From contig NZ_CP159218.1 in the NCBI RefSeq assembly GCF_040438885.1, forward strand, positions 248,001 to 312,000: a stretch of 64,000 bases of DNA. Reading direction: 5' to 3'. Below, in pieces: positions 1-64,000 of the stretch (the first letter of the stretch is position 1; every line of letters begins with the position of its first letter). Source of the stretch: Nakamurella sp. A5-74. Lineage in GTDB: Bacteria; Actinomycetota; Actinomycetes; Mycobacteriales; Nakamurellaceae. The translations under genes were made by a program, and so were the position numbers. The notes beneath the pieces are model-generated. The model saw only the letters and a program-made list of their open reading frames with translations. It did not search any database and had not been told where the DNA came from.

Positions 1-8
1 CACCCAGG

Positions 9-1979
9 TCATCGGATCACCTTCGATTTGCGGTGGAGGTCCGCCGGGACCTTGAGAATGCGGGAGCCAGGTCGCTGGTCTGCCAAGAGGCGTTGCGCCT
101 CGGGATGCACGGCTAGACCCGCGACGGTCACTGTCTCACCCTCGGCGAGTAGGCTAACTACGTACGCGATCTGCGGTGCGTCTACAAGTCCCTCGACTAC
201 CACTAGCAGGTCACGATTCCTTGCGGCCGTCACGCCTCGACGCTTTGGAGTAAGCGTATAGCCGATCTGAGCAGCCACGTAGGCAGGCAGAGCCTCGATG
301 TTCTCTCGTAGGAACACGCGCCCGTTTAGCTCGATGGCCTTCGCTGGTTCCACGTCAAGCACGCGAAAACCGCCTCCACCTTCCCAGAGTTGTGTCCTGC
401 GGTCACGGGTCCTTGTTGCCCGATTGAGTTGATCTTGAACGGTCTTCCTGACATTAACGTCTTTGACAGTCAACTTGCTCATGAGTCGTCGGAACTGCGC
501 AGCTTCCTCTTCCTTGAGGCCACTGTCGTCACCTGCAGCTTTCAAGGCGGCGAGCATTTCCTTCGGGAGATCAACAACGAGATCAAGCGGACCCGTGGCA
601 ACCGAGTGATCGTCCAGCGCATCCGCGAAGACGGGTACATCTTTGGCGCCTGTTTGGACATCGGAGGGGTCTGCGGGCTCCAAGACCCTTCTCAGCACGG
701 CCTGGAAGTCCTTGGCTTCCTCAGATGATACGCCCGCGGGGAGATCGACACCATCAGCAGGCACCCGCTCCTTAACCCATGTAATTCCGCCTTCGTCCGT
801 GCCAGCTACCACCTTGGATAGCCTTGGAAGTATATAGTCGCTAACGGTGGACGCCATGGTCTCAACTGTCACCCAGCGGCGGCCCATCTTGTGGGCCACC
901 GCAGCCGTTGTCCCCGAGCCGCCGAAGCAGTCAATGACGATATCGCCGGGCGCAGTGGCCATCTGTAGTACCCGCTGCATGAACCGCTCGGGTTTCGGTG
1001 TAGCAAAGGACGGAAGGTCCGGAAAGAGATAACGCATCTCATTCTTCGAGGTTCGATTGCTTCCTACATCCTTCTGGCGCCAGAGAGTGCGAGGTGTCAA
1101 TCCTTCTACCTCAGACAGATAGCGCTTGATGCTGGGGCGGGCGGTCTGGTCAGGTCCCCAAAAGATCCTGTCGTCCCTTTCGAGTTCCCAAAACTTCTCC
1201 TCGCTGATCCGCCAAAAACGACCTTTTGGTGGACGGAAGGTGCGCCCAGACGGGCCAGTGATAGCGTAAAGGCCACGACTGTAAGTCTTGTTTGCAAACG
1301 GGTCGCCGGGATACCAACTTCCACGCGGATCGCCATCCGGGTTGGTGTAGATTACGTCGAATGCCGCACTGCGAGGCAGTCGATTTGGCCGCCAAACTGC
1401 CTTGTCCTTAGCGTAAACAAGAACCACATCCTGATCCTTGCTCAAGAATGAAGCGCTATTGTTGGGAGAATCCGCCTTTTCCCAAACCACCTCAGCGACG
1501 AAATTCTTGATGCCGAACTCCTCATCGAGAACCATTCGCGCACGATGGACTTCCGCATCATCCAGGTGTACCCAAATTGAGCCATTGGCCGCCAATAACT
1601 CTCGCAGAAGCCTCACTCGATCCCTAAACATTGCGAGCCACACTGAGTGATCGAAGTTGTCGTCATAAAACTCGCCGAATATCTGCTCGGTGTTGAAAGG
1701 CGGATCAATGTAGGCCAACTTCACTTGGCCGGCGTACTCGCGCCTGTACTCGGCGATTGACCGAAGTGAGTGCAGTGCGTCGTAAGCGTCGCCTTGAATG
1801 ACCAAGTTGGCGGTCTCGTCCGCTACTACTGCCCCGACGCTAGTTCGCTCGCGCAAAAGACGAACCTCGGTCACTCTGGTGTCGTCGCGCTCGACCCACT
1901 CGTAGCCTCCTCCAGCGAGCGGCAGAAGCGCTTTATCCTTGTTGAACCAGCTCAGAGCCAGTCGCTGCTGCTGTCCCAC
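9..1979 (-). CDS. Site-specific DNA methyltransferase (adenine-specific, beta class)
   Basis: A complete 656-residue protein. The catalytic motif DPPFN lies near residue 92 and the S-adenosylmethionine motif FGGSGTTA near residue 352. The order DPPF before FxGxG marks the beta class of amino-methyltransferases, as in type III Mod subunits, which methylate adenine N6. About 270 residues follow the SAM motif and may hold target recognition. The start is GTG with an AGGGG-like site upstream. It lies on the same strand as the helicase, HKD and DUF6361 genes but is separated from them by an IS701 element, so it was probably the last gene of that operon and the self-modification arm of the system. 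It could instead be an independent modification gene; the enzyme class is secure. Confidence 0.88.
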   Translation of the reverse strand: MGQQQRLALSWFNKDKALLPLAGGGYEWVERDDTRVTEVRLLRERTSVGAVVADETANLVIQGDAYDALHSLRSIAEYRREYAGQVKLAYIDPPFNTEQIFGEFYDDNFDHSVWLAMFRDRVRLLRELLAANGSIWVHLDDAEVHRARMVLDEEFGIKNFVAEVVWEKADSPNNSASFLSKDQDVVLVYAKDKAVWRPNRLPRSAAFDVIYTNPDGDPRGSWYPGDPFANKTYSRGLYAITGPSGRTFRPPKGRFWRISEEKFWELERDDRIFWGPDQTARPSIKRYLSEVEGLTPRTLWRQKDVGSNRTSKNEMRYLFPDLPSFATPKPERFMQRVLQMATAPGDIVIDCFGGSGTTAAVAHKMGRRWVTVETMASTVSDYILPRLSKVVAGTDEGGITWVKERVPADGVDLPAGVSSEEAKDFQAVLRRVLEPADPSDVQTGAKDVPVFADALDDHSVATGPLDLVVDLPKEMLAALKAAGDDSGLKEEEAAQFRRLMSKLTVKDVNVRKTVQDQLNRATRTRDRRTQLWEGGGGFRVLDVEPAKAIELNGRVFLRENIEALPAYVAAQIGYTLTPKRRGVTAARNRDLLVVVEGLVDAPQIAYVVSLLAEGETVTVAGLAVHPEAQRLLADQRPGSRILKVPADLHRKSKVIR

Positions 1980-2100
1980 CTAGTGCACCCCTACGCTGCG
2001 CCTACGACGGACGTTCCGACGTATCGACCAGGATATCCCGGAGCGCCGACGACGGGGGTACGACCGACCGTGCTACCGCAGGTTACTTCGAGACACCCGT

Positions 2101-3519
2101 CTAGTACTACAGCCGTAGATCGATCTTGTAGTGCTCTGATCTGCGGCGATAGTGGTGGTATCGGGCGGTGGCTTGGTGTTTCCGTCGCCAGATTGACCAG
2201 TGCAGGACGTGCTCGCGGGTCGCGATCGCTCCGACTGTGAGGGTGTCGAAGAGTTTTCGCAGCTCGTTCAGGGTGAGATCGATCAGTCCGGTTGGTGCGG
2301 GTTGGCGGTCTTTCTCGGCAGCGGTGGTGACGGCAAGGAACGCCATCGCGAGCATCGCCAGGGTGCTCCAGCGGTGCCAGGAACACCACCGCCGGACCTG
2401 GTGTTCATCGAGTCCGGCTTGCCCTTTGGCGGTCTGGAACGATTCTTCGATCTTCCATCGTTGCCCTGCGACCCGGACCAGGGTGGCCAGCGGGACCGGT
2501 CGCGGTGAGTGACAGCGGTGGTAGGCCATCTCGTCGGTGGAATCGTTGCGGTGCAGCAGCAACCAGTGCAGGCCAGGCTGATCACCGGGTATCCGGATGA
2601 GCGCCCACGAGTAGAACCGCGGACCCTTGGTTCCCGCGCCGGCTGACATCTTCTGCCACGACTGCGCGGGCAGCGTCCCGGTCAACGCATCAGCGCGGAC
2701 AGCTCCGCCCTGGGTCGGTACCCGGTGATCACACGCGACGGCCAGCACGTAGCCCATGGCTGTGTCGGTGAGCGCTGCACGAAGTTTGGAGTCGTTGCCG
2801 TACACCTCGTCGCCGGCGACGAACCGCGCCGGGACGCCAGCCTTTACTGCCGACAGGATCATCTGCAGGGCCAGTGCCGGTTTGGTCGCGAACCCGACAC
2901 CATCCGGGACACCGGCGCTGGCCATCCGGACGGGGTCATCGGTCCAGGACCTGGGCAGATACAGCGCCCGATCGATCAACGCATGCCCGCGAGGGGCCGC
3001 GTAGGTCAGGTACACCGCGACCTGAGCGTTCTCGATCCGGCCTGCAGTTCCGGTGTACTGCCGCTGCGCGCCGACCGTGTGCACGCCCTTCTTCACATCG
3101 CCGGTTTCATCAACGATCAGGACACCGTCCGGGTCACCGAACTCCTCAACCACATAGTGGCGCAGATCATCGCGGACCGCGTCAGCATCCCACTTCGCAC
3201 GGGAAAGCAAGTGCTGCAACCCATCCGGGGAAACATCACCTCGATGCTCAGCGATCGTCCAACAGTTCTTCCGGTCCAGACCGGACAACAACCCGAGCAT
3301 CAACGCACCAGCATGCCGGGCCGACTCGTACCGCGCGAACCGCGGCCGGACGCGGTCCAACAGCGCGCCGAACCCGTCCCACCACCGGTCAGGCTCTATC
3401 CTGTGAGCCGCGGCCAGCGCGACGTTCTTGTTTGTCTTCACAACCAACCATGATCACGCGCTGGCCGCCCCGACCTGCGACAACACGCCCAAAACCTCGA
3501 TCTACGGCTGTAGTACTAG
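2101..3519 (-). mobile_element. IS701-family insertion sequence, copy 1
   Basis: The element is bounded by CTAGTACTACAGCCGTAG at 2101-2118 and its exact reverse complement at 3502-3519. The outer CTAG is present on both sides and fits a 4-base target duplication. It carries one transposase gene. It sits between the helicase and methyltransferase genes of the putative defence operon. A related but not identical copy lies at 20945-22363 with the same 18-base ends. Confidence 0.88.
2107..3447 (-). CDS. IS701-family transposase (copy 1)
   Basis: A 446-residue DDE transposase that appears intact. The acidic catalytic positions are visible as VDETGDVKKG (about residue 113), AGDEVYG (about 215) and WKIEES (about 338). 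The start is TTG, just inside the right terminal repeat. Comparison by eye with the other copy shows roughly four-fifths identity with the C-terminal third almost unchanged, so the two copies are separate isoforms rather than a recent duplication. Confidence 0.9.
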   Translation of the reverse strand: MVVKTNKNVALAAAHRIEPDRWWDGFGALLDRVRPRFARYESARHAGALMLGLLSGLDRKNCWTIAEHRGDVSPDGLQHLLSRAKWDADAVRDDLRHYVVEEFGDPDGVLIVDETGDVKKGVHTVGAQRQYTGTAGRIENAQVAVYLTYAAPRGHALIDRALYLPRSWTDDPVRMASAGVPDGVGFATKPALALQMILSAVKAGVPARFVAGDEVYGNDSKLRAALTDTAMGYVLAVACDHRVPTQGGAVRADALTGTLPAQSWQKMSAGAGTKGPRFYSWALIRIPGDQPGLHWLLLHRNDSTDEMAYHRCHSPRPVPLATLVRVAGQRWKIEESFQTAKGQAGLDEHQVRRWCSWHRWSTLAMLAMAFLAVTTAAEKDRQPAPTGLIDLTLNELRKLFDTLTVGAIATREHVLHWSIWRRKHQATARYHHYRRRSEHYKIDLRL

Positions 3520-3790
3520 GGGCCCCGGTGCTCGTCCACCCAGGACAGGTGTACTCGCTGGTAGCCAGGTCAAGCCGCCTCGGTGCCTGTGCTCCGTCAC
3601 CCTGCGGGCAAGGGGGCTGACGCCGCTAGTAGCCACACCGACCAAGAGCAGGCAGGCCAGCAGGCGAGACAGCGTTGCTCGATTAACCTCAATCCTGTTC
3701 GAAGTCTACGAGATGACCAACGGTGCCGCGTGAAGTGATGTTTCTCCATTCTGCACAACAGAGCCGAACCGGATTTCACCGGCACGTCGC
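3520..3790. other. Spacer between IS701 copy 1 and the helicase gene
   Basis: Together with 1980-2100 on the far side of the element, this is the original spacer between the helicase and methyltransferase genes. No convincing coding sequence, tRNA or terminator hairpin was found on either side. The combined original spacer of roughly 390 bases is long compared with the overlapping genes upstream in the operon, so the methyltransferase may have had its own promoter even before the insertion. Confidence 0.4.
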
Positions 3791-6700
3791 TCAAGGCTTA
3801 AGATATGTGCCAAACGAGGCGGCTCCCGCGGTGCTCGCCAGTTCGACAAAATCCTCCTGGCGGCCTTGTCCGAACGCTAGCCGGTAATTGAACAAGTTTC
3901 GTCTCACACGCTCGAGTACGAGCTCATCCCTGCTGAACGGGAACTGGAGCAGCGTCCGCTCGATTTTGGCCGGTCCGTCGTAGAGCCAAGAGGCGTACAG
4001 CCGATCACGCTGCTCCGACCTGGTCTCCGCCAGCTCGAAGGCCAGATCCCAGGGATGCCGACCGGGGGAGCCCCGGAGTATGTCTTGTGTCAGGTCGGCG
4101 GCAATGTTGCGGCGGACCGCGTGCCCGCGGAAGCGGTCGATGCGGCCTTCGCGCTGCTCGAAGTCGACGGGGTTGGGCGGGATGTTCCAATGCACGAGGC
4201 TGTGGCACCACGGGTGAAAGTCGATGCCCTCCTGGCCCACGGACGTGGATGTCAGGACGAACGGCCAGAACGGGCTGTTGAACGCTTGTCTGACCTCCTG
4301 CGGGCGGTGTCCAGCATCAGACGAGCCGGCCCGCGCTCCATACCGCATGGCGAATCCGGCACCGAGCGGAATGTCGCTCTCGCCCGTCGCCGGATCAAAC
4401 GCTCGGAAGGTGACACGACGCAACGACAGGGTTGATCGTGCGACGTCGGCGATCGTCGCGAGCCGCTCGTCGGTGAGCGGACCAGGCGGGTCGTTGGCCA
4501 GCTGATGGAGATACTCGTCCAGCACAGCTTGGAGGTTGCCGTCGGCGCAGTACTGCAGCACGGCACGCCAGTACGGCAAAGTCGTGCCGTAGAGACCATC
4601 GAGCAGGTTCATCGCCTGGGGCCGGTTGAAAAGTGACCGGATCCCGTCGGCGATCATGCAAGCGGCAGCCCACAGGCCGTTGTCTGAGACCGTGTCGTCC
4701 GGCCCCACGAGTCTTTTCAGCGCCCGCCACGCCGAGTTGGCCGGCCCGAACGCTGCCAGATCGGCGATTGTCTCGGCCAGGTCTGGCGGCCATGAGCTCT
4801 CGCTGCTCAGATCCAGCTGCGCCACTTCCTCGACATGCCGGAGAGCGCCGGCAGATCCGCCGTCCTCCTCGCCTGCAACCGGTGCGAGCGCAGCGGCCAG
4901 GTTGGCGGGGCTCCCTGCATCCGCCGTGCTCGCGCCCGTCGCTTCGAAGGCGAAAGCAGCTGCCCAGTAGGCACTTTCAGACGCTGTGGCAGCGGATTCT
5001 CGCTGAGCTATTCCTAGGCGTTCGGTGACGACCCCACGGATGCGCGCGCGCACCACGTCGACGCCCGCAGCGCGTCCGAAACTGCGAGCGGAGGCGAGTG
5101 GGTCTGCCAGCTTCGCCAGCGCCGGGATGGGCCAAAACAGTGCGAGCGTCGACATCGATGCGGCTCGTCCGTCGACAACGCGGTACTGGAGCCGCGCGGT
5201 CGGACGGGTTGCCCGGCCGGCGTTCTCGGCCATTCCGGCGAGGCGCCGATCTGCTTCGTAAGTCAGCAACGCCGCGACCGCGGTCGGGGCGGCGTTCCAC
5301 GAAGAGAAGAGCAACTTCTTCGTCATCCCGGCAGCGTCGGCAAACGGGCCGTCGGGCTCCGTGTACGACAAGCTCGGCGGGACCCACAGCAGTTTCTCCC
5401 AGCCTGCGCCGACCGTCTGATGAGCGAGCACTCGAAGCTTGGCGTTCCCGAGGTCGATCTCCTGCTGACGGGTCATCAGCTCGGTCGGCAGGGTGCGCAT
5501 CTTGCTGAGCGTGTCCAGCAGCGACGCGTGCTCGGCCTTGGTCCGTGTGTGCAGCTGATAGCCGTCCATGAAGTTCGCGAAGTACGGCGAGGATTTCCAG
5601 TACTCGACGTTGAACTCGCTGTCCACGGCGCGCGCCAGATCGGACAGGTGGGCGTACTCCACCAGATCGTCTGCATTGACGGACGCTGCAGTGTGGACGG
5701 TTTCGACCACCCGTGAGCGCTGCACATCAGCGGGGCGCTCGGTCCTGCACATGAGCGGCAGCAGCTGCGAGCGCAATGTCTTCGCTAGTTCGTCACCGCC
5801 ACCATGCCCACTGACGACCCGGGCTCGGAAGGCTGCGAGATTGGACTTGATGTCGCCGATCGAGTGATGGGATCCGCCACGCGCCAAGAACTGCAGCGTG
5901 CCGAACAGCCCCTGCTCGTGGTCCTCCGTCTCCTGCTCATCGGCGAGGGTGAACGCCTTGAACGGCGTGGCCGAGAGCAACAGCACCCGCGCCCGCGGAT
6001 GGCTGAACATCTGCTCAGCGAGCTCGCCGCTAGCAGTGTCGGCCTGCAGCAGATCGTCGAAGCGCTGGAACTCGTCCAGGATCACCAGATCCGGAGACAA
6101 GGCGTTGAGGCCGGCCTGCGACAGGATTTTCCGACCCTCACCGATCGCCCATCGTGCCTCGGCGGTGAGTTCGTCGGTGATGTTCGATGCCTTGCGATGT
6201 TCGGTGATGAGCCCGTTCAGCCACTCGATCAGTGAGATGCCGTCGCCGAAAGGCTGGCGCGCCAAACGACGAACCTCGGCCACCACCTCGGCGTCGAGGT
6301 CCGTCCAGCTGGGCTTCAGAGACCGGTGTCGCTCCTCCATCCGTTCCAGCTTGCGGACGCCACCCCTGAACACCCGGTAGGCGGCACGTAGGCCGTAGTG
6401 ATCAAGCGGTTCAAGGTCCTCCGTCAGGATCTCGAGCAGTAAGAGTCGTTCCTCCGCAGTACCGAGCCCGCCTCCAGACAGTGAAGTACCTGGGGTGAAG
6501 GACACCACGCTCACGGGCTTGACCCACTTGCCATCGTCAGCATGGATACGGCCCTTGGCGGCTGCGAGAAGGGTCAGCCGCGACGCCTCGGCCGGAGCGT
6601 CACCGATGACGTTCAGCCGCGCGAGGTTCTGGCGCGCGAGATCGACGTTCGAGCAGATGTAGACGACGTCGATGCGGTTCGTGCTGGGATCGTCCTGCAG

Positions 6701-6889
6701 CTTCTCTATCGCACGAGCGATGACGCCCCGCGCCACGATGCTCTTGCCGAGACCGGTCTCGTCGGCCACGAGGAAGCGCCGGGTGGAATCGGGCCCGTAG
6801 AAGCGCCGGATGACGTGATCCACGGTGCGCTGTTGGAAGGGGTAGAGCTCGTCGCGGACCGCTGCTGCGGAGAACCGTTGGCGCGTCAT
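3791..6889 (-). CDS. SF2 helicase (SNF2/DISARM-like), defence operon
   Basis: A protein of about 1032 residues when started at the ATG whose ATGA overlaps the stop of the upstream HKD gene. Helicase motifs occur in order: Walker A ADETGLGKS near residue 45, Walker B LDEF near 278, motif III LLSATPF near 310, then after a long insert TSTSVGQEGIDF and QREGRIDRF (motifs V and VI) near residues 900-940. The first half resembles SNF2-like helicases. The insert of several hundred residues between the two RecA lobes has no recognised domain. By analogy with DISARM or BREX helicases it may translocate on foreign DNA. Substrate and specificity are inferred from context only. Confidence 0.8.
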   Translation of the reverse strand: MTRQRFSAAAVRDELYPFQQRTVDHVIRRFYGPDSTRRFLVADETGLGKSIVARGVIARAIEKLQDDPSTNRIDVVYICSNVDLARQNLARLNVIGDAPAEASRLTLLAAAKGRIHADDGKWVKPVSVVSFTPGTSLSGGGLGTAEERLLLLEILTEDLEPLDHYGLRAAYRVFRGGVRKLERMEERHRSLKPSWTDLDAEVVAEVRRLARQPFGDGISLIEWLNGLITEHRKASNITDELTAEARWAIGEGRKILSQAGLNALSPDLVILDEFQRFDDLLQADTASGELAEQMFSHPRARVLLLSATPFKAFTLADEQETEDHEQGLFGTLQFLARGGSHHSIGDIKSNLAAFRARVVSGHGGGDELAKTLRSQLLPLMCRTERPADVQRSRVVETVHTAASVNADDLVEYAHLSDLARAVDSEFNVEYWKSSPYFANFMDGYQLHTRTKAEHASLLDTLSKMRTLPTELMTRQQEIDLGNAKLRVLAHQTVGAGWEKLLWVPPSLSYTEPDGPFADAAGMTKKLLFSSWNAAPTAVAALLTYEADRRLAGMAENAGRATRPTARLQYRVVDGRAASMSTLALFWPIPALAKLADPLASARSFGRAAGVDVVRARIRGVVTERLGIAQRESAATASESAYWAAAFAFEATGASTADAGSPANLAAALAPVAGEEDGGSAGALRHVEEVAQLDLSSESSWPPDLAETIADLAAFGPANSAWRALKRLVGPDDTVSDNGLWAAACMIADGIRSLFNRPQAMNLLDGLYGTTLPYWRAVLQYCADGNLQAVLDEYLHQLANDPPGPLTDERLATIADVARSTLSLRRVTFRAFDPATGESDIPLGAGFAMRYGARAGSSDAGHRPQEVRQAFNSPFWPFVLTSTSVGQEGIDFHPWCHSLVHWNIPPNPVDFEQREGRIDRFRGHAVRRNIAADLTQDILRGSPGRHPWDLAFELAETRSEQRDRLYASWLYDGPAKIERTLLQFPFSRDELVLERVRRNLFNYRLAFGQGRQEDFVELASTAGAASFGTYLKP

Positions 6890-8718
6890 GAGCGGGCTCC
6901 TTCCAAGCGTGCGCCGGCCTCGAGGAAGGCCGGCCACAACTCCAGCAGGCCGGGAGGAATCACGTCTTCGGCCCCGCGCTTCCTGAGCTGCTCGATGAGA
7001 TCGGTGATGGTGTGCAACGCCTCCGGTTTCGCGGCAAGCCCGCGAACCAGACCTTCGAACAGTCCTTGCCCAAGCATCTGGCCGAACTCGAAGAACCCGC
7101 TGCCATCCATGTCGGCACCCAGCTCCTGGGTGATGCTGTCGGCGTCCTCAGCCAACAACAACCGCAGGAGGGCCAGGAACTTCTCGGTGGAGTCGATCTG
7201 GGAGGCCATCACCGCGTCCAGGCGTTCGCTGTCGTCGCCGATCAGCCGCATTTTGACCAAGGTGGTCCGTGTTTGGGAGCGATGATCTTCCACGGTCAGG
7301 ACTGCCCAGGACGTCACGTCTTCGACGGACAGACCTGGGATGTGACCAGCCACTGCCTCGCCGCCGAGCAGTGCGATGGAACGCCCGTTCACCCCCGCCA
7401 TGCTGAGCTTCGCCGTGAAGGCGGCGTCCAGGGCGACCGGCTCTGCCGAGGTGATCTCCGCACGAATCCTGTCGCGAGCTCCGGTCAGCGTGCAGGCGAG
7501 ATGGAGCTCCGTCAGTCGCGAGAGCTCTGCATCCAGAGCCAGGTCCTGCTCGTCTGCTGCGGCGGGTTCCACGTCGGGTCGGGCGAAAGGCTCCAGGATC
7601 CCGCCCATGCCGTCCTTGTGCAGGATGGCGTCGACCCCGTACTCCTTGCGCGCGCCCACGATCTCCAGCAGGAACTCGACGTTCCCGGTGAACGCGTTGT
7701 CGGTCGTGTTGAGTGACCCGGTGAAGAAGTGCGCCTTGCTTGCGCGCTCGGTGACGATGATCTTCGCGTGGAGTCCGTCCAGCAGGACGCCAGGCGCTGT
7801 AGCCGCCACTTGGTCTTGATCTTCCGGATCAGGCGTCGGGTCGGAGCCGGTCTCCTCCGGGTTGAGACCGGCATCAGGTCGGACGACGAAGAGCTGCGCT
7901 TGCAACGCGTCCAGGTCGGCGGGCAAGATTTGGGCGAGCTGATCAGTGCGAGAAACGACGTCGAGAGTCTTCATGTCGGCGGCGACGCGCTCGAGACCAC
8001 GCAACGAGACGAACGGCGAGATGATCAGGCCCTTCGATCCGCTGAAGTCCGGGTTCACCGGCTCGCCGTCGATGCCGAAGGCGTGGAAGGCCAGCTCGTC
8101 CACCCCGACAGTTTGGTCCCAGTTGATGCGCCTGACTGCTTCGGCGAGGGTCGCGATCCGCGCTGCGCGCTCGGGCTGCAGGGTGTCGTGGGCCAGGCCG
8201 GGCAGTGCGCGGATCAGAGCTGCGAGCGGACGGTTGCTGGCCAGGGGGCGGGTCCCGGGTTCGCCGTCCAGAGCGACCATCACGTCCCACGACACTGACG
8301 AGGTCAGATTGCGCGTGGCCACGATGAGTCGGTACTTCATGGGTTCGTCGTCGTCCAGGCTGCTGAACTCCAGCATCCACACCTTTGGGTGGAAGAGGTA
8401 CCCGGGCTTGGGCGGTCGGACCGGGTGCAACGACCGCTCAAGGAAGGCGTTCAACTTGGCGTATGCAGCCGGTGCTGCGAGATACCCGTTCTGGAAGAAG
8501 ATGTCGATCTTGTCGACGCTGGAGCGCAGCGCCTCGAGAATCGCGATCGGGTGACGTTTGCTGGCGTCGTTGAGAATTCGGGTGGCTGCGGCGAGCGGGG
8601 CGAGGAGCGCCGCCTCCAGATCAAGCGTGAAGGTGGTGCCGACCGCGTGTCGCAGTCGGAGTCCGGGCGGCGGCTGCAGATGACTGAGCAGCAGCTGTCG
8701 GTCATCGGGTGCCAGCAC
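6886..8718 (-). CDS. Phospholipase D-like (two HKD motifs) protein, defence operon
   Basis: A 610-residue protein with two HKD half-sites. The first is FHPKVW near residue 107 followed by VATRNLT near 132. The second is LHAKIIVTE near 318 followed by TGSLNTTDNAF near 333. Two HKD motifs form one active site in PLD-superfamily nucleases such as DrmC of DISARM and Nuc/BfiI-type enzymes. The GTG start overlaps the end of the DUF6361 gene by 17 bases and has a GAGAGGGA site upstream. Its stop overlaps the helicase start (ATGA). A nuclease role in anti-phage defence is inferred from context. Confidence 0.78.
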   Translation of the reverse strand: MLAPDDRQLLLSHLQPPPGLRLRHAVGTTFTLDLEAALLAPLAAATRILNDASKRHPIAILEALRSSVDKIDIFFQNGYLAAPAAYAKLNAFLERSLHPVRPPKPGYLFHPKVWMLEFSSLDDDEPMKYRLIVATRNLTSSVSWDVMVALDGEPGTRPLASNRPLAALIRALPGLAHDTLQPERAARIATLAEAVRRINWDQTVGVDELAFHAFGIDGEPVNPDFSGSKGLIISPFVSLRGLERVAADMKTLDVVSRTDQLAQILPADLDALQAQLFVVRPDAGLNPEETGSDPTPDPEDQDQVAATAPGVLLDGLHAKIIVTERASKAHFFTGSLNTTDNAFTGNVEFLLEIVGARKEYGVDAILHKDGMGGILEPFARPDVEPAAADEQDLALDAELSRLTELHLACTLTGARDRIRAEITSAEPVALDAAFTAKLSMAGVNGRSIALLGGEAVAGHIPGLSVEDVTSWAVLTVEDHRSQTRTTLVKMRLIGDDSERLDAVMASQIDSTEKFLALLRLLLAEDADSITQELGADMDGSGFFEFGQMLGQGLFEGLVRGLAAKPEALHTITDLIEQLRKRGAEDVIPPGLLELWPAFLEAGARLEGARS

Positions 8719-9925
8719 TGTCGAGTCCCTCTCGGATGTCGGCGAGGATGCGGGTGACGTTCGCCCAGCGGAACGTCAGCAACCCGGTGCCGGAGTTGCC
8801 TGTCCAGCTGGCCAGCCGGCGCGAGTTGCCCAGCATCGCCTGCGGGCCTTTCTTCGCGCTCTCCCGCCGCTGAATCATGGTTCGCAGCGCCTGGTTGTCG
8901 AGCGCGGTGAGGGCAGATCCGTCCCGGACGGATTCGATCCAACGGTTGACGAAGATCTGAGTTGCAGGAGCGATCCGGTACGCGGCTGTCCCGAGCGTTT
9001 GCCAGAAGGCCGGCAGATCCCAATGCTGGGTGCGGGGCATGATGGCCCGCATTTCGTCGGTCCATGCCCGGAACTGCTCGCGATAATGGTCTACGTCGAC
9101 TTCGCCGTACTGGGGCGTGTACTCGTCTCGTGCGTAGGCCTCGGCCAACAGCACGTTGTAGACCCAGGCAGCGCCCTGCATGGTGCGCGCGAACAGCTCT
9201 GCATGGGTCAGCAGATCGCGCTGGTCGTCGGGCAGCTCGGTTGCGCGCAGGGCGTCCCACGCGGAGGGGGTCTCATAGATAACCCCCGGATCCGCGCTTC
9301 GCGTCAGCGATGCCAGCAGTGAGTCAGGGACTGACAGGAGGATGCGCTCCTGCAGCCAGCTCGCTTCCTCAGAAGTCAGTTCCAGGCCGCCATCGACGGA
9401 GTAGGGGAAATCGGACGGGCGGGGCGGGAGAGTGGCAACCCACGGTCCCGATCGGCGCTCGGCGAGCTCGGTGGCCTCGCTGGCGCGTCTCGTCGTGGGA
9501 CCGACTTGTTGTCGGCCGATGGGGTACTCGAGGATTCCGTAGGTGCGGAGCGCCGTCCAGTAGATCTGCGAGGGGAGCGTGCGTACGTTCTTGCCGGCGC
9601 GTTTGCCGATCAGGCCGACCGCGTCTGGGTCGGTCTTCAGGATCGATGTCAGCGTGCTCCGCTCGTACTCCTCGGCACGGGCAACGAGGCTGCGGGTGCT
9701 GCTTGTCGGCCCGGACGCCACCTGGAACGCCCAGGGAACCAGCAACAGGTAGCGCGCCCTGGTCTGGATGGTCGAGCTACCCGGGAACAGGCGGTCGCCG
9801 AGCGCGTCTCTGATCTGGCCGATGCCCAGGTCGTCGATGGTCAGGGGGTCCGAGAACAACTTGATGATCTCCCGCGCACGTCGCTGCTGCTCCAACGAGG
9901 TGTCCAGCCAGGCGACGAGCGACAC
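8702..9925 (-). CDS. DUF6361 family protein, first gene of the defence operon
   Basis: A 407-residue protein with the N-terminal signature of DUF6361: the AWLDTSLEQQRR start, GIGQIRDAL, and LFPGSSTIQTRARY near residues 47-60. This family regularly neighbours HKD and helicase genes, but its biochemical role is unknown. No catalytic motif or membrane segment is apparent. It heads a tightly overlapping run with the HKD and helicase genes, implying equal expression and perhaps a complex. The start faces the divergent HNH gene across 84 bases that must hold both promoters. Confidence 0.78.
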   Translation of the reverse strand: MSLVAWLDTSLEQQRRAREIIKLFSDPLTIDDLGIGQIRDALGDRLFPGSSTIQTRARYLLLVPWAFQVASGPTSSTRSLVARAEEYERSTLTSILKTDPDAVGLIGKRAGKNVRTLPSQIYWTALRTYGILEYPIGRQQVGPTTRRASEATELAERRSGPWVATLPPRPSDFPYSVDGGLELTSEEASWLQERILLSVPDSLLASLTRSADPGVIYETPSAWDALRATELPDDQRDLLTHAELFARTMQGAAWVYNVLLAEAYARDEYTPQYGEVDVDHYREQFRAWTDEMRAIMPRTQHWDLPAFWQTLGTAAYRIAPATQIFVNRWIESVRDGSALTALDNQALRTMIQRRESAKKGPQAMLGNSRRLASWTGNSGTGLLTFRWANVTRILADIREGLDSAGTR

Positions 9926-10009
9926 GAGGTTCCTCCCCAGGATGCGCTGGCTACCCCCGCGCTCACTCGGACACTAGACCAGAGGGGTGACGGATGGCAG
10001 GGTCAAGGC
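9926..10009. promoter_or_regulatory. Divergent promoter region of the defence operon and HNH gene
   Basis: The 84 bases between the divergent starts of the DUF6361 and HNH genes must contain both promoters. I see no strong palindrome and no certain -10 hexamer, so this assignment is by position only. Confidence 0.4.
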
Positions 10010-10933
10010 ATGACCGCTGCGGGAGGGGAGTCGACCCGTGAGGACCTTGTTCGCAGTGCGGCGCGCGATTGGGTTGAGAAACGGTCTTTTGGTGCGACCC
10101 TTCCGATCCGCGGTGTCGACCTGCGATCCGAGTTCCTCTTCGGTGGCGATCAGGTGCGACTCGTTGATCAGGCTGGCATCTGGAAGCCGGCCTGGATGGC
10201 AGCCGCGTTCACGATCCGCACGACTCACACGCCGGCTGGCCAGGAGGCTCCGTACTTCGACGAGATCGGTGCGGATGGTTTGCACAGGTACAAATGGCGC
10301 GGAACGGATCCAAATCATCATCACAACAAGGCTCTCCGCGATGCGATGAAATCGAGGGTTGCGCTCATCTGGTTCATTGGGGCGGAACCCAACGCGTACA
10401 TCCCGATCACCGATGTCTACCTCGTGGCGGAAGAACCCGATCAGCACCAGTTCGTGGTGAGCGTAGGCGACTGGGTCGACCTACGTCCTGACAGTCCTGC
10501 AGAAGGTTGGATCGAGAAGTACCTGCTGACCCAGACGAAGCAGCGCTTGCATCAGCCCATGTTCCGCGTCGGGGTGATCCGTGCCTACGAGCAGCGTTGC
10601 GCCATCTGCGCGCTCAACCATGTCGAGCTCCTGGATGCCGCTCACATCATTCCCGACAGTGACGAAGCCGGAGTCGCGGCCGTTCGGAACGGGTTGGCGC
10701 TGTGCAAGATTCACCATGCGGCATATGACCGTGGGTTCCTCGGGATCCGGCCTGATCTGGTGGTTCAAATTAGGGCTGACCTTCTGCAGGAGAAGGACGG
10801 CCCGATGCTCTTGCACGGGCTACAAGGACGCCACGGCCAGAAGCTCATGACTGTGCCGAAGAGGACTGAAGAGCGCCCGTCGGCCGAGCTTCTCGAGCTC
10901 AGCTGGAACAGGTTTGCGGCCGGCGCGGCCTGA
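10010..10933 (+). CDS. HNH endonuclease (HNH_2-type C-terminus)
   Basis: About 307 residues from the ATG at 10010. The C-terminal third holds an HNH fold: CAIC near residue 200, DAAHIIP near 214, then NGLALCKIHHAAYD near 234-247, with a Cys pair for zinc or structure. The N-terminal domain (RYKWRGTDPNHHHNKALR near residues 92-109, then YIPITDVYLV) is shared by many HNH_2 restriction-like proteins and may recognise DNA or a modified base. It is transcribed divergently from the DUF6361-HKD-helicase operon, so it may be an extra effector of that system or an independent restriction enzyme. The longer upstream reading frame is an antisense shadow of DUF6361. Confidence 0.75.
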   Translation: MTAAGGESTREDLVRSAARDWVEKRSFGATLPIRGVDLRSEFLFGGDQVRLVDQAGIWKPAWMAAAFTIRTTHTPAGQEAPYFDEIGADGLHRYKWRGTDPNHHHNKALRDAMKSRVALIWFIGAEPNAYIPITDVYLVAEEPDQHQFVVSVGDWVDLRPDSPAEGWIEKYLLTQTKQRLHQPMFRVGVIRAYEQRCAICALNHVELLDAAHIIPDSDEAGVAAVRNGLALCKIHHAAYDRGFLGIRPDLVVQIRADLLQEKDGPMLLHGLQGRHGQKLMTVPKRTEERPSAELLELSWNRFAAGAA

Positions 10934-11304
10934 TCTGCGCAGGGCTATGTTGCTTGGGCCCGATTGAAGCGCGCTGTGGCGAACGCTGGCTGGTGCAGTC
11001 ACGATGCCGGCCAGCTTGCGCTCCTAGCCTCGATCTTTCGTCGGGTGGCCGGCTCGGGCTGATCGGGGTCTGTGGACCATTTTGCGCCTCCGGATGTGTT
11101 GCTGGGTAGGGGTTCGGGCCGCGTGTCGCGCGGTGGCGTGGGGTTCCACTGGCCCAGGGGTGTTGCTGATCGTCGCGGGTTCGGGGTGGGTTGGGTGGGT
11201 CAGGTCGGCGCGGGGTGTAGCTGGTTGATCGCTGTGGTGATCAGGTGCGCCCAGGGCGCGTGGGTGGGTAGGCGTAGGCAGGTTCGGTGGGCGTGTCCGG
11301 AAGT
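10934..11304 (-). pseudogene. Spacer with probable IS1380 transposase C-terminal remnant
   Basis: On the minus strand, 11289 down to the TGA at 11200-11202 reads through CLRLPTHAPWAHLITTAI and ends HPAPT. This strongly resembles the C-terminus of actinobacterial IS1380 transposases. The IS1380 gene at 12851-14188 stops abruptly inside the IS3 terminal repeat and lacks such an end, so the fragment is probably its detached tail. Bases 10934-11199 show no further gene or terminal repeat that I can recognise. Confidence 0.5.
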
Positions 11305-11338
11305 TGTCAAGCCGGGTGAGGCCAGCGGGTGTTGAGTT

Positions 11339-12367
11339 TCAGGCTGCGGTGGTCTCCTCGGGTTTCTTGGGTTCGTTGATCCAGGCGGCCGCGGGCAGGT
11401 CGAGGATCTTCGGGTCTCGGTCGGTCGCGAAGCGGCTGGGGTGCCGACCGCGGGCCGCGGTGAGCGTTTCGGATCGTTGTCGGGCCGCGGCTGGGGCGAG
11501 GCCGTAGTGGACGTCGGCGGGGGTGTGCAGTCCGATCCCGCTGTGGGGGCGGTGGTCGTGGTTGTAGTAGTCGACGAACTCGGCGATGAACTCCCGCGCG
11601 GCGTGCAGTGAGGTGAACTGTTCCGGGAACACCGGCGCGTACTTCAGTGTCTTGTTCCAGGCCTCCGAGTAGGGGTTGTCGTTGGACACCCTGGGCCGGG
11701 AATGGGACCTGGTGACTTCCAGATCATCCAGCAGCGCCGCGACGCTCTTGCTGGTCATCGACGTGCCCCGATCGGCGTGTACGACGTGCGGAACACCTTG
11801 GATGCCGAACACCTCGTCCATCAGATCCTTGGCCAGCTCAGCGGTTTCGGTGTGGTGCACGTGCGCCCCGACGATCATCCGGGAGTAGATGTCGATCATC
11901 ACGTAACAGTCGAAATACTTGCCCCGCACCGGGCCTTTCAGTTTCGTGATGTCCCAGGAGTACACCTGCTGCGGTCCCGTCGCGAGCAGTTCCGGGACCT
12001 TCCGTGCCGGGTGGGTCGCTTGTCGGCGCCGGTCCTTGACCTGCGCGTTCCGGTTCAGGATCCGGTACATCGTGGCGATCGAACACAGATACGTGCCCTC
12101 CGCCAGCAAGATCGCGTACACCTGTGTGGGGGGCTTGTCGGCGAACCGGTCGCTGTTGAGGACCCCGAGGACCTGCTGCTGCTCCGCGTCGGTCAGCCGG
12201 TTCACCGGACGGCGACCCGCCCCGGCCGGATCGCTCGGTGCCGCAACCACTTCCAGTCGCGTCAGGCGGGTCAGGCGGTCCTGAGTGGAGCGGGGCAGCC
12301 CGGTCAAAGCTGCTGCCCGCCGGGTGGACACACCGGCCCCGATCAGGTCCTGATGGGTCGATCTCAA
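11339..12367 (-). CDS. IS3-family transposase OrfB (integrase core)
   Basis: A 342-residue rve-type DDE integrase. The catalytic positions are visible as YSWDITKLKG (first Asp, near residue 138), HADRGTSMTS (second Asp, near 197) and YSEAWNKTLKY (Glu, near 232). The spacing between second Asp and Glu is about 35, as in IS3. An N-terminal HTH-like region precedes the core. The TTG start overlaps the orfA stop (TTGA), so translation is probably coupled or frameshifted. No internal stop is seen, so the gene looks functional. Confidence 0.9.
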   Translation of the reverse strand: MRSTHQDLIGAGVSTRRAAALTGLPRSTQDRLTRLTRLEVVAAPSDPAGAGRRPVNRLTDAEQQQVLGVLNSDRFADKPPTQVYAILLAEGTYLCSIATMYRILNRNAQVKDRRRQATHPARKVPELLATGPQQVYSWDITKLKGPVRGKYFDCYVMIDIYSRMIVGAHVHHTETAELAKDLMDEVFGIQGVPHVVHADRGTSMTSKSVAALLDDLEVTRSHSRPRVSNDNPYSEAWNKTLKYAPVFPEQFTSLHAAREFIAEFVDYYNHDHRPHSGIGLHTPADVHYGLAPAAARQRSETLTAARGRHPSRFATDRDPKILDLPAAAWINEPKKPEETTAA

Positions 12368-12795
12368 CGTTTGCGTTGCTGATCGGCGATGTCCGCGCTC
12401 TCGGAGATCTGCTCCAAGAGCGCGTGTGCTTTTCCCATGATGCTCAGCGCCGCATCCGTGGTCGCCAACCGCCGCCGGGCGGCCTCCAGATCCCGCGTCA
12501 ACCTCGCGATCTCGAGCTGATCAGCCGTAGGTCGGGCAACTTTCTCGCCGGCCTGCTTACCGGCCAGCACCCCTGAGTCGCGCAGCTGCCGCCACGCGGT
12601 GATCTGAGAGGAGTAGATGCCCTGCTCCCGCAGATACGCCCCACCGCCGCCCTCACCGCCCTCACGGGCTTGCTCATAGCCGGCCAGGTGCTGCAGTTTC
12701 TCGGCGGGGGTGAACGCCCGACGACGTCGAGGACCACCCTCACGCGGACCAGGAGTAGACATCGTTTCATCCTGGACCATCGATGTTTCCGTCAC
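12364..12795 (-). CDS. IS3-family OrfA (helix-turn-helix)
   Basis: A 143-residue basic protein with a transposase_8-like HTH (FTPAEKLQHL, then YSSQITAWRQLRDSG near residues 61-75) and a C-terminal helical, probably coiled, segment of the kind that mediates OrfA-OrfB contact. Three ATG codons lie near the front (residues 1, 6 and 12); the start is not certain. It ends in a TTGA overlap with orfB. Confidence 0.82.
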   Translation of the reverse strand: MTETSMVQDETMSTPGPREGGPRRRRAFTPAEKLQHLAGYEQAREGGEGGGGAYLREQGIYSSQITAWRQLRDSGVLAGKQAGEKVARPTADQLEIARLTRDLEAARRRLATTDAALSIMGKAHALLEQISESADIADQQRKR

Positions 12796-12850
12796 TTCGA
12801 ACCTCTAGATCTCGCCCTGCGTCAGGCGGACTTGCAATGAACCACTGGCC

Positions 12851-14188
12851 TCACCTCAGCCTGACACGCAGGGGTCGGGCAAGGCGGCCGGCGGTCGCGA
12901 ACAGCCTGAGTCGCAGTCGTTTCGGTTCCCACACAGCGGCTTTCGTGCCGTGCAGGGCCAGTAGCTGCAGCCACGCGGTGAGCTGCCCGGCGAGCAGGGC
13001 GATCGCCAACCAGATGCGGTTCTGGGCGAAGTCGTGGAGCGGGAAATTCCGCAGACCGGTGTCTTTCGCGTTGCGGATGCGGTCCTCGCAGCGGGCTCGG
13101 CGGCGGTGGCGTAGTTCCAGGTCGGCGAGTTGCCCGCGGCTGGTGTTCGTCGCGAACGCGGTGAGCCGGTTCCCGTCGAGGTCGGTGAAGCGCAGCTGCG
13201 CACCGGGGTGTGGGCGTTCGGCCCGCACGATCACCCGCATCCCGGCCGGCCAACCGGTCAGGTCCAGCACGCCGGTCACGTCGGTGACCCACGCGCCTTC
13301 GCGTTGCACCCCGCCCGGGTCGTAAGCCGGGGTCCACGCCGCCGCGGGCAGCGCCCGGATCCGCGCTTCATGGCGGGTGTTCAGAGCGAACCCGACCGAG
13401 TACTGCAACCGGCGGCGGGTCAACCAGTCCAGGACCTCGTGGGTACCCCCCGCGCCGTCGGTGCGGATCAACACCTTTCGGCCAGGCCGGGCACCGAATG
13501 GCAGCTGCTTCAACGCTTGCCGGATCACAATGAGGTGATCGGCTGCGGTGTTCGCACCGGCGTTCCCGGCCCGCAACACACCGGCGGCGGCTTCACCGGT
13601 CCCGCCGGGTCCGTGGTCGATGAACGCCAGCAACGGATGGAACCCGAACCCCTTCTTGTGGGTCGGCGCCGCGAGTTCCTTGTCAGAATGAGCGGTCACC
13701 AACGTCGCGTCCAGATCGATGATCACCGGACGCTCCGCGGACACCTCGTGGATCGGGGACCCCTGACCGCGCAGCGCCCACACCTGTTGCCGCACCACAG
13801 CCGTCGCAGCGCCGATCGCGGCGAGAACGTTGTCCGCGTCGGCTGCGAGTCGGTCGATGGTGCGGGACACCGTCGGATCCGATGCGACCGACCCGAACAG
13901 GCCCGGCTCGGCCCGCAATAACGCGATGTCGGCCAGACAGTCACCGCCCACCGCCATCGAAATGGCCAGATCCAGCACTACTTTCCCCGGATCATGCACC
14001 GCCAACCGCGGCCGCCACGGCGCCAACACCTGCGACATCGCCCGGTCCAGACCGATCCGTGCCGCCGTCGCGGTCAACAACACCGAACCGGCATGGGACA
14101 CCACACCCGACGCGGACTGATCAACACGGACCCGCGGATACAACGAGGTAGAGTTCGACACCAGAAAGGTGCTCCTGATCTTCAGCAC
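12851..14188 (-). pseudogene. IS1380-family transposase, 3' end displaced by the IS3 element
   Basis: 445 residues of an IS1380-type DDE transposase: VIIDLDATLVTAHSDKE near residue 172 (first Asp), LIRTDGAGG near 240 (second Asp), and RCEDRIRNAKDTG near 366 (Glu). The protein ends LARPLRVRLR with its stop lying inside the IS3 terminal repeat. The expected tail resembling LPTHAPWAH appears instead at 11200-11289, beyond the IS3 element. I therefore read the gene as interrupted near its 3' end. The catalytic residues are intact, so partial activity cannot be excluded. The GTG start is the longest option. Confidence 0.68.
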
Positions 14189-14236
14189 GGACGGTCCCTA
14201 GACAAGACCTATCCTTGCAGGTCAGAGCACCTTTCT
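14163..14236. promoter_or_regulatory. Inverted repeat at the IS1380 transposase promoter
   Basis: A perfect 12-base inverted repeat, AGAAAGGTGCTC (14163-14174) and GAGCACCTTTCT (14225-14236), spans the transposase start and the outer end of the IS1380 element. It may be part of the element terminus or an operator for the transposase. The matching opposite terminus could not be located. Confidence 0.45.
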
Positions 14237-14360
14237 GCTTCACCGACACACACCCTCAAGAACCCCGCGATGAAAGCACGAGGCTAGACCGAACGATCTG
14301 CCTCTGGCAGTGTGCTGGGAGGGCTCGCAGCAGCGAACCAGACGTGACGGGGGTGGAACG

Positions 14361-14858
14361 GTGACGGACGCTGGTGGAACGGTGCGCCCACCGGATTCCG
14401 GTGCTGAGACAGTTCCCTGGTTCGGCCCGCTCCCGCCACCCGGAGCTTCCGAGCCCCAGCCGACGCCTCCGGCCCTGGACGAACCCGATGGCAGTGGCCC
14501 AGCTGATGAACAAACGGAGCCGCCTGCAGATTCAGTTCTATCTGCGCAGCTCCGAGCAGACGTCGTCCGTAGCTGGTCGTGGGCCGCCTCGGTAGCGCGG
14601 ATCACGCAGATCACCGCGATCGAGATCAATCTGTCTGCTCCCGTCGTCCGCGCGCGAGTGACCGCCAAGCTTCGTGACACCGACCTCGAGTTCGGCGCCG
14701 TGACCGTCTACGAGGGCCCACTCAACGCGGGCACGCGAACACGGCGGTCGGTCCACGTTCCGCTCTCGCCAAGCTCATGTTCCTTGGTCACCGAGCGATA
14801 CGGCGCCGAGTTGAGTCTGGTGGTCGAGGACCTGGACACGTCCCAACGACTGATGTAG
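14361..14858 (+). CDS. Hypothetical protein with Pro-rich N-terminus, paired with ATPase
   Basis: About 165 residues from the GTG at 14361, which has a GGTGGAA site just upstream; a longer start at 14310 is less likely. The first 65 residues are rich in Pro, Gly, Glu and Asp and likely disordered. The rest is predicted beta-rich (APVVRARVTAKLRDTDLE, VYEGPLNAGTRTRRSVHVPL). That pattern is reminiscent of the N-terminal domain of some large DUF4011-type helicases, but the match is weak. Only 60 bases separate it from the ATPase, so the two may act as one module beside the IS elements. Confidence 0.5.
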   Translation: MTDAGGTVRPPDSGAETVPWFGPLPPPGASEPQPTPPALDEPDGSGPADEQTEPPADSVLSAQLRADVVRSWSWAASVARITQITAIEINLSAPVVRARVTAKLRDTDLEFGAVTVYEGPLNAGTRTRRSVHVPLSPSSCSLVTERYGAELSLVVEDLDTSQRLM

Positions 14859-14860
14859 CC

Positions 14861-14912
14861 GAATCTAATCGAGACTAAAGCGTCTAAAAGAATCTAAAGC
14901 AGATGCTAGGGT
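14861..14912 (+). promoter_or_regulatory. CTAA iterons and -10 hexamer of the ATPase gene
   Basis: Four CTAA cores lie at 14865, 14875, 14884 and 14894, spaced 10, 9 and 10 bases apart, so they face one side of the helix. They stand out as AT-rich in GC-rich DNA. A -10 hexamer TAGGGT follows at 14907-14912, placing the transcript start at about the A of the ATG (14919), so the mRNA is probably leaderless and the iterons overlap the -35 zone. Confidence 0.6.
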
Positions 14913-14918
14913 GACCAG

Positions 14919-16034
14919 ATGTCGAACCCCTTCCATGCCAGCTTCGGAGTGAGCCCGCCGTTGCTCGTCGGCAGGGAACAGGTCATCCAGGACTTCGAGG
15001 AAGCGCTCGAGGACGGTCCCGGCTCCGCCGGCCGCGCGACGCTCTACACCGGCGCCCGTGGATCAGGGAAAACGGTCATGCTGAACGCGATCGAGGGCCG
15101 TGCGCGTGAGCGCGGCTGGCTGGTGGTCAGCGAGACCGCCACAGCTGGGTTCATCGATCGGATCACCACCCAGCATCTCCCCCGGCTACTGCGCGACTTC
15201 GACCCAGCAGCGGTCAGGCGCCGGCTGACCGGGGTCACGGCGCCATTGCGAATCGGTGGTGTCACCTGGGAGACGATCGAGGCCCACGTGATTCAGGCCG
15301 GCCTGCGCAATCAGATCGAGGTGTTGACCGATCTGCTCGTCGATCACGACACCGGCATCCTGATCACGCTGGATGAGATCCACCGCAACCAGATCGCGGA
15401 CCTGCGTGAGTTGGCGACCACCGTGCAGCACGCCTTCCGCGAAGGTCGCGAACTCGCCTTCGTCGGCGCGGGTCTGGCCGCCGGGATCAGCGACATCGTC
15501 AATGACGACGTACTGACCTTCCTACGGCGAGCCGAGCGCCACACCCTCGGCACCGTCTCCCGCAGCGAAGTCGAACGCGCCTTCCGCGAACCCATCGAAG
15601 CCGCCGGTAGAAAGATCGGATCAGCGGCGCTCAGCACCATGGTGGACGGCGCCGACGGCTACCCCTTCCTGCTGCAACTTGTCGGTGCACAAACCTGGCG
15701 TCTGCACCCGCAGGAGCAGGTGATCACCGAGGACGACGCGACGGAAGGAGTTCGCCGCGCTCTCAGGCGACTCGGAACGCTCGTCCACGAACCGGCGTTG
15801 AGCGATGTCTCCGCGATCGACAAGATGTTCCTGATGGCCATGGCTCGCGATGACGGACCGTCGACAATGGGGGACGTCCAACGCCGAATGGACGTCGTGG
15901 CCAACTACGCCAGCCAGTACCGGCTACGCCTCATCGCGGCCGAACTGATCCACTCGACCCGCCGCGGGTACGTGGATTTCTCCCTGCCGTACTTGCGCGA
16001 ACATCTGCGCGAACAAGCTGCCGTAGACAGCTGA
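14919..16034 (+). CDS. AAA/STAND-like ATPase
   Basis: A 371-residue P-loop ATPase. Walker A GARGSGKT lies at residues 45-52, Walker B ILITLDEIH near 149-157, and a sensor-like FVGAGLA near 183. A helical region with DGYPFLLQLVGAQTW near 255 and a winged-helix-like C-terminus (MGDVQRRMDVVANYASQYRLRL) follow, the layout of ORC/STAND-type ATPases. There is no attached effector domain. The start is chosen from the leaderless promoter. It follows the unknown 14361 gene. A role in defence or mobile-element control is possible from location but not shown. Confidence 0.7.
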   Translation: MSNPFHASFGVSPPLLVGREQVIQDFEEALEDGPGSAGRATLYTGARGSGKTVMLNAIEGRARERGWLVVSETATAGFIDRITTQHLPRLLRDFDPAAVRRRLTGVTAPLRIGGVTWETIEAHVIQAGLRNQIEVLTDLLVDHDTGILITLDEIHRNQIADLRELATTVQHAFREGRELAFVGAGLAAGISDIVNDDVLTFLRRAERHTLGTVSRSEVERAFREPIEAAGRKIGSAALSTMVDGADGYPFLLQLVGAQTWRLHPQEQVITEDDATEGVRRALRRLGTLVHEPALSDVSAIDKMFLMAMARDDGPSTMGDVQRRMDVVANYASQYRLRLIAAELIHSTRRGYVDFSLPYLREHLREQAAVDS

Positions 16035-16118
16035 GTCCTCCATGCGCGGTGTTGACCGACCGTCGAAGCCCCTGTCCGGCACGATCTCTGCCGATCCCGC
16101 ACGACGATCGGCGACGCG

Positions 16119-17348
16119 TCACGGCAGCCCGGCCCGGTCGAACTCCTGCAGCAGTCTGGGACGACGCCGGTGGGTGTCGCGCAGCTCTGCCACGAACGCA
16201 TCGATGTCGGCCGCTCTGTTCGTGCCGGCCGCAAGCTTGCGCATCTTCCGCAGACGCTGCGCGGCGGCCCGATAATTGCGCGCGTCTGCGTCGACGAGGG
16301 TTTCGTCCACCAGTCGTTGATGGACTGGCAGGACAGCGAGCGGGTCGAGCTTCTCGTAAGCCTTGATCAGCTCACTCCAGGTGGTGGCGCTGGTGAGGGC
16401 GAGCGATTGCGCGAGCCGCCACGCCCACTCGACGTCGTTCAGGGTGCCGAGCACGAAAGTGACGCTGTCACTGGGATTGTCAGCCAGTGTGGCCATCACC
16501 TCGTCGCGGTGTTCCGGCCAGGCAGCGCCCGTCGCCCGGTGCAGGTTGGCCGCTGTGACCGCTGAGGGCCAGTGCCGGAACACCCGGAGTCGGGCCGCCA
16601 ACACTTCATTCGGCCGATGCTCCTCCAGCAGCCTGCACCAGTGCGAGGCAGCGGTGAGCGACTGGTGTCCGCGGTCGAACTCGACGGCCTGCTCGGCCCA
16701 GTCGATCGCGAGATCGACCTCACCGATCTCCTGGAAGGCCTTGGCGGTGTCCGTCAGCCACGCGGCGACCTTCCGGCTCCTGGCATGTGTACGGATGATC
16801 GCGTCGATGTCGCGATCGAGGACGGCCAACCGCCGGGCGTTGTGGTCCAGCGTGAACCACTCGTGGGCGTGCCCGGAACCGAACCGCGCATCATCGGAGG
16901 CGCGTGGACCGAGAGAGGCCGCGATCGCGTCCAGCCGCGCCCGGTAGGTGACCATGCCGCGCTCTCCCAGAGCGGGTGCGTAGGCGACCGGATCGAGTTC
17001 GAAATAGTCGACCACCCCCTCGAACTGGAACTTGATCATCCAGTCCACCAGTTTGACCGGGGCGACGTTCGCGGTCGCCGCGACCTGCGGGTGGAGTGCC
17101 AGCAGCCGATGGCAGACGTCGCCGATGATGCCGCTGGAATCGTCAGCACGGGCGATCACTGTGCATGCGCTGGCCAGCGCCTTGTGGGTGACGGCGTAGA
17201 CCTCTGCAGGATCTGCCGTGTTGATTGCTGCTTCCAGGATGTCGACACCTCGGTGCATGTCGTGTCCGTGGGCGTTCGCCGCGTCCCAGCGGTGCGACTC
17301 CGCGCGGGAGCGCATCAACGGCAGGACGTCGTCGGCGAGGGTGGTCAT
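16119..17348 (-). CDS. DUF6880 family protein
   Basis: About 409 residues from the ATG at 17348, which has GGAG nearby; an alternative TTG at 17417 would overlap the preceding stop as TTGA. The sequence is helical, TPR/HEAT-like, with signatures I associate with DUF6880: HGRDMH-like AHGHDMHRGVDILE, VDWMIKFQFEG, AIDWAEQAVEFDRG and the end DTHRRRPRLLQEFDRAGLP. This module often accompanies SWIM zinc-finger proteins in actinobacteria, but no Cys-rich SWIM motif is present here. It is the third gene of the toxin-immunity run; its role there is unknown. Confidence 0.62.
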   Translation of the reverse strand: MTTLADDVLPLMRSRAESHRWDAANAHGHDMHRGVDILEAAINTADPAEVYAVTHKALASACTVIARADDSSGIIGDVCHRLLALHPQVAATANVAPVKLVDWMIKFQFEGVVDYFELDPVAYAPALGERGMVTYRARLDAIAASLGPRASDDARFGSGHAHEWFTLDHNARRLAVLDRDIDAIIRTHARSRKVAAWLTDTAKAFQEIGEVDLAIDWAEQAVEFDRGHQSLTAASHWCRLLEEHRPNEVLAARLRVFRHWPSAVTAANLHRATGAAWPEHRDEVMATLADNPSDSVTFVLGTLNDVEWAWRLAQSLALTSATTWSELIKAYEKLDPLAVLPVHQRLVDETLVDADARNYRAAAQRLRKMRKLAAGTNRAADIDAFVAELRDTHRRRPRLLQEFDRAGLP

Positions 17349-17413
17349 GTCGGCTCCGATCTCACCGAGGATCTTCTGATGGCAGTCTGCGGACCATCTT
17401 CGCGGTCCCAGTA

Positions 17414-18046
17414 TCAATCGCGGGCGAACCAGGGATCGGACATGTCCGGGTCCGTTCCGGCGCGCTTCCAGTTCTCGAGGACTCGCTCGAAGGCTCGATG
17501 TTGATCCGGCCAGGGTTTGAAGTCGTCGGAGTAGACGATGATCCCGGTATCCGCCAGTCCGAGCAGCATGCCACCGACCACGTTGTGCACCAACTGGTCC
17601 GGCGCATCTGGCAGTGCAGCTCTGATGCGATCGACGACGGCCCAGAGCCCCTCGTAGTCGTCGTCCATCTCGCGGGAGAGGGCGTCCGCGTCCCGAATTG
17701 CGAGGGCGACGAGGCCCACGAATCCGGAAGGAAGATCACTGCCATCGCCCTTGCCCTGCATGTGGTATCTGCCGTCGGGCCCCCATTGACGGCGCAGGAC
17801 GAGTTCGTCGGTGGGTGAACCCGTCGTGAACCCCGTGAAGTCCTGACCGTTTGAGTTCCCGGCAGGATTGAGCAGCCGGACCCCCGCGAACCCCAGCCCA
17901 CGGACCACGCCTTCGACGATGGCTTCCCGCTCCGGGTGCGACCCAACTCGATCGATCACGGCACGCAGGGGCACGTCCGAGTCATCTACTGCGCGGCTGA
18001 TCGATTCTGCGAGCGCAACGGCTGCGGCAAGGGTCTGCTGGGTCAT
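17414..18046 (-). CDS. Probable immunity protein of the 18043 toxin
   Basis: A 210-residue soluble protein starting at the ATG whose ATGA overlaps the toxin stop. That tight coupling and position immediately after a WXG100-like polymorphic toxin is the usual arrangement of a cognate immunity gene. No family is recognised. It is acidic and helical with repeated MDDDYEGLW/DDFKPWPDQ-type segments and no signal peptide, so it would act in the cytoplasm of the producer. Frame upstream of 18046 belongs to the toxin in another frame and should not be included. Confidence 0.55.
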   Translation of the reverse strand: MTQQTLAAAVALAESISRAVDDSDVPLRAVIDRVGSHPEREAIVEGVVRGLGFAGVRLLNPAGNSNGQDFTGFTTGSPTDELVLRRQWGPDGRYHMQGKGDGSDLPSGFVGLVALAIRDADALSREMDDDYEGLWAVVDRIRAALPDAPDQLVHNVVGGMLLGLADTGIIVYSDDFKPWPDQHRAFERVLENWKRAGTDPDMSDPWFARD

Positions 18047-19608
18047 GGTTGGAACTTCAGCCTTCCCACGAGAGTGAATCCTGGAATCTTGACGTCGATG
18101 GTGACAGGCACGTCGCCGCTCTTGGTCATCTTCGTCCGGTACTGGATCCAGCCGCCACCGGGGAGCTCCACGCGGGTCCTCTCGGACGAGTTCTCGACCA
18201 CCCTGCCGCGGGCGGCCAGTCTGCTGAACATGTCCTGCGCCGCTGGCACCCCACCCGGTAGTTCTCGGATTTCCGGTCTGGATCCCTGCGCCCCGATGGG
18301 AGTCCCGCCTGGCGCGAGCTGGTCGGTCAGGTTCTCGTTCCACGCGCGGGCGGCCTCGGCTGTCATCGGGGGCTGTGCTTCCGGCGGACGCGGAGCCCCG
18401 TTCTCGGACAGGTTGCGGGTGTCGGTCCCTGACGGCTCATCCGGTTTCGGGTGCGTTCTAGTGGCATCTGCTGCGTCGTCTGCCGCTTTCCCCGCGCCGG
18501 CGGCCTTCTCGCCTGCTTTGACGACGTCGGCTCCGTCGTCGACTACCTCGACGACAACTTTGACCGCCTTGGCGCCCTTGGCGAACGGGATCGGGGCGGA
18601 GGCGATGTCGAAGATGCAGGCCCCGATGCTGCCGCCGGTCTTGCAGCCGCTGAACATGAAGGTGGTGAAGAGGTCCCAGCCGTCGGCGAGTGCGTCGTCG
18701 AGTCCGTAGACCTCTTCCTGGGTGAGCGCGAGGGGGTAGGTGCGGAGGCCGACGAGGATGTTCTCGCGTGATTCGACGATCGCGTCGGCCTGGACGCCGC
18801 ACAGCATGTCGGTGGTGTCGCCGACTCTGGTCGTCCCGGTCTTTGTGCCGAGGCAGGCGTTGTAGAAGCGGTCGCGGTAGGCGGCTTGCAGTGTGGGATC
18901 GATCCACGGTCGCGGCGCGGACTCACGGCTGTCGCTGTCACTCTCGGCGTCGCGGGGGTTGTCGGTGGTCAGGAACGGGCCGATTGCGCTGGTCTGGGCC
19001 GGGTGGGTGAGGGCGAACCCGGCGATGACTGCGTTGCTGGACTGGTGGAAACGCCCTGCCCCGCCTCCGACATCGCGCACCCGGTTGAGTCCGGGCTGGA
19101 CGCCGGCGACGCGGCTGGGGGACATCGCAGTGGCGCGGTCGATCTGGACGCAGCACGCCCGCGCGCCGGCCGCGTGTCGAGCGTGGATCGCGGCGGCGCG
19201 GGCGTCGAGGTCGTGCATCGTCTGCCGGGCGGAGTCGACGAGGTCGGGTGTGGCGGTCGGGGTGTCGCTCCACCGGTCGATTGCGTTGGCGGCTTCGATG
19301 CGGTGGACAGCCAGGCTGCGGAGCTCCTGCTGGCAGTCCTCCAGGGCATCGGCGTAGGCGACGAGCGCGCCGCCGACGATGTCGCGCGCAGTGGCGAGGG
19401 TGCTGAGCAGCTCGCTTGTCTGTGGTCCGAGGCGCTGCTCCCAGATTCCGGCCTCGTCGCCGAGGAAGCCGTCGACGACAGCGACGGCACTGACCTGTGC
19501 GGCTGCAGCAGCGCAGGCCATGGCAGCGGTGCGCCAGTTGCGGCCGGCGGTGCGGATGGCGTCCGGATCGCCGGCCAGCGTGGGCCCGGCGGTGATGGTG
19601 CCGATCAT
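18043..19608 (-). CDS. WXG100-like polymorphic toxin
   Basis: A 521-residue multi-domain protein. The N-terminal ~110 residues form a WXG100-like helical hairpin (AGRNWRTAAMACAAAA near 20-35, FLGDEAGIWEQ near 48), a type VII secretion targeting module. A linker follows with a small hydrophobic region and a Pro-rich segment near 370-400. The last ~85 residues (IRELPGGVPAAQDMFSRL, then VELPGGGWIQYRTKMTKSG and the end VGRLKFQP) match a C-terminal toxin domain type common in polymorphic toxins, whose activity I cannot name. The start follows a GGGGAGGA site. The gene after it is the likely immunity partner. Confidence 0.68.
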   Translation of the reverse strand: MIGTITAGPTLAGDPDAIRTAGRNWRTAAMACAAAAAQVSAVAVVDGFLGDEAGIWEQRLGPQTSELLSTLATARDIVGGALVAYADALEDCQQELRSLAVHRIEAANAIDRWSDTPTATPDLVDSARQTMHDLDARAAAIHARHAAGARACCVQIDRATAMSPSRVAGVQPGLNRVRDVGGGAGRFHQSSNAVIAGFALTHPAQTSAIGPFLTTDNPRDAESDSDSRESAPRPWIDPTLQAAYRDRFYNACLGTKTGTTRVGDTTDMLCGVQADAIVESRENILVGLRTYPLALTQEEVYGLDDALADGWDLFTTFMFSGCKTGGSIGACIFDIASAPIPFAKGAKAVKVVVEVVDDGADVVKAGEKAAGAGKAADDAADATRTHPKPDEPSGTDTRNLSENGAPRPPEAQPPMTAEAARAWNENLTDQLAPGGTPIGAQGSRPEIRELPGGVPAAQDMFSRLAARGRVVENSSERTRVELPGGGWIQYRTKMTKSGDVPVTIDVKIPGFTLVGRLKFQP

Positions 19609-19850
19609 CTGGTCCTCCCCTCAATGGGTCAGGACATTGGCACGGCTGCTCGAGCCGGCGCGGAAGTTGTCCACAATCGCCGCCGGCTCGGTGTCACCCA
19701 GTCACACGATCGGTGGATTTCGCACGTCGAAGCCGGTGGATCGGGTGCATCGTGTGGACAACCCGGGCACTGTCCGAGCTCTGCGGGTAATCTCCGACGT
19801 CAGGTAGGAGTAGCCCCGAGGGCCGCTCCGCGGGTGGGTCGGGGAGATTC
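19609..19850. promoter_or_regulatory. Divergent promoter region with two inverted DnaA-box matches
   Basis: This spacer separates the toxin operon from the lipoprotein gene. It holds TTGTCCACA at 19667-19675 and its reverse complement TGTGGACAA at 19753-19761, both perfect matches to the actinobacterial DnaA box, facing each other 77 bases apart. The last ~20 bases contain a GGGGAGA ribosome site for the lipoprotein. Confidence 0.6.
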
Positions 19851-20627
19851 ATGACGCAATTCAGCAGACACGCACTGTGCGCTCTCGTCGCTGCGGTGCT
19901 GGTCTTGTCCGGCTGCTCGTCGGACCCCGTCGCTGACCCGACGAGCAGCGGACTGGTCCCGTTGACGGTCAGCCCCTCGGTGGTGACGACGTCCGGATCG
20001 GGATCGACGACGCAGGGAACACCGTCCCGAAGTTCCGGCTCGGTCTCCTCGAGTGGCTCGCCCACCGCCTCCGTGCCCAGCACCCCCACGTCGAAGCCGT
20101 CGTCGACCGCACCGAGCACCACTCCTTCGACGACGCGGCCGCCGTCCTCGACTTCGCAGTCGACGGAGCCACCGACCTCGAAGCCCCCGACGACGACGTC
20201 ACGGGCCACGGCCGGCAGTATCCCTGCCGCTGATCGGACCGAGATCGCGAACGTTTGGGCCAAGTACTGGGACGTGCTCAACGACGTCGGAAACGTGTCA
20301 CCGGAAAGAACTGCGATTGCAGCGAAGGCGGTCGCAGTGGGTCATGAGTACGAGGGCTTTGTGTCAAGCGCGAAGCTGTTTAAGCAGCGCGGGTTGGCCT
20401 ACTTTGGAACAATCAAGAGCCGGATCTCGTGGGGGCCGTTGGCGGGTGACGAGGCAGTTATCAGGGACTGCATGGACCAAACGAAGTTCGGAACATACGA
20501 GGTTGCCACAAAAAATGCAGTGACCATCGGCTCGTCTCACGAGAACTTGAACGCGACTTTCAAACGGGTCGCAGGTGTCTGGCGCGTGCAGGGCATCTTC
20601 AATAATAAAGACGAGTCCTGCCGATGA
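19851..20627 (+). CDS. Lipoprotein with NTF2-like (Mce-associated type) domain
   Basis: A 258-residue secreted lipoprotein. A short basic N-region and hydrophobic core end in a lipobox LVLSGC with the lipidated Cys at residue 22. A ~95-residue Ser/Thr/Pro linker follows, then a C-terminal domain (IANVWAKYWDVLNDVGN, then WRVQGIFNNKDESC) with the fold pattern of SnoaL/NTF2-like or Mce-associated extracellular domains. Its stop overlaps the next start (ATGA), so it is coupled to the secreted-protein gene that the second IS701 copy disrupted. Ligand unknown. Confidence 0.72.
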   Translation: MTQFSRHALCALVAAVLVLSGCSSDPVADPTSSGLVPLTVSPSVVTTSGSGSTTQGTPSRSSGSVSSSGSPTASVPSTPTSKPSSTAPSTTPSTTRPPSSTSQSTEPPTSKPPTTTSRATAGSIPAADRTEIANVWAKYWDVLNDVGNVSPERTAIAAKAVAVGHEYEGFVSSAKLFKQRGLAYFGTIKSRISWGPLAGDEAVIRDCMDQTKFGTYEVATKNAVTIGSSHENLNATFKRVAGVWRVQGIFNNKDESCR

Positions 20628-20948
20628 AGATCGTCACGCGGTCGGGGCTCGTCGCCGGCATGGCAGCGATCCTGCTGTCCAGTTCGGCCACCACGTCTTT
20701 TGCTGCACCTGAGGCCGACGACGGCACCATCAACACAACTACCGCTCAAAACACGGGGACCGATGGGCAATCGTCGTCGACGGTCGCAGCGACCGTGTAC
20801 GGCAAGACTCCAGCGGAGCGGAAAGCTTTCGCTGAGGCTGGGGGCGAGAAGCGACCAAGCAGCTCAGGCGGCAGATCGCAACCTTCGAACTGCTACTACC
20901 GCGCATCCACCGACAGGCTGTCGCTGCAGGCTTACAACAAGTCCCTAG
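20624..20948 (+). pseudogene. Secreted protein, 5' part, split by IS701 copy 2
   Basis: Codes the first 108 residues of a secreted protein: a Sec signal peptide (AGMAAILLSSSATTSFAAP, cleavage near residue 28), then a Ser/Gly-rich stretch and CYYRASTDRLSL. The frame enters the IS701 end at CTAG (20945) and would stop after only a few foreign codons. Joining base 20948 to base 22364 keeps the frame open through 23070, giving 343 residues in all. The gene is coupled to the lipoprotein gene by an ATGA overlap. Confidence 0.8.
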
Positions 20949-22363
20949 TACTACAGCCGTAGTTGGGGTTGGAGGTCTTCTGACCTGCGGTGATAGTGGC
21001 ATTCGCGGGCGGTGGCTTGGTGTTTTCGGCGCCAGGTGGACCAGTGGATGATGTGTTCGCGGGTGGCGACGGCGCCGGCGACAAGGGCGTCGAAGAGCCT
21101 GCGGAGCTCGTTGATGGTCAGGGGGATGAGGCCGGCTGGTGTGGGGTGTCGGTGTTTCTCGGCGGCGGTAGTGACGGCCAGGAATGCCATCGCCAGCATC
21201 GCCAGAGTGGACCAGCGGTGCCAGGAACACCAGCGGCGGACTTGGTGTTCATCCAGTCCTGCCTGGCCTTTCGCGGTCTGGAAAGACTCTTCGATCTTCC
21301 ACCGCTGGCCGGCGACCCGGACCAGGGCGGCCAGCGGGACGGGCCGCGGGCTGTAGCAGCGGTAGTAGGCCATCTCGCCGGTGGAGATGTTGCGGCGCAG
21401 CAACAGCCAGTGACGGCCCGGCTCGTCCGGACGGATCCGGATCAGTGCCCACGAGTAGTACCGCGGCCCCTTGGTACCGGCACCTGCGGACAACGTCTGC
21501 CACGACTTGGCTGGCAGGGTGTCGGCCAGCAGATCGGCCCGGACCGGTACGTCCGGGCTGGGTGTCCGGTGGTCACACGAGACGGCCAGCACGTAGCCGA
21601 CGCGCCGGTCGACCAGCGCCGAGCGGAGTTTGGAGTCATTGCCGTACACCTCGTCACCGGCCACGAATCGGGCTGGGACGCCGGCATCCAATGCCGCACC
21701 GATCATCTTGGCCGCGAGCGCCGTTTTGGTGGCGAACTCGACCCCGGCCGGCACCCCGGCGTCAGCGAGGCGGACCGGGTCATCGGTCCAGGACCTGGGC
21801 AGATACAGCGCCCGGTCGATCAACGCGTGTCCCCTCGGCGCCGCGTACGTCAGATACACCGCGACCTGCGCGTTCTCGATCCGGCCGGCGGTGCCGGTGT
21901 ACTGGCGTTGCGTGCCGACGGTGTGCTCGCCCTTTTTCACATCACCAGTCTCATCGACCACCAGGATCCCGGCTGGATCACCGAACGCATCCACCACGTA
22001 GTCCCGCAGATCATCACGAACCGAGTCGGCATCCCACTTCGCCCGAGACAGCAAGTGCTGCAACCCATCCGGGCTCACCTCGCCCCGATGCTCAGCGATG
22101 GTCCAACAGTTCTTCCGATCCAACCCGGACAGCAAACCCAACATCAACGCGCTGGCATGCCGAGCTGGTTCGTAACGCGCAAAGCGGGGCCGGATCCGGT
22201 CCAACAGCGCGCCGAACCCATCCCACCAGCGGTCAGGATCTATCCTGTGGGCTGCGGCCAGCGCAGCGATTCTTGTTGTCTTCACAACCACCAATGATCA
22301 TGCGCTGGCCGCTCTGACCTGCGACAACACGCCCAAGACCACCATCTACGGCTGTAGTACTAG
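20945..22363 (-). mobile_element. IS701-family insertion sequence, copy 2
   Basis: Bounded by CTAGTACTACAGCCGTAG (20945-20962) and its exact reverse complement (22346-22363); CTAG flanks both sides as the apparent target duplication. The length, 1419 bases, equals that of copy 1. It lies inside a secreted-protein gene, and excision leaving one CTAG would restore the reading frame. Confidence 0.9.
20951..22294 (-). CDS. IS701-family transposase (copy 2)
   Basis: A 447-residue intact DDE transposase with VDETGDVKKG, AGDEVYG and WKIEES at the catalytic positions. The start is TTG near the right end. It differs from copy 1 at many positions scattered through the first two thirds, while the segment around HQVRRWCSWHRWSTLAMLAM is identical. 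Confidence 0.9.
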   Translation of the reverse strand: MVVVKTTRIAALAAAHRIDPDRWWDGFGALLDRIRPRFARYEPARHASALMLGLLSGLDRKNCWTIAEHRGEVSPDGLQHLLSRAKWDADSVRDDLRDYVVDAFGDPAGILVVDETGDVKKGEHTVGTQRQYTGTAGRIENAQVAVYLTYAAPRGHALIDRALYLPRSWTDDPVRLADAGVPAGVEFATKTALAAKMIGAALDAGVPARFVAGDEVYGNDSKLRSALVDRRVGYVLAVSCDHRTPSPDVPVRADLLADTLPAKSWQTLSAGAGTKGPRYYSWALIRIRPDEPGRHWLLLRRNISTGEMAYYRCYSPRPVPLAALVRVAGQRWKIEESFQTAKGQAGLDEHQVRRWCSWHRWSTLAMLAMAFLAVTTAAEKHRHPTPAGLIPLTINELRRLFDALVAGAVATREHIIHWSTWRRKHQATARECHYHRRSEDLQPQLRL

Positions 22364-23070
22364 ACGAGGGATTCGTGCTGATCCGCGTGTGCGGTGGACA
22401 ACTTGAATTGACCGGAGGGACAAACCTGAAGCAACGAGAGGTCTGGATGGAGGACGGTTCCTCCTTCGTCAGCTACACCGATCCCGCTCCCGCGATCCCG
22501 GCACCGGCGCCTCCGCAGCCGGAGGACTTCCTGGCTGAAGCGATGGGGGAGCTGACCCTCCCCGCCCCCGACATCAACATCGGCCCGGACGCGGAGGATG
22601 CGGTGGTCAACCTGCCGCTGTCGTTCTGGGTGGGTGGGCGGACGGAGTATCAAGCCACCGCGGGACTGGCCGGCGGTGTGGGTGTGGTCGTCACTGCCCG
22701 GATGAAGTCGGTGACCTGGGACTTCGGGGAGCCGGCCAGCGCGTCGTCACCCACGGGTGCGACCGCAACCTTGACTTGCAACGGCCCCGGCGCCCCGGCG
22801 GCCGATTCCGGTACACCTGGCCAGCGAACAACTCCTGAGTGCGGTCACGCGTATCGGTGGAAGTCGACCGCGGACCGCACCGGTGGCGCAGGATCGTGGA
22901 GCGTCGGAGCCTCGGTGCAGTGGGAGGTCAGCTGGCAGTCCACCGGAGTGGACCCGGTCGTCACCGGCGTCGTCGACAACGTCGCACCGACACAGAATAC
23001 CGCCCAGCTGCAGGTGCTGGAGTACCGAGATCGCCTGGTGGACAACCCGAATGCGACGCCCGGAGGCTGA
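22364..23070 (+). pseudogene. Secreted protein, 3' part, split by IS701 copy 2
   Basis: Codes the last 235 residues of the disrupted protein, beginning DEGFVLIRVCGGQ when read from the restored junction. Features are a Pro/Ala-rich stretch near the start (PAPAIPAPAPPQPEDF), then a beta-rich domain with VVNLPLSFWVGG, VTWDFGE and paired Cys (LTCNGPG, TPECGHAYRWKS), as in exported Ig-like domains of actinobacteria. An isolated GTG at 22375 could start translation but would give a protein without a signal peptide, so the product would not be exported. Confidence 0.78.
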
Positions 23071-23220
23071 CACTCGTCGTCGTCGGCCTCACCTCGAGCC
23101 GCACCGACGCGGCATCAGCCCTGCGGGTCAAGGGTTGTGGACAACTGCAGCGACCACCGTCCGGACAGTTGTAGGTTCGACACATCGGTGCCCTGGGGGC
23201 GTCGACTCTGGGGGATAAAC
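23071..23220. promoter_or_regulatory. Spacer with DnaA-box match and inverted repeat
   Basis: Contains TGTGGACAA (23136-23144), a perfect DnaA-box match on the minus strand. ACAACTG at 23141 and CAGTTGT at about 23166 form an inverted repeat beside it. A strong ribosome site GGGGGATAA precedes the ATG at 23221. Confidence 0.5.
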
Positions 23221-26076
23221 ATGTCACGTCGTACACCGCTTCTCGCGCTGCTGCTCAGCGCATCGCTCGGCCTGATTGCCTGCACGGGCAGCGTCGACGG
23301 CGCGGCAGCGGGAGTCTCCGCGTCGGCCGCCGCCACCTCCGGAACGGTCGACTCCTCGGCCCCGAGCTCCGCTCCGAGCGGCCGACCGGCATCGTCCGCA
23401 GCATCACCACCGTCATCGACACCCGCGAAACCAGCTGCGCCGCAAAAGGTGTGGCAGCGCCTCTGGCAGAAGCAGGACAACCCGATGCTCGGCCAGCCGG
23501 TGGCGGTCGGGAAGCACGTCGTCGTCTACACCTCCACCCACGAGGTTCCCTACCTCGACATCGTGGATCCGACATCCGGCCGCTCGATCTGGCGCACGGC
23601 CACCGGTGGCTGGTGGAACTCCGGCGTGAGGGACTTCCAGCCGGCGGTGATCGGCACGAAGGTCGCCTTCACCCAGACCGATCAGCTCACCTTGTCCTCG
23701 ACCCGCGTCGGCGTCGTCGACGTGACCACCCGGAAGGTCGTCTACAGCAGCGCGGTCAAGGGATCCCTCTCGCGTGTCTGGGCGTGCGGGACCACCTTCT
23801 GCGTCGGCGAGACCGTGGGGGACGTCGATCGGATGGCGACGGTCGATCCGCGGACGGCCAGGATCACAGTCGCTGCAGGGCTGGGCACCGGCGACCAGAG
23901 TTCGGTCGACAACTCAGGTCTGATCTCGATCGCCCGGAAAGGAGCGGCTTCCCAGTTCGCTCTGCTGCGCAACGGACGGGTGCTGTGGAAGAAGTCCCAG
24001 AGTTCGATCCTCGGCATCAAGCCGCCGGAGGATGCCGCCTACAGCGTGAGCTACCTGCCGGCGCAGCGGCTGCTCGTCGGGTCCCTCGATGACATCAGCA
24101 AGGACGGGCGGATCTCGGCTGCCTCCAGGACGTTCGCCATCGACGCCACCGACGGACAGCGGAAGTGGGTGAAGCCCGGGTATCTGCAGTTCTGCTTCGA
24201 CCCGTTCGGCCTCTCGGTCGCAGCCCGAGCGGCGCTGACGTGCACCTTCAGCAAGGACACCCGCTACGGGAGCACCCAGCAGAAGTTCACTGCCGGAACG
24301 GTCTCCGTCGCAGCTCTGGACCTCGCGACCGGTCGGCCCCGCAGCTCGATCGTCGTCGGCCGGGTGGCCGGTCTGAAGACCGCAGATCTCGAGAAGAAGG
24401 TCCGCGCGGTCAGTGCCGGTTCCGCACTGGTCACGGCGGGAACGGGGGTCGTCCTGGACCTCGCGAACGGTGTACGACGGGCCACCCGGAATGATAAAGC
24501 ACTGTGCCACAGCGTGATCGAGTCGACGGTGTGGCCGGCCTCGACGCAGGGTGTGGGCGTGAAGCCGCTTCGGGAGACCGGAGACTCGGTCGCCACCTGC
24601 GACAAGACCGGCACGCGCACCACGCAGACCACAGCGCTGCCGAGCACCGTCGGCGCGACGATCGGGTCGAACCAGCTCTTCACCATCGGTCGGACGCTCG
24701 TGGCAGGGACCATGACCACAGCGACAGTGACCACCCGGACGATTCGCGCCGATGCAGAGAGCCCCGTCCCTGCCCGTCTTCCGGTCACCGCAGCGACGGC
24801 CGCTCGATGGACGGCCCGCGGGTTCATCGCCGCGTCCCAGCCGGTGATCGCCGGCGACCGGGCCCTGGTCTACGGCACCGTCAAGGGAACTTTCTCGCTG
24901 ATCGGCGTGGACGTGGCTTCCGGAAAGCTGGTGTGGTCGAAACCCGCCAGCCTGGCCGGGGTGCTCGGAGGACTCCATCGGCCGGCTGTGGTCGGGAGCC
25001 GCGCGTTGGTGATGGTTCCCGTGCCCGGCTACACCCTGGTGCGGCCGGCGATCGTCGACACCGCAACGGGTCGCGAGCTCGTGCGTCCGGCCGGCGAGCT
25101 GATCCTGAAGAGTTCCCTGGAGCGCTGCGGAGACCTGATCTGCACCGTTCTCGGCGTTCCCGACGGCGGGTTCGTGTCCGTGCACTTCGATCTCCAGTCG
25201 GGCTCGGCGGAGATCGAACCGACGGATGAGGTACACACCTCGATGACCGCGGTCGCACCGGACGTCTACCTGACGAAGGACGGGACCACCCAGACGATCC
25301 TGGGCACGAGCCGTGGCTGGAACCGCTTCCAGGTGCCGGCTTCCTCGATCATCCCGGCGGGTCGGGTGCTGTCGTCGGTCAGCATCGCGCCGGCGGTCGA
25401 CGACGTGTACGTCCGGGGCCTCGGCCTCGCGATCCGGTCGGACGGGGCCTACCCGCTGATCAACCGTGGTCGCGACATCGGCCTGGTCGGTATCTCGGCC
25501 ACCACCGGCAACCGGATCTGGGCTCTCCGCGGCAGCGATCGGGACTGTCTGGACACCACTGTCAGCGACGCCGGCGCCCCGATCGTCTGCACCTGGGGAG
25601 CCGCGGCGAAGTCGCAGTACTCGAACCAGGGTTCCACGCACACCGGCCTCACGGTCGCGCTCCAAGGCATCGACCTCAAGACCGGCTGGCTGAGTCGCTG
25701 GAAGGTGCCGCTGAAGCAGGGAGCGGGCGTGCAGACGTCCGGAAGCTTCGGAATGGCCGACGAGACCCACGCGATCGTGCCCGGGCCGAAGGGCCCCCTC
25801 TCGATCGACGTGAACACCGGTCGGGCCGTCCGGGCGACGAGCAGCACCCCGCGGCTGTGCGGCAAGACAGTCGAGGCCGAGACCGGCAACATCCCCACCG
25901 ACAGCAATCCAGTACGCGAGACCTACTGGCCCGTCGGCGAGAGCTGGTCGTGGTGCGACGAGGACGGGAACGAGGTCGGAGCGAACAAGGCGTGGCCGAG
26001 CTGGATCGGCGCGCACACCACCTCGATGACGATCGTGCTGACGGACAAGGGCTTGCAGGGCTTTCCGCGCGCCTGA
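23221..26076 (+). CDS. Large lipoprotein with PQQ-like beta-propeller repeats
   Basis: A 951-residue exported lipoprotein. The signal ends in LGLIAC with the lipidated Cys at residue 20; an Ala/Ser/Pro linker follows to about residue 75. The remainder contains repeated blades of the PQQ/quinoprotein type, for example YLDIVDPTSGRSIWRT, FAIDATDGQRKWVKPG, IGVDVASGKLVWSKP and VGISATTGNRIWALRG. Such propellers usually act as extracellular scaffolds rather than enzymes; there are no quinone-ligand residues I can identify. The start is decided by the GGGGGATAA site. It follows the lipoprotein and secreted gene on the same strand and may share their envelope function. Confidence 0.78.
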   Translation: MSRRTPLLALLLSASLGLIACTGSVDGAAAGVSASAAATSGTVDSSAPSSAPSGRPASSAASPPSSTPAKPAAPQKVWQRLWQKQDNPMLGQPVAVGKHVVVYTSTHEVPYLDIVDPTSGRSIWRTATGGWWNSGVRDFQPAVIGTKVAFTQTDQLTLSSTRVGVVDVTTRKVVYSSAVKGSLSRVWACGTTFCVGETVGDVDRMATVDPRTARITVAAGLGTGDQSSVDNSGLISIARKGAASQFALLRNGRVLWKKSQSSILGIKPPEDAAYSVSYLPAQRLLVGSLDDISKDGRISAASRTFAIDATDGQRKWVKPGYLQFCFDPFGLSVAARAALTCTFSKDTRYGSTQQKFTAGTVSVAALDLATGRPRSSIVVGRVAGLKTADLEKKVRAVSAGSALVTAGTGVVLDLANGVRRATRNDKALCHSVIESTVWPASTQGVGVKPLRETGDSVATCDKTGTRTTQTTALPSTVGATIGSNQLFTIGRTLVAGTMTTATVTTRTIRADAESPVPARLPVTAATAARWTARGFIAASQPVIAGDRALVYGTVKGTFSLIGVDVASGKLVWSKPASLAGVLGGLHRPAVVGSRALVMVPVPGYTLVRPAIVDTATGRELVRPAGELILKSSLERCGDLICTVLGVPDGGFVSVHFDLQSGSAEIEPTDEVHTSMTAVAPDVYLTKDGTTQTILGTSRGWNRFQVPASSIIPAGRVLSSVSIAPAVDDVYVRGLGLAIRSDGAYPLINRGRDIGLVGISATTGNRIWALRGSDRDCLDTTVSDAGAPIVCTWGAAAKSQYSNQGSTHTGLTVALQGIDLKTGWLSRWKVPLKQGAGVQTSGSFGMADETHAIVPGPKGPLSIDVNTGRAVRATSSTPRLCGKTVEAETGNIPTDSNPVRETYWPVGESWSWCDEDGNEVGANKAWPSWIGAHTTSMTIVLTDKGLQGFPRA

Positions 26077-26097
26077 TCCTTCGACTCGGCGCCCCGA

Positions 26098-26385
26098 TCA
26101 GTCGGTGATGAAGAACGGGAACACGCAGCCCACGAATGCGATCACCGCTCCCAGCAGCAGCATCTTCGGCCGTCCCCAGTTCTTGATCGCGATCGTCAGC
26201 CCGATCGCCGTGACCGGCAGCCCGGTCAGGTAGCGCCAGTCGTGGCCCGGGTAGCCGGCGAAGAACAGCACCACCTGAAGCGCCGACAGCGCGACGAACG
26301 GCAGCAGCCCGAAGATGCCGTTCGCGCGGCGGCGCCGGCGGGGCAGGTTCGAGTCGGTGTTGGTGATCTCGGGACGGAGCGTCAC
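26098..26385 (-). CDS. Small membrane protein
   Basis: About 95 residues from the GTG at 26385; the longer frame upstream has poor coding character. An N-terminal basic patch (LPRRRRRA) precedes hydrophobic segments near residues 27-46 (IFGLLPFVALSALQVVLFF) and 55-90 (YLTGLPVTAIGLTIAI, MLLLGAVIAFVGCVFPFF), so two or three membrane spans. Function unknown. It converges on the propeller lipoprotein gene with a 21-base gap. Confidence 0.6.
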   Translation of the reverse strand: MTLRPEITNTDSNLPRRRRRANGIFGLLPFVALSALQVVLFFAGYPGHDWRYLTGLPVTAIGLTIAIKNWGRPKMLLLGAVIAFVGCVFPFFITD

Positions 26386-26911
26386 GGTGGGCCTTCCGGT
26401 CGGTTGGTCGCTCGGGACGCTACCGACTCGGCCACCTGCTGCGGACCGATTCCGTGCGACTCGACCTGATCGGGACAAAGTTGTCCACATCTGTGGTGCA
26501 TCTCGTTCCGGAGGCCTGCCGCCGCCTACCGTTGGGAGACAGCAGGTTTCAGCACCACGGCACCACGGAGGTCTCGATGTTCCACTGACCCGTCCCGTAC
26601 CGCAGCATGACCGCGTCGTAGCGTCGGTGGATGATCCGTCGGGATCTCGACGCGCTCCTTCGTCGCTTGCTCGATCAGCGTGGGGTCATCACGCCTCGAG
26701 TACCCCCGTCGGGATCTCGACGCGCGCGTTCCTCGCTTGCTCGATCAACGGGGGGTCGCTCGCTCGATCACTGTGGGGGTCGTCCCTATGGCTCGAGTAC
26801 CCCCGTCGTGAACTCGGTCGATGATCCGTCGGGATCTCGACGCGCTCGTTCCTCGCTTGCTCGATCACCGGAGGAGTCGCTCGTTCGACCAGCGGGGGGT
26901 TGGGTGCTCGA
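26386..26911. repeat. DnaA-box match and three palindromic intergenic repeats
   Basis: TTGTCCACA at 26481-26489 is a perfect DnaA-box match. From about 26630 to 26935 three copies of the window's common repeat core GGGATCTCGACGCGC begin at 26641, 26711 and 26831, each followed by TCGCTTGCTCGATCA after a few bases. A second shared block, GGGGGTCGTCC, occurs at about 26775 and 26928. The last copy supplies the stop codon of the oxidoreductase gene. No gene is seen in this stretch. Confidence 0.7.
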
Positions 26912-28369
26912 TCAGCGTGGGGGTCGTCCCCATGCCTCCAGCAGCCGTAGCCAGATCTCGCTCAGCGTCGGGTACGACGGGACGGCGTGCCACAGCCGGC
27001 TGATCGGCACCTCGCCGACCACCGCGATGGTGGCCCCGTGCACCAGCTCGGCGACCCCGGGCCCGACGAAAGTCGCGCCCAGCAACACTTCCCGCTCGGT
27101 GTCGACAACGAGCCGGGCGGCGCCGGCGAAGGAATCCGCCTGGATGGAGGCGGCAGCGACGGACGACAGCTCCACGTCCACCACCCGCACCGAATGGCCG
27201 GCCTTGCGGGCCTGCGCCTCGGTGAGCCCGACCGCGGCGACCTCCGGATCGGTGAAGACGACCTGCGGAACCGCAGCGTGATCGGCGGTCGCGACATGCG
27301 TGCCCCAGGGCTGGTCGTCGACCGCAGTGCCCTTCGCCCGCGCCACGATCACGTCGCCGGACGCCCGGGCCTGGTACTTGCCCTGGTGCGTGAGCAGCAC
27401 CCGATGGTTGACGTCGCCCACCGCGTACAGCCAATTGCCCTCGACGTCCTGCACCAGCATCGTGTCGTCGACCGTCAGCCAGTCGCCGTCCTTCAGGCCG
27501 ACCGATGCGAGACCCAGATCGCTGGTGGCCGGTGCGCGGCCGGTCGCTACCAGTACCTTGTCGGCGATCAGCTGCTGACCGTTGTCCAGCTCCAGCACGG
27601 CTACATCGTCCCGGCGCGCCACGGACTTCGCGGACACGTTCATCGTGACGGTGACGCCGCGCTCGCGCATCGCCTCAAGCACGCGTTCGGCCGCCCTCGG
27701 CTCGACGCCGGCGAGGAAGCTGTCGCCCCGCACCAGCATGGTCACCTCGCTGCCGAGATCACTCCAGGCGGTTGCCATCTCGGCGGCCACCACACCGCCG
27801 CCGATCACCGCCAGGCGTCCGGGAACCTCGGTGGCGGAGGTGGCCTCACGACTCGTCCACGGGTTCACGTCAGCGAGGCCCGGGATGGGCGGCACGATCG
27901 CCGTCGTGCCGGTGGAGACGGCAACCGCGTGCCGGGCGGTCAGCGTGGTGACAGAGCCGTCGGGCGCGGTGACCTCGACCTTCTTCAGCCCGGCCAGCCG
28001 GGCATGACCGCGGACCAGGGTGATGCCGGCGGAGTCTAGCCATTTGACCTGGCCATCGTCCTTCCAGTGCGACGTCATCGCATCGCGGGCGGCGAGCACC
28101 GCCCGCACGTCGAGCTTGCCCGCGACCGACCCGGCGGTGGAGGAGAGTGCCTGCACCTCGCGGAGCAGCGAACCGGGGCGCAGCAGCGTCTTGGACGGCA
28201 TGCATGCCCAGTACGAGCATTCGCCGCCGACCAGCTGGCTCTCGACGATCACTGCGGTGAGCCCGCCCTGGACGGCGCGGTCGGCCACATTCTCGCCGAC
28301 CGGTCCGGCACCGATCACGATGAGGTCGAACTCGGTCTCTGTCGGCTGCGTGCCGTGCGAAGAAGTCAT
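26912..28369 (-). CDS. FAD-dependent pyridine-nucleotide disulfide oxidoreductase
   Basis: A 485-residue protein of the lipoamide dehydrogenase/mercuric reductase superfamily. The FAD Rossmann motif IGAGPVGENVA lies near residue 20, the redox disulfide GGECSYWACMPSK near 48-60, the NAD(P) motif VIGGGVVAAEMA near 188, and the second FAD motif VGDVNHR near 318. It is coupled to the short GntR gene upstream by an ATGA overlap. The last residues (WGRPPR) are encoded by an intergenic repeat, so the natural C-terminus may have been altered. Substrate unknown; the CxxxxC disulfide supports a dithiol substrate. Confidence 0.85.
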   Translation of the reverse strand: MTSSHGTQPTETEFDLIVIGAGPVGENVADRAVQGGLTAVIVESQLVGGECSYWACMPSKTLLRPGSLLREVQALSSTAGSVAGKLDVRAVLAARDAMTSHWKDDGQVKWLDSAGITLVRGHARLAGLKKVEVTAPDGSVTTLTARHAVAVSTGTTAIVPPIPGLADVNPWTSREATSATEVPGRLAVIGGGVVAAEMATAWSDLGSEVTMLVRGDSFLAGVEPRAAERVLEAMRERGVTVTMNVSAKSVARRDDVAVLELDNGQQLIADKVLVATGRAPATSDLGLASVGLKDGDWLTVDDTMLVQDVEGNWLYAVGDVNHRVLLTHQGKYQARASGDVIVARAKGTAVDDQPWGTHVATADHAAVPQVVFTDPEVAAVGLTEAQARKAGHSVRVVDVELSSVAAASIQADSFAGAARLVVDTEREVLLGATFVGPGVAELVHGATIAVVGEVPISRLWHAVPSYPTLSEIWLRLLEAWGRPPR

Positions 28370-28836
28370 GTCTCCACTGTGCCCCCGGGCGGTCGGTTGC
28401 GGCAGCCCTGGTAGATCTCGGTGTGGAAGGCCAGGTCGGCCCGGGCGAACAGGTGCTGGTCCCCGGCGGCGGCCGCCCGACGCATGGTGTCGACCTCGGC
28501 GGCCGCGTCCGCCCAGTCGGGGCCGGCCTCGACGGCCTGCCGCACGGACAGTTCCTCGATCGCGCCGCGCACGGAGTAGAGCTCCCGGACGTCACCGATG
28601 CTGAACCCCGGCACCAGGACCCCGCGTCGTTGCGAACGCACCAGGCCCTCGGTGTCGAGCGCCCTGAGAGCGTCCCGGATCGGGCCGCGGCTGACGTCGA
28701 ACTCGGCAGCGAGGGTGTCCTCGACCAGATGGGTCCCGGCGGGGATCTCGCCACGGATGATCCGGGCCCGCAGCTCGTGGGCGACCCGGTCGCCGAGGGA
28801 CCCCTGTCGGATCGTCGGGGGTGGGGTGGACGCCAC
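28366..28836 (-). CDS. GntR-family regulator with shortened FCD domain
   Basis: 156 residues. The winged HTH is complete (GSLGDRVAHELRARIIRGEI near 12-31, LAAEFDVSRGPIRDALRALDTEGLV near 42-66). The FCD ligand domain begins (VRELYSVRGAIEEL near 83) and reaches the FHTEIY helix, where family members continue for another ~65 residues with metal-binding His. Here the frame ends after QGCRNRPPGGTVET. The stop overlaps the oxidoreductase start. The shortened form could bind DNA without ligand control. The start codon is GTG. Confidence 0.7.
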   Translation of the reverse strand: MASTPPPTIRQGSLGDRVAHELRARIIRGEIPAGTHLVEDTLAAEFDVSRGPIRDALRALDTEGLVRSQRRGVLVPGFSIGDVRELYSVRGAIEELSVRQAVEAGPDWADAAAEVDTMRRAAAAGDQHLFARADLAFHTEIYQGCRNRPPGGTVET

Positions 28837-28916
28837 GATGACACCTTCCTGGTCGAGCCGGTGGTCACACTCGGTCCGTGACCGCCGTCGGCCTCATTCT
28901 GCCCGGCGCCGACAGT

Positions 28917-28934
28917 ATGGGGAGTTCACCCCAT
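28917..28934. promoter_or_regulatory. Palindrome upstream of the 29057 toxin gene
   Basis: ATGGGG at 28917-28922 and CCCCAT at 28929-28934 form a perfect 6-base inverted repeat with a 6-base centre in the 220-base divergent spacer between the GntR and toxin genes. It could be an operator for either gene. No other strong signal was seen in the spacer. Confidence 0.35.
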
Positions 28935-29056
28935 GTGGAACGGTGGCCCGGGGGAACCTGAGCGTGGGACGCTGCGTCGGGGAAGAAGACGGGCGCGAAA
29001 CTTGCGCCGAACCATGACCGGGCCACACGGCACGAGCGATCAAGGCGGTGCAGACG

Positions 29057-30583
29057 ATGTCGGACACGTTCTCGCTGGGTGGTGACCCGGGGTCGATCAA
29101 GGCTTCCGGCCAGACTTGGAAGTCCTTCGCTTCCGCGGCGTCCTCCGCCTCTTCCGACATCCGCAGCGTGGACGCGGCGTCGTTCCAGGGCGATGAGGGC
29201 GATACGTATCGCGGCAAGGTGAACGAAGATCTGCCGCCTCGCCTGGACAAGACCCATGAGGCGTGGGAGCAGGTGGGTTCGGCGTTGATCACCTACGCCT
29301 CGACGCTGGATGATCTGCAGTCGCGGCTCGCGACGCTCAAGACCCAGCACGATTCCGCCACCCAGACGGCCAGTGCGAAGGCGAACAACCTGGAGGGCGC
29401 GAAGTCGGCGGACAAGACGCACGACCAGCAGCAGACCGACGCGAAGTCGAAGCTGAAGCCCGGGGAGACGTTGCCGCCGAGCACCTATTCCTCGGGTGCG
29501 TCGGCCGCGCAGTCGCAGCTGAACGAGGCGAACAACGCCGTCCAGGACACGATCAACAAGGCCAACCAGGTGCATTCGGAGCACCGCACAGCGCTCAACA
29601 CCTGCTGCGGTCAGATCGAGGACGCGAAGGGCAAGCGGTTCGAGAAGCCGCCGGGCTTCTGGGGCAAGCTCAAGGACTCCGTCGTCGACTGGGTCAAGGA
29701 CCACGCCGATGTGCTGAAGCAGATCTCCGGCGTCCTCAAGATCATCTCGGCCATCGCGGGCGTGCTGTCGTTCATCCCGATCCTGACCCCGATCATGGGC
29801 CCGATCGCCCTCGTCACCGGTGGCGCGGCGCTGCTCATCGACGTCGGCCTGAAGGTCATCACCGGCGAGGGCTCGTGGGCCTCCATCGGCCTGGACGCGG
29901 CCCTGATGCTGCTCCCGGGTGCCGGCAAGCTGGTGGGCAAGGCCCTGAAATCCACCACCAACGGCGCGAAGGCACTGAACGGGCTCAAGGGTGCCAAGAA
30001 CGCCGCGATGGCCAAGACCCTCACCGCCCTCAAGAACAGCAAGGCAGGTACCTACGGAGCGCGGGGATTGACCCGGTTCAAGAACTCCCCCGCTCTCTGG
30101 CGGGTGGCGAACAAGGGTCGCACGCCCTACCAGGCGGCCAAGGCGTACGTGAAACGCCACGGCGATGACGGCATTGCGACGGTCCGAGCCAATCCGAATG
30201 TTGCCAAGCGCGCGAGCGCGAACATGACGACGCGGGCCAAGGTCGCGGCCGCCCAGAAGAAGAGTGGCGACAACCTCATCTGCCCGACCACGAAGCAGCC
30301 GCTCGACGTACAGATGAGGAACGGCCGGCCGGTGCGCCGCAATCCGGAGACCGGTCGGCCGAAGAGTGACGGCGTCGCGATGCCGAATCCGCAGAAGGCC
30401 GACATCGGTCACGAATTCGATCACGCCTGGTCGTGGACCAGCGTGCAGGCAACGGCGGAAGGCTGGACGAAGGCGGAGGTGCGGGCGAGCCAGCAGAACC
30501 CGAACATCTTCCACGGGTTCGAGGACCGGGCCGCCAATCGCGCCAACCAGAGTCAGACCCGTCTGGAGAACCTGCTGCCCTAG
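29057..30583 (+). CDS. WXG100-like toxin with GH-E (HNH/Endo VII) nuclease domain
   Basis: 508 residues from the ATG at 29057, preceded by AAGGCGG. The N-terminal ~100 residues form a WXG100-like hairpin (ASGQTWKSFASAASSA, FQGDEGDTYRGK, THEAWEQVGSALITYAS). A hydrophobic pair near residues 220-270 (ISAIAGVLSFIPILTPI, IALVTGGAALLIDVGL) may aid membrane passage. The C-terminus has LICPTTKQPLDV then ADIGHEFDHAWSW and NRANQSQTRLE, matching the GH-E nuclease family of polymorphic toxins. Two downstream genes of known immunity types support a contact-dependent or type VII-secreted DNase. Confidence 0.76.
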   Translation: MSDTFSLGGDPGSIKASGQTWKSFASAASSASSDIRSVDAASFQGDEGDTYRGKVNEDLPPRLDKTHEAWEQVGSALITYASTLDDLQSRLATLKTQHDSATQTASAKANNLEGAKSADKTHDQQQTDAKSKLKPGETLPPSTYSSGASAAQSQLNEANNAVQDTINKANQVHSEHRTALNTCCGQIEDAKGKRFEKPPGFWGKLKDSVVDWVKDHADVLKQISGVLKIISAIAGVLSFIPILTPIMGPIALVTGGAALLIDVGLKVITGEGSWASIGLDAALMLLPGAGKLVGKALKSTTNGAKALNGLKGAKNAAMAKTLTALKNSKAGTYGARGLTRFKNSPALWRVANKGRTPYQAAKAYVKRHGDDGIATVRANPNVAKRASANMTTRAKVAAAQKKSGDNLICPTTKQPLDVQMRNGRPVRRNPETGRPKSDGVAMPNPQKADIGHEFDHAWSWTSVQATAEGWTKAEVRASQQNPNIFHGFEDRAANRANQSQTRLENLLP

Positions 30584-30646
30584 GCTGACATGGTCCCAGC
30601 GGCCAGGTGAACTGCAGCGGTGTTGACAGCGCAAGGAGTGAACGAG

Positions 30647-31033
30647 ATGGCAATGAACGCGGTGGACCTCACCGCGGCAGCCGGTGCGAACGACGTCAAA
30701 GGCGTGCGCAAGGCGCTGCGCAAGGGAGTCGACGTCAACGCGCGCGGACCGCAGGCCAACGCGACCGCGCTGCACTATGCCGTCCGGATGGGAGCGCGCG
30801 ACACGGTCGCTGCCCTGTTGGCGGCCGGAGCGGATCCCGACCTGCAGGACATCGCCGGCAACACGGCGCTCGCCGAGGCGGTCTCGAGCCCGAAATCAGG
30901 CCCGGACATCGTGCGGGCGCTGATCGCCGCGGGAGCTGATCGCACCGTGAAGAACAAGTACGGGAGTTCGCCGCTGGACTACGTCAACCTGGCCGACGGC
31001 ATGGACCCCTCGATCTTCGACGTGGCGACCTGA
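30647..31033 (+). CDS. Ankyrin-repeat protein, probable immunity protein
   Basis: 128 residues from the ATG at 30647, which follows an ideal AAGGAG site; upstream in-frame codons lack one. About three ankyrin repeats are visible: DLTAAAGANDVKGVRKAL, TALHYAVRMGARDTVAALL and TALAEAVSSPK followed by ALIAAGADRTVKNKYG. Ankyrin proteins are one of the known immunity types for secreted nucleases. The gene lies 63 bases after the GH-E toxin and touches the next gene as TGATG. Confidence 0.72.
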   Translation: MAMNAVDLTAAAGANDVKGVRKALRKGVDVNARGPQANATALHYAVRMGARDTVAALLAAGADPDLQDIAGNTALAEAVSSPKSGPDIVRALIAAGADRTVKNKYGSSPLDYVNLADGMDPSIFDVAT

Positions 31034-31599
31034 TGGCGCTCACCCCTGAGGCCCAGTTGGCCCTGGCGACGCGCCATCTGACGGCGGTGCTGGGTCGCGG
31101 AGTGCGTGAGCTGACCGTGCTCTCCGCGACCGAGGACGTCGCGATCGTCGCTGTCGAGGACCCAGACCTGGAAGCCGTGCACGTGGCGACGCTGGGGCTT
31201 TCGACCCAGGCCATCAACGCGCTGCAGCCCACGGAATTCGTCTGCTCGGTCCGTGAGGGTCAGGTGCAGGCAGCGCACCACCTGGTGTCCGTCGGCGTCG
31301 AGATGGCCGCCCGCGGTGCGCAGGTGACGGTTGACTCCCAGTTCGCCAACGCCACACCCCTGTTGCAGGGCACCGACATCCGCGGTCTGCTGCTGAGCCC
31401 GGGACTGTGGTTCCCCGAACTGGACCTCGTGGAGACCGAGTCCGGCGACATCGACCTGCACGTCGTCACCCTGCTCCCGCTGATCAGTGCCGACATCGCG
31501 CTGATCGATACCGACCCCGAGGGCGCGGACGCGATCTACGAGCGCATCGAGCACACGTCCGCCGATCTGCTCGACGTCACCCGCTCGGTCCCCATCTGA
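31033..31599 (+). CDS. Suppressor-of-fused-like protein, possible second immunity protein
   Basis: 188 residues, starting within the stop of the ankyrin gene (TGATG), hence coupled. The second half (GLLLSPGLWFPELDLVE, DLHVVTLLPLISADIALIDTD, IYERIEHTSADLLDVTR) has the pattern of the SUFU domain, which occurs as an immunity family in bacterial toxin loci. The first half is less typical. It would act in the cytoplasm with or after the ankyrin protein. The family call is from pattern only. Confidence 0.52.
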   Translation: MALTPEAQLALATRHLTAVLGRGVRELTVLSATEDVAIVAVEDPDLEAVHVATLGLSTQAINALQPTEFVCSVREGQVQAAHHLVSVGVEMAARGAQVTVDSQFANATPLLQGTDIRGLLLSPGLWFPELDLVETESGDIDLHVVTLLPLISADIALIDTDPEGADAIYERIEHTSADLLDVTRSVPI

Positions 31600-31656
31600 G
31601 TTCCGGGTCGTCGCCCGGTGTCCGACCGGCTCGGCGACTGCCGTTCAATGGCGGGC

Positions 31657-32550
31657 ATGAGCTCACCCCGGTCCGACGACCAGCGCAACACCCTCACCGG
31701 GGTCGCGTTGATGGCCGGCGGCAGCGCCTCCAACCAGTTCGGCGCCGCCATCGGGGCGCAGGCGTTCCCGGCGATCGGACCGATCGGCGTTGTCGCGATC
31801 CGGCAACTGGTCTCGGCCGCGATCCTGCTGCCGGTCGCCCGGCCACCGTTCCGGCGCTTCACCTGGGCCCAGTGGTGGCCGACGCTGCTGCTCGGGCTGG
31901 TCTTCGCGGTGATGAACCTGTTCCTCTACTCGGCCGTCCAACGCATCGGCCTGGGCCTCGCCGTGACCCTCGAGTTCCTCGGTCCGCTGGCCGTGGCGCT
32001 GGCCGGTACCCGGACCCTGATCGACGGGTTGTTCGCCCTGGCTGCGGCCGCCGGCGTGTACGTGCTGGTGCTGCCCGGTGCCAGCACCGACTACCTCGGC
32101 GTCGGTCTCGCGCTCGGTGCCGCGGCCTGCTGGGCGGCCTACATCCTGCTGAACCGCACGTTGGGGATCCGGTTGCCCGGACTGCAGGCCCCGGCGGCTG
32201 CTGCGGCAGTCTCCGCCACTGCCTACGTCCCGGTCGCGGTGGTGATCGCCTTCGCCGGCCGGTTCACCGGCGCTTCGCTGCTGCAGGCCGCAGTCGCCGG
32301 CGTGATGTGCTCCGCAATCGCCTATGCCGCAGACCTTCTCGCCCTCCGGCGGGTGTCGTCGAGGTTCTTCGGCGTGTTCATGAGCATCCACCCGGTGATG
32401 GCGGCACTGGCCGGTCTGATCGTGCTCGGACAGCGCCTGGATGGGCACGAGCTGATCGGGATGGCGATCGTCGTCGCGGCCAACGTGGGTGCGGTGTCGT
32501 CGGCCGCGCGGGTACGCCGTCGCGATCCCGGGCCTGGATCCGAGGGCTGA
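31657..32550 (+). CDS. EamA-family (RhtA-like) transporter
   Basis: About 297 residues with some ten hydrophobic helices in two EamA repeats. Recognisable segments are SNQFGAAIGAQAFPAIGPIG, LFLYSAVQRIGLGLAVTLEF (first repeat) and ALGAAACWAAYILLNRTLG, ISYAADLLALRR-like AIAYAADLLALRRV (second repeat). This layout matches the drug/metabolite exporters of the RhtA type that export threonine or homoserine. Starts at 31618 and 31648 are also in frame; 31657 precedes the conserved region closely. Substrate unknown. Confidence 0.78.
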   Translation: MSSPRSDDQRNTLTGVALMAGGSASNQFGAAIGAQAFPAIGPIGVVAIRQLVSAAILLPVARPPFRRFTWAQWWPTLLLGLVFAVMNLFLYSAVQRIGLGLAVTLEFLGPLAVALAGTRTLIDGLFALAAAAGVYVLVLPGASTDYLGVGLALGAAACWAAYILLNRTLGIRLPGLQAPAAAAAVSATAYVPVAVVIAFAGRFTGASLLQAAVAGVMCSAIAYAADLLALRRVSSRFFGVFMSIHPVMAALAGLIVLGQRLDGHELIGMAIVVAANVGAVSSAARVRRRDPGPGSEG

Positions 32551-32560
32551 GCTGCACCGC

Positions 32561-33508
32561 TCAGGCTCCGGCTGTGGACCTCGCCGCCGGAGAGGCAGCC
32601 CAGTTGCGAGCGATGTCGAACCCGATCGAATCGTCGAAACCGTGCGGACGCAGACCGAAAGTCTGTTGCGCCGCAGTCGAATCCATCACGAACGGCCCGC
32701 GGAACTGGTGCTGGGTCTCCCGCAGCTCCCTGACGAACGGGTCGGTGACGCCGGCCGCGTACACCGCCCAGCGGGGCAGGTGCAGCACGTTCCCTGGTAC
32801 GCCGAGGCGGTCGGCCGCAGCGCGGATCACGGTCCCGAGCGTCGTCGGCTCGCCACTCGGGACATGCCAGATCCTTCCGTGCGCCCGCTCGTCGAACACC
32901 CCCGTCACCAGCATCGCCGCCATGTCGCGGACATCGGTGAAGGTGTGCGGAACACCTGCCGGGCCGGGCAGCAGGGCGCGCTTGCCGGCTCGCCACGCCG
33001 GGAATGCAATCATCGACAGCATCGATGAACCGCCGAGGTAGTCGCTACCGCGGGCCTCGAAGGTGCGGACCCGACCGGCTCTGTGCGCGGCGAACGCGTT
33101 GTCCGTCATGGTGTTCCGTACCTTTCCCTTGGTGCCGAGCGCGCCGGCAGGGGTGGATTCGGTCATCGGTGCGCTGACCGGTCCGTAGCCGTAGAGGTTG
33201 CCGGTGACGGCCAGCACGGCACCGGTGCGCTCCGCGGCGAGAAGCAGCGCATCGGCGATCGGCGGCCAGTCGGTGGCCCACCGGTGGTATGCGGGATTGA
33301 CGCAGTTGTAGATCGCGGTGGCCCCGGCGGCGGCTTCGGTGAGCAACTCGGCGCCGCCCTTCCCGCCCAGATCGCCGGCGATCCGCTGGGTGCCCTCGGG
33401 TCCGCTGACGCCCCGGGTGACGATCGTGACCTGTTCCCCGCGCTCCAGCAGAGCGGCGGCGACGGCCGACCCGATCGGACCTGATCCGGCGATGACGTGA
33501 AGTCCCAT
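32561..33508 (-). CDS. NAD-dependent epimerase/dehydratase-like (atypical SDR) protein
   Basis: 315 residues from the ATG at 33508, which follows an excellent AGGAGGAG site. The nucleotide motif GSGPIGSAVAAALLERG near residue 7 fits an extended or atypical SDR; NCVNPAYHRW near 80 and NLYGYGP near 114 follow. The usual YxxxK pair is replaced by a region around RNTMTDNAFAAHRAG, typical of NmrA-like or atypical members that may be sensors rather than enzymes. It converges on the EamA gene with a 10-base gap. Confidence 0.68.
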   Translation of the reverse strand: MGLHVIAGSGPIGSAVAAALLERGEQVTIVTRGVSGPEGTQRIAGDLGGKGGAELLTEAAAGATAIYNCVNPAYHRWATDWPPIADALLLAAERTGAVLAVTGNLYGYGPVSAPMTESTPAGALGTKGKVRNTMTDNAFAAHRAGRVRTFEARGSDYLGGSSMLSMIAFPAWRAGKRALLPGPAGVPHTFTDVRDMAAMLVTGVFDERAHGRIWHVPSGEPTTLGTVIRAAADRLGVPGNVLHLPRWAVYAAGVTDPFVRELRETQHQFRGPFVMDSTAAQQTFGLRPHGFDDSIGFDIARNWAASPAARSTAGA

Positions 33509-33726
33509 GACTCCTCCTTCTTGCACGACCGGCTGCCGGACCACGCCCGACGACACACCGGTCGAGAAACGAGAGCACTGCTCTCGTTGTTCACTCTGCA
33601 CCTACTGCCTGGCAATAGCAAGAGCGCCGCTCTCTGTTGTCCAGGTTGGATCGCGGGGCGTCCGGCGGGCCATGATGGGGCGGACCCGCTGTCGAAGAAT
33701 CTCCGCAGTCCAGAATCGGAGCCGTC

Positions 33727-34737
33727 GTGAGATCACTGCGCGTGCTGTGCACCCTCGTTGCTGTCGTGCTGACCTCGTCGTTGGCGGGCACGCCCGTCCG
33801 GGCCGCGCCACCGGTACCGATGCTGCAGACGCGGATCGGCTCGCCGTTGGCCGGAGTGCCGGCGGATTCCCGTCAGGTGATCGCCGTCGGGTCGCCCGCG
33901 GCGGGCTCCACCTACGCGACGTTGACGGCCTGGGAGAAACTCTCCGACGGATCCTGGGCGCGCCGGATCGGTCCGGTGGCTGCGCGGGTCGGCAGCCGCG
34001 GCATCGGTCCCGCGGAGGAGGGCTCGCAGTACACCCCTGCCGGCACGATGCGTCTGGACCAGTCGTTCGGACGGTTGGCGAACCCGGGGACGAAGCTGCC
34101 GTACTTCGTCACCGACCCGCTCGACTGGTGGGACGAGAACCCGTCGTCGTCCACCTACAACCTGCACGTGCGCCGCTCATCGAGCCCCGGCGGGGCCAGC
34201 GAGAACCTCTACTACCCCGGCAGCGCCTACAACTACGGCGTCAACATGGCCTGGAACCCCGGCCGGGTCCCGGGCGCGGGGTCGGCGTTCTTCCTGCACG
34301 TGAGCACCGGCAAACCGACCGCCGGCTGCGTGTCCATCACGCAGGCCGACCTCCAGGCGATCCTGCGCTGGCTGGACCCGGCCAAGAAGCCGGTGATCAC
34401 CACCCGGGTCGGCACCGCCTGGATGCCCGGCAACCTGGACACCAGGCTGAGTCAGACCACTCCATCGACCACCGTCGCCAAGGGCACCTTGAAGGCGCTC
34501 GGGGGGACCCTCACGACGACGACCAAGCAGCAGCTCTCGGCGCCGGTGGTGCAGATCTTCCGGCAGCTCTCCGGCAGCGCCACCTGGACCCGGATCGGTA
34601 CCACCGCGCTGCGGAGCGGCAGCTACAGCTTCACCTTCAGGCCGGCCGGACCCGCTGCGCGCTACCAGGTCCGCTGGCCCGGCAACGCCACCTGGGAGCG
34701 CGCGCAGTCGGGGATCGTCACCTTCGCCGTGCGCTGA
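33727..34737 (+). CDS. Secreted L,D-transpeptidase-like protein
   Basis: 336 residues with a Sec signal (LCTLVAVVLTSSLAG, cleavage after VRA near residue 26). The catalytic motif of the YkuD family is visible as HVSTGKPTAGCVSI: His191 and Cys201. The ~90-residue C-terminal domain after the catalytic site looks like an Ig-like beta module (YQVRWPGNATWERA). It likely cross-links or edits peptidoglycan stems, or attaches proteins, outside the membrane. The start is GTG. Similar proteins in actinobacteria are of uncharacterised substrate. Confidence 0.75.
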   Translation: MRSLRVLCTLVAVVLTSSLAGTPVRAAPPVPMLQTRIGSPLAGVPADSRQVIAVGSPAAGSTYATLTAWEKLSDGSWARRIGPVAARVGSRGIGPAEEGSQYTPAGTMRLDQSFGRLANPGTKLPYFVTDPLDWWDENPSSSTYNLHVRRSSSPGGASENLYYPGSAYNYGVNMAWNPGRVPGAGSAFFLHVSTGKPTAGCVSITQADLQAILRWLDPAKKPVITTRVGTAWMPGNLDTRLSQTTPSTTVAKGTLKALGGTLTTTTKQQLSAPVVQIFRQLSGSATWTRIGTTALRSGSYSFTFRPAGPAARYQVRWPGNATWERAQSGIVTFAVR

Positions 34738-34954
34738 GACCACCGGATGAAGGGCCCCCCGCGCACGACAACTTCCTGCCGGGAGCGGTTCGCTGACCGC
34801 CCGCGGCGCGCCCGCGGTGGCGGCGCGCACCGCTGCCACCGGCGTCGAGCGGCGCAGCGAATGGAGCACGCCGGGTCGTTGACCCGTCGCCACCGCTTGG
34901 CTCACCGGCGGTCGGGGTAGTGGGAGGGGAAATACCTGACGAAAGGGACTCCTG

Positions 34955-35392
34955 ATGCCGATCACCAAGCGGATCGTGACCGTGGCCGCCGAACTGGGCC
35001 ACGTGCGCAGCTACCTCGCCGACTTCTCGAACGCTGTCGACTGGGACCCGGGAACCGTGCGCTGCCCGCGGCGCGGCAGCGGTGAGATCGAGGTCGGCGC
35101 CGAGTGGGACAACGTCACCAAGTTCCTGGGTCGCGAGTCGAAGATCCGGTACCGGCTCGAGCACTTCGGACCGGAGCGGGTGATGCTGGTCGGCAAGAAC
35201 AAGACGGTGACGTCGATCGACGACATCACCCTGCGTGCCGTGCCGGGCGGTACCGAGATCACCTACGTCTCCGACGTCACCTTCCACGGCCTCGCCAAGC
35301 TCGCAGATCCGTTGACACGACCCATCTTCCACAAGCTGGGCAACGAGACTGCCGCCAACCTCGAGCGGATCCTCGGGTCGGTAGCTCGTTGA
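34955..35392 (+). CDS. SRPBCC family protein
   Basis: 145 residues of the START/SRPBCC fold: an N-terminal strand ITKRIVTVAAELGHVRSYLADF, a middle WDNVTKFLGRESKIRYRLEHF, and the long C-terminal helix KLGNETAANLERIL. Such proteins bind hydrophobic ligands in a cavity. A GAAAGGGA site precedes the ATG. It stands alone. No ligand is predicted. Confidence 0.72.
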   Translation: MPITKRIVTVAAELGHVRSYLADFSNAVDWDPGTVRCPRRGSGEIEVGAEWDNVTKFLGRESKIRYRLEHFGPERVMLVGKNKTVTSIDDITLRAVPGGTEITYVSDVTFHGLAKLADPLTRPIFHKLGNETAANLERILGSVAR

Positions 35393-35577
35393 TTCCTGCG
35401 CCGCGGATGGGGCCGCCGCACCGCTTCGGTTGTCGAGCGAGGAACGAGACGAGACACGCTCGGACGCGCCGGTTCGCAAGCTCGCCGGCGCGTCCGATGC
35501 TGCAGAGGGCTGCGCATCGCCCTCCTCCGCGACACTCTTGGGACATCGGATGAACACTGCGCGCTGATCGAGCCATC

Positions 35578-35640
35578 CGGTGATCGAGCGAGAGAGGAAC
35601 GAACGAGTCGAGATCCCGTCTTGTTCGACGGGTCGATCAG
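35578..35640. repeat. Intergenic palindromic repeat at the MFS gene end
   Basis: One copy of the common repeat family (GATCGAGCGAGAGAGG, then GAGTCGAGATCCCG). Its outer end supplies the TGA stop codon of the MFS gene. Confidence 0.55.
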
Positions 35641-36899
35641 GATGCGGTGTCGCAGTTCACCTTCGTCGCGCTCACCCGCACCGGCGCTGCGGCCGGAGAC
35701 GGTCGCTCCAACAGCCACGAGGTGCCGGCCAGTGAGAGCGCCATGGCGACCAACACCATCGAGACCCAGATGGGCGCGGTGAGGCCGGCGCCGGCGGCGA
35801 TCACCCAGCCGCCGAGGGCAGGGCCGACGGCGTTACCGACGTTGAACGCCGAGACGTTCATCGCCGAGGCGAGGGTGGGGGCGGCGCCGGCATGGGAGAA
35901 CACCCTGGCATTGATCGCCGACGCGACCGAGAATCCGGTCGCTCCGAAGACGAACACCGCGAACCACACCAGGACCGGGCTGCCTGCGGCGGCCCGCAAC
36001 AGCACCAGGCCACCCAGCAGCAGGACGAAACAGACCACCACGGCGCGCAACAGATTCCGGTCCGCGTACCGTCCACCCACCGCGATCCCCAGCAGGGTTC
36101 CGGCGCCGAACACCAGCAGGACAACAGGAATCAGCTCCTCCGGAACCCCGGACACCTCCGAGAGCAGCGGCGCCAGGTAGGAGAACGTGCAGAAGATCGC
36201 CGCCTGGAACGCCGCCGTGGTCGCGAGTGCGACGAGCAGTCGAGGGTTGCGCAGCGCCCGCAGTTCACGTCCGGCGAGTCGGCCGAGCTTCTCGCCGGTG
36301 TGCTGTGAGGTCTCGGGAACGGTTCGCCAGCCGATGAACCCGGTCACCAGGGTCAGCACACCGACCACGACGAAGGTCGCCCGCCAGCCCCAGTGCTCGC
36401 CGATCCAGGTGCCTCCAGGCACGCCGATGACGTTCGCGATCGTGAGGCCGCCGACCAGCACCGCCATGGCCTTCGCCGTGCTCCTGCTGTCGGTGATCGC
36501 CACGGCGGTGGCGGCTGCGACCGCCCAGAAGGTGGCGCAGGCGACCGCGCCGACCAGCCGGGACACCACGAGCAGCGGATAGGCATCGCTGATCAACACC
36601 TCGAGGTGGGCCGCCGCGAACACCAGGGTCGAGAGCAGCAACGTCAGCCGCCGGGGAAGGCCGAGGGTCAGCAGCGTCATCACCGGAGCACCGACGAGCA
36701 TGCCGATCGCGAAGATGCTGATCAGGCCGCCGACCGCCGGCACGCTCACCCGCAGATCGTCTGCGATGGACGGCAACAGGCCGGCGATCATGAACTCAGA
36801 GGTTCCGAGACAGAAGATCGTCAGGGCCAGCAGCAGGACGGCACGGGGCAGCGGCGGCCTGGCACCGTCAGGGGCGCCAGCTGGTCGGGTCTCGGTCAT
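35637..36899 (-). CDS. MFS transporter, DHA1 family (Cmx/CmrA-like)
   Basis: 420 residues with twelve hydrophobic helices. The N-terminal LTIFCLGTSEFMIAGLLP and the motif RLVGAVACATFWAVAAA place it near the Cmx/CmrA chloramphenicol exporters and arabinose-type effluxers of the 12-helix DHA1 group. GGAGGA lies 6 bases before the ATG. A 22-bp dyad shared with the divergent TetR gene lies 25 bases upstream of the start, so it is probably repressed by that TetR. Drug specificity cannot be told from sequence. Confidence 0.8.
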   Translation of the reverse strand: MTETRPAGAPDGARPPLPRAVLLLALTIFCLGTSEFMIAGLLPSIADDLRVSVPAVGGLISIFAIGMLVGAPVMTLLTLGLPRRLTLLLSTLVFAAAHLEVLISDAYPLLVVSRLVGAVACATFWAVAAATAVAITDSRSTAKAMAVLVGGLTIANVIGVPGGTWIGEHWGWRATFVVVGVLTLVTGFIGWRTVPETSQHTGEKLGRLAGRELRALRNPRLLVALATTAAFQAAIFCTFSYLAPLLSEVSGVPEELIPVVLLVFGAGTLLGIAVGGRYADRNLLRAVVVCFVLLLGGLVLLRAAAGSPVLVWFAVFVFGATGFSVASAINARVFSHAGAAPTLASAMNVSAFNVGNAVGPALGGWVIAAGAGLTAPIWVSMVLVAMALSLAGTSWLLERPSPAAAPVRVSATKVNCDTAS

Positions 36900-36924
36900 G
36901 AGGGTCCTCCGGGTTGGTCATCGG

Positions 36925-36946
36925 TTCTGAACTGATCGGTACAGAA
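36925..36946. promoter_or_regulatory. TetR operator-like dyad upstream of the MFS gene
   Basis: A near-palindrome TTCTGAACTGATCGGTACAG followed by AA, with arms TTCTG and CAGAA. The same 22-base pattern occurs at 37608-37629 and 56175-56196, each time just upstream of a TetR gene of one subfamily. Confidence 0.62.
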
Positions 36947-37010
36947 TGTGGGCGGTCCCCGACGCAGGAGTCGAGACCAGCGAGGGCGACCCGGCTGTCG
37001 GCGGCAGCTG

Positions 37011-37589
37011 TCAGAGCAGGGCGATCACGGCATCCAGATCGGCTTCGACGGACGCGCGATCGGTCGCCACCCGGGAGCGCACCTGCAGTCCGTCGAAGGC
37101 GGCATGCACGGCGCGCGCCGTGGCCTCCGCGGGCAGGTCGTCGCGGATGGTGCCGTCCTGCTGGCCGCGCCTGATCGCCAGCGCGAGCACGGCGTCGAAA
37201 TCAGCTGCGTTGGTCTCCAGCACGGTGGTGATCTCCGGATCCTGCTGGCCGACCTCGATGCAGGCAGCCAGCGCCAGGCAGGCGCGGCGGCCCGGATCGG
37301 TCCACTGCTCGTCCAGGACTGCCGCGCCGACGGCGTGAGTCAGTTCGCGGCCGGTCAGTTCGCGGTCCAGCAGCTCGCCGCGGGCCCTGCGTTTGCCGGC
37401 GATGTAGCTCAGCAGCGCCTCGAGGTAGAGCGCGCGTTTGCTGCCGAAGGTGTTGTAGAGGCTGCTGCGCGACAGGTTGGCCGTGGCGCAGAGGTCTTCC
37501 GTGGAGCTTCCGCGGTAGCTCGAGCTCCAGAACTGTTCGATGGCGGCGGCGAGCACGGTGTCGTGATCGAACGCGCGGGTCCTGGCCAT
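37011..37589 (-). CDS. TetR/AcrR-family repressor of the MFS gene
   Basis: 192 residues. The HTH lies in residues 26-50 (GSSTEDLCATANLSRSSLYN, then TFGSKRALY). The C-terminal ligand domain is full length (ACLALAACIEVGQQDPEI near 113). A -10 hexamer TACCGT lies at 37597-37602 on the minus strand, 7 bases before the ATG, implying a leaderless mRNA; the shared dyad at 37608-37629 sits right upstream of it, fitting autorepression. It probably also controls the MFS gene, whose promoter carries the same dyad. Confidence 0.82.
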   Translation of the reverse strand: MARTRAFDHDTVLAAAIEQFWSSSYRGSSTEDLCATANLSRSSLYNTFGSKRALYLEALLSYIAGKRRARGELLDRELTGRELTHAVGAAVLDEQWTDPGRRACLALAACIEVGQQDPEITTVLETNAADFDAVLALAIRRGQQDGTIRDDLPAEATARAVHAAFDGLQVRSRVATDRASVEADLDAVIALL

Positions 37590-37607
37590 GCGGGAGACGG
37601 TAGCAGG

Positions 37608-37629
37608 TTCTGGACAGTTCGTTCCACAA
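37608..37629. promoter_or_regulatory. TetR operator-like dyad upstream of the 37011 TetR gene
   Basis: TTCTGGACAGTTCGTTCCAC then AA. It aligns with the dyads at 36925 and 56175 over the whole 22 bases and abuts the TACCGT -10 hexamer. Confidence 0.62.
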
Positions 37630-37640
37630 TGCTCGTCGGG

Positions 37641-37950
37641 CGGTTGTCGAGCGAGCGGAGTGGGGTTCAGGCCGGTCCGCGTCTGACGGGGTCTCGACTC
37701 CCTCCTTCGTCGGTCGCTCGACCACCGATTTCTATGCTGATCGAGCGAGCGGAGTGGGGTTCAGGCCGGTCCGCGTCTGACGGGGTCTCGACTCCCTCCT
37801 TCGTCGGTCGCTCGACCACCGATTTCTATGCTGATCGAGCGAGCGGAGTGAGTCGAGATCCCTTCGTGTTTCGACCGGCTGCGAGAGGGCGGGGTCTCGA
37901 CTGCCTCCTTCGTCGGTCGCTCGACCACCGATTCTTGCGCTGATCGCGGG
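37641..37950. repeat. 94-bp tandem repeat plus partial copies
   Basis: Two essentially identical 94-base units start at 37651 and 37745 with GCGAGCGGAGTGGGG, and a third start occurs at 37839. Each unit has two arms of the common repeat family in opposite orientation (TCGAGCGAGCGGAG and GGTCTCGACTCCC). The identity of the units points to recent duplication. No gene lies in this 367-base spacer. Confidence 0.75.
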
Positions 37951-37956
37951 CGACCG

Positions 37957-39342
37957 TCAGCCGACGATGCCCAGCCGGCGTGCGTGCTGGAGCCAGTCGG
38001 GGAACTCGCTGAGCAGCAGTCGGTACAGCTCGGCGTCGTCGAGCGCGTCGATGTCCTTGACCGGGAAGAAGCCGACGTTGTCGACGGTCCGCCCCTCCAG
38101 GTCGTCCAGCCTCTCCAGCACGCCGAACCGGCCGGCGGAGCCGATGCCGACGAACTGGAAGAACGCCGGGAAGTCAGCCGCTTTCCTGATGAGCTCGGTG
38201 ATCGGGACCTTCTTGTGGAACCCGCCGTCGGTGAAGAACAGCACCAGCGTTGGGAGCGGGTCACCCCGCCGCAGGCCGCCGATGATCTCGTTCAGGATCG
38301 GGATCTCATCGTTCACGGCGCCGATCCGGGCATAGTTCAACCCACCGTGCTTGCCGCTCAGGTGGACCCATTCGGCGATCCACTCGCTGAGGTTCTCGAC
38401 GCGCAGGTCCGGCAACTTGTAGAAGGATTCCGCGTACAGGTAGCACTCGAGGGCACCGTCGTCGTCGAGCTGGATCGCGACCGGCACCATGCGTTCGATG
38501 ACGCGGTGCACGACGCCCTTCTTGTACTCCCGGCTCATCGAACCGGTCTTGTCCATCACGACGAGCACCCTGGCCCGGACGCCGACGGCGTTCTTGGTGA
38601 GCAGGACCGAGTGCACCTGCTTCTTGCGCAGATCGAGCTGTTGACGCTTCTCCAGCGACAGCTTCTCCTCGCCCGGCACCGAGCGTGGGTTCTGCGGATC
38701 GGGTCCGGGGACGGGCTGCCCGCTCGGCGGGGCGTACGTCGGCATCGTGACCGGCGGCGCGGCAGGAGCAACCGAGGGCGTCGACGCCGGAGGTGTCTGC
38801 GGAGCGACGGTCGGCATCCCGGCGGGTGCAGGAGGTGCGGCAGGCGGTGCGGGATCGTCCACCTCGACGCCGAATTCGATGGCCAGAGCCGCCAACCCTC
38901 GGTCCCATCCCGCGGAGACGTTGCGCACCTTCCAGGCGTCACCGCGGCGGTAGATCTCTGCCAGCACAGCGGCCCGCTCGCTCGTCAGAGATGTTGCAGG
39001 ACAGTCGATCGCACCACCGGCCTGGACGGAGGCGCCCAGCCCGGCGATGGTCGCCAGCGAACCGGTGACCGAGTCGTCGAGCGCGACCGACACCACCAGC
39101 CGGGCGATCTGCGGCGGAACCCTGCCGAGATCGATGTCGACGGCAGCCCCGTTGAGCTGGACGGCACCCTCCGGCGACCGCGGTTGGTTGAAGAACACCA
39201 TGTCGGCGTCCGAGCGGACCTTGCCGTCCTCCGCCACCTGGAACACCAGCAGATCCACCGAGCCCGGCGCTGCGCCGCTGACGGTGATCCGGACGGACGT
39301 GGTCTCGAGGGGGGCGTTGGCTCCACGGGAGAGAGAGGTCAT
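37957..39342 (-). CDS. TerD-domain / von Willebrand A fusion protein
   Basis: 461 residues from the ATG at 39342. The first ~180 residues are a TerD domain (LSRGANAPL, DLLVFQVAEDGKVRSDADMVFFNQP, WDRGLAALAIEFG). A ~75-residue Pro/Ala-rich linker follows, then a vWA domain with metal site VVMDKTGSMS near residue 260 and TLVLFFTDGG near 365. Such fusions occur in tellurite/stress clusters, where TerD proteins bind calcium. No other ter genes are in the window. Exact role unknown. Confidence 0.76.
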   Translation of the reverse strand: MTSLSRGANAPLETTSVRITVSGAAPGSVDLLVFQVAEDGKVRSDADMVFFNQPRSPEGAVQLNGAAVDIDLGRVPPQIARLVVSVALDDSVTGSLATIAGLGASVQAGGAIDCPATSLTSERAAVLAEIYRRGDAWKVRNVSAGWDRGLAALAIEFGVEVDDPAPPAAPPAPAGMPTVAPQTPPASTPSVAPAAPPVTMPTYAPPSGQPVPGPDPQNPRSVPGEEKLSLEKRQQLDLRKKQVHSVLLTKNAVGVRARVLVVMDKTGSMSREYKKGVVHRVIERMVPVAIQLDDDGALECYLYAESFYKLPDLRVENLSEWIAEWVHLSGKHGGLNYARIGAVNDEIPILNEIIGGLRRGDPLPTLVLFFTDGGFHKKVPITELIRKAADFPAFFQFVGIGSAGRFGVLERLDDLEGRTVDNVGFFPVKDIDALDDAELYRLLLSEFPDWLQHARRLGIVG

Positions 39343-39359
39343 GGGACCACCGTAGGGGG

Positions 39360-39500
39360 TGGGGTCTCGAGTCCTGCGTCGCTCGACCATCGAACTTGCG
39401 GTGATCGAGCAAGCGACGAAGGAGCGCGTCGAGATCCCGTTATGACACGATCGGTTCTCATCAGTCGGGGTCTCGTTGCCTGCGACGCTCGACCACCGGG
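39360..39500. repeat. Intergenic repeat copies
   Basis: Two copies of the common repeat family in the 264-base spacer: GGGGTCTCGAGTCC with the inverted arm GAGCGCGTCGAGATCCCG at about 39421, and a second GGGGTCTCGTTGCC near 39464. Confidence 0.6.
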
Positions 39501-39506
39501 GACGAC

Positions 39507-39543
39507 GAACGCCCGGCGCCTCTCGAGGGGACACCGGGCGTTC
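39507..39543 (-). terminator. Hairpin terminator of the 39607 hydrolase gene
   Basis: A perfect 10-base stem, GAACGCCCGG (39507-39516) and CCGGGCGTTC (39534-39543), with a 17-base loop, lies about 65 bases past the hydrolase stop. It lacks a long T run, as is usual in high-GC actinobacteria. Confidence 0.65.
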
Positions 39544-39606
39544 TGGTCAGCGGCTCAGCCGCAGAGTGGAGGACGACCGCCGACTGTGTCGGCAGGGTCC
39601 TGGGGG

Positions 39607-40446
39607 TCAGACCTTCAGGAAGTCGACCAGCGCGGCGTTGAACTCGGCCGCGTGGCTGACGTTGCACCCGTGCGGCGCGTCGTGCAGAACAACCAGCTTG
39701 CTCTGCGGGATGGCAGCGTGGGTGCGCTTGCCGGAGCCCTCGAAGGGCACTGTCCCGTCGCCGTCACCGTGGATCACCAGTGTCGGCACGGTGACCTTCG
39801 GCAGGTCATCACGGAAGTCGGTCATGCCGAACGAGGCCATGCACTCCATGGCGGCGGGCTTGGCAGCCAGCGCGCACAGTTCGAGTGCTTCCTGGCGCTG
39901 TGCCTCGGACACCTTGAGGACGCCGTCGACCGAGAAGAACTCAGTGGTGAACCCGTCGAAGAACGTGTCGCGGTTCGCCAGCAGTCCGGCCTCCATCTTC
40001 GCGGCAGCAGCCTTGGTCAGCGGGCCGTCAGGATTGTCGGCACCCTGCATCAGGAACGGGGGCACGGCAGAAGCGAAGACCACGCTGTGCAGGCGTTCCT
40101 CACCGAACTTCGAGACGTAGCGGGCCACCTCGCCGCCGCCCATCGAGAAGCCGACGAGGGTGACATCACGCAGGTCGAGCTGCTCGAGGACCGCCTGCAG
40201 GTCTTCGGTGAGGGTGTCGTAGCCGTAGCCGGTCACTGGCTTGTCGCTCTCACCGAAGCCGCGACGGTCGTAGGTGATGACGCGGTGGCCGGCTGCGGTG
40301 AGCGCGGGAACCTGGTCTTTCCACGACTTGCCGGACAGCGGCCAGCCGTGGATCAGCACGACGGGACGACCGGCCCCGCCGGTGTCCTCGACATGCAGAG
40401 CGACATCTCCGGATCTAACCGTCAGAACAGACACAATGGACTCCAT
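39607..40446 (-). CDS. Alpha/beta hydrolase, non-heme haloperoxidase-like
   Basis: 279 residues. The oxyanion HGWP lies near residue 33, the nucleophile GFSMGGGE at Ser101, the acid in HGDGDGTVPF (Asp228 or Asp230) and the catalytic His259 in DAPHGC. The GFSMGGGEVARY signature and length match cofactor-free haloperoxidases/esterases. The true role is more likely an esterase. It is divergent from the GNAT gene across a 380-base spacer. Confidence 0.8.
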   Translation of the reverse strand: MESIVSVLTVRSGDVALHVEDTGGAGRPVVLIHGWPLSGKSWKDQVPALTAAGHRVITYDRRGFGESDKPVTGYGYDTLTEDLQAVLEQLDLRDVTLVGFSMGGGEVARYVSKFGEERLHSVVFASAVPPFLMQGADNPDGPLTKAAAAKMEAGLLANRDTFFDGFTTEFFSVDGVLKVSEAQRQEALELCALAAKPAAMECMASFGMTDFRDDLPKVTVPTLVIHGDGDGTVPFEGSGKRTHAAIPQSKLVVLHDAPHGCNVSHAAEFNAALVDFLKV

Positions 40447-40827
40447 TCATGCTGGGGGACAACGCCTTCGAACACCGGGGTGGTACCCGAGGACGTGTCA
40501 ACTGAAACGATGGCGGTCATCTGGCGCCCTTGCTCGGCAGGCTCATCCGGAGGCTCCGAGGGGGCCGGGCGGGGTTCGCAGCCGCCCTGTCGACCTCCAG
40601 CTACTTGTCGCGTGGCACAAACTGACCTGTCTGTAGTAGTGGGATCGAATGATGCCCGGCGAGATCCGGTGATTCACACTGAGTAGGACCACACCCGGCC
40701 GCTGATCGCGGCCGTCCCATCCTGCCGGCGAATCCTCACCGGCGATCCCCACCGGCGGTGCACTCCGGACACCGGAGGACCTACCGTTGTCCGGGCCACT
40801 CGGGCACAGCCCTGCGGAAGGATCGCG
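40447..40827. other. Long spacer between hydrolase and GNAT genes
   Basis: No gene is recognised in these 381 bases. A perfect hairpin CGGCCGC (40696-40702) / GCGGCCG (40708-40714) with a 5-base loop lies in the middle. GGAAGGA at about 40816 is the ribosome site of the GNAT gene. Confidence 0.4.
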
Positions 40828-41802
40828 ATGACGCATCTCCGCGGAGGGCACCAGCTGCTGGTCGACCGCCACACCGAACAAGCCGCTGCAGATGCCGAAG
40901 CCGCTGCCGCAGCTGCCGGCGTCCGGATCGTCGACGTGCACGACGTCGACGGCTTCGAGGACGTCCGGGTGCTCTTCGATGCGGTCTGGCAACCTGACCC
41001 GGGTGACGAGCCCGTCACCCGAGGGTTGCTCAACGCCCTGGTGCACTGCGGGAACTACTGCAGCGCAGCGTTCGTCGGCGACCGGATGGTGGCGGCGAGC
41101 ATGGGCTTCCTCGGGCTGCTGCCGGAGCCGCTGCTGCATTCGCACATCACCGCCGTCCTGCCCGACCGGGTGGGAAGCGGAGTCGGTCGCGCCATCAAGC
41201 TGCACCAGCGGTGGTGGGCACTGCAGCGCGGGCTGCAGGTGATCACCTGGACCTACGACCCGCTGATCAGACGCAACGCCTACTTCAACGCCGTCAAGCT
41301 GGGCGCGCTGCCGGTCGAGTACCTCGTCGACTTCTACGGCGAGATGAACGACGCGATCAACGCGGGGCAGGGCAGCGATCGGCTGCTGAGTCGCTGGGAC
41401 CTGCTGCAGCCACACCGATCCCGGCCGTCATCAGCTCCGGTTCGGGAGCTGATCACGGTCGTCGACGGGATCCCGGTGCTGTCGGAGGATCCCCGTTCGG
41501 TGGCAACCGAGGTGTTGGCCGCCGACCAGCGTGCCGCCCCCGGAGCCGGTCGCATGCGACTGTCGATCACCCTGCCGGCCGACGTCGAGGCGCTGCGAGC
41601 CGCCGATCCGGTGACTGCGGCACGCTGGCGTGCGGTCGTCCGGCATTCCCTGGGCAGCCTGATGGATCTCGGGTGGCGGGTGGTCGACGTCAGCAGGGAC
41701 CAGGGGTATCTGATGGAGTCGCCGGAGCCGCCCGAGCTGACTGCGCCGGCCGGCGCGGGCGACCCCGTACAGACGCAGTACCGACAAGGAGAACTCAGTT
41801 GA
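40828..41802 (+). CDS. GNAT acyltransferase, probable amino-acid N-succinyltransferase
   Basis: 324 residues of the COG3375-type GNAT group: an N-terminal GNAT fold with AAFVGDRMVAASMGFLG near 75, LHSHITAVLPDRVGSGVGRAIKLHQ near 98-123 (acyl-CoA loop), and ITWTYDPLIRRNAYFN near 140. In Geobacillus kaustophilus a family member succinylates D-amino acids beside an N-succinylamino-acid racemase. Here the next gene is such a racemase homologue, overlapping by TTGA, so the same pathway is inferred. The start follows GGAAGGA. Confidence 0.74.
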   Translation: MTHLRGGHQLLVDRHTEQAAADAEAAAAAAGVRIVDVHDVDGFEDVRVLFDAVWQPDPGDEPVTRGLLNALVHCGNYCSAAFVGDRMVAASMGFLGLLPEPLLHSHITAVLPDRVGSGVGRAIKLHQRWWALQRGLQVITWTYDPLIRRNAYFNAVKLGALPVEYLVDFYGEMNDAINAGQGSDRLLSRWDLLQPHRSRPSSAPVRELITVVDGIPVLSEDPRSVATEVLAADQRAAPGAGRMRLSITLPADVEALRAADPVTAARWRAVVRHSLGSLMDLGWRVVDVSRDQGYLMESPEPPELTAPAGAGDPVQTQYRQGELS

Positions 41803-42932
41803 AGCTGCTCGGACTCGACCTGCTCACCCTGGCCATCCCCCTGGTCAGTCCCTTCGAGACGTCGTTCGGATCGCAGAGCTCCCGGCACGTGATCCTGATC
41901 CGCGCCGAGACCTCCGTCGGGATCGGCTGGGGCGAATGTGTCGCAATGTCGTCCCCGGTGTACTCCTCGGAGTTCAATGCCGCCGCCGAGCTGGTGATCG
42001 CCGACCACTTCGCGCACCCCTTGTTCGCCGCCGAGAACCTCTCCGGGGGGACCGTCGGGCATGTGCTGGAGCCGTTCAAGGGACACCGGATGGCCAAGGC
42101 GGCAGTCGAGCTCGCCGTCCTGGACGCCGAACTGCGGGCCGCGCAGATGTCGCTGGGCACGTATCTGGGCGCGACCAAGGATCGGGTGCCCGCGGGAGTC
42201 TCGGTCGGGATCATGCCGTCTATCCCGGAACTGCTCGCCGCCGTCGGCGGCTACCTCGAACAGGGCTACCTGCGGATCAAGCTGAAGATCAAGCCCGGCT
42301 GGGACATCGAACCGGTGCGCGCAGTCAGGGAGGCATTCGGCGACGAGGTGCTGCTGCAGGTCGATGCCAACACCGCGTACTCGCTGCGGGACGCCGGCCA
42401 TCTGGCCCGATTGGACGAGTTCGGCCTGCTGCTGATGGAGCAGCCGCTGCAGGACGAGGACCTGACGGAACACGCCAAGCTCGCGGCCAGGCTGACCACT
42501 CCGATCTGCCTGGACGAATCGATCGAGTCGGCCAAGGACGCCTCGGACGCCATCGCGCTCGGCGCCACCAGCGTGGTCAACATCAAGGCAGGGCGGGTCG
42601 GTGGCTACCTCGAAGCGCGCAGGGTGCACGACATCTGCCGCGCCGCCGGGGTCCCCGTCTGGTGCGGCGGGATGCTCGAGACCGGCCTCGGCAGGGCTGC
42701 GAACGTCGCCCTCGCCGCGTTGCCCGGATTCACCCTGCCCGGCGACACGTCGGCCTCGGCTCGCTTCTACCACCAGGACATCACCGCGCCGTTCGTGCTC
42801 GAGGACGGTCATCTGCGGGTGCCGACCGGACCTGGCCTGGGCGTCGAGGTGGACGAGGACGCGGTGGCCTCCTTCCTCGTCTCGCGACGCCGGATCGACC
42901 CCACGAACGCGCCAGGGCCCGTCATCGCATGA
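41799..42932 (+). CDS. N-succinylamino-acid racemase / o-succinylbenzoate synthase family
   Basis: 377 residues of the enolase superfamily (MLE subgroup). The catalytic set is complete: Lys161-x-Lys163 in RIKLKIK, metal ligands Asp189, Glu214 and Asp239, and Lys263 in NIKAGR. These positions match the numbering of the Amycolatopsis N-acylamino-acid racemase. Members can also act as MenC in menaquinone synthesis; with a coupled GNAT gene the racemase role is more likely. The TTG start overlaps the GNAT stop and follows AAGGAG by 8 bases. A desuccinylase (M20 peptidase) expected for the pathway is not next door. Confidence 0.84.
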   Translation: MKLLGLDLLTLAIPLVSPFETSFGSQSSRHVILIRAETSVGIGWGECVAMSSPVYSSEFNAAAELVIADHFAHPLFAAENLSGGTVGHVLEPFKGHRMAKAAVELAVLDAELRAAQMSLGTYLGATKDRVPAGVSVGIMPSIPELLAAVGGYLEQGYLRIKLKIKPGWDIEPVRAVREAFGDEVLLQVDANTAYSLRDAGHLARLDEFGLLLMEQPLQDEDLTEHAKLAARLTTPICLDESIESAKDASDAIALGATSVVNIKAGRVGGYLEARRVHDICRAAGVPVWCGGMLETGLGRAANVALAALPGFTLPGDTSASARFYHQDITAPFVLEDGHLRVPTGPGLGVEVDEDAVASFLVSRRRIDPTNAPGPVIA

Positions 42933-42957
42933 GCACCCCCGATGGCCCTCGCAGGAC

Positions 42958-43182
42958 GTGACGCCGGAGCGTCATGCCCTTTTCGGGGGACCCGCCGTCG
43001 ACCGGGTGGTCGATGCGCTCGGCAGCTCGGTGCTCTACCTGATGGCAGGCGGCACCGGGATCGACCGGGAGGTGCTGGACGTGCAGATCCTGGCGCCCGG
43101 TGAGGCCAACGACATCGACCCGCAGGTGCTCGCGCTGGCTGTCTGGCCGGTCGGTGACCAGGACGTCACCGGGATCGAGTGA
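42958..43182 (+). CDS. Small hypothetical protein
   Basis: A 74-residue frame from a GTG with strong GC bias at third codon positions, which supports coding. It contains VDRVVDALGSSVLYLMAGG and ends QVLALAVWPVGDQDVTGIE. No family is recognised. It follows the racemase gene by 25 bases and may be co-transcribed. It is too short for a confident call. Confidence 0.45.
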   Translation: MTPERHALFGGPAVDRVVDALGSSVLYLMAGGTGIDREVLDVQILAPGEANDIDPQVLALAVWPVGDQDVTGIE

Positions 43183-43199
43183 CGCAGCAGTCGATATCT

Positions 43200-43740
43200 G
43201 CACATGACCCCCGTCGCTCGACCACCGCACCCTTCGGTGATCGAGCAGCGAGGAAGAAGCGCGTCCGGATCCCGTTGGCGCACCGAAGGTCTCGACTCGT
43301 TGGTCGCTCGGCTACCGCACTCTTCGGTGATCGGGCAAGCGACGAAGGAGCGCGGCGAGATCCCGTTGCCGCACCGAAGGTCTCGACTCGTTGGTCGCTC
43401 GGCTACCGCACTCTTCGGTGATCGGGCAAGCGACGAAGGAGCGCGGCGAGATCCCGTTGCCGCACCGAAGGTCTCGACTCCTGCATCGCTACCACCGCAC
43501 ATTTCACCGATCGAACAAGCGACGAACGAGCGCGTCGAGATCCCGTTGGCGCACCGAAGGTCTCGACTCGCTGCGTCGCTCGACCACCGCACTCTTCAGT
43601 GATCGGGCAAGCGACGAAGGAGCGCGTCGAGATCCGGCTGGCGCACCGAAGGTCCCGACTCGTTGGTCGCTCGGCTACCGCACCTTTCTGTGATCGAGCA
43701 AGCGACGAAGGAGCGCGTCGAGATCCCGTCACGCCAGCAC
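43200..43740. repeat. Array of about six 91-bp palindromic repeats
   Basis: GCACCGAAGGTCTCGACTCG recurs, with small changes, at 43280, 43371, 43462, 43551 and 43643, a spacing of 89-92 bases. Each unit has an arm like GGTCTCGACTCGTTGG and an inverted arm like GAGCGCGTCGAGATCCCG, joined by CACTCTTCGGTGATCGG. The copies differ by substitutions, so the array is older than that at 37651. It is the longest non-coding block in the window. The AG-spacing and lack of unique spacers exclude CRISPR. Confidence 0.78.
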
Positions 43741-43858
43741 CGGGTGCGCATCGCAACCCCAGCAACCGCCAACGGGACCGATGACATCGTGACCGGATCG
43801 TGATCGCATCTGTTGTCCCACAGTGACTTTCCAAGCCTCGACTGTCGGACCCGTTGAG

Positions 43859-43864
43859 TAGCGT
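43859..43864 (+). promoter_or_regulatory. -10 hexamer of the DUF222/HNH gene
   Basis: TAGCGT lies 7 bases before the ATG at 43872, implying a leaderless transcript; no ribosome site is present. Confidence 0.5.
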
Positions 43865-43871
43865 TACCCTC

Positions 43872-45212
43872 ATGAACAGCACCAGCGGGACGAGCGTCGC
43901 GGACACCCGCGCACACATCGCCGCGCTGAATGTCGGGCTGAAGACGCTGCACACCAACCTGTTCCAGTGCCCCACCGGCGAGCTGGGTGACTTCCTGAGT
44001 GAGCTCGCCGAACTCCGCGCCTTGGCGGGCGCTGCCAGTGTGATCGTCACCGCGGACGCCGAGACCCGCGGTGTGGTGGAAGCGTCCCAGTCGGCGTCGA
44101 CCCGCGGCTGGGTCGCCGAACACGGCTGGCACTCCCGCCGCGAAGCAACCACCATCGCGAAAGCCGCGCACATCCTGCGCCGCCCGGAACTCGCAGAGAT
44201 CGCCGACTCCATCCGCACCGCCGACATCGACCTGGCGACCGCTGTGGTGGTGCAGGGCGAGTACGACAAACTGGCGCCCGAGCTGCTGCCCGGCGCGCAC
44301 CCCATCGTGCTGAAGCAACTGGTGAACCACGGCGCCGAACACGGACCCCGCGGCGTTCGGGAATTGCGCCAGTGGATCATCGCGCACCACAGCAAGCCCG
44401 ACGAGTTCGCTGACTTCCAGGACCGCTGCCGCCGCCACATCTCACTGTCATCGCCGACCGAAACGTCCACCGGGCTGCACGAATACCGCCTTGTCGTCGA
44501 CAACGAAGGCCTCAGCATCCTGGAAGCAGCCATCCAAACCCTCGCAGCACCCCGACCCGATGCGGCTACCGGCGAGCGGGACAACCGGCCCACCGACCGG
44601 CGCCGCGGCGAAGCCCTCATCGAAGCCCTCCGCCGATCCGTCCTCGCTCAAGGACAGGGCGCCACCGCAGCCGTGACTGCAACCGTGAACGTCACGATGC
44701 ACTTGGATGATCTGCAGCAACGAACCGGCGCCGCAACCTGCACCGGAACCATCGCCGACGGCACCCTGCTCGCACCCGACACCGCCCGCAAACTCGCCTG
44801 CGACGCCGGGATCATCCCGATGGTCCTCGGCGCCGACGGCGCCGTCCTGGACTGCGGTAAGGAACAGCGACTGTTCACCCTCGCTCAGAAACGGATGTTG
44901 TGGGCCCGCGACCGGCACTGCACATTCCCCGGCTGCGACATCCCCGCCCAGTGGTGCGACGCGCACCACCTCGTCCACTGGATCGACGGCGGCCCCACCG
45001 ACCTCGACAACGCCGCACTGCTCTGCCCGGCCCACCACACCATCGTCCACCGCGACGAACTGAACGGCGAAGTCACTGCGGGACAGGTGGTCTGGGATCG
45101 CAGACCCGGTTCCTACCGACCGACACGACGCCCAGCACCACCCGACCGAACGGTCTCGGCGGACCTGGGGTTACCCCGTCAACGCGCGGTATCGCCTCCG
45201 CTGCGAATCTGA
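43872..45212 (+). CDS. DUF222 / HNH endonuclease (13E12 repeat family)
   Basis: 446 residues. The N-terminal DUF222 region spans about 20-330 (HTNLFQCPTGELGDFLSELAEL, TRGWVAEHGWHSRREA). The C-terminal HNH domain is complete: CTFPGCDIPAQWCDAHHLVHW near 350, then NAALLCPAHHTIVHRDEL. This family is abundant and repeated in mycobacteria and relatives; its function is unknown and it is often treated as selfish. The start is fixed by the leaderless -10. It directly follows the 91-bp repeat array. Confidence 0.82.
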   Translation: MNSTSGTSVADTRAHIAALNVGLKTLHTNLFQCPTGELGDFLSELAELRALAGAASVIVTADAETRGVVEASQSASTRGWVAEHGWHSRREATTIAKAAHILRRPELAEIADSIRTADIDLATAVVVQGEYDKLAPELLPGAHPIVLKQLVNHGAEHGPRGVRELRQWIIAHHSKPDEFADFQDRCRRHISLSSPTETSTGLHEYRLVVDNEGLSILEAAIQTLAAPRPDAATGERDNRPTDRRRGEALIEALRRSVLAQGQGATAAVTATVNVTMHLDDLQQRTGAATCTGTIADGTLLAPDTARKLACDAGIIPMVLGADGAVLDCGKEQRLFTLAQKRMLWARDRHCTFPGCDIPAQWCDAHHLVHWIDGGPTDLDNAALLCPAHHTIVHRDELNGEVTAGQVVWDRRPGSYRPTRRPAPPDRTVSADLGLPRQRAVSPPLRI

Positions 45213-45275
45213 ACCGGCCAGCCCATCCGTGCTCCCAGCGCGCCCCGTTTCTCCGGGGTGTTCACGAGCCGGACC

Positions 45276-45281
45276 TACCCT
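45276..45281 (+). promoter_or_regulatory. -10 hexamer of the DUF429 gene
   Basis: TACCCT lies 6 bases before the ATG at 45288, implying a leaderless transcript. Confidence 0.5.
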
Positions 45282-45287
45282 GGCGGC

Positions 45288-45971
45288 ATGACGGTGCTCG
45301 GAGTCGACGGCTGGACCGGGGGCTGGGTCGGGGTCGAACTCGATGACCGGGGCGTTGTCGCCACCCACGTCGCCGCTGAGATCGACCAGCTGGTCGCCGG
45401 CTGCCCGGATGTCACCGTCGTGGGGATCGACATGCCGATCGGTCTCGCCGACCAGGGGGTGCGGGCGTGCGACCTGGCGGGCCGTCTCCTGCTCGGGTCC
45501 CGGCGAGCCACCCTGTTCCCGGTGCCGACCCGGGATGCGCTGGTGTGCGAGGACTACCAGCAAGCGCTGATCATCAGCCGGGAGCAGGGCAGCGGAGGGT
45601 TCTCGCGCCAGGCCTGGAGCCTGCGCGGCAAGATCCTGCAGATCGATCGGTGGTACCCGGCCGCGACGCGCGCCGGTCTGGCGGTCCACGAGGTGCACCC
45701 CGAGCTGTCGTTCGCGGCGATCGCCGGGTCCGTGCTCCCCGAGTCGAAGAAGACCTGGGCGGGGCTGCGGCGCCGGCTGGCGCTGCTCGCGGAGCAAAGC
45801 ATCGTGGTTCCCGATGCGCCCGGACCCGCGGCCACCGTGCCGTCCGATGATGTGCTCGACGCAGCGGTGGTTGCCTGGACGGCGCGCCGCATCGCTGCCG
45901 GTACCGCGGAGAGCATTCCCGATGTACCGCAGCGGTTCTCGGACGGAATCGGGTGCGCGATCCGCCGCTGA
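45288..45971 (+). CDS. DUF429 domain protein
   Basis: 227 residues with the DUF429 layout, an RNase H-like fold: the N-terminal VLGVDGWTGGWVGVEL (acidic first strand), VVGIDMPIGLAD near residue 47, and EVHPELSFAAIAG near 140. The acidic residues Asp7, Asp49 and Glu near 137 suggest a metal site and a nuclease-like activity, not proven. The start is fixed by the -10 hexamer. Confidence 0.72.
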   Translation: MTVLGVDGWTGGWVGVELDDRGVVATHVAAEIDQLVAGCPDVTVVGIDMPIGLADQGVRACDLAGRLLLGSRRATLFPVPTRDALVCEDYQQALIISREQGSGGFSRQAWSLRGKILQIDRWYPAATRAGLAVHEVHPELSFAAIAGSVLPESKKTWAGLRRRLALLAEQSIVVPDAPGPAATVPSDDVLDAAVVAWTARRIAAGTAESIPDVPQRFSDGIGCAIRR

Positions 45972-45979
45972 GTGCCCGG

Positions 45980-46182
45980 CGGTGGCCCGGCAACGCTGGA
46001 ATCCAGACCCGATTGGTGGTGGGACCGGTTGTATCGCAACGGGATCTCGACTCACTCTGTTCGCTCGATCACCGGAGTTCCGGTGGCCTGGTGACGCTGG
46101 AGTCCAGACCCGATTGGTGGTGGGACCGGTGGTATCGCAACGGGATCTCGTCGTGCCCCTTCGTCGTTTGCTCGATCACCGT
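45980..46182. repeat. Two tandem 101-bp repeats
   Basis: CGGTGGCC begins units at 45980 and 46081; each has CCAGACCCGATTGGTGGTGG then the common GGGATCTCG core and end CTCGATCACCG. The copies differ at a few positions. They fill the convergent spacer between the DUF429 and zinc alcohol dehydrogenase genes. Confidence 0.72.
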
Positions 46183-46197
46183 GAGGTCAGTCGCGCA

Positions 46198-47196
46198 TCA
46201 GGCCGTCAAGTGGATCTTCCCGGCGTCGGCGGCGGCGAGCAGTACAGGGCCGTCCTCGAGCGGTGCAGTGGTGTCCACCAGCGGCGTCGGATCGATCGAG
46301 CCATCGGCGAACGCGGCGATGGTCTCGGCCATCGCGGGTGATCCGGACAGGTTGCCGATCAACCGGATGTCCCTGGTCACCAGGTCGCGGGTGTCGATCG
46401 GGGTCGGATCACCGTTGATGCCGACGCAGACGACGGTGCCGCCGGGTCGGACGAGTTCCAACGCCAGCTGCGGCATGCCGGCACCGCCGGATGCCTCGAT
46501 CACCACGTCGAAATCACTGGGGATTCCGCCGGGCCGCGTCAGGTCATCGCGTCGCCAGGCCTTTCGAGCCCCGAACCCGATCGCGCGGTCCAGGCCCCTG
46601 TCGGACCGACCGATCACCTCGACCTCTGCGCCAAGCCTCGCCGCGAACGCCGTCGCCATCGAGCCGAGCGCCCCGGGGCCGATCACCGCGACCCGTTGAC
46701 CTGCAACAACTCCACCCTCGCGCACCGCCCGCGCACCGTTGGCCGCCGGCTCGACCAGTGCGGCCGCGGAATCGTCCACCCCGTCCGGGATCCGATGCAA
46801 GCAGGTCGTCGGCACCAGAAGTTCGTCCGCAGCCGCGCCGTGCCAGCCACCGAGCACTCCGATCTCGAACCGCTCGGCACAGACGTGCTGCTGGCCCCCG
46901 CGACAGCGCGGGCACGTGCCGCAACCCAACATGGTGTCACCGGTGACCCGGGCGCCCACCCAGTCGGGGTCGCCGGGCGCAGCGGTCACGGTGCCCACCC
47001 ACTCGTGACCGATCCGCAGCGGATAGCGCGCCCCGCCGGTCTGCAGGTACGGCATGGTGCCGCGGAAGAACGCGAGGTCGGTTCCGCACAGACCGACCCG
47101 GTGGATGCGCACCACGGCCTGACCTGCTCGCGGGTCGGGCACCGGGACGTCGTCGATCTGGGCATCCAGGGGTCCGTGCAGCACCAGAGCTCGCAT
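46198..47196 (-). CDS. Zinc-dependent alcohol dehydrogenase (MDR family)
   Basis: 332 residues. Catalytic zinc ligands are visible as VGLCGTDLAF (Cys near 37) and GHEWVG (His-Glu near 64). The structural zinc Cys set GCGTCPRCRGGQQHVC lies near 91-106. The NAD-binding motif VIGPGALGSMA is near 170. It resembles threonine/sorbitol dehydrogenases. A -10 hexamer TACAGT (47203-47208, minus strand) lies 6 bases before the ATG, so it is probably leaderless. It is divergent from the P450 gene. Substrate unknown. Confidence 0.8.
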   Translation of the reverse strand: MRALVLHGPLDAQIDDVPVPDPRAGQAVVRIHRVGLCGTDLAFFRGTMPYLQTGGARYPLRIGHEWVGTVTAAPGDPDWVGARVTGDTMLGCGTCPRCRGGQQHVCAERFEIGVLGGWHGAAADELLVPTTCLHRIPDGVDDSAAALVEPAANGARAVREGGVVAGQRVAVIGPGALGSMATAFAARLGAEVEVIGRSDRGLDRAIGFGARKAWRRDDLTRPGGIPSDFDVVIEASGGAGMPQLALELVRPGGTVVCVGINGDPTPIDTRDLVTRDIRLIGNLSGSPAMAETIAAFADGSIDPTPLVDTTAPLEDGPVLLAAADAGKIHLTA

Positions 47197-47202
47197 GGGG
47201 AG

Positions 47203-47208
47203 ACTGTA
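47203..47208 (-). promoter_or_regulatory. -10 hexamer of the zinc alcohol dehydrogenase gene
   Basis: TACAGT on the minus strand, 6 bases before the ATG, implies a leaderless transcript. Confidence 0.5.
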
Positions 47209-47291
47209 GGGGTGGGACGGTTCTGCCGGAACCGTCGGAGCCGCAGGACGAGAGCGGGTACATGGTGGGCAGGGTGGGTGGGAGGAAAATC

Positions 47292-48512
47292 ATGGACATT
47301 GCCGAGCTGGGGTTCGACCCGACCGATCGGGCTTTCCTCGCCGACCCGTACCCGGTCTACACCCGATTGCGGGCCGCCGGGCGTGCCCTGCCGGACGACA
47401 GCGGGCGCTGGTACCTCCCGCACTTCGCCGATGTCCATGCGGCGCTGCGGCACCGCGGACTCGGCAGGATCTACCAGCACCGCTTCACCGACGAGGAGTT
47501 CGGTCGCCCGGCGACGGAGCAGCAGCACCCCCGCTGGGCGGAATCGGAGCGGTGGTCGTTGCTGAACCTGGAACCGCCGGACCACACCAGGATCCGACGG
47601 ATGGTGAGCAGCGTGTTCACCGCGAAAGCCGTCGCCGGGCTGCGGCCCGTGATCGAACGCGCCGCCAGCGACCAGTGGGACGCTGCCGGCTCCGGCGGCG
47701 AAGTCGAGCTGATCGCCGACTATGCGCAGCCGTTCTCGATCACGGTCATCTGCGCATTGCTCGGGGTCCCCGTCCAGGACGGTCCCGACCTGCTGCGCTG
47801 GTCGCACGCCATCGTGAAGATGTACGAGCTGCACTCGACCCCCGCCGAGCGGTCGGCTGCCGAGCAGGCTTCGGCAGAGTTCATCGAATACACGCAAGGT
47901 TTGATCGCCCGCAAGCGAGCCGAACCGCTGGACGATCTGGTGACCCGGCTGGTGCAGGTGCGCGAGGACGGCGGCGGGTTGACCGACGCCGAGATCGTGA
48001 GCACCGTCATCGTGCTGCTCAACGCCGGTCATGAGGCAACCGTCAACACCTTGGGCAACGGGATGCGTGCGCTGCTGCGGCATCCGGAGCAGTGGCAGCG
48101 GATCGTGACGGGTGAGGTGTCGACAGCCGACGCCGCAGAGGAGATGCTGCGCTGGGACGCCCCGCTGCAGCTCTTCGAACGTTGGGTGCTCGACGACGGT
48201 GTCGAGCTGGCTGGGCGCACGTTCACCCGCGGGGACCGGATCGCGATGCTGTTCGGGTCGGCCAACCGCGATCCGCAGCGCTTTCCAGATGCGGACGCGT
48301 TCGACGTCGGCCGCGGTGACGCCGCGCACATCGGATTCGGTGCCGGCACCCATTTCTGCATCGGTGCTCCGTTGGCACGGCTGGAGCTGGACGTGTCGCT
48401 GGAGCGCATCCGCAGCGCGGCCCCCGAATTGAGCGCGGCAGCGGAGCCGGAATACCAGCCGTACTTCGTCATCCGCGGCTTGCAGGCGCTCCACCTGCGT
48501 ACGGTGGCGTGA
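47292..48512 (+). CDS. Cytochrome P450
   Basis: 406 residues, starting after a GGAGGA site. The I-helix motif is LLNAGHEAT (oxygen-binding, near 244-250), ExxR is Glu284/Arg287, and the heme loop is FGAGTHFCIGAPLAR with the ligand Cys356. This is a class I bacterial P450 that needs a ferredoxin and reductase from elsewhere; none is adjacent. The stop overlaps the acyl-CoA dehydrogenase start (TGATG), pointing to joint function, perhaps hydroxylating and degrading a fatty, cyclic or aromatic acid. The substrate cannot be told. Confidence 0.9.
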   Translation: MDIAELGFDPTDRAFLADPYPVYTRLRAAGRALPDDSGRWYLPHFADVHAALRHRGLGRIYQHRFTDEEFGRPATEQQHPRWAESERWSLLNLEPPDHTRIRRMVSSVFTAKAVAGLRPVIERAASDQWDAAGSGGEVELIADYAQPFSITVICALLGVPVQDGPDLLRWSHAIVKMYELHSTPAERSAAEQASAEFIEYTQGLIARKRAEPLDDLVTRLVQVREDGGGLTDAEIVSTVIVLLNAGHEATVNTLGNGMRALLRHPEQWQRIVTGEVSTADAAEEMLRWDAPLQLFERWVLDDGVELAGRTFTRGDRIAMLFGSANRDPQRFPDADAFDVGRGDAAHIGFGAGTHFCIGAPLARLELDVSLERIRSAAPELSAAAEPEYQPYFVIRGLQALHLRTVA

Positions 48513-49699
48513 TGAGTCGAGCAGCCCTGCAGCCGCTGGATCCGCTGGGAATCGCCGACCTGCTGTCCGACGAGGAACGCGCGGTCCGGGACGCGGCCCG
48601 CGAGGTGGCCGATCGGCTGGTCCAGCCGCACATCGCCGGATGGTTCGAGGACGGCACGGTGCCCGACGTGCGCGGTCTGTTCACTGAACTCGGCCGCACC
48701 GGCCTGCTCGGGATGCACCTGGAGGGCTACGGCTGCGCCGGAGTCTCGGCGACTGCCTACGGCCTGGCCTGCACGGAGTTGGAGGCCACCGACTCAGGGT
48801 TCCGGTCGATGGTGTCGGTCCAGGGATCGCTGGCCATGTACGCCATCCACCGCTGGGGCAGCGAGGAGCAGAAGCAGCAGTGGCTGCCCGGAATGGCCGC
48901 CGGGGAGACGATCGGCTGCTTCGGTCTCACCGAACCGGATTCCGGGTCCGACCCTGGGTCGATGACCACCCGCGCAACCCGCGACGGTGACGACTGGCTG
49001 ATCACCGGCCGCAAGATGTGGATCACCAATGCCCCGGTCGCCGACATCGCCGTGGTGTGGGCGCAGACGACGGACGACCCGAGCGGCATCCGCGGGTTCA
49101 TCGTGCCGACCGGCGGCGAGGGCCTGCAGACGCCGACGATCCACCACAAGCTGTCGTTGCGTGCGTCGATCACCGGCGAGCTGGTACTCGATGGGGTCCG
49201 GGTCCCGGTGTCCGCGGAACTGCCTGGCGCGCAGGGCCTCCGTGGTCCGCTGTCATGTCTCAACGAGGCCAGGTTCGGGATCATCTTCGGGGTGATGGGT
49301 GCCGCTCGCGCCTCGTTCTCGGCTGCGCTGTCGTACGCGGCCGACCGTACCCAGTTCGGCCGGCCGATCGCCGGATTCCAACTGACACAGGCGAAATTGG
49401 CCGAGATGGCCGCTTCCCTGTCGACCGGATCCCTGCTGGCACTGCACCTGGGGCTTCGTAAGGACGCAGGCACGCTGCTGCCCGCACAGGTGAGCCTCGG
49501 CAAGATGAACAACGTCCGGGCGGCCCTCGAGATCTGCCGGACCGCGCGGACCATCCTGGGCGGCAACGGGATCTCGCTGGAGTATCCGGTGATCCGGCAC
49601 ATGGTGAACCTCGAGACGGTGCTCACCTACGAGGGCACGCACGAGATGCACACCCTGGTGCTCGGCCAGGCGCTGACCGGTATCGACGCCTTCCGCTGA
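48512..49699 (+). CDS. Acyl-CoA dehydrogenase (glutaryl-CoA dehydrogenase-like)
   Basis: 395 residues. The FAD/substrate motif CFGLTEPDSGSDPGSM lies near 133 and the flavin motif KMWITNAP near 168. The catalytic Glu is in TYEGTHEMHTL (about Glu374), the position used by glutaryl-CoA dehydrogenases. The motif RTILGGNGISLEYPV near 347 is also typical. It begins in the P450 stop. A glutaryl-CoA-like dehydrogenase oxidises CoA thioesters and passes electrons to ETF, here not encoded nearby. Confidence 0.84.
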   Translation: MSRAALQPLDPLGIADLLSDEERAVRDAAREVADRLVQPHIAGWFEDGTVPDVRGLFTELGRTGLLGMHLEGYGCAGVSATAYGLACTELEATDSGFRSMVSVQGSLAMYAIHRWGSEEQKQQWLPGMAAGETIGCFGLTEPDSGSDPGSMTTRATRDGDDWLITGRKMWITNAPVADIAVVWAQTTDDPSGIRGFIVPTGGEGLQTPTIHHKLSLRASITGELVLDGVRVPVSAELPGAQGLRGPLSCLNEARFGIIFGVMGAARASFSAALSYAADRTQFGRPIAGFQLTQAKLAEMAASLSTGSLLALHLGLRKDAGTLLPAQVSLGKMNNVRAALEICRTARTILGGNGISLEYPVIRHMVNLETVLTYEGTHEMHTLVLGQALTGIDAFR

Positions 49700-49862
49700 T
49701 CCCCGGTCAGCGCCGCGTGGTCCAGGTCGATCTCGGCATCCGGTGGTGCTGCACGCAATCGACGGCTCAACGCCGAGAGGTGCTCCTCGGCGGCGCAATT
49801 TCGCACACGACCCGTCGAAAACGTGCCGCATCCGGTCCTTGACACCGATCTGTGCTGGGCGG

Positions 49863-50093
49863 GTGGACAAAGTGCTCGTCGTCACTGTCGTCCTGCTGTC
49901 GTATGCGCTGATCGCAGTGCTGCTGATGGCACTCGGGCGTCGAGTACGGCGATCTGGCCGCGGCGGCGATGCGCTGGGTCCGTTCGAGGAACTGTGGCAC
50001 CCCGCTGCCCACCGGGCCCGTGCCGAGGTGCGGACCCACGACTCCCGCCGGGAACCGGCGCCGTCACCCGGAGATCCGCCGCAGGACTGCTGA
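49863..50093 (+). CDS. Small single-span membrane protein
   Basis: 76 residues from a GTG. A hydrophobic segment (VLVVTVVLLSYALIAVLLMAL, residues 4-24) is followed by Arg-rich cytoplasmic residues and a hydrophilic Pro/Arg tail. It lies between the acyl-CoA dehydrogenase and the convergent alcohol dehydrogenase. There is no clear ribosome site. Function unknown. Confidence 0.42.
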   Translation: MDKVLVVTVVLLSYALIAVLLMALGRRVRRSGRGGDALGPFEELWHPAAHRARAEVRTHDSRREPAPSPGDPPQDC

Positions 50094-50097
50094 CGAA

Positions 50098-51141
50098 TCA
50101 GAGGTCGCCCAGGTCGAGCACGAACCGGTAGCGGACATCGTTGCGTCGCAACCGTTCGAGAGCCGTCATCACCTGCGCCGACGGAACCACCTCGACGTCG
50201 GCGACGATCCCGTGCTCGCCACAGAAGTCCAGCAGGTCCTGGGTGTACCGGTGGCCGCCGCTCCCGGCCGAGGCGAGGCTCTTGCGTCCCACCAACAGGT
50301 CGAGGGTGTCGACCTCGATCGCGCCGAGGTACCCGACGACGCACAGCGTGCCGTCCATGGCGACGGTGCGCAGGTAAGGAGACAGATCGTGTGCCACCGG
50401 GACGCAGTCGAGGACGAAGTCGAAGCGATGGGCGGCCGCAGCCATCGCGACCTCGTCAGTGGACACCACGACCTGATCAGCACCCAGCCGGTATGCGTCG
50501 CTCGCCTTCGCCTCCGAGGTGGTGAACACGGTGATGTCGGCGCCCAGCGCGTGAGCGAGCTTGACGGCCAGGTGACCCAGTCCACCCAGGCCCGCCACCG
50601 CGACCGAGCTGCCGGGTCCGATCTCCCAGCGACGCAACGGTTCCCAGACGGTGATCCCGGCGCACATCAGCGGCGCGACGCTGGCCGGATCGAGCTCGGT
50701 AGGGCGATGGTAGGCGAAGCGCTCGCGGACTACGTAGCTGTCCGAGTACGCACCCAAAGTGGGGCTGCCGTCGTGCCGGTCGACGCCACCGTAGGTCAGC
50801 GTGGGGAAGTCGCGGCAGAAGTTCTCCTGCCCCGCCCGGCAGGGGTCGCACATCCCGCAGGAATCCACGATGTTGCCGACCGCCACCGGGTCTCCGACCG
50901 CGAAGTCGGTGACGTCGACGCCGATCGCGGTCACCTCCCCGACGAACTCGTGACCGGGAACCACCGGGAACGCCCCCGGCGTGTCCGCCGGTGTGTTCAG
51001 GGCGTGCAGATCGGTGTGGCAGACGCCGCAGTGGGTGACCCGGACGGCGAGGTCGTCGGGTCGGAGGTCCCGTCGATCGAAGGTCCACCGCTCGAGCGGC
51101 CCGCCCGTGGTGGTGGCCCGGTAGCCCGTCGTCGTGGTCAT
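50098..51141 (-). CDS. NADP-dependent alcohol dehydrogenase, cinnamyl/YahK type
   Basis: 347 residues from the ATG at 51141, which follows GAGGAGA. Zinc ligands are THCGVCHTDLHAL (Cys near 38), PGHEFVGEV (His near 60) and the structural set CGMCDPCRAGQENFC. The NADP motif GLGGLGHLAVKLA is near 175. It resembles YahK/AdhC aldehyde reductases. The divergent TetR gene and two palindromes between them suggest control by that repressor. Aldehyde reduction is the likely direction. Confidence 0.83.
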   Translation of the reverse strand: MTTTTGYRATTTGGPLERWTFDRRDLRPDDLAVRVTHCGVCHTDLHALNTPADTPGAFPVVPGHEFVGEVTAIGVDVTDFAVGDPVAVGNIVDSCGMCDPCRAGQENFCRDFPTLTYGGVDRHDGSPTLGAYSDSYVVRERFAYHRPTELDPASVAPLMCAGITVWEPLRRWEIGPGSSVAVAGLGGLGHLAVKLAHALGADITVFTTSEAKASDAYRLGADQVVVSTDEVAMAAAAHRFDFVLDCVPVAHDLSPYLRTVAMDGTLCVVGYLGAIEVDTLDLLVGRKSLASAGSGGHRYTQDLLDFCGEHGIVADVEVVPSAQVMTALERLRRNDVRYRFVLDLGDL

Positions 51142-51165
51142 GGATTCTCCTCGCGTTCCTGGTGC

Positions 51166-51183
51166 CAACCAACTGGTTGGTTG
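51166..51183. promoter_or_regulatory. TetR operator-like palindrome 1
   Basis: CAACCAACTGGTTGGTTG is a perfect 8-base inverted repeat with a TG centre. It lies 25 bases before the alcohol dehydrogenase start. Confidence 0.65.
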
Positions 51184-51217
51184 CTTGCCCCGACGATAAT
51201 GGGCTCGAACGATCGAT

Positions 51218-51237
51218 GCAACCAACCAGTCGGTTGC
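51218..51237. promoter_or_regulatory. TetR operator-like palindrome 2
   Basis: GCAACCAACCAGTCGGTTGC is a 20-base palindrome with one mismatch in each arm. It shares CAACCAAC and GGTTG with the first. It abuts the -10 hexamer of the TetR gene. Confidence 0.65.
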
Positions 51238-51243
51238 TAACCT
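51238..51243 (+). promoter_or_regulatory. -10 hexamer of the 51251 TetR gene
   Basis: TAACCT ends 7 bases before the ATG, implying a leaderless transcript; palindrome 2 lies between it and the expected -35 box, so the repressor would block its own promoter. Confidence 0.55.
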
Positions 51244-51250
51244 GGGCTGC

Positions 51251-51820
51251 ATGCGTGACGCAGCCGCCACCAGGAAGCGGATCCTCCAGGCGGCGACCGC
51301 CGAGTTCGCCGAACACGGCATCGCCGGCGCTCGGGTGGATCGCATTGCCGCCGCCGCGCGGACCAACAAGGCGCAGTTGTACAGCTACTTCGGCAACAAG
51401 GACGCACTGTTCGATGCGATCTTCGCCGCCCAGGTCGCGGACAACGTCAATGCCGTACCGCTGACAGCCGAGGACCTACCCCGCTACGCGGTCGGTCTGT
51501 ACGACGCCTACCTGGCTGATCCAGCACTGGTCCGCCTGTCGACCTGGGCGCGTCTGGAACGCACCCCGCTGGGCGAGCTCTTCGGACACGTCCCCGACCA
51601 CGACGTCCCGGTGCTCGCCGCGCTCGAGCATGCGCAGGAGACGGGACTGCTCTTCGACGACATCCCGACGGCTGATCTCTGGTCGATGCTCATTGCCCTT
51701 GCCGGTACCTGGGCCCAGGCGGCGATCGTCCACACCGCCCAACAGGGACAGCCGGCCGCCGAGCACGATCGCCGCCGCCATGCGCTGGCGCTCACGGTCC
51801 GGCGGGCCTTCTGCCGGTGA
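51251..51820 (+). CDS. TetR/AcrR-family repressor of the alcohol dehydrogenase gene
   Basis: 189 residues. The HTH is at about residues 22-48 (GIAGARVDRIAAAARTNKAQ, then LYSYFGNKDALF). A C-terminal TetR_C-type ligand domain follows (DLPRYAVGLYDAYLADPAL, WSMLIALAGTWAQAA). It is divergent from the alcohol dehydrogenase, with two palindromes in the 109-base spacer. It probably senses an aldehyde or other toxic compound. Confidence 0.83.
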   Translation: MRDAAATRKRILQAATAEFAEHGIAGARVDRIAAAARTNKAQLYSYFGNKDALFDAIFAAQVADNVNAVPLTAEDLPRYAVGLYDAYLADPALVRLSTWARLERTPLGELFGHVPDHDVPVLAALEHAQETGLLFDDIPTADLWSMLIALAGTWAQAAIVHTAQQGQPAAEHDRRRHALALTVRRAFCR

Positions 51821-51841
51821 TCCCTGCGGATCGGTGGTCCC

Positions 51842-51847
51842 TACGAT
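51842..51847 (+). promoter_or_regulatory. -10 hexamer of the serine hydrolase gene
   Basis: TACGAT lies 7 bases before the ATG at 51855 and overlaps the alternative ATG at 51846, which decides the start in favour of 51855. Confidence 0.5.
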
Positions 51848-51854
51848 GGATGTC

Positions 51855-53342
51855 ATGACCTCGTCGACGTCGGCCGACCGCCCCTTGCCCCGCAGCTCCT
51901 CGTCGGAGCAGGGGGTCGACGCCGCGGGCATCCACGCTCTGCTCGACGGGATCGATGCCTCAGGTATCGAGGTGCACAGCCTCATGGTGCTGCGGCACGG
52001 ACACGTCGTCGCGGAGGGCTGGTGGGCTCCGTACACGGCCGACCGCAAGCACCTCGTCTATTCGCTGTCCAAGACCTTCACCTCGGCTGCTGCTGGAATC
52101 GCGGTGGGGGAAGGGCTGTTCGGGTTGGACGACGTGATGACCGACCACTTCCCCGAGCTGGTTCCGGCCGACGTCGACGGCAAGTACGCCCGCTATCTCG
52201 TCCGGCACGCGCTGTCGATGAGCAGCGGGCACGAGGCCGAGACCCTCGACCGGGCCGCGGCCGCGATGCCGGGGTCGGGCGATCTGCTGGGCGGATTCTT
52301 CGCCGTGCCGCCCGAACAGGAGCCGGGTTCGATCTTCGCCTACAACCAGCCGACCATCTACGGTGTCGGCCGGTTGGTGGGGAAGACGAGTGGCGGCGGC
52401 CTCCTGGACTACCTGCAGCCCAGGCTGTTCGAGCCGCTGGGCATCGACGAGGCGCAGTGGATGGAGGTCGACGGCTTCGAGCAGGGATTCTCCGGTCTGC
52501 ACGTCCGCACCGAGACCCTGGCCAAGACCGGCCAGCTGGTGCTGGACGGCGGGCGGTGGGGCCGGCAGCAGATCCTCTCTCCGGACTGGGTCGGTACCGC
52601 GACCAGCATCCAGACCCCGAACGACATCACCCACCTCGGCCCGGGCGCCGTCGGAGACCCAGAGTCCGACTGGCAGCAGGGCTACGGCTTCCAGTACTGG
52701 ATGTGTCGGCACGGCTTCCGGGGTGACGGTGCCTACGGCCAGTTCGTGATCGTCTGGCCGGAGGAGGACGCGGTGATCGTCACCACCGCCGAGACCACGG
52801 AGATGCAGCAGCTGCTGAACATCCTGACCGAGCATCTGCTGCCCGCGATGACATCCGGAACCATGGCCGAGGCTGCGATCGAAGCTGCTCTGGTGCAACG
52901 ACTCTCGCTGCTGGCACTGCCGGCGCCGGGCGATTCCGGGGCGGACTTCTCGGGCGAGTTCACCGCACTGCAGGAGGGCCTCCCGCCGACGATCTTCTTC
53001 GGCGGGGTGGCTATCCCAGGCCTCACCACCGTGCGGATCACCGACAGCCAGGACGGCTGGACGCTCGACCTGGGCGGCGTCGAGGTGTCGTTGCAGCTGG
53101 GCCGCGGCGGGTGGATCGAGAGTGCCTGGCCCGCCGCGGACGACGGCCATGATCCGGTGCCGTTCGTCAGCGCGGCAGGGGTCGGGGACGACGGGCACTG
53201 GCGTGCGCAGCTGCGGATGATCCAGACGCCGCACCGCATCGAGATCGACGCCGATCCCGCGACCGGCACGGCTGCCGTGTCCTGGAAGCTGCCGCCGCTG
53301 CGCGGGGACGGGCCGGCTGGGCATTCGTTGCGCCGCCGCTGA
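51855..53342 (+). CDS. Serine hydrolase, beta-lactamase/class C fold
   Basis: 495 residues. The catalytic SxxK is in VYSLSKTF (Ser near 71), the second motif YxN in FAYNQPT (near 158), and a class C-like GYGFQYWMCRHGFRG with AYGQFVIVWP replaces the KTG box near 280-300. There is no signal peptide, so it is a cytoplasmic esterase or peptidase of the EstB type rather than a beta-lactamase. A C-terminal ~130-residue beta-rich domain is unassigned. It follows the TetR gene by 34 bases but has its own promoter. Confidence 0.8.
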   Translation: MTSSTSADRPLPRSSSSEQGVDAAGIHALLDGIDASGIEVHSLMVLRHGHVVAEGWWAPYTADRKHLVYSLSKTFTSAAAGIAVGEGLFGLDDVMTDHFPELVPADVDGKYARYLVRHALSMSSGHEAETLDRAAAAMPGSGDLLGGFFAVPPEQEPGSIFAYNQPTIYGVGRLVGKTSGGGLLDYLQPRLFEPLGIDEAQWMEVDGFEQGFSGLHVRTETLAKTGQLVLDGGRWGRQQILSPDWVGTATSIQTPNDITHLGPGAVGDPESDWQQGYGFQYWMCRHGFRGDGAYGQFVIVWPEEDAVIVTTAETTEMQQLLNILTEHLLPAMTSGTMAEAAIEAALVQRLSLLALPAPGDSGADFSGEFTALQEGLPPTIFFGGVAIPGLTTVRITDSQDGWTLDLGGVEVSLQLGRGGWIESAWPAADDGHDPVPFVSAAGVGDDGHWRAQLRMIQTPHRIEIDADPATGTAAVSWKLPPLRGDGPAGHSLRRR

Positions 53343-53354
53343 TCGGTGATGTGG

Positions 53355-53450
53355 CGGGATCTCGTCGCGCTCGTTCCTCGGTTGCACGATCACCGGGACC
53401 GGTGGTGACCTGACGAGATCTCGACGCACTCCGTTCGCTCGATCGCCGTG
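53355..53450. repeat. Intergenic repeat copies
   Basis: Two degenerate copies of the common repeat family (GGGATCTCGTCGCGC at about 53354 and GAGATCTCGACGCAC at about 53416) in the 120-base spacer before the lipoate ligase gene. Confidence 0.55.
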
Positions 53451-53454
53451 GGGA

Positions 53455-53460
53455 TACGGT
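53455..53460 (+). promoter_or_regulatory. -10 hexamer of the lipoate ligase gene
   Basis: TACGGT lies 6 bases before the ATG at 53467, implying a leaderless transcript. Confidence 0.5.
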
Positions 53461-53466
53461 CGAAGC

Positions 53467-54522
53467 ATGATGCGTGGTGAGTACAAGGTTCCCGGGGGCA
53501 AGCTGGTTGCGGTCGATCTGGAGGCGGCAGACGGGCGGATCACGACTGCCTCCGTCTCCGGCGACTTCTTCCTCGAACCGGACGAGGCGCTGGCGGACAT
53601 CGACGCGGCCATCGTCGGCCTGTCCGTGGAGGCCGGTGTCGATCATCTGACCCAGGCGATCCGCGGCGCGCTGCGGAACGACGTGCAGATGGTCGGCTTC
53701 GCACCAGAGTCGGTGGCGATCGCGGTCCGGCGGGCGCTGGGCAAGGCCACCGGGTGGGCCGACCACGTCTTCGACGTCATCGATCCGGTGGTGCTGCCGC
53801 CGGTCATGCACGTGGCGTTGGACGAGGTGATTGCCCACGAGGTCGCGGACGGCACCCGGCCGCCGACGCTCCGGTTCTGGGACTGGGACTCGCCGCTGGT
53901 GGTGATCGGCTCGTTCCAGTCCGTCCGCAACGAGATCGACCCCGAGGGTGCCGCGAAGTACGGGATCGACGTGGTGCGACGGGTCTCCGGCGGCGGCGCC
54001 ATGTTCATGGAGCCCGGCAACTGCATCACCTACTCATTGGTGGTGCCGAACTCGCTGGTCGAGGGGTTGAGCTTCGAGCGGTCCTACGCGTTCCTGGACG
54101 AATGGGTGATGGAGGCGCTGACGGAGGTCGGGGTGCAGAACGCCCGGTATGTGCCGCTCAACGACATCGCTTCCGACCAGGGCAAGATCGCCGGCGCGGC
54201 GCAGAAGCGGTTCGCCGATGGCGCCGTGCTGCACCACGTCACGATGGCCTACGACATCGACGCCGACAAGATGCTCGAGGTGCTGCGGATCGGCCGGGAG
54301 AAGATGTCGGACAAGGGCACCAAGAGCGCCAACAAGCGCGTGGACCCGATGCGCTCGCAGACCGGGCTGGCCCGCGCCGAGATCCTCCGGGTCTTCGGTG
54401 AGACCTTCCGTCGTCGGTACGCGACTCAGGACTCGGTGTACACCGCGTCGGAGCTGGACAGCGCAGAAGCATTGGTGCGCAGCAAGTTCGGGACAGCCGA
54501 GTGGACCAATCGCGTGCCATGA
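53467..54522 (+). CDS. Lipoate-protein ligase family protein with fused N-terminal LplB-like domain
   Basis: 351 residues. The first ~90 residues resemble the small accessory domain of split lipoate ligases (GGKLVAVDLEAADGRITTASVSGDFFLEP). The main LplA-like domain follows with VVRRVSGGGAMFMEPG near 172 (lipoyl-AMP binding RRxSGGGxV) and DIASDQGKIAGAAQKR near 232 (catalytic Lys in GKIxGxAQ). It would attach lipoate to 2-oxoacid dehydrogenases or GcvH. Domain order (accessory first) differs from E. coli LplA, where it is C-terminal. It is coupled to the next gene (ATGA). Confidence 0.83.
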   Translation: MMRGEYKVPGGKLVAVDLEAADGRITTASVSGDFFLEPDEALADIDAAIVGLSVEAGVDHLTQAIRGALRNDVQMVGFAPESVAIAVRRALGKATGWADHVFDVIDPVVLPPVMHVALDEVIAHEVADGTRPPTLRFWDWDSPLVVIGSFQSVRNEIDPEGAAKYGIDVVRRVSGGGAMFMEPGNCITYSLVVPNSLVEGLSFERSYAFLDEWVMEALTEVGVQNARYVPLNDIASDQGKIAGAAQKRFADGAVLHHVTMAYDIDADKMLEVLRIGREKMSDKGTKSANKRVDPMRSQTGLARAEILRVFGETFRRRYATQDSVYTASELDSAEALVRSKFGTAEWTNRVP

Positions 54523-55250
54523 GCCGGATCGAGCCTCCGGTGGGAGGCACTACCGATCCCCGGGTCCTGCTGGCCACCACGAACAATGCCGCCTGGTGCA
54601 CCTCGATGTGTCGGGCGCACGGCTTGGAACCCCACCAGGACCGGCAGAGGTGGTGGAGCACCAGCCGGACCCCGTTGTACTACCCCGACGTCGTCACCCT
54701 CGACCCGGCGCTGAGCATCGGCGACGTGCTGGCCGAGGTCGACACCTCGACAGGCTGCTCGGTGAAGGACAGCTTCGCAACCCTCGACCTGACTGCCGCC
54801 GGCTTCCACGAGCTGTTCGAGGCCGACTGGATCCATCGTCCGGCCCTGGGCGCCGCCGGTCGGATCGACGGGGCGGTGTCGGGGTGGCGAGCTGAGGTGG
54901 TGAAGGACGAGCATGGTCTCCAGCAATGGATCCGGGGCTGGGGGGAGGACGGTGGGCGGTTGTTCATGCCCGCGTTGCTGCACGATTCCGACGTCCGGCT
55001 CGTCCGTATGGTCGAGGGTGATCAGACGGTCGGCGTGGCGGCCCTGAACCGGTCCCCGGGCGCCGTTGGCGTCTCCAACTTGGCCTGCACGCGAGCGAGC
55101 GTTGAGCAGGTCTGGCAGCTGATCGCAGGCTTGGCGTCAGCACTGTTCCCAGCCCACGATCTCGTCGGCTACGAGCAGGGAAAGGACCTGGTGGCCGCAC
55201 GTGCGGCTGGGTTCTCCCAGGTCGGGCCGCTGCGCGTGTGGGCGGTCTGA
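54519..55250 (+). CDS. GNAT-like hypothetical protein
   Basis: 243 residues starting at the ATGA overlap with the lipoate ligase gene. The N-terminal half is variable (WCTSMCRAHGLEPHQDRQRW). The C-terminal ~100 residues (VGVAALNRSPGAVGVSNLAC, LVGYEQGKDLVAARAAGFSQVGPLRVW) have the pattern of a GNAT acetyltransferase fold. The coupling suggests it works with the ligase or just shares its promoter. Substrate unknown. Confidence 0.52.
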   Translation: MSRIEPPVGGTTDPRVLLATTNNAAWCTSMCRAHGLEPHQDRQRWWSTSRTPLYYPDVVTLDPALSIGDVLAEVDTSTGCSVKDSFATLDLTAAGFHELFEADWIHRPALGAAGRIDGAVSGWRAEVVKDEHGLQQWIRGWGEDGGRLFMPALLHDSDVRLVRMVEGDQTVGVAALNRSPGAVGVSNLACTRASVEQVWQLIAGLASALFPAHDLVGYEQGKDLVAARAAGFSQVGPLRVWAV

Positions 55251-55342
55251 GCTCGCCGCAGGTGCAATCCACCCGTGAAGGCGGGATCGTGCGCAGGGCT
55301 GCACCGCGCGACCTCCGCGATCGCGAAGTTGGCGACGGCGAC

Positions 55343-55372
55343 ACCGTCAGGAACAGCGCCGGAACTGACGGT
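55343..55372. terminator. Hairpin between the convergent GNAT-like and 55384 genes
   Basis: ACCGTCAG (55343-55350) and CTGACGGT (55365-55372) form a perfect 8-base stem with a 14-base loop, in the convergent spacer. It may terminate one or both genes; there is no T run. Confidence 0.5.
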
Positions 55373-55383
55373 CATCAACGCTG

Positions 55384-55743
55384 TCAGACCGAGGTGGAGT
55401 TGTTGATCCGGTCGACGAGATCGGCAACCCCGCCGGCCGGGTCGACCGAGAGGATCAAGCGCGCGAAGTGCTCGTCGGTGAGCTCGATGACGATCGCCGT
55501 CCCGTGGCCGGAGACGTTCCAGAAGGTGCGCTCGCCGTCCCGGTGGAAGCTGCCGACATACTTGCCGAAGAAGGCGAGCCCGGGTGCGCGGATTCCACGG
55601 CGTTCGTGCCGGGCCTCCGGATCGACGGTGGCGCCGCGCACGTGCGTCAGCGGAATGTCGATCTTCCGCCGGAACGCCCACAGGCGATCCAGTCCGTGTG
55701 GACGGACGACGAGCCCGGCGCCGATGATGCTGACGGTGTTCAT
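55384..55743 (-). CDS. PH-domain-like hypothetical protein
   Basis: 119 residues after an AGGAGAA site. The strand-rich sequence (LDRLWAFRRKIDIPLTHVRGATVDPEARHERRGIR, FFGKYVGSFHRDGERTFW) resembles bacterial PH-like domains. No signal or membrane segment. It lies 60 bases downstream of the short TetR gene on the same strand and is likely controlled with it. Confidence 0.55.
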   Translation of the reverse strand: MNTVSIIGAGLVVRPHGLDRLWAFRRKIDIPLTHVRGATVDPEARHERRGIRAPGLAFFGKYVGSFHRDGERTFWNVSGHGTAIVIELTDEHFARLILSVDPAGGVADLVDRINNSTSV

Positions 55744-55803
55744 GGTTGTTCTCCTGCTCCCGATCGGTCTTGGCTGGGTGAGAATGGTTGGTGGACAAAG
55801 GTT

Positions 55804-56158
55804 CTACAGGTGAGCGCGCTGCAGCAACCGGTCGCCGAGGACCGGGCCGGGCTGCGAGTGGCGCTGCAGGCGGGCGGCACAGATCAGGCGGACCTTCTCG
55901 TCGCGATGGGCCAGTTCCAGCAGTGCGACGAGCAGCAGGTCGAGGGTGACCGTGGTGGGCTGCTCGGCCGGATCGGAGTCCAGGACGGCGACGAACAGAC
56001 CCAGCTTGCTGCCGAACGCGCCGTACAGGCTGCCTCGCTGGACACCGGTGGCGGTGACCAGGTCGTCGACCGAGGTGCCTTCGAATCCCCTCCGGCAGAA
56101 CAGATCCGCGGAGATCGCCAGCACCCGGTCGGTGTCGAAGGCTCGAGTTCGTGCCACG
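55804..56158 (-). CDS. Short TetR-family regulator
   Basis: 117 residues from the GTG at 56158. The DNA-binding domain is complete (ARTRAFDTDRVLAISADLF, TSVDDLVTATGVQRGSLYGA). The C-terminal ligand domain is cut short compared with the usual ~190 residues, ending soon after VRLICAARLQ. N-terminal ARTRAFD is the same as in the 37011 TetR. A TATCGT -10 hexamer lies at 56164-56169 on the minus strand, 5 bases before the GTG, and the shared dyad (56175-56196) is next to it. Longer starts would run through a G-rich repeat and are unlikely. Confidence 0.68.
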
Positions 56159-56163
56159 GGCAC

Positions 56164-56169
56164 ACGATA
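56164..56169 (-). promoter_or_regulatory. -10 hexamer of the short TetR gene
   Basis: TATCGT on the minus strand, 5 bases before the GTG, implies a leaderless transcript and decides the start. Confidence 0.55.
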
Positions 56170-56174
56170 GCAGA

Positions 56175-56196
56175 TTCTTGACTGTTCGTTCCAGAA
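56175..56196. promoter_or_regulatory. TetR operator-like dyad upstream of the short TetR gene
   Basis: TTCTTGACTGTTCGTTCCAG then AA. It aligns with the dyads at 36925 and 37608 over 22 bases. Confidence 0.62.
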
Positions 56197-56201
56197 TACC
56201 C

Positions 56202-56295
56202 GGGGGCAGGGCGGCGGGGCGGCAGGGCGGCAGGGCAGCGGGCGGCGGGCAGCGAGCGGCGAGCCGCAGGCGGCGGACGGCAAGCGACGGGGGAC
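56202..56295. repeat. G-rich low-complexity tract
   Basis: A stretch of GGGGCAGGGCGGCGGGG and similar words (GGCGGCAGGGCAGCGGGCGG) with many G runs on the plus strand. It lies between the short TetR and DEAD-box helicase genes. It might form G-quadruplex structures; no gene is seen. Confidence 0.55.
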
Positions 56296-56439
56296 GGGTC
56301 ACCGGCCGGCCGGTGACAGTGATCACTCGGGCCGCGTCGCGGATCGCGCCGGGTCGGCCGGAAACCATTGCGGTGCACCGGGTCCGGGTCCGAGAGACCA
56401 ACATCTCCACCGTGCGGGGGCCGCGCCGGGTGTGGACAG

Positions 56440-56609
56440 CTCTCGGACTGCCGACGTGGTGTGGGTATGCTGGTGGATGCACGTGTTCGCCCAGTTTCGC
56501 CTCGAACACATCTTTCGTGCAGTTTCTTGCGCCGCGACCATTCGGGTCGCGCCGGGCGGAACATCCACCCCGGCATCTCTGCCGCGCATCATCGGAGTCT
56601 CCGAACCAC
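56440..56609 (+). ncRNA. Candidate structured 5' leader of the DEAD-box helicase gene
   Basis: A long leader of at least ~150 bases precedes the helicase ATG. It holds a 7-base stem CGCGACC (56533-56539) / GGTCGCG (56545-56551) with a 5-base loop, followed by CGGGCGGAACATCC. DEAD-box RNA helicase genes of many actinobacteria have long structured leaders linked to cold-response autoregulation. The transcript start is not fixed by a clear promoter, so bounds are approximate. Confidence 0.45.
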
Positions 56610-58199
56610 ATGAGCACCACTGCGCCCTCGCGCGCCCAGACCTTCACCGAATTCGGTGTCCCCGCCGCTCTCGTCGACGTCCTGTCGGCCGACGGCATCA
56701 CCATCCCCACCCCCATCCAGGCAGCCACGCTGCCCGACTCGATGGCCGGCCGCGACGTCCTCGGACGCGGCCGGACCGGCTCGGGCAAGACCTACGGCTT
56801 CCTGCTGCCGCTGCTGACCCGGCTCGCGGCCTCGAACAAGCGCCGCACGCCGAAGCGCCCGCGGGCCCTGATCCTGGCGCCGACCCGCGAGCTGGCCAGC
56901 CAGATCGCTGCCGCGATGGCGCCGCTGGCGAAGCCCCTCGGCATCACCTCGCTCACCGTGTTCGGTGGCGTCGGTCAGAACCCGCAGGTCGACGGCTTCC
57001 GTCGAGGCGTCGACGTGGTCGTCGCCTGCCCGGGTCGTCTCGAGGACCTCATCAACCAGGGGCACGTGATCCTCGATGCGATCGAGATCACCGTCCTGGA
57101 CGAGGCCGACCACATGGCCGACCTCGGATTCCTGCCCGGTGTCCGTCGGATCATGGACAAGACGCCGAAGGACGGCCAGCGGATGCTGTTCTCCGCGACC
57201 CTCGACGCCGGCGTCGACGTGCTCGTCAAGCGCTTCCTGCACGATCCCGTGACGCACCACGCCGATTCCGGGCAATCGCCGATCTCGACGATGGCGCACC
57301 ACGTGCTGCACGTCAGCGCTGCCGGTCACCTGCCGGTGCTGGTGGATCTGACGGCCGCCCCCGGGCGCACCGTCGTGTTCGCCCGCACCAAGCACCGTGC
57401 CAAGAAGTTCACCCGCCAGCTGATCGCCAACGGCGTGCCGGCGGTCGAGCTGCACGGCAACCTGGGCCAGAACGCCCGGACCCGCAACCTCGACGACTTC
57501 CACTCGGGTGTCGCCCGCACCCTGGTCGCCACCGACATCGCCGCTCGCGGCATCCACGTCGACGACGTCGCGCTGGTGATCCACGCTGATCCGCCGATCG
57601 AGCACAAGGCGTACACGCACCGCTCGGGTCGTACCGCGCGGGCCGGCGCCGAGGGCACCGTCATCACGCTGATGACCGACGAGCAGCAGAGCGACGTCCG
57701 CGACCTGACCCGCAAGGCCGGCATCAAGCCGACCGTCACCCGCGTCGAGCCCGGCAACGCACTGCTGCAGAAGCTGGCACCGGGGGACCGCACGTTCGTC
57801 GCCGCCACGGCGGCGGAGAAGCAGGCCGCTCAGGTCATCACCTCGCAGGTGCGGCGTGGCGACGACGGCCCGGGTCGCGGCGGCGGCGGTCGCGGAACGC
57901 GGTCGGGCGGATCGGCCCGCTCGGGCGCTCCGGCTCGTTCCGGTGGCGGTCAGCGACCGGCACGGGACGGCGAGGGTCAGACCTCAGGTGCCCGCTCCGG
58001 CGCAGGTCAGGGTGGTCGCTCACGTACCCAGGGCGGTCAGTCCCAGGGCGGTCAGTCGCAGGGCGGCGCATCGCAGGGTGGCCAGCGTTCCGGTGGCGGC
58101 CGGTCCGGCGGCTCCTCGACCGTCTACTCCAGCTCGACCGGTGGCGGCGCTGCCTCGATCTCCTCGCGTTCGAAGATCGGCTCGCGCGGCGGCCGCTGA
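56610..58199 (+). CDS. DEAD-box RNA helicase with Gly-rich tail
   Basis: 529 residues from the ATG at 56610. All motifs are present: Q motif PTPIQ near 34, motif I GRTGSGKT near 52, PTRELASQ near 91, motif II DEAD near 170, SAT near 202, ATDIAARGIHVD near 308 and HRSGRTARAG near 338. The last ~115 residues are a low-complexity tail of Gly, Ser, Arg and Gln with SQGGQSQGG repeats, usual for RhlE/CsdA-like actinobacterial helicases and likely RNA binding. It unwinds structured RNA, perhaps in cold stress or ribosome assembly. There is no strong ribosome site. Confidence 0.86.
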   Translation: MSTTAPSRAQTFTEFGVPAALVDVLSADGITIPTPIQAATLPDSMAGRDVLGRGRTGSGKTYGFLLPLLTRLAASNKRRTPKRPRALILAPTRELASQIAAAMAPLAKPLGITSLTVFGGVGQNPQVDGFRRGVDVVVACPGRLEDLINQGHVILDAIEITVLDEADHMADLGFLPGVRRIMDKTPKDGQRMLFSATLDAGVDVLVKRFLHDPVTHHADSGQSPISTMAHHVLHVSAAGHLPVLVDLTAAPGRTVVFARTKHRAKKFTRQLIANGVPAVELHGNLGQNARTRNLDDFHSGVARTLVATDIAARGIHVDDVALVIHADPPIEHKAYTHRSGRTARAGAEGTVITLMTDEQQSDVRDLTRKAGIKPTVTRVEPGNALLQKLAPGDRTFVAATAAEKQAAQVITSQVRRGDDGPGRGGGGRGTRSGGSARSGAPARSGGGQRPARDGEGQTSGARSGAGQGGRSRTQGGQSQGGQSQGGASQGGQRSGGGRSGGSSTVYSSSTGGGAASISSRSKIGSRGGR

Positions 58200-58236
58200 T
58201 CCGACCGGGGTCGCAGCACCCCCGCCCGTTCCGTTC

Positions 58237-58271
58237 GAAGTGGGTCCACCCCTGTGGTGGGCCCACTTCGT
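58237..58271 (+). terminator. Hairpin terminator of the DEAD-box helicase gene
   Basis: A 15-base stem with one mismatch, CGAAGTGGGTCCACC (58237-58251) and GGTGGGCCCACTTCG (58257-58271), around a 5-base loop, starts 37 bases after the helicase stop. Confidence 0.72.
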
Positions 58272-58326
58272 CGTCTGCCCCAGAGTCGGTGGCTCGCGCA
58301 GTACCGATTCATCTGCAACTCGTCGG

Positions 58327-58374
58327 TTGACAACGGCGTCCCGGGGCGGCACACTGTGTTCAACCACATGGTTG
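58327..58374 (+). promoter_or_regulatory. Promoter and ArsR operator of the 58389 operon
   Basis: TTGACA (58327-58332) is a perfect -35; a weak -10 (CACACT) lies 17 bases on. The palindrome CAACCACATGGTTG (58361-58374; 6-base arms) overlaps the expected transcript start. This is a typical operator of the ArsR/SRPBCC pair, so the operon is likely autorepressed. Confidence 0.65.
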
Positions 58375-58388
58375 CGGAAGGGGATCTG

Positions 58389-58763
58389 ATGGCGGACGAG
58401 CTGTCGAAGGTGTTCGCGGCACTGGCCGATCCCACCCGCCGCGACATGGTCGCCCGGCTGGCCAGGCGGGACGCGACGGTCGGCGAGCTGGCCGAGCCCT
58501 ACGACGTCAGCGTCCAGGCCATCTCCAAACACCTCAAGGTGCTGGAGGAATCGGGGCTGGTGAGCCGGTCACGCGATGCCCAGCGCCGGCCCGTCCACCT
58601 GGAAGCAGAGGTGTTCGACCTGATGACGAAATGGATCGAGCGATACCGCCGGGAGGCCGAGGAACGGTTCCGCCGTCTCGACGACCTGCTGGCACGGATG
58701 GATCGCGAGGTGTCCGCACCCAGCGGCACCCGCACAGCCGACCTGGAACGAGGCGCATCATGA
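58389..58763 (+). CDS. ArsR/SmtB-family regulator
   Basis: 124 residues from the ATG at 58389, after GAAGGGGA. The winged HTH is clear (FAALADPTRRDMVARLARRDATVGELAEPYDVSVQAISKHLKVLEESGLVSRSR). No metal-binding Cys cluster is present, so it is one of the ArsR regulators paired with SRPBCC proteins. Its stop overlaps the next start (ATGA). It likely represses the three-gene operon. Confidence 0.84.
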   Translation: MADELSKVFAALADPTRRDMVARLARRDATVGELAEPYDVSVQAISKHLKVLEESGLVSRSRDAQRRPVHLEAEVFDLMTKWIERYRREAEERFRRLDDLLARMDREVSAPSGTRTADLERGAS

Positions 58764-59248
58764 CCGACACCGTGCAGCGTGACACCGAGATCACCGCCGT
58801 CGAGGACCTCCCGGTGATCCGGATGGTCCGCGACTTCGACGCCAGCCCCGAGCAGCTGTTGCTGGCGCACACCGATCCCGAGCTGTTCGTCCGGTGGATC
58901 GGGCCGGACTCGATCACCACCACGCTGGACAGCTGGGACTGCCGGACCGGCGGGAGCTGGGCCTACACCAGCAGGCGCGATGACCTCACCATCTCCTTCT
59001 TCGGATCGTTCCACGAGATCCGTCCCGATCGCCTGGTACAGACCTTCACCTGGGACGGCAACGCGGACCAGGTCTCGTTGGAGACCATGACATTTCAGAC
59101 CATCGGCGACGGCCGCACCCGACTCGAGGCAACCAGCCTGCACGGTTCGTTCGCCGCGCGGGACGGCATGCTCAGCAGCGGGATGGACGTCGGCGTCAAC
59201 GAGGGCTACCGCAAGCTCGATGCTCTGCTCGCCGGCGGGTCCCGATGA
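58760..59248 (+). CDS. SRPBCC (AHSA1-like) protein
   Basis: 162 residues starting at an ATGA overlap. The AHSA1/START signatures are VIRMVRDFDASPEQLLLAHTDPELFVRWIGP, GGSWAYTSRRDD and MDVGVNEGYRKLDALL. These proteins bind small hydrophobic ligands or act as stress co-chaperones. It is the second gene of the ArsR operon, a very common pairing, and overlaps the next gene (ATGA). Confidence 0.82.
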   Translation: MTDTVQRDTEITAVEDLPVIRMVRDFDASPEQLLLAHTDPELFVRWIGPDSITTTLDSWDCRTGGSWAYTSRRDDLTISFFGSFHEIRPDRLVQTFTWDGNADQVSLETMTFQTIGDGRTRLEATSLHGSFAARDGMLSSGMDVGVNEGYRKLDALLAGGSR

Positions 59249-59826
59249 CGGCCGCCGATCAGCACCGCGACATCGCCGGCCGGTTCGGGGAGCTGGTGCG
59301 TTCGGCTCCGACCGAGCTGTGGGACGCGCCCTCGCCGGTGCCCGGATGGACCGCCCGCGACGTGGTCCGTCATCCGTTGAGCTGGTTCCCGGGATTTCTG
59401 CAGGGTGGGGCCGGGATCGAACTGCCGTCGGGTCCTTCGGTGGACGACGACCCGGTCGCCGCCTGGCAGACGCACGCGGACGCGGTACAGGCGTTGCTCG
59501 CCGATCCGGAGAGCTCAGCGCGACCGTTCAGCAACCCGCACATCGGTGACCTTCCCCTCGAGGTCGCCATCGACCGGTTCTACACCGGCGACCTGTTCCT
59601 GCACACCTGGGACCTGGCCAGGGCGACCGACCAGGAACCAGCCCTCGACGAGGCCCGTTGCGCCGAGATGCTGATCGGGATGGAACAGATGGATGAGATC
59701 CTCCGCTCGAGCGGGCAGTACGGGCCACGGGTCGACGTCCCGGCAGGCGCCTCCGCCCAGGACCGGCTGATCGGATTCATCGGCCGGGATCCCGATTGGC
59801 GCCAGCAGGTGTCGACCGGATCCTGA
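59245..59826 (+). CDS. TIGR03086-family (DinB/mycothiol-dependent) protein
   Basis: 193 residues starting at an ATGA overlap. The motif VPGWTARDVVRHPLSWFPG near 32 and the metal-binding-type helix DRFYTGDLFLHTWDLARATDQ near 111 match TIGR03086/maleylpyruvate-isomerase-like four-helix proteins of the DinB superfamily. Members often use mycothiol or metal; the classic His triad is only partly kept (His54, His121). It is the third gene of the ArsR operon. Activity unknown. Confidence 0.74.
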   Translation: MTAADQHRDIAGRFGELVRSAPTELWDAPSPVPGWTARDVVRHPLSWFPGFLQGGAGIELPSGPSVDDDPVAAWQTHADAVQALLADPESSARPFSNPHIGDLPLEVAIDRFYTGDLFLHTWDLARATDQEPALDEARCAEMLIGMEQMDEILRSSGQYGPRVDVPAGASAQDRLIGFIGRDPDWRQQVSTGS

Positions 59827-59847
59827 GCCGCGCATCCCCTCCCCGCT

Positions 59848-59933
59848 GATCGGATGCGTCGGGTGCATCTGGTCGGCGCAAAAACGCCGAACGGGTGCTG
59901 GGAGCACGCAATCGTGCCGATCAGATGCGTCGG
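59848..59933. repeat. Three GATCNGATGC-type sites before the 59965 gene
   Basis: GATCGGATGCGTCGG (59848-59862) and GATCAGATGCGTCGG (59919-59933) are direct copies; GCATCTGGTC at 59865-59874 is an inverted partial copy. They may be operators for the hydrolase gene. Confidence 0.4.
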
Positions 59934-59964
59934 CTCGGATCCGGAGAGCGGACAATCCTTGACC

Positions 59965-60684
59965 ATGGCTGATCTGCTGTTGATACCCGGCGCCGACGGA
60001 CGAGCGTGGTCATGGCACCGGCTGGTCCCCGAACTGGCTGCCCGTGGACATCGGGGGATCCCGGTCGAGCTTCCTCTGGAGCCGGCCGCGACCCTGGACG
60101 ACTACCGGGACGCCGCGCTGGCCGCGGTCGCCGCCGTGCCCGACCCCGGTCGGCTCACTGTCGTCGGGCAATCACTCGGCGCGTACACCGCTCCGCTGCT
60201 CGTCGACCGGCTGGCGGTGGAACGGATCGTGCTGATCAACCCGATGATCCCGGCTCCTGGCGAGACGGCAGGCGAATTCTGGGACGCAACCGGGCAGGAG
60301 CAGGCACGGGTGGCCGCCGCACTGAAGCACGGCCATCCGACGGAGTTCGACCTGTTGACCGGGTTCTTCCATGACGTTCCCGAGGACGTCACCGCGGAGG
60401 CGATGGCCTCGGGCGGGGTCGCGGAGCTGGACGGGGTGTTCGCCCAGCCCTGGCCGCTGTCGCGCTGGCCGGAGGTGCGGACGGAAGTGATCCTGGCCGA
60501 GGGTGACCGGTTCTTCCCGCTCGAGTTCCAGCGCCGGGTGATCGCCGAGCGCCTGCCCGACCCTGCGCTGCACGTCATCCCCGGCGGACACCTGGTGGCG
60601 CTGGCGGATCCGGTGACCGTTGCGGACACCCTTGACGTCATCGTCCGTTCCCCGACCGCGAGTGAGGGAGCACCGCGCGGATGA
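59965..60684 (+). CDS. Alpha/beta hydrolase
   Basis: 239 residues from the ATG at 59965. The oxyanion region is LIPGADGRAWSW, the nucleophile is in VVGQSLGAYTAP (Ser near 72), the acid in EVILAEGDRFFP (Asp near 182) and the His in VIPGGHLVAL (near 212). A typical small lipase/esterase-like hydrolase with a helical lid. It may belong with the ArsR operon but has a 138-base spacer with its own repeats. Substrate unknown. Confidence 0.78.
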   Translation: MADLLLIPGADGRAWSWHRLVPELAARGHRGIPVELPLEPAATLDDYRDAALAAVAAVPDPGRLTVVGQSLGAYTAPLLVDRLAVERIVLINPMIPAPGETAGEFWDATGQEQARVAAALKHGHPTEFDLLTGFFHDVPEDVTAEAMASGGVAELDGVFAQPWPLSRWPEVRTEVILAEGDRFFPLEFQRRVIAERLPDPALHVIPGGHLVALADPVTVADTLDVIVRSPTASEGAPRG

Positions 60685-60696
60685 CGATCGGGTGAC

Positions 60697-60795
60697 GGGA
60701 TCTCGGCCGGCTCCCTCGTCGCTCGCTCGATCAGTGGGTGGGACCGCGACGGGATCTCGGCCGGCTCCCTCGTCGCTCGCTCGATCAGCGGGTGT
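60697..60795. repeat. Two tandem 54-bp repeats
   Basis: GGGATCTCGGCCGGCTCCC starts units at 60697 and 60751, each ending CTCGCTCGATCAG. The copies are nearly identical and belong to the common repeat family. Confidence 0.72.
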
Positions 60796-60800
60796 GATCG

Positions 60801-62285
60801 ATGCCCCGGGGAACAAATTCACCTGGACGCGGGTTGGCACAGCGCGTGGCAGCCCCCGAGATCACCCGTGCCTCCGTCGGCCTGCGCTCCGATCGTGGGC
60901 CGATCCTCTTGTCGGTGATGTTGTCGGTCGGCCTGGTGGCGATCGACTCGACGATCCTGGCCACCGCCGTCACGGCGATCGTGCGGGACCTCGGCGGCTT
61001 CGCCCAGTTCCCCTGGCTGTTCTCGGTGTACCTGCTCGGCCAGGCGGCCGCAGTGCCGATCTACGGCAAGGTCGCCGACATCGTCGGGCGCAAGGCCGTG
61101 ATGCTGTTCGGCATCGCGCTGTTCGTGATCGGCTCCATCCTGTGCGGCTTCGCCTGGAGCATGCCCGCATTGATCGCCTTCCGGGCGATCCAGGGCCTCG
61201 GGGCCGGTGCGGTTCAACCCATGGGCATGACGATCGTCGGCGACATCTACTCGCTGCAGGAACGCGCCAAGGTGCAGGGCTACGTCGCCAGCGTCTGGGC
61301 GATCGCGGCCGTGGTCGGTCCGACCCTCGGCGGTGTCTTCGCTGACCTGGCGACCTGGCGCTGGATATTCTTCATCAATGTGCCACTGGGGGTGGCAGCG
61401 GCGTGGATGCTGACCCGGAAATTCGACGAGAAGGTGGTGCGCACCAAGCATTCCATCGACTACGCAGGCTCGATCCTGGTCGCTGTCGGCAGCGCACTGG
61501 TGATCCTCGGTCTGCTCGAGGGTGGCGTGCTGTGGGAGTGGAACTCGTGGCAGAGCATCGCAGTGCTGGGTGGCGGCGTGCTGCTGCTGCTGGCGGTGAT
61601 CCCGGTCGAGCGCCGCGCCGCCGAGCCGGTGATCCCCGGCTGGATCTTCCGCAGCCGCCTGCTCAACGGGGCCAATCTGGTGAGCCTGCTCGTCGGTGCG
61701 TTGCTGATCGGGCTGACCTCCTACATCCCGCTCTTCGGTGAGGGCGTGCTGGGCACCTCAGCGCTGGTCGCCGGCCTGGCGCTGGCGGCGATGACGATCG
61801 GCTGGCCCATCGCGGCCTCCAACGCGGGACGGGTGTACCTGGCCATCGGGTTCCGCAACTGCTCGCTGATCGGCAGCGGTATCGCGCTGGTCGGCGCCCT
61901 CAGCCTGCTGTTCCTGGGTGCCGGCAGCAGCATCTGGACGGTGGCCGGCGGAAGCTTCGTGGTCGGGCTCGGGCTGGGTTTCGTCGCTGCCCCCACGCTG
62001 ATCTCCGCGCAGTCATCGGTCGGGTGGACCGAACGCGGAGTCGTCACCGGAATGAACATGTTCGCCCGGTCGATCGGCAGTGCGGTCGGGGTGGCCATCT
62101 TCGGTGCGGTGGTGAACGCCTCGCTCGGTGTCCGGGTCGGCAGCCAGGCGGTGTCACCGGACTCGGTCGAGCCCGGCCGCCTGGCCGATGCCCTGCACCC
62201 TGTCTTCATCGGCGCCACCATCGCCGCCGTGCTGCTGATCGCCTGCGTGGCGATCCTGCCGCGGGGCAGGGCCGACGTCAGCTGA
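60801..62285 (+). CDS. MFS transporter, DHA2 family (EmrB/QacA-like)
   Basis: 494 residues if started at the ATG 60801; a GTG at 60846 is also possible and nearer to the conserved part. About fourteen hydrophobic helices, with DHA2 motifs GKVADIVGRKAVMLFGI (motif A) and RAIQGLGAGAVQP (motif B), and GPTLGGVFADLATWRWIFFINVPLG (motif C). It exports drugs or metabolites with protons. No regulator gene is adjacent, so control is unknown. Confidence 0.84.
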   Translation: MPRGTNSPGRGLAQRVAAPEITRASVGLRSDRGPILLSVMLSVGLVAIDSTILATAVTAIVRDLGGFAQFPWLFSVYLLGQAAAVPIYGKVADIVGRKAVMLFGIALFVIGSILCGFAWSMPALIAFRAIQGLGAGAVQPMGMTIVGDIYSLQERAKVQGYVASVWAIAAVVGPTLGGVFADLATWRWIFFINVPLGVAAAWMLTRKFDEKVVRTKHSIDYAGSILVAVGSALVILGLLEGGVLWEWNSWQSIAVLGGGVLLLLAVIPVERRAAEPVIPGWIFRSRLLNGANLVSLLVGALLIGLTSYIPLFGEGVLGTSALVAGLALAAMTIGWPIAASNAGRVYLAIGFRNCSLIGSGIALVGALSLLFLGAGSSIWTVAGGSFVVGLGLGFVAAPTLISAQSSVGWTERGVVTGMNMFARSIGSAVGVAIFGAVVNASLGVRVGSQAVSPDSVEPGRLADALHPVFIGATIAAVLLIACVAILPRGRADVS

Positions 62286-62364
62286 GAGCCGGCGGTCGCC
62301 GAGATCTCTTCCCGCGGGCACTCTCGTCGGCGGGCGGGACGGATCTCGTTTCGCACGGTCGCGA

Positions 62365-63030
62365 TCAGCGAGCCGGTAGCCCCAGCTGCTCCCGAGCCCT
62401 GCGCGCCCATGCAGGTTCTGCGCCGTAGCGCTGGGACTTGATCAGCAGCCCGGCGGCGCAATCGGCGACGAGCGACGTCATCCGGGACTCGCGGGTCTTG
62501 GGCTGCTTGGCCGTCATCACCCAGGAGGTGGCGAGCCTGCGGTAGGACGGTGCTGCCAGCGCCCAGAACGCCGATGCCTGCGCGTGATCGGTGAGTTGAC
62601 GGGCCAGCACCGGTTCGAACTCCGCCGCCTCTCGCTCGTAGGAGTAGACCGCGTCCTTGGCGCGGTCGCGGGCCTCGAAGATGGCCAGCCCGGCCGGCGT
62701 CATCCGACCCTCGCGCTGCAAGCGCTCCATCAGCGCGATGTTGATGGCGCTCCAGTTCGACGTCTTCTTGCGGGGAGTGAAGCGCTGGCGACGACGGATC
62801 TCGTCGACGCCCTCGGCTCGGGAATCGATCCAGCCGAAGCACAGGGACTCCTCGACCGCCTGCTCCCAGGTCAGCCCGCGATCCTGCGATCCCTTGCGGC
62901 GCAACTCGACCCACAATTCGGCGGATGCGTCGTGGTTCTCCTGCAACCAAGCACGGAAGGACGCTGGCCCGTCGAAGAACACAGCCGGCTTGTCTGCCGA
63001 ACCGCCCGGGACTCCCGTCATGAGGGACAT
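62365..63030 (-). CDS. YdeI/OmpD-associated family protein
   Basis: About 221 residues from the ATG at 63030 (63051 or 63021 are alternatives). Family motifs are FFDGPASFRAWLQENHDASAELWVELRRKGS, LTWEQAVEESLCFGWIDSR near 50 and FTPRKKTSNWSAINIALMERL near 82. This is the DUF1801/YdeI group of bacteriocin-protection-type proteins with unknown biochemical role. Confidence 0.78.
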   Translation of the reverse strand: MSLMTGVPGGSADKPAVFFDGPASFRAWLQENHDASAELWVELRRKGSQDRGLTWEQAVEESLCFGWIDSRAEGVDEIRRRQRFTPRKKTSNWSAINIALMERLQREGRMTPAGLAIFEARDRAKDAVYSYEREAAEFEPVLARQLTDHAQASAFWALAAPSYRRLATSWVMTAKQPKTRESRMTSLVADCAAGLLIKSQRYGAEPAWARRAREQLGLPAR

Positions 63031-63098
63031 CGTCGCACTCGGGTCCGACACCCCGGGTGGACACGGGTCTCCCCAGCCCGAGAGCGCTCATCAGCCAC

Positions 63099-63149
63099 GT
63101 CGGTGCTCGTGTCTGTCAGAGCCCGCGTCTGTCGGTGCTCGTGTCTGTC
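63099..63149. repeat. 19-base direct repeat
   Basis: GTCGGTGCTCGTGTCTGTC occurs at 63099-63117 and 63131-63149; the spacer contains GCGTCTGTC, a third partial copy. It lies upstream of the YdeI-like gene. Confidence 0.6.
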
Positions 63150-63163
63150 TGGTCCGGGACCAG

Positions 63164-63526
63164 TCAGTTCTCTTCGGAGTCGAGCGCGACGTGCTGTGGG
63201 TAGAAGGCGACGTGGTCGGCGATCGGGGCGACCGCGGGATGTGGCTCCCGGTACGACCACACGGCATCAGGGATCGTGACGTCACCATCGACGAGGTCGT
63301 AGTAGGAAGCGTCACCCTTGTACGGGCAGTGCGTGCTGGTGTCCGACGGCCGCAGCGAGGCCGGGTCGACGTCCGCCAGCGGTACGTACTGCACGGCGGG
63401 GTAGGTGCTCTCCTGCAGGGTGAGCGCCGCCGTCGTGTCGGCGATCTGTCGATCACCGATCCGCACCCGGATGCGGTGGGGATTGGCAGTCACGGTGATC
63501 GGGTGATCGTGGCCTGGAACCTTCAT
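63164..63526 (-). CDS. DUF427 domain protein
   Basis: 120 residues from the ATG at 63526. The DUF427 signature THCPYKGDASYYDL lies near 65, followed by AVWSYREPHPAVAPIADHVAFYP. This is a small beta-rich protein family of unknown function common in actinobacteria. Reading further upstream gives low-quality coding sequence. The C-terminus is ALDSEEN. Confidence 0.84.
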   Translation of the reverse strand: MKVPGHDHPITVTANPHRIRVRIGDRQIADTTAALTLQESTYPAVQYVPLADVDPASLRPSDTSTHCPYKGDASYYDLVDGDVTIPDAVWSYREPHPAVAPIADHVAFYPQHVALDSEEN

Positions 63527-63818
63527 GGCTCTCCTGAGGATGGGTCGCGGCCGGCGGGGTGGACCGGTCGTCCTTCCTGACCAACAACGATCGGACTGGC
63601 GATGTTCCGCAGACGTCCGGCGAGCCCCGGCTTGGGCCATTGTCGTTGCAGCGCAACGGGTATACCGGTAGATGGGGTGAGGTGAGGTAAGCCTGCGTTT
63701 GCTGGTGCGACCGCGGAGGGGCTGGTAGAGATGTACCCGAGGGGTTGGATACGAGCCGAATGCTGGGCCGCATCGCCCCGGATCCGAACCGATGACGATT
63801 GCTTCCAAGGAGTGTTCG
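63527..63818. promoter_or_regulatory. Divergent spacer upstream of the Dps gene
   Basis: 292 bases with no gene. A hairpin CGTTGC (63645-63650) / GCAACG (63654-63659) is followed by GGTATACC (63660-63667), which could be part of a promoter. AAGGAG at 63807-63812 is the Dps ribosome site. Confidence 0.45.
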
Positions 63819-64000
63819 ATGAGCGAGACCCTGACCCAGACCACCGCCGCCCACAACTCGCACCCGGCCTACAAGGCCTCCGAGAAGGTCGCAGCGCACC
63901 TGCAGCAGCTGAGTGTCGACCTCATCGACCTGCACCTGCAGGGCAAGCAAGCGCACTGGAACGTCGTCGGCAAGAACTTCCGTGACCTGCACCTGCAGCT
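63819..64000 (+). CDS. dps: Dps-family ferritin-like protein (partial, runs off the window)
   Basis: The first 60 residues of a Dps/ferritin-like protein: a Thr/His-containing N-terminal tail, then [41 protein letters not shown]. The KQAHWNVVG segment holds the ferroxidase His of Dps. An ideal AAGGAG lies 6 bases before the ATG. Dps stores iron and shields DNA in stress. The rest of the gene lies beyond the window. Confidence 0.86.

Follow-up and report, generated by a model that had tools for sequence, protein, structure and literature searches.

In REPIN-RAYT systems, doublets of REP sequences are accompanied by a Y1 HUH transposase, a nuclease whose gene is flanked by like REPs, and to our knowledge the RAYT is the only dedicated mobiliser of REPs. 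Homing endonucleases include members of the GIY-YIG and HNH families. ISPpu9, ISPsy8 and other insertion sequences target REPs (excerpts of PMC1525189), and DUF222/HNH genes, such as REP13E12 of Mycobacterium tuberculosis, are counted among repetitive elements (excerpts of PMC10589994).

The genome analyzed here (G000, 4.75 Mb) carries a REP family of which one tandem array directly precedes a DUF222/HNH gene. A search for Y1_Tnp/RAYT gave 0 matches in this genome, while the same search was positive in 5 of 14 control genomes; a RAYT partner for this REP family was ruled out on the absence of a Y1_Tnp match. The presence of REPs without a RAYT match raises the question of how REPs spread in this genome. 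We consider it probable that the REP system is served by a GIY-YIG nuclease instead of a RAYT, that the array is a tandem, REPIN-like expansion, and that DUF222/HNH is a second nuclease settling at REPs.

The 91-nt array and its REP family

The window, i.e., the whole stretch of 64,000 nt that was analyzed (G000:C1:248001-312000), contains the array and its half-elements listed here. Positions without a contig label are those of the window.

43213-43729, + strand: array of 5.7 tandem 91-nt units, each made of REP-like hairpin halves (TRF, anchor word, profile)
43235-43272, + strand: direct REP half-element 1 (profile)
43325-43363, 43416-43454, 43505-43543 and 43597-43635, + strand: further direct half-elements (profile)
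43688-43726, + strand: last REP half-element, ending 145 bases before the ATG (profile, alignment)
43559-43589, - strand: inverted half-element, as an example (anchor word, profile)
about 43288-43317, 43379-43408, 43470-43498 and 43651-43680, - strand: other inverted half-elements (placed by anchor word)

The array (TRF: period 91, 5.7 copies, 86% match, score 745 at 43213-43729) has the top score among TRF's 20 rows for the window. The initial annotation had described about six 91-base units, each an imperfect inverted pair, with spacings of 91, 91, 89, and 92 between anchor words. These spacings proved exact in a search for the anchor word AAGGTCTCGACTC (≤2 mismatches), which occurs at 43286, 43377, 43468, 43557, and 43649, and the 5.7 copies found by TRF agree with the number of units. 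The inverted pair was likewise confirmed and resolves into one inverted half-element (GGTCTCGACTC..GCTCGACCACC) and one direct half-element (CGGTGATCGAGC..GTCGAGATCC) of a short imperfect hairpin, the conserved ends of which are CGGTGRTCGAGC...GTCGAGAYCC. REPIN-like doublets, each made of two inverted copies of this hairpin, follow one another in tandem to form the array, whose copies may have arisen here by unequal repair. Complete 91-nt units fold no better than shuffled sequences (z-scores: 0.25, -0.99, 1.15, -0.62), and the structure resides in the half-elements, where pairs covary. Rfam gave 0 matches at the gathering score over 42000-45500; this absence, together with the folding of the units, ruled out an RNA element. 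A CRISPR-like array was set aside since there are no unique spacers and the unit consists of an inverted pair.

The core pattern of the element has 117 exact matches in this genome (reversed control: 0) and 0 exact matches in the 16 other genomes of the genus, and BLAST of the unit against this genome gave at least 74 matches (40 of 196 candidates scored). Within the genome, hairpin columns covary: 6 of 40 sequences have G-C in place of A-T at one pair. Across 20 genomes, namely those that fitted a fixed pattern among an input of 27 of the 30 GIY-YIG loci considered below, three hairpin pairs are complementary in 35/35, 34/35, and 35/35 sequences with two or three pair types, and 0 of 2000 shuffles paired equally well. 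None of 27 sampled REP clusters is overlapped by a called gene, and inverted REP doublets occur both as the array unit and as neighboring inverted pairs. The dispersed repeat is therefore a REP family, given its many intergenic copies and its covarying imperfect palindrome. A profile of the short element located further clusters in sampled stretches of the genome and throughout the window:

26642-26870, - strand: cluster of 3 half-elements from the same REP family (profile)
35578-35616, + strand: single REP half-element between convergent genes (profile)
37689-37930, - strand: REP cluster, 4 half-elements, one of them on the + strand, partly inside a perfect 94-nt tandem repeat (profile)
39399-39437, + strand: single REP half-element (profile)
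46042-46181, - strand: REP cluster between convergent genes (profile)
53357-53448, - strand: REP cluster (profile)
60698-60790, - strand: REP cluster (profile)

The perfect 94-nt tandem repeat (37647-37850; TRF: 2.2 copies, 100%) suggests a recent tandem duplication of REP units. The profile spans 39 nt and misses short-form REPs. With a looser REP pattern, one or more matches were obtained in 92 of the 394 genomes of the class, large numbers being confined to a few of them. At five loci of one of these comparison genomes, G396 (L118, L119, L258, L260, and L267), truncated REP heads (repeated CGGTGGTCGAGCC) form ladders beside full REPs, as if the head alone had been repeatedly copied.

DUF222/HNH genes beside REPs

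The gene that had been placed directly after the array is indeed a DUF222/HNH gene, preceded by a leader with a promoter-like box.

43727-43871, + strand: leader, partly common to paralogous units, with a direct repeat (ATCGTGACCGGATCGTGA, TGTCCCACA) and a promoter-like box (alignment)
43842-43864, + strand: CTGTCGGAC-N8-TAGCGT, 7 nt before the ATG (sequence, alignment)
43872-45212, + strand: DUF222/HNH gene, 446 aa (DUF222 E=1e-21, HNH E=8e-5)

The Cys/His positions of the HNH domain are invariant in 44/44 aligned proteins. NCBIfam returned no match for the window's DUF222 protein, and its predicted structure (pLDDT 78.9) matched nothing in the PDB at E≤0.001; the HNH part of McrA was the best of the confident matches. 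In a profile search, the matches to IscB, Cas8f-HNH, and McrA were limited to the HNH part, and the named relatives returned by a related-locus search were all distant. The box at 43842-43864 resembles what we take to be a damage-inducible RecA-NDp/PafBC promoter, and DUF222/HNH leaders of several genomes contain ACTGTCGG(TG) and, shortly upstream of the ATG, a TA-type box, presumably a promoter of the same damage-inducible kind (PafBC/RecA-NDp). In the G396 clade at REPs, most leader copies contain TTCGAACA..TGTTCGA, which we assume to be akin to a LexA/SOS box. Judging from leader sequences, DUF222/HNH genes are likely to be induced by DNA damage. The word TTGTCCACA or TGTCCACAG, or its complement, recurs before the ATG in DUF222 leaders of G396, G162, G142, and G079; it looks to us like an actinobacterial DnaA box, and the homology among copies of one G396 clade starts right at this word.

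The genome contains 13 DUF222 genes. Six paralogues, including the gene of the window, are 81-90% identical, and all six (6/6) are preceded by the element in their own orientation, at 144-146 nt from the ATG in five and at 344 nt in one. A same-orientation REP within 400 nt upstream was found at 6/13 DUF222 genes versus 5/582 other genes in the sampled stretches (Fisher p=1.3e-8). A seventh gene, which belongs to another clade (L019, starting at G000:C1:1647976 on the - strand), is preceded by a run of short-form REPs in the orientation of the gene, which the 39-nt profile scored weakly, and the other 6/13 genes have no REP within 400 nt. The association of array and DUF222 gene that the initial annotation had noticed at a single locus thus recurs elsewhere in the genome, at 6/6 paralogues of the clade and at L019. 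Four congeneric loci with closer relatives of this DUF222 clade (48-55% identical; two in G008 and one each in G013 and G015) contain no REP of this family. When the six copies were aligned, five shared sequence from approximately the left end of the last REP, and in the remaining copy (L015) shared sequence started only 86 nt before the ATG. All six remain alike as far as the stop codon, which is preceded by a variable stretch, and the local alignments of most paralogue pairs end 66-94 nt before the stop.

Two explanations for the upstream position can be weighed at this point. If the array shielded the DUF222/HNH gene from transcription entering from the upstream operon, or controlled its expression, the spacing of 144-146 nt kept in five of six copies would be accounted for. 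The promoter-like box lies 7 nt before the ATG, however, which would leave the array outside the transcript, and other amplified DUF222 clades have no REP; we give this explanation very little credence. REPs could instead be ordinary transcription terminators or structural sites that nuclease genes adjoin because both tolerate the same gaps. This is consistent with gene context: of the 27 sampled clusters, 11 are flanked by convergent genes and not one by divergent genes (the stretches were partly picked because they hold REPs or DUF222 genes), and REPs elsewhere tend to follow genes, 38 of 582 other (non-DUF222) genes having one within 400 nt on the downstream side. It fits poorly with the same-orientation upstream REPs, found at 6/13 DUF222 genes and 5/582 others.

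We extended the comparison to 11 genomes chosen as REP-rich; in all genomes, gene starts were those of a simple caller or were set at the nearest ATG. Together with this genome, a REP lies no more than 400 nt from one or other end in 45 of 133 DUF222 genes and is absent there in 88 (genes at REPs/loci examined/matches: G142 19/20/28, G396 7/20/23, G000 7/13/13, G079 6/15/15, G182 2/5/14, G381 2/9/14, G172 1/2/5, G228 1/6/11, G162 0/14/15, G244 0/10/10, G255 0/11/18, G374 0/8/9). In a tree of 119 of the 133 proteins (14 were dropped because of length or an internal stop), the REP label clusters, with 9 changes compared to 35.3 when shuffled. One clade from three genomes lies at REPs in 13/13 cases, the other G396 clades in 0/13 (a second point against terminators), and REP-adjacent clades also occur in genomes of another genus. 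Because G162, G244, G255, and G374 are all REP-rich and show contact at 0/43 genes, contact with REPs is a property of certain DUF222 clades, and the association holds for these clades, not for the family as a whole.

The type of REP differs by genome and not by DUF222 clade. Two DUF222 clades of G142 have one main REP type in common, and the main type found at one clade differs between G142 and G396, the single G079 member of that clade being mixed like the rest of G079. Therefore, the REPs belong to the genome, and because REP type follows genome we read the DUF222 genes as probable guests at resident REPs. Arrival of the gene at resident REPs is a simple fit to this pattern, which could also be explained by homogenization of REPs within each genome. 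Among the roles considered for the array (target, scar, or expression barrier), that of target, in the sense of a landing site, fits best since REP type follows genome, so that the interpretation in the initial annotation is partly supported.

In G396, G162, G142, G079, and G381, the homology among copies of amplified DUF222 clades, with or without REPs, stops abruptly on the right, either at the stop codon or at REPs following it. The exception is G182, where homology extends 286-499 nt past the stop; in G244, G374, and most of G255, pair homology ends before the stop. Shared bodies and sharp unit edges thus indicate that DUF222 genes behave as units multiplying within genomes. These edges bear on whether REPs are instead the terminal repeats of a transposable DUF222/HNH unit, with the array as its expanded left end and solo pairs as internally deleted relics. 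In the G396 clade, 7/7 fetched units have an inverted REP 4-5 nt past the stop codon and 5/7 have a direct REP upstream (pattern search), and a further G396 copy matches L121, a G396 unit, from REP to REP (2013-3614, 91%). In this genome, the homology of 5/6 units starts near the left end of the last REP. The site of L121 was readable as an empty site at 17 of 19 loci in congeners that are ~20% diverged, and 0/17 of these empty sites hold a REP, a result that, as far as such divergent sites can tell, goes against a REP resident there before the gene arrived; at this divergence no target-site duplication was readable. In the same intergenic gap of six congeneric loci (L180, L182, L186, and L193-L195) we observed other inverted repeats. 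Terminal repeats carried by the unit are difficult to reconcile with a REP type that follows genome and not clade, unless REPs are homogenized within genomes. Moreover, sharp ends are also seen in amplified DUF222 clades that lack REPs altogether, flanking REPs are inconsistently oriented among the DUF222 genes of G142, and four genomes have both REPs and DUF222 genes without contact. We regard terminal repeats as unlikely, and favor DUF222/HNH units that settle at resident REPs.

Stand-alone GIY-YIG genes beside REPs

Among the solo REPs of G396, a small GIY-YIG nuclease gene was found between an inward-facing REP pair. In five genomes, 9/10 stand-alone GIY-YIG genes (~100 aa) had REPs on both sides; in two of these nine, the downstream REP lies inside a frame that continues past the GIY-YIG domain. 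The GIY-YIG frames of L270, L271, and L275 run into the downstream REP, which supplies C-terminal codons. For GIY-YIG domains in UvrC or in longer fused proteins, 0/10 genes had a REP within 300 nt; two of these genes have one at 841 and 885 nt, respectively. This genome has a single stand-alone gene:

G000:C1:2149620-2149913, outside the window: sole stand-alone GIY-YIG gene of this genome, with a REP array to its left and REPs to its right

The REP array directly upstream of this gene (G000:C1:2149029-2149497) has a period of 189 nt and parallels the 91-nt array before the DUF222 gene.

Across the class, 39 of 394 genomes contain a stand-alone GIY-YIG gene (E≤1e-8). When the best locus was taken from 30 of these 39, a REP lay within 300 bp in 29/30, on both sides in 26, and as an inward-facing pair in 24; one locus (L305) has no REP near, and the same holds for L281 under a stricter pattern. 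REP density at the GIY-YIG loci is 1.81 per kb compared to 0.06 at control loci, against baselines of 0.10 in random stretches of this genome and 0.15 at the syntenic loci L177-L195; Markov resamples gave 0.016. The gene also co-occurs with REPs: it is present in 17/20 genomes with at least three exact REPs and in 22/374 others (p=1.9e-16), a cut-off that was chosen after the REP counts had been seen. Counting against a GIY-YIG partner, three REP-rich genomes of the 20 (G228, G374, and G383) have no GIY-YIG match at E≤1e-8. The GIY-YIG profile (A3) was derived from REP-rich genomes and may favor REP-flanked lineages; without its five source genomes, the count is 12/15. Among 17 congeneric genomes, 1 contains the gene (E≤1e-6), namely the genome analyzed here, which is also the only one with REPs. 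GIY-YIG is the most consistent partner of the REPs, since a REP lies beside its gene in 29/30 genomes.

The terminator reading is at odds with two of these results as well, the 0/10 GIY-YIG control genes within 300 nt of a REP and the co-occurrence of REPs with the stand-alone gene, and overall we find it very unlikely. It could alternatively be the DUF222/HNH protein, and not GIY-YIG, that mobilizes REPs here in the manner of a RAYT, with the array as its amplified substrate. The invariant HNH positions are compatible with this, as are the 6/6 clade members and L019 at REPs and the 19/20 DUF222 genes of G142. In G162, G244, and G255, however, 0/35 DUF222 genes lie at REPs while the GIY-YIG genes of these genomes touch REPs, and two DUF222 clades of G142 share a main REP type whereas GIY-YIG paralogues differ. 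An HNH mobilizer is thus distinctly unlikely in our view, and we retain GIY-YIG as the candidate.

The difference among paralogues is seen within single genomes. In G079, G142, and G162, the GIY-YIG paralogues each lie in their own REP type: between the REPs before and after a given gene, 0.76 of 20 arm positions differ, and between those of different paralogues 4.30. With host genome held constant, the true pairing of REPs by gene was the best of 24. This comparison used 7 of the 8 loci of these genomes (L281 was left out), dropped REPs with an unfit 3' arm or outside -400 to +700, and was confined to these three of the multi-copy genomes (G172, for example, has 5 copies). Like REPs on the two sides of one gene could also result from a local duplication or from gene conversion and need not reflect enzyme specificity.

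NCBIfam returned no match for two of the GIY-YIG proteins. The stand-alone UPF0213 proteins 1zg2 (BH0048) and 1ywl (EF2693) are relatives by sequence (E=3e-21 and 6e-17, respectively). Further relatives are plasmid-borne and non-actinobacterial, and 4 of 7 such records were compared: 3/4 lie beside palindromes (Methylobacterium bullatum, M. aquaticum, and Sphingomonas parapaucimobilis), and the relative in S. paeninsulae does not. The palindrome occurs at 40 or more places in each of the M. bullatum and S. parapaucimobilis records.

Proposed mechanism and related systems

The stand-alone GIY-YIG protein (G000:C1:2149620-2149913) would be the enzyme on which the REP family most likely depends. 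Taking the role of the RAYT tyrosine transposase, it would recognize the hairpin and nick or cut there, and repair or transposition would then copy the element into intergenic DNA. In this way GIY-YIG may cut or move REPs. Some clades of DUF222/HNH genes, multiplying within genomes, would settle at resident REPs, which they may use as landing sites. We see a somewhat better than even chance that this extends beyond the present genome, such that UPF0213-type GIY-YIG proteins are cognate, RAYT-independent mobilizers of whole REP families in Actinomycetota and Alphaproteobacteria, with DUF222/HNH genes using the repeats as landing pads. If true, this would hint at what UPF0213-type GIY-YIG proteins do, and it would account for the presence of a multi-copy HNH gene family beside repeat arrays. 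REPs are common bacterial repeats, and a small single-domain nuclease with a gene-by-gene repeat match makes the proposal directly testable with one protein and one hairpin.

Among the open-licence papers listed, none links GIY-YIG to extragenic palindromic (REP) repeats, the GIY-YIG titles being on introns, mitochondrial genomes, genome editing, restriction-modification, and DNA repair in crops, and, in the portions covered, no paper on HNH endonucleases and REPINs is relevant; in the text of PMC3733652, neither GIY nor HNH was found. The solved UPF0213 entries 1zg2 and 1ywl are named hypothetical, and no repeat partner for them was found in the same literature.

Homing endonucleases resemble the present system in belonging to the same catalytic families and in having the gene at what may be its recognition site; unlike theirs, the host site here is a dispersed repeat and not an intron or one allele. 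Compared to REP13E12 of M. tuberculosis, the contact with a hairpin array is a difference, such contact being unmentioned in the excerpts of PMC10589994. As with the insertion sequences that target REPs, mobile genes would settle in REPs; those are IS transposases in the species covered by the excerpts of PMC1525189, and not HNH or GIY-YIG nucleases.

The present system differs from REPIN-RAYT in that the flanked gene encodes a GIY-YIG nuclease, in that the genome has no Y1_Tnp match, and in the conserved REP ends (GGTNRTYGAG..TCGARAYC). What the two have in common are short imperfect hairpins in inverted doublets, many intergenic copies, a REP type that differs between genomes, and, with GIY-YIG in place of the RAYT, a nuclease gene flanked by like REPs.
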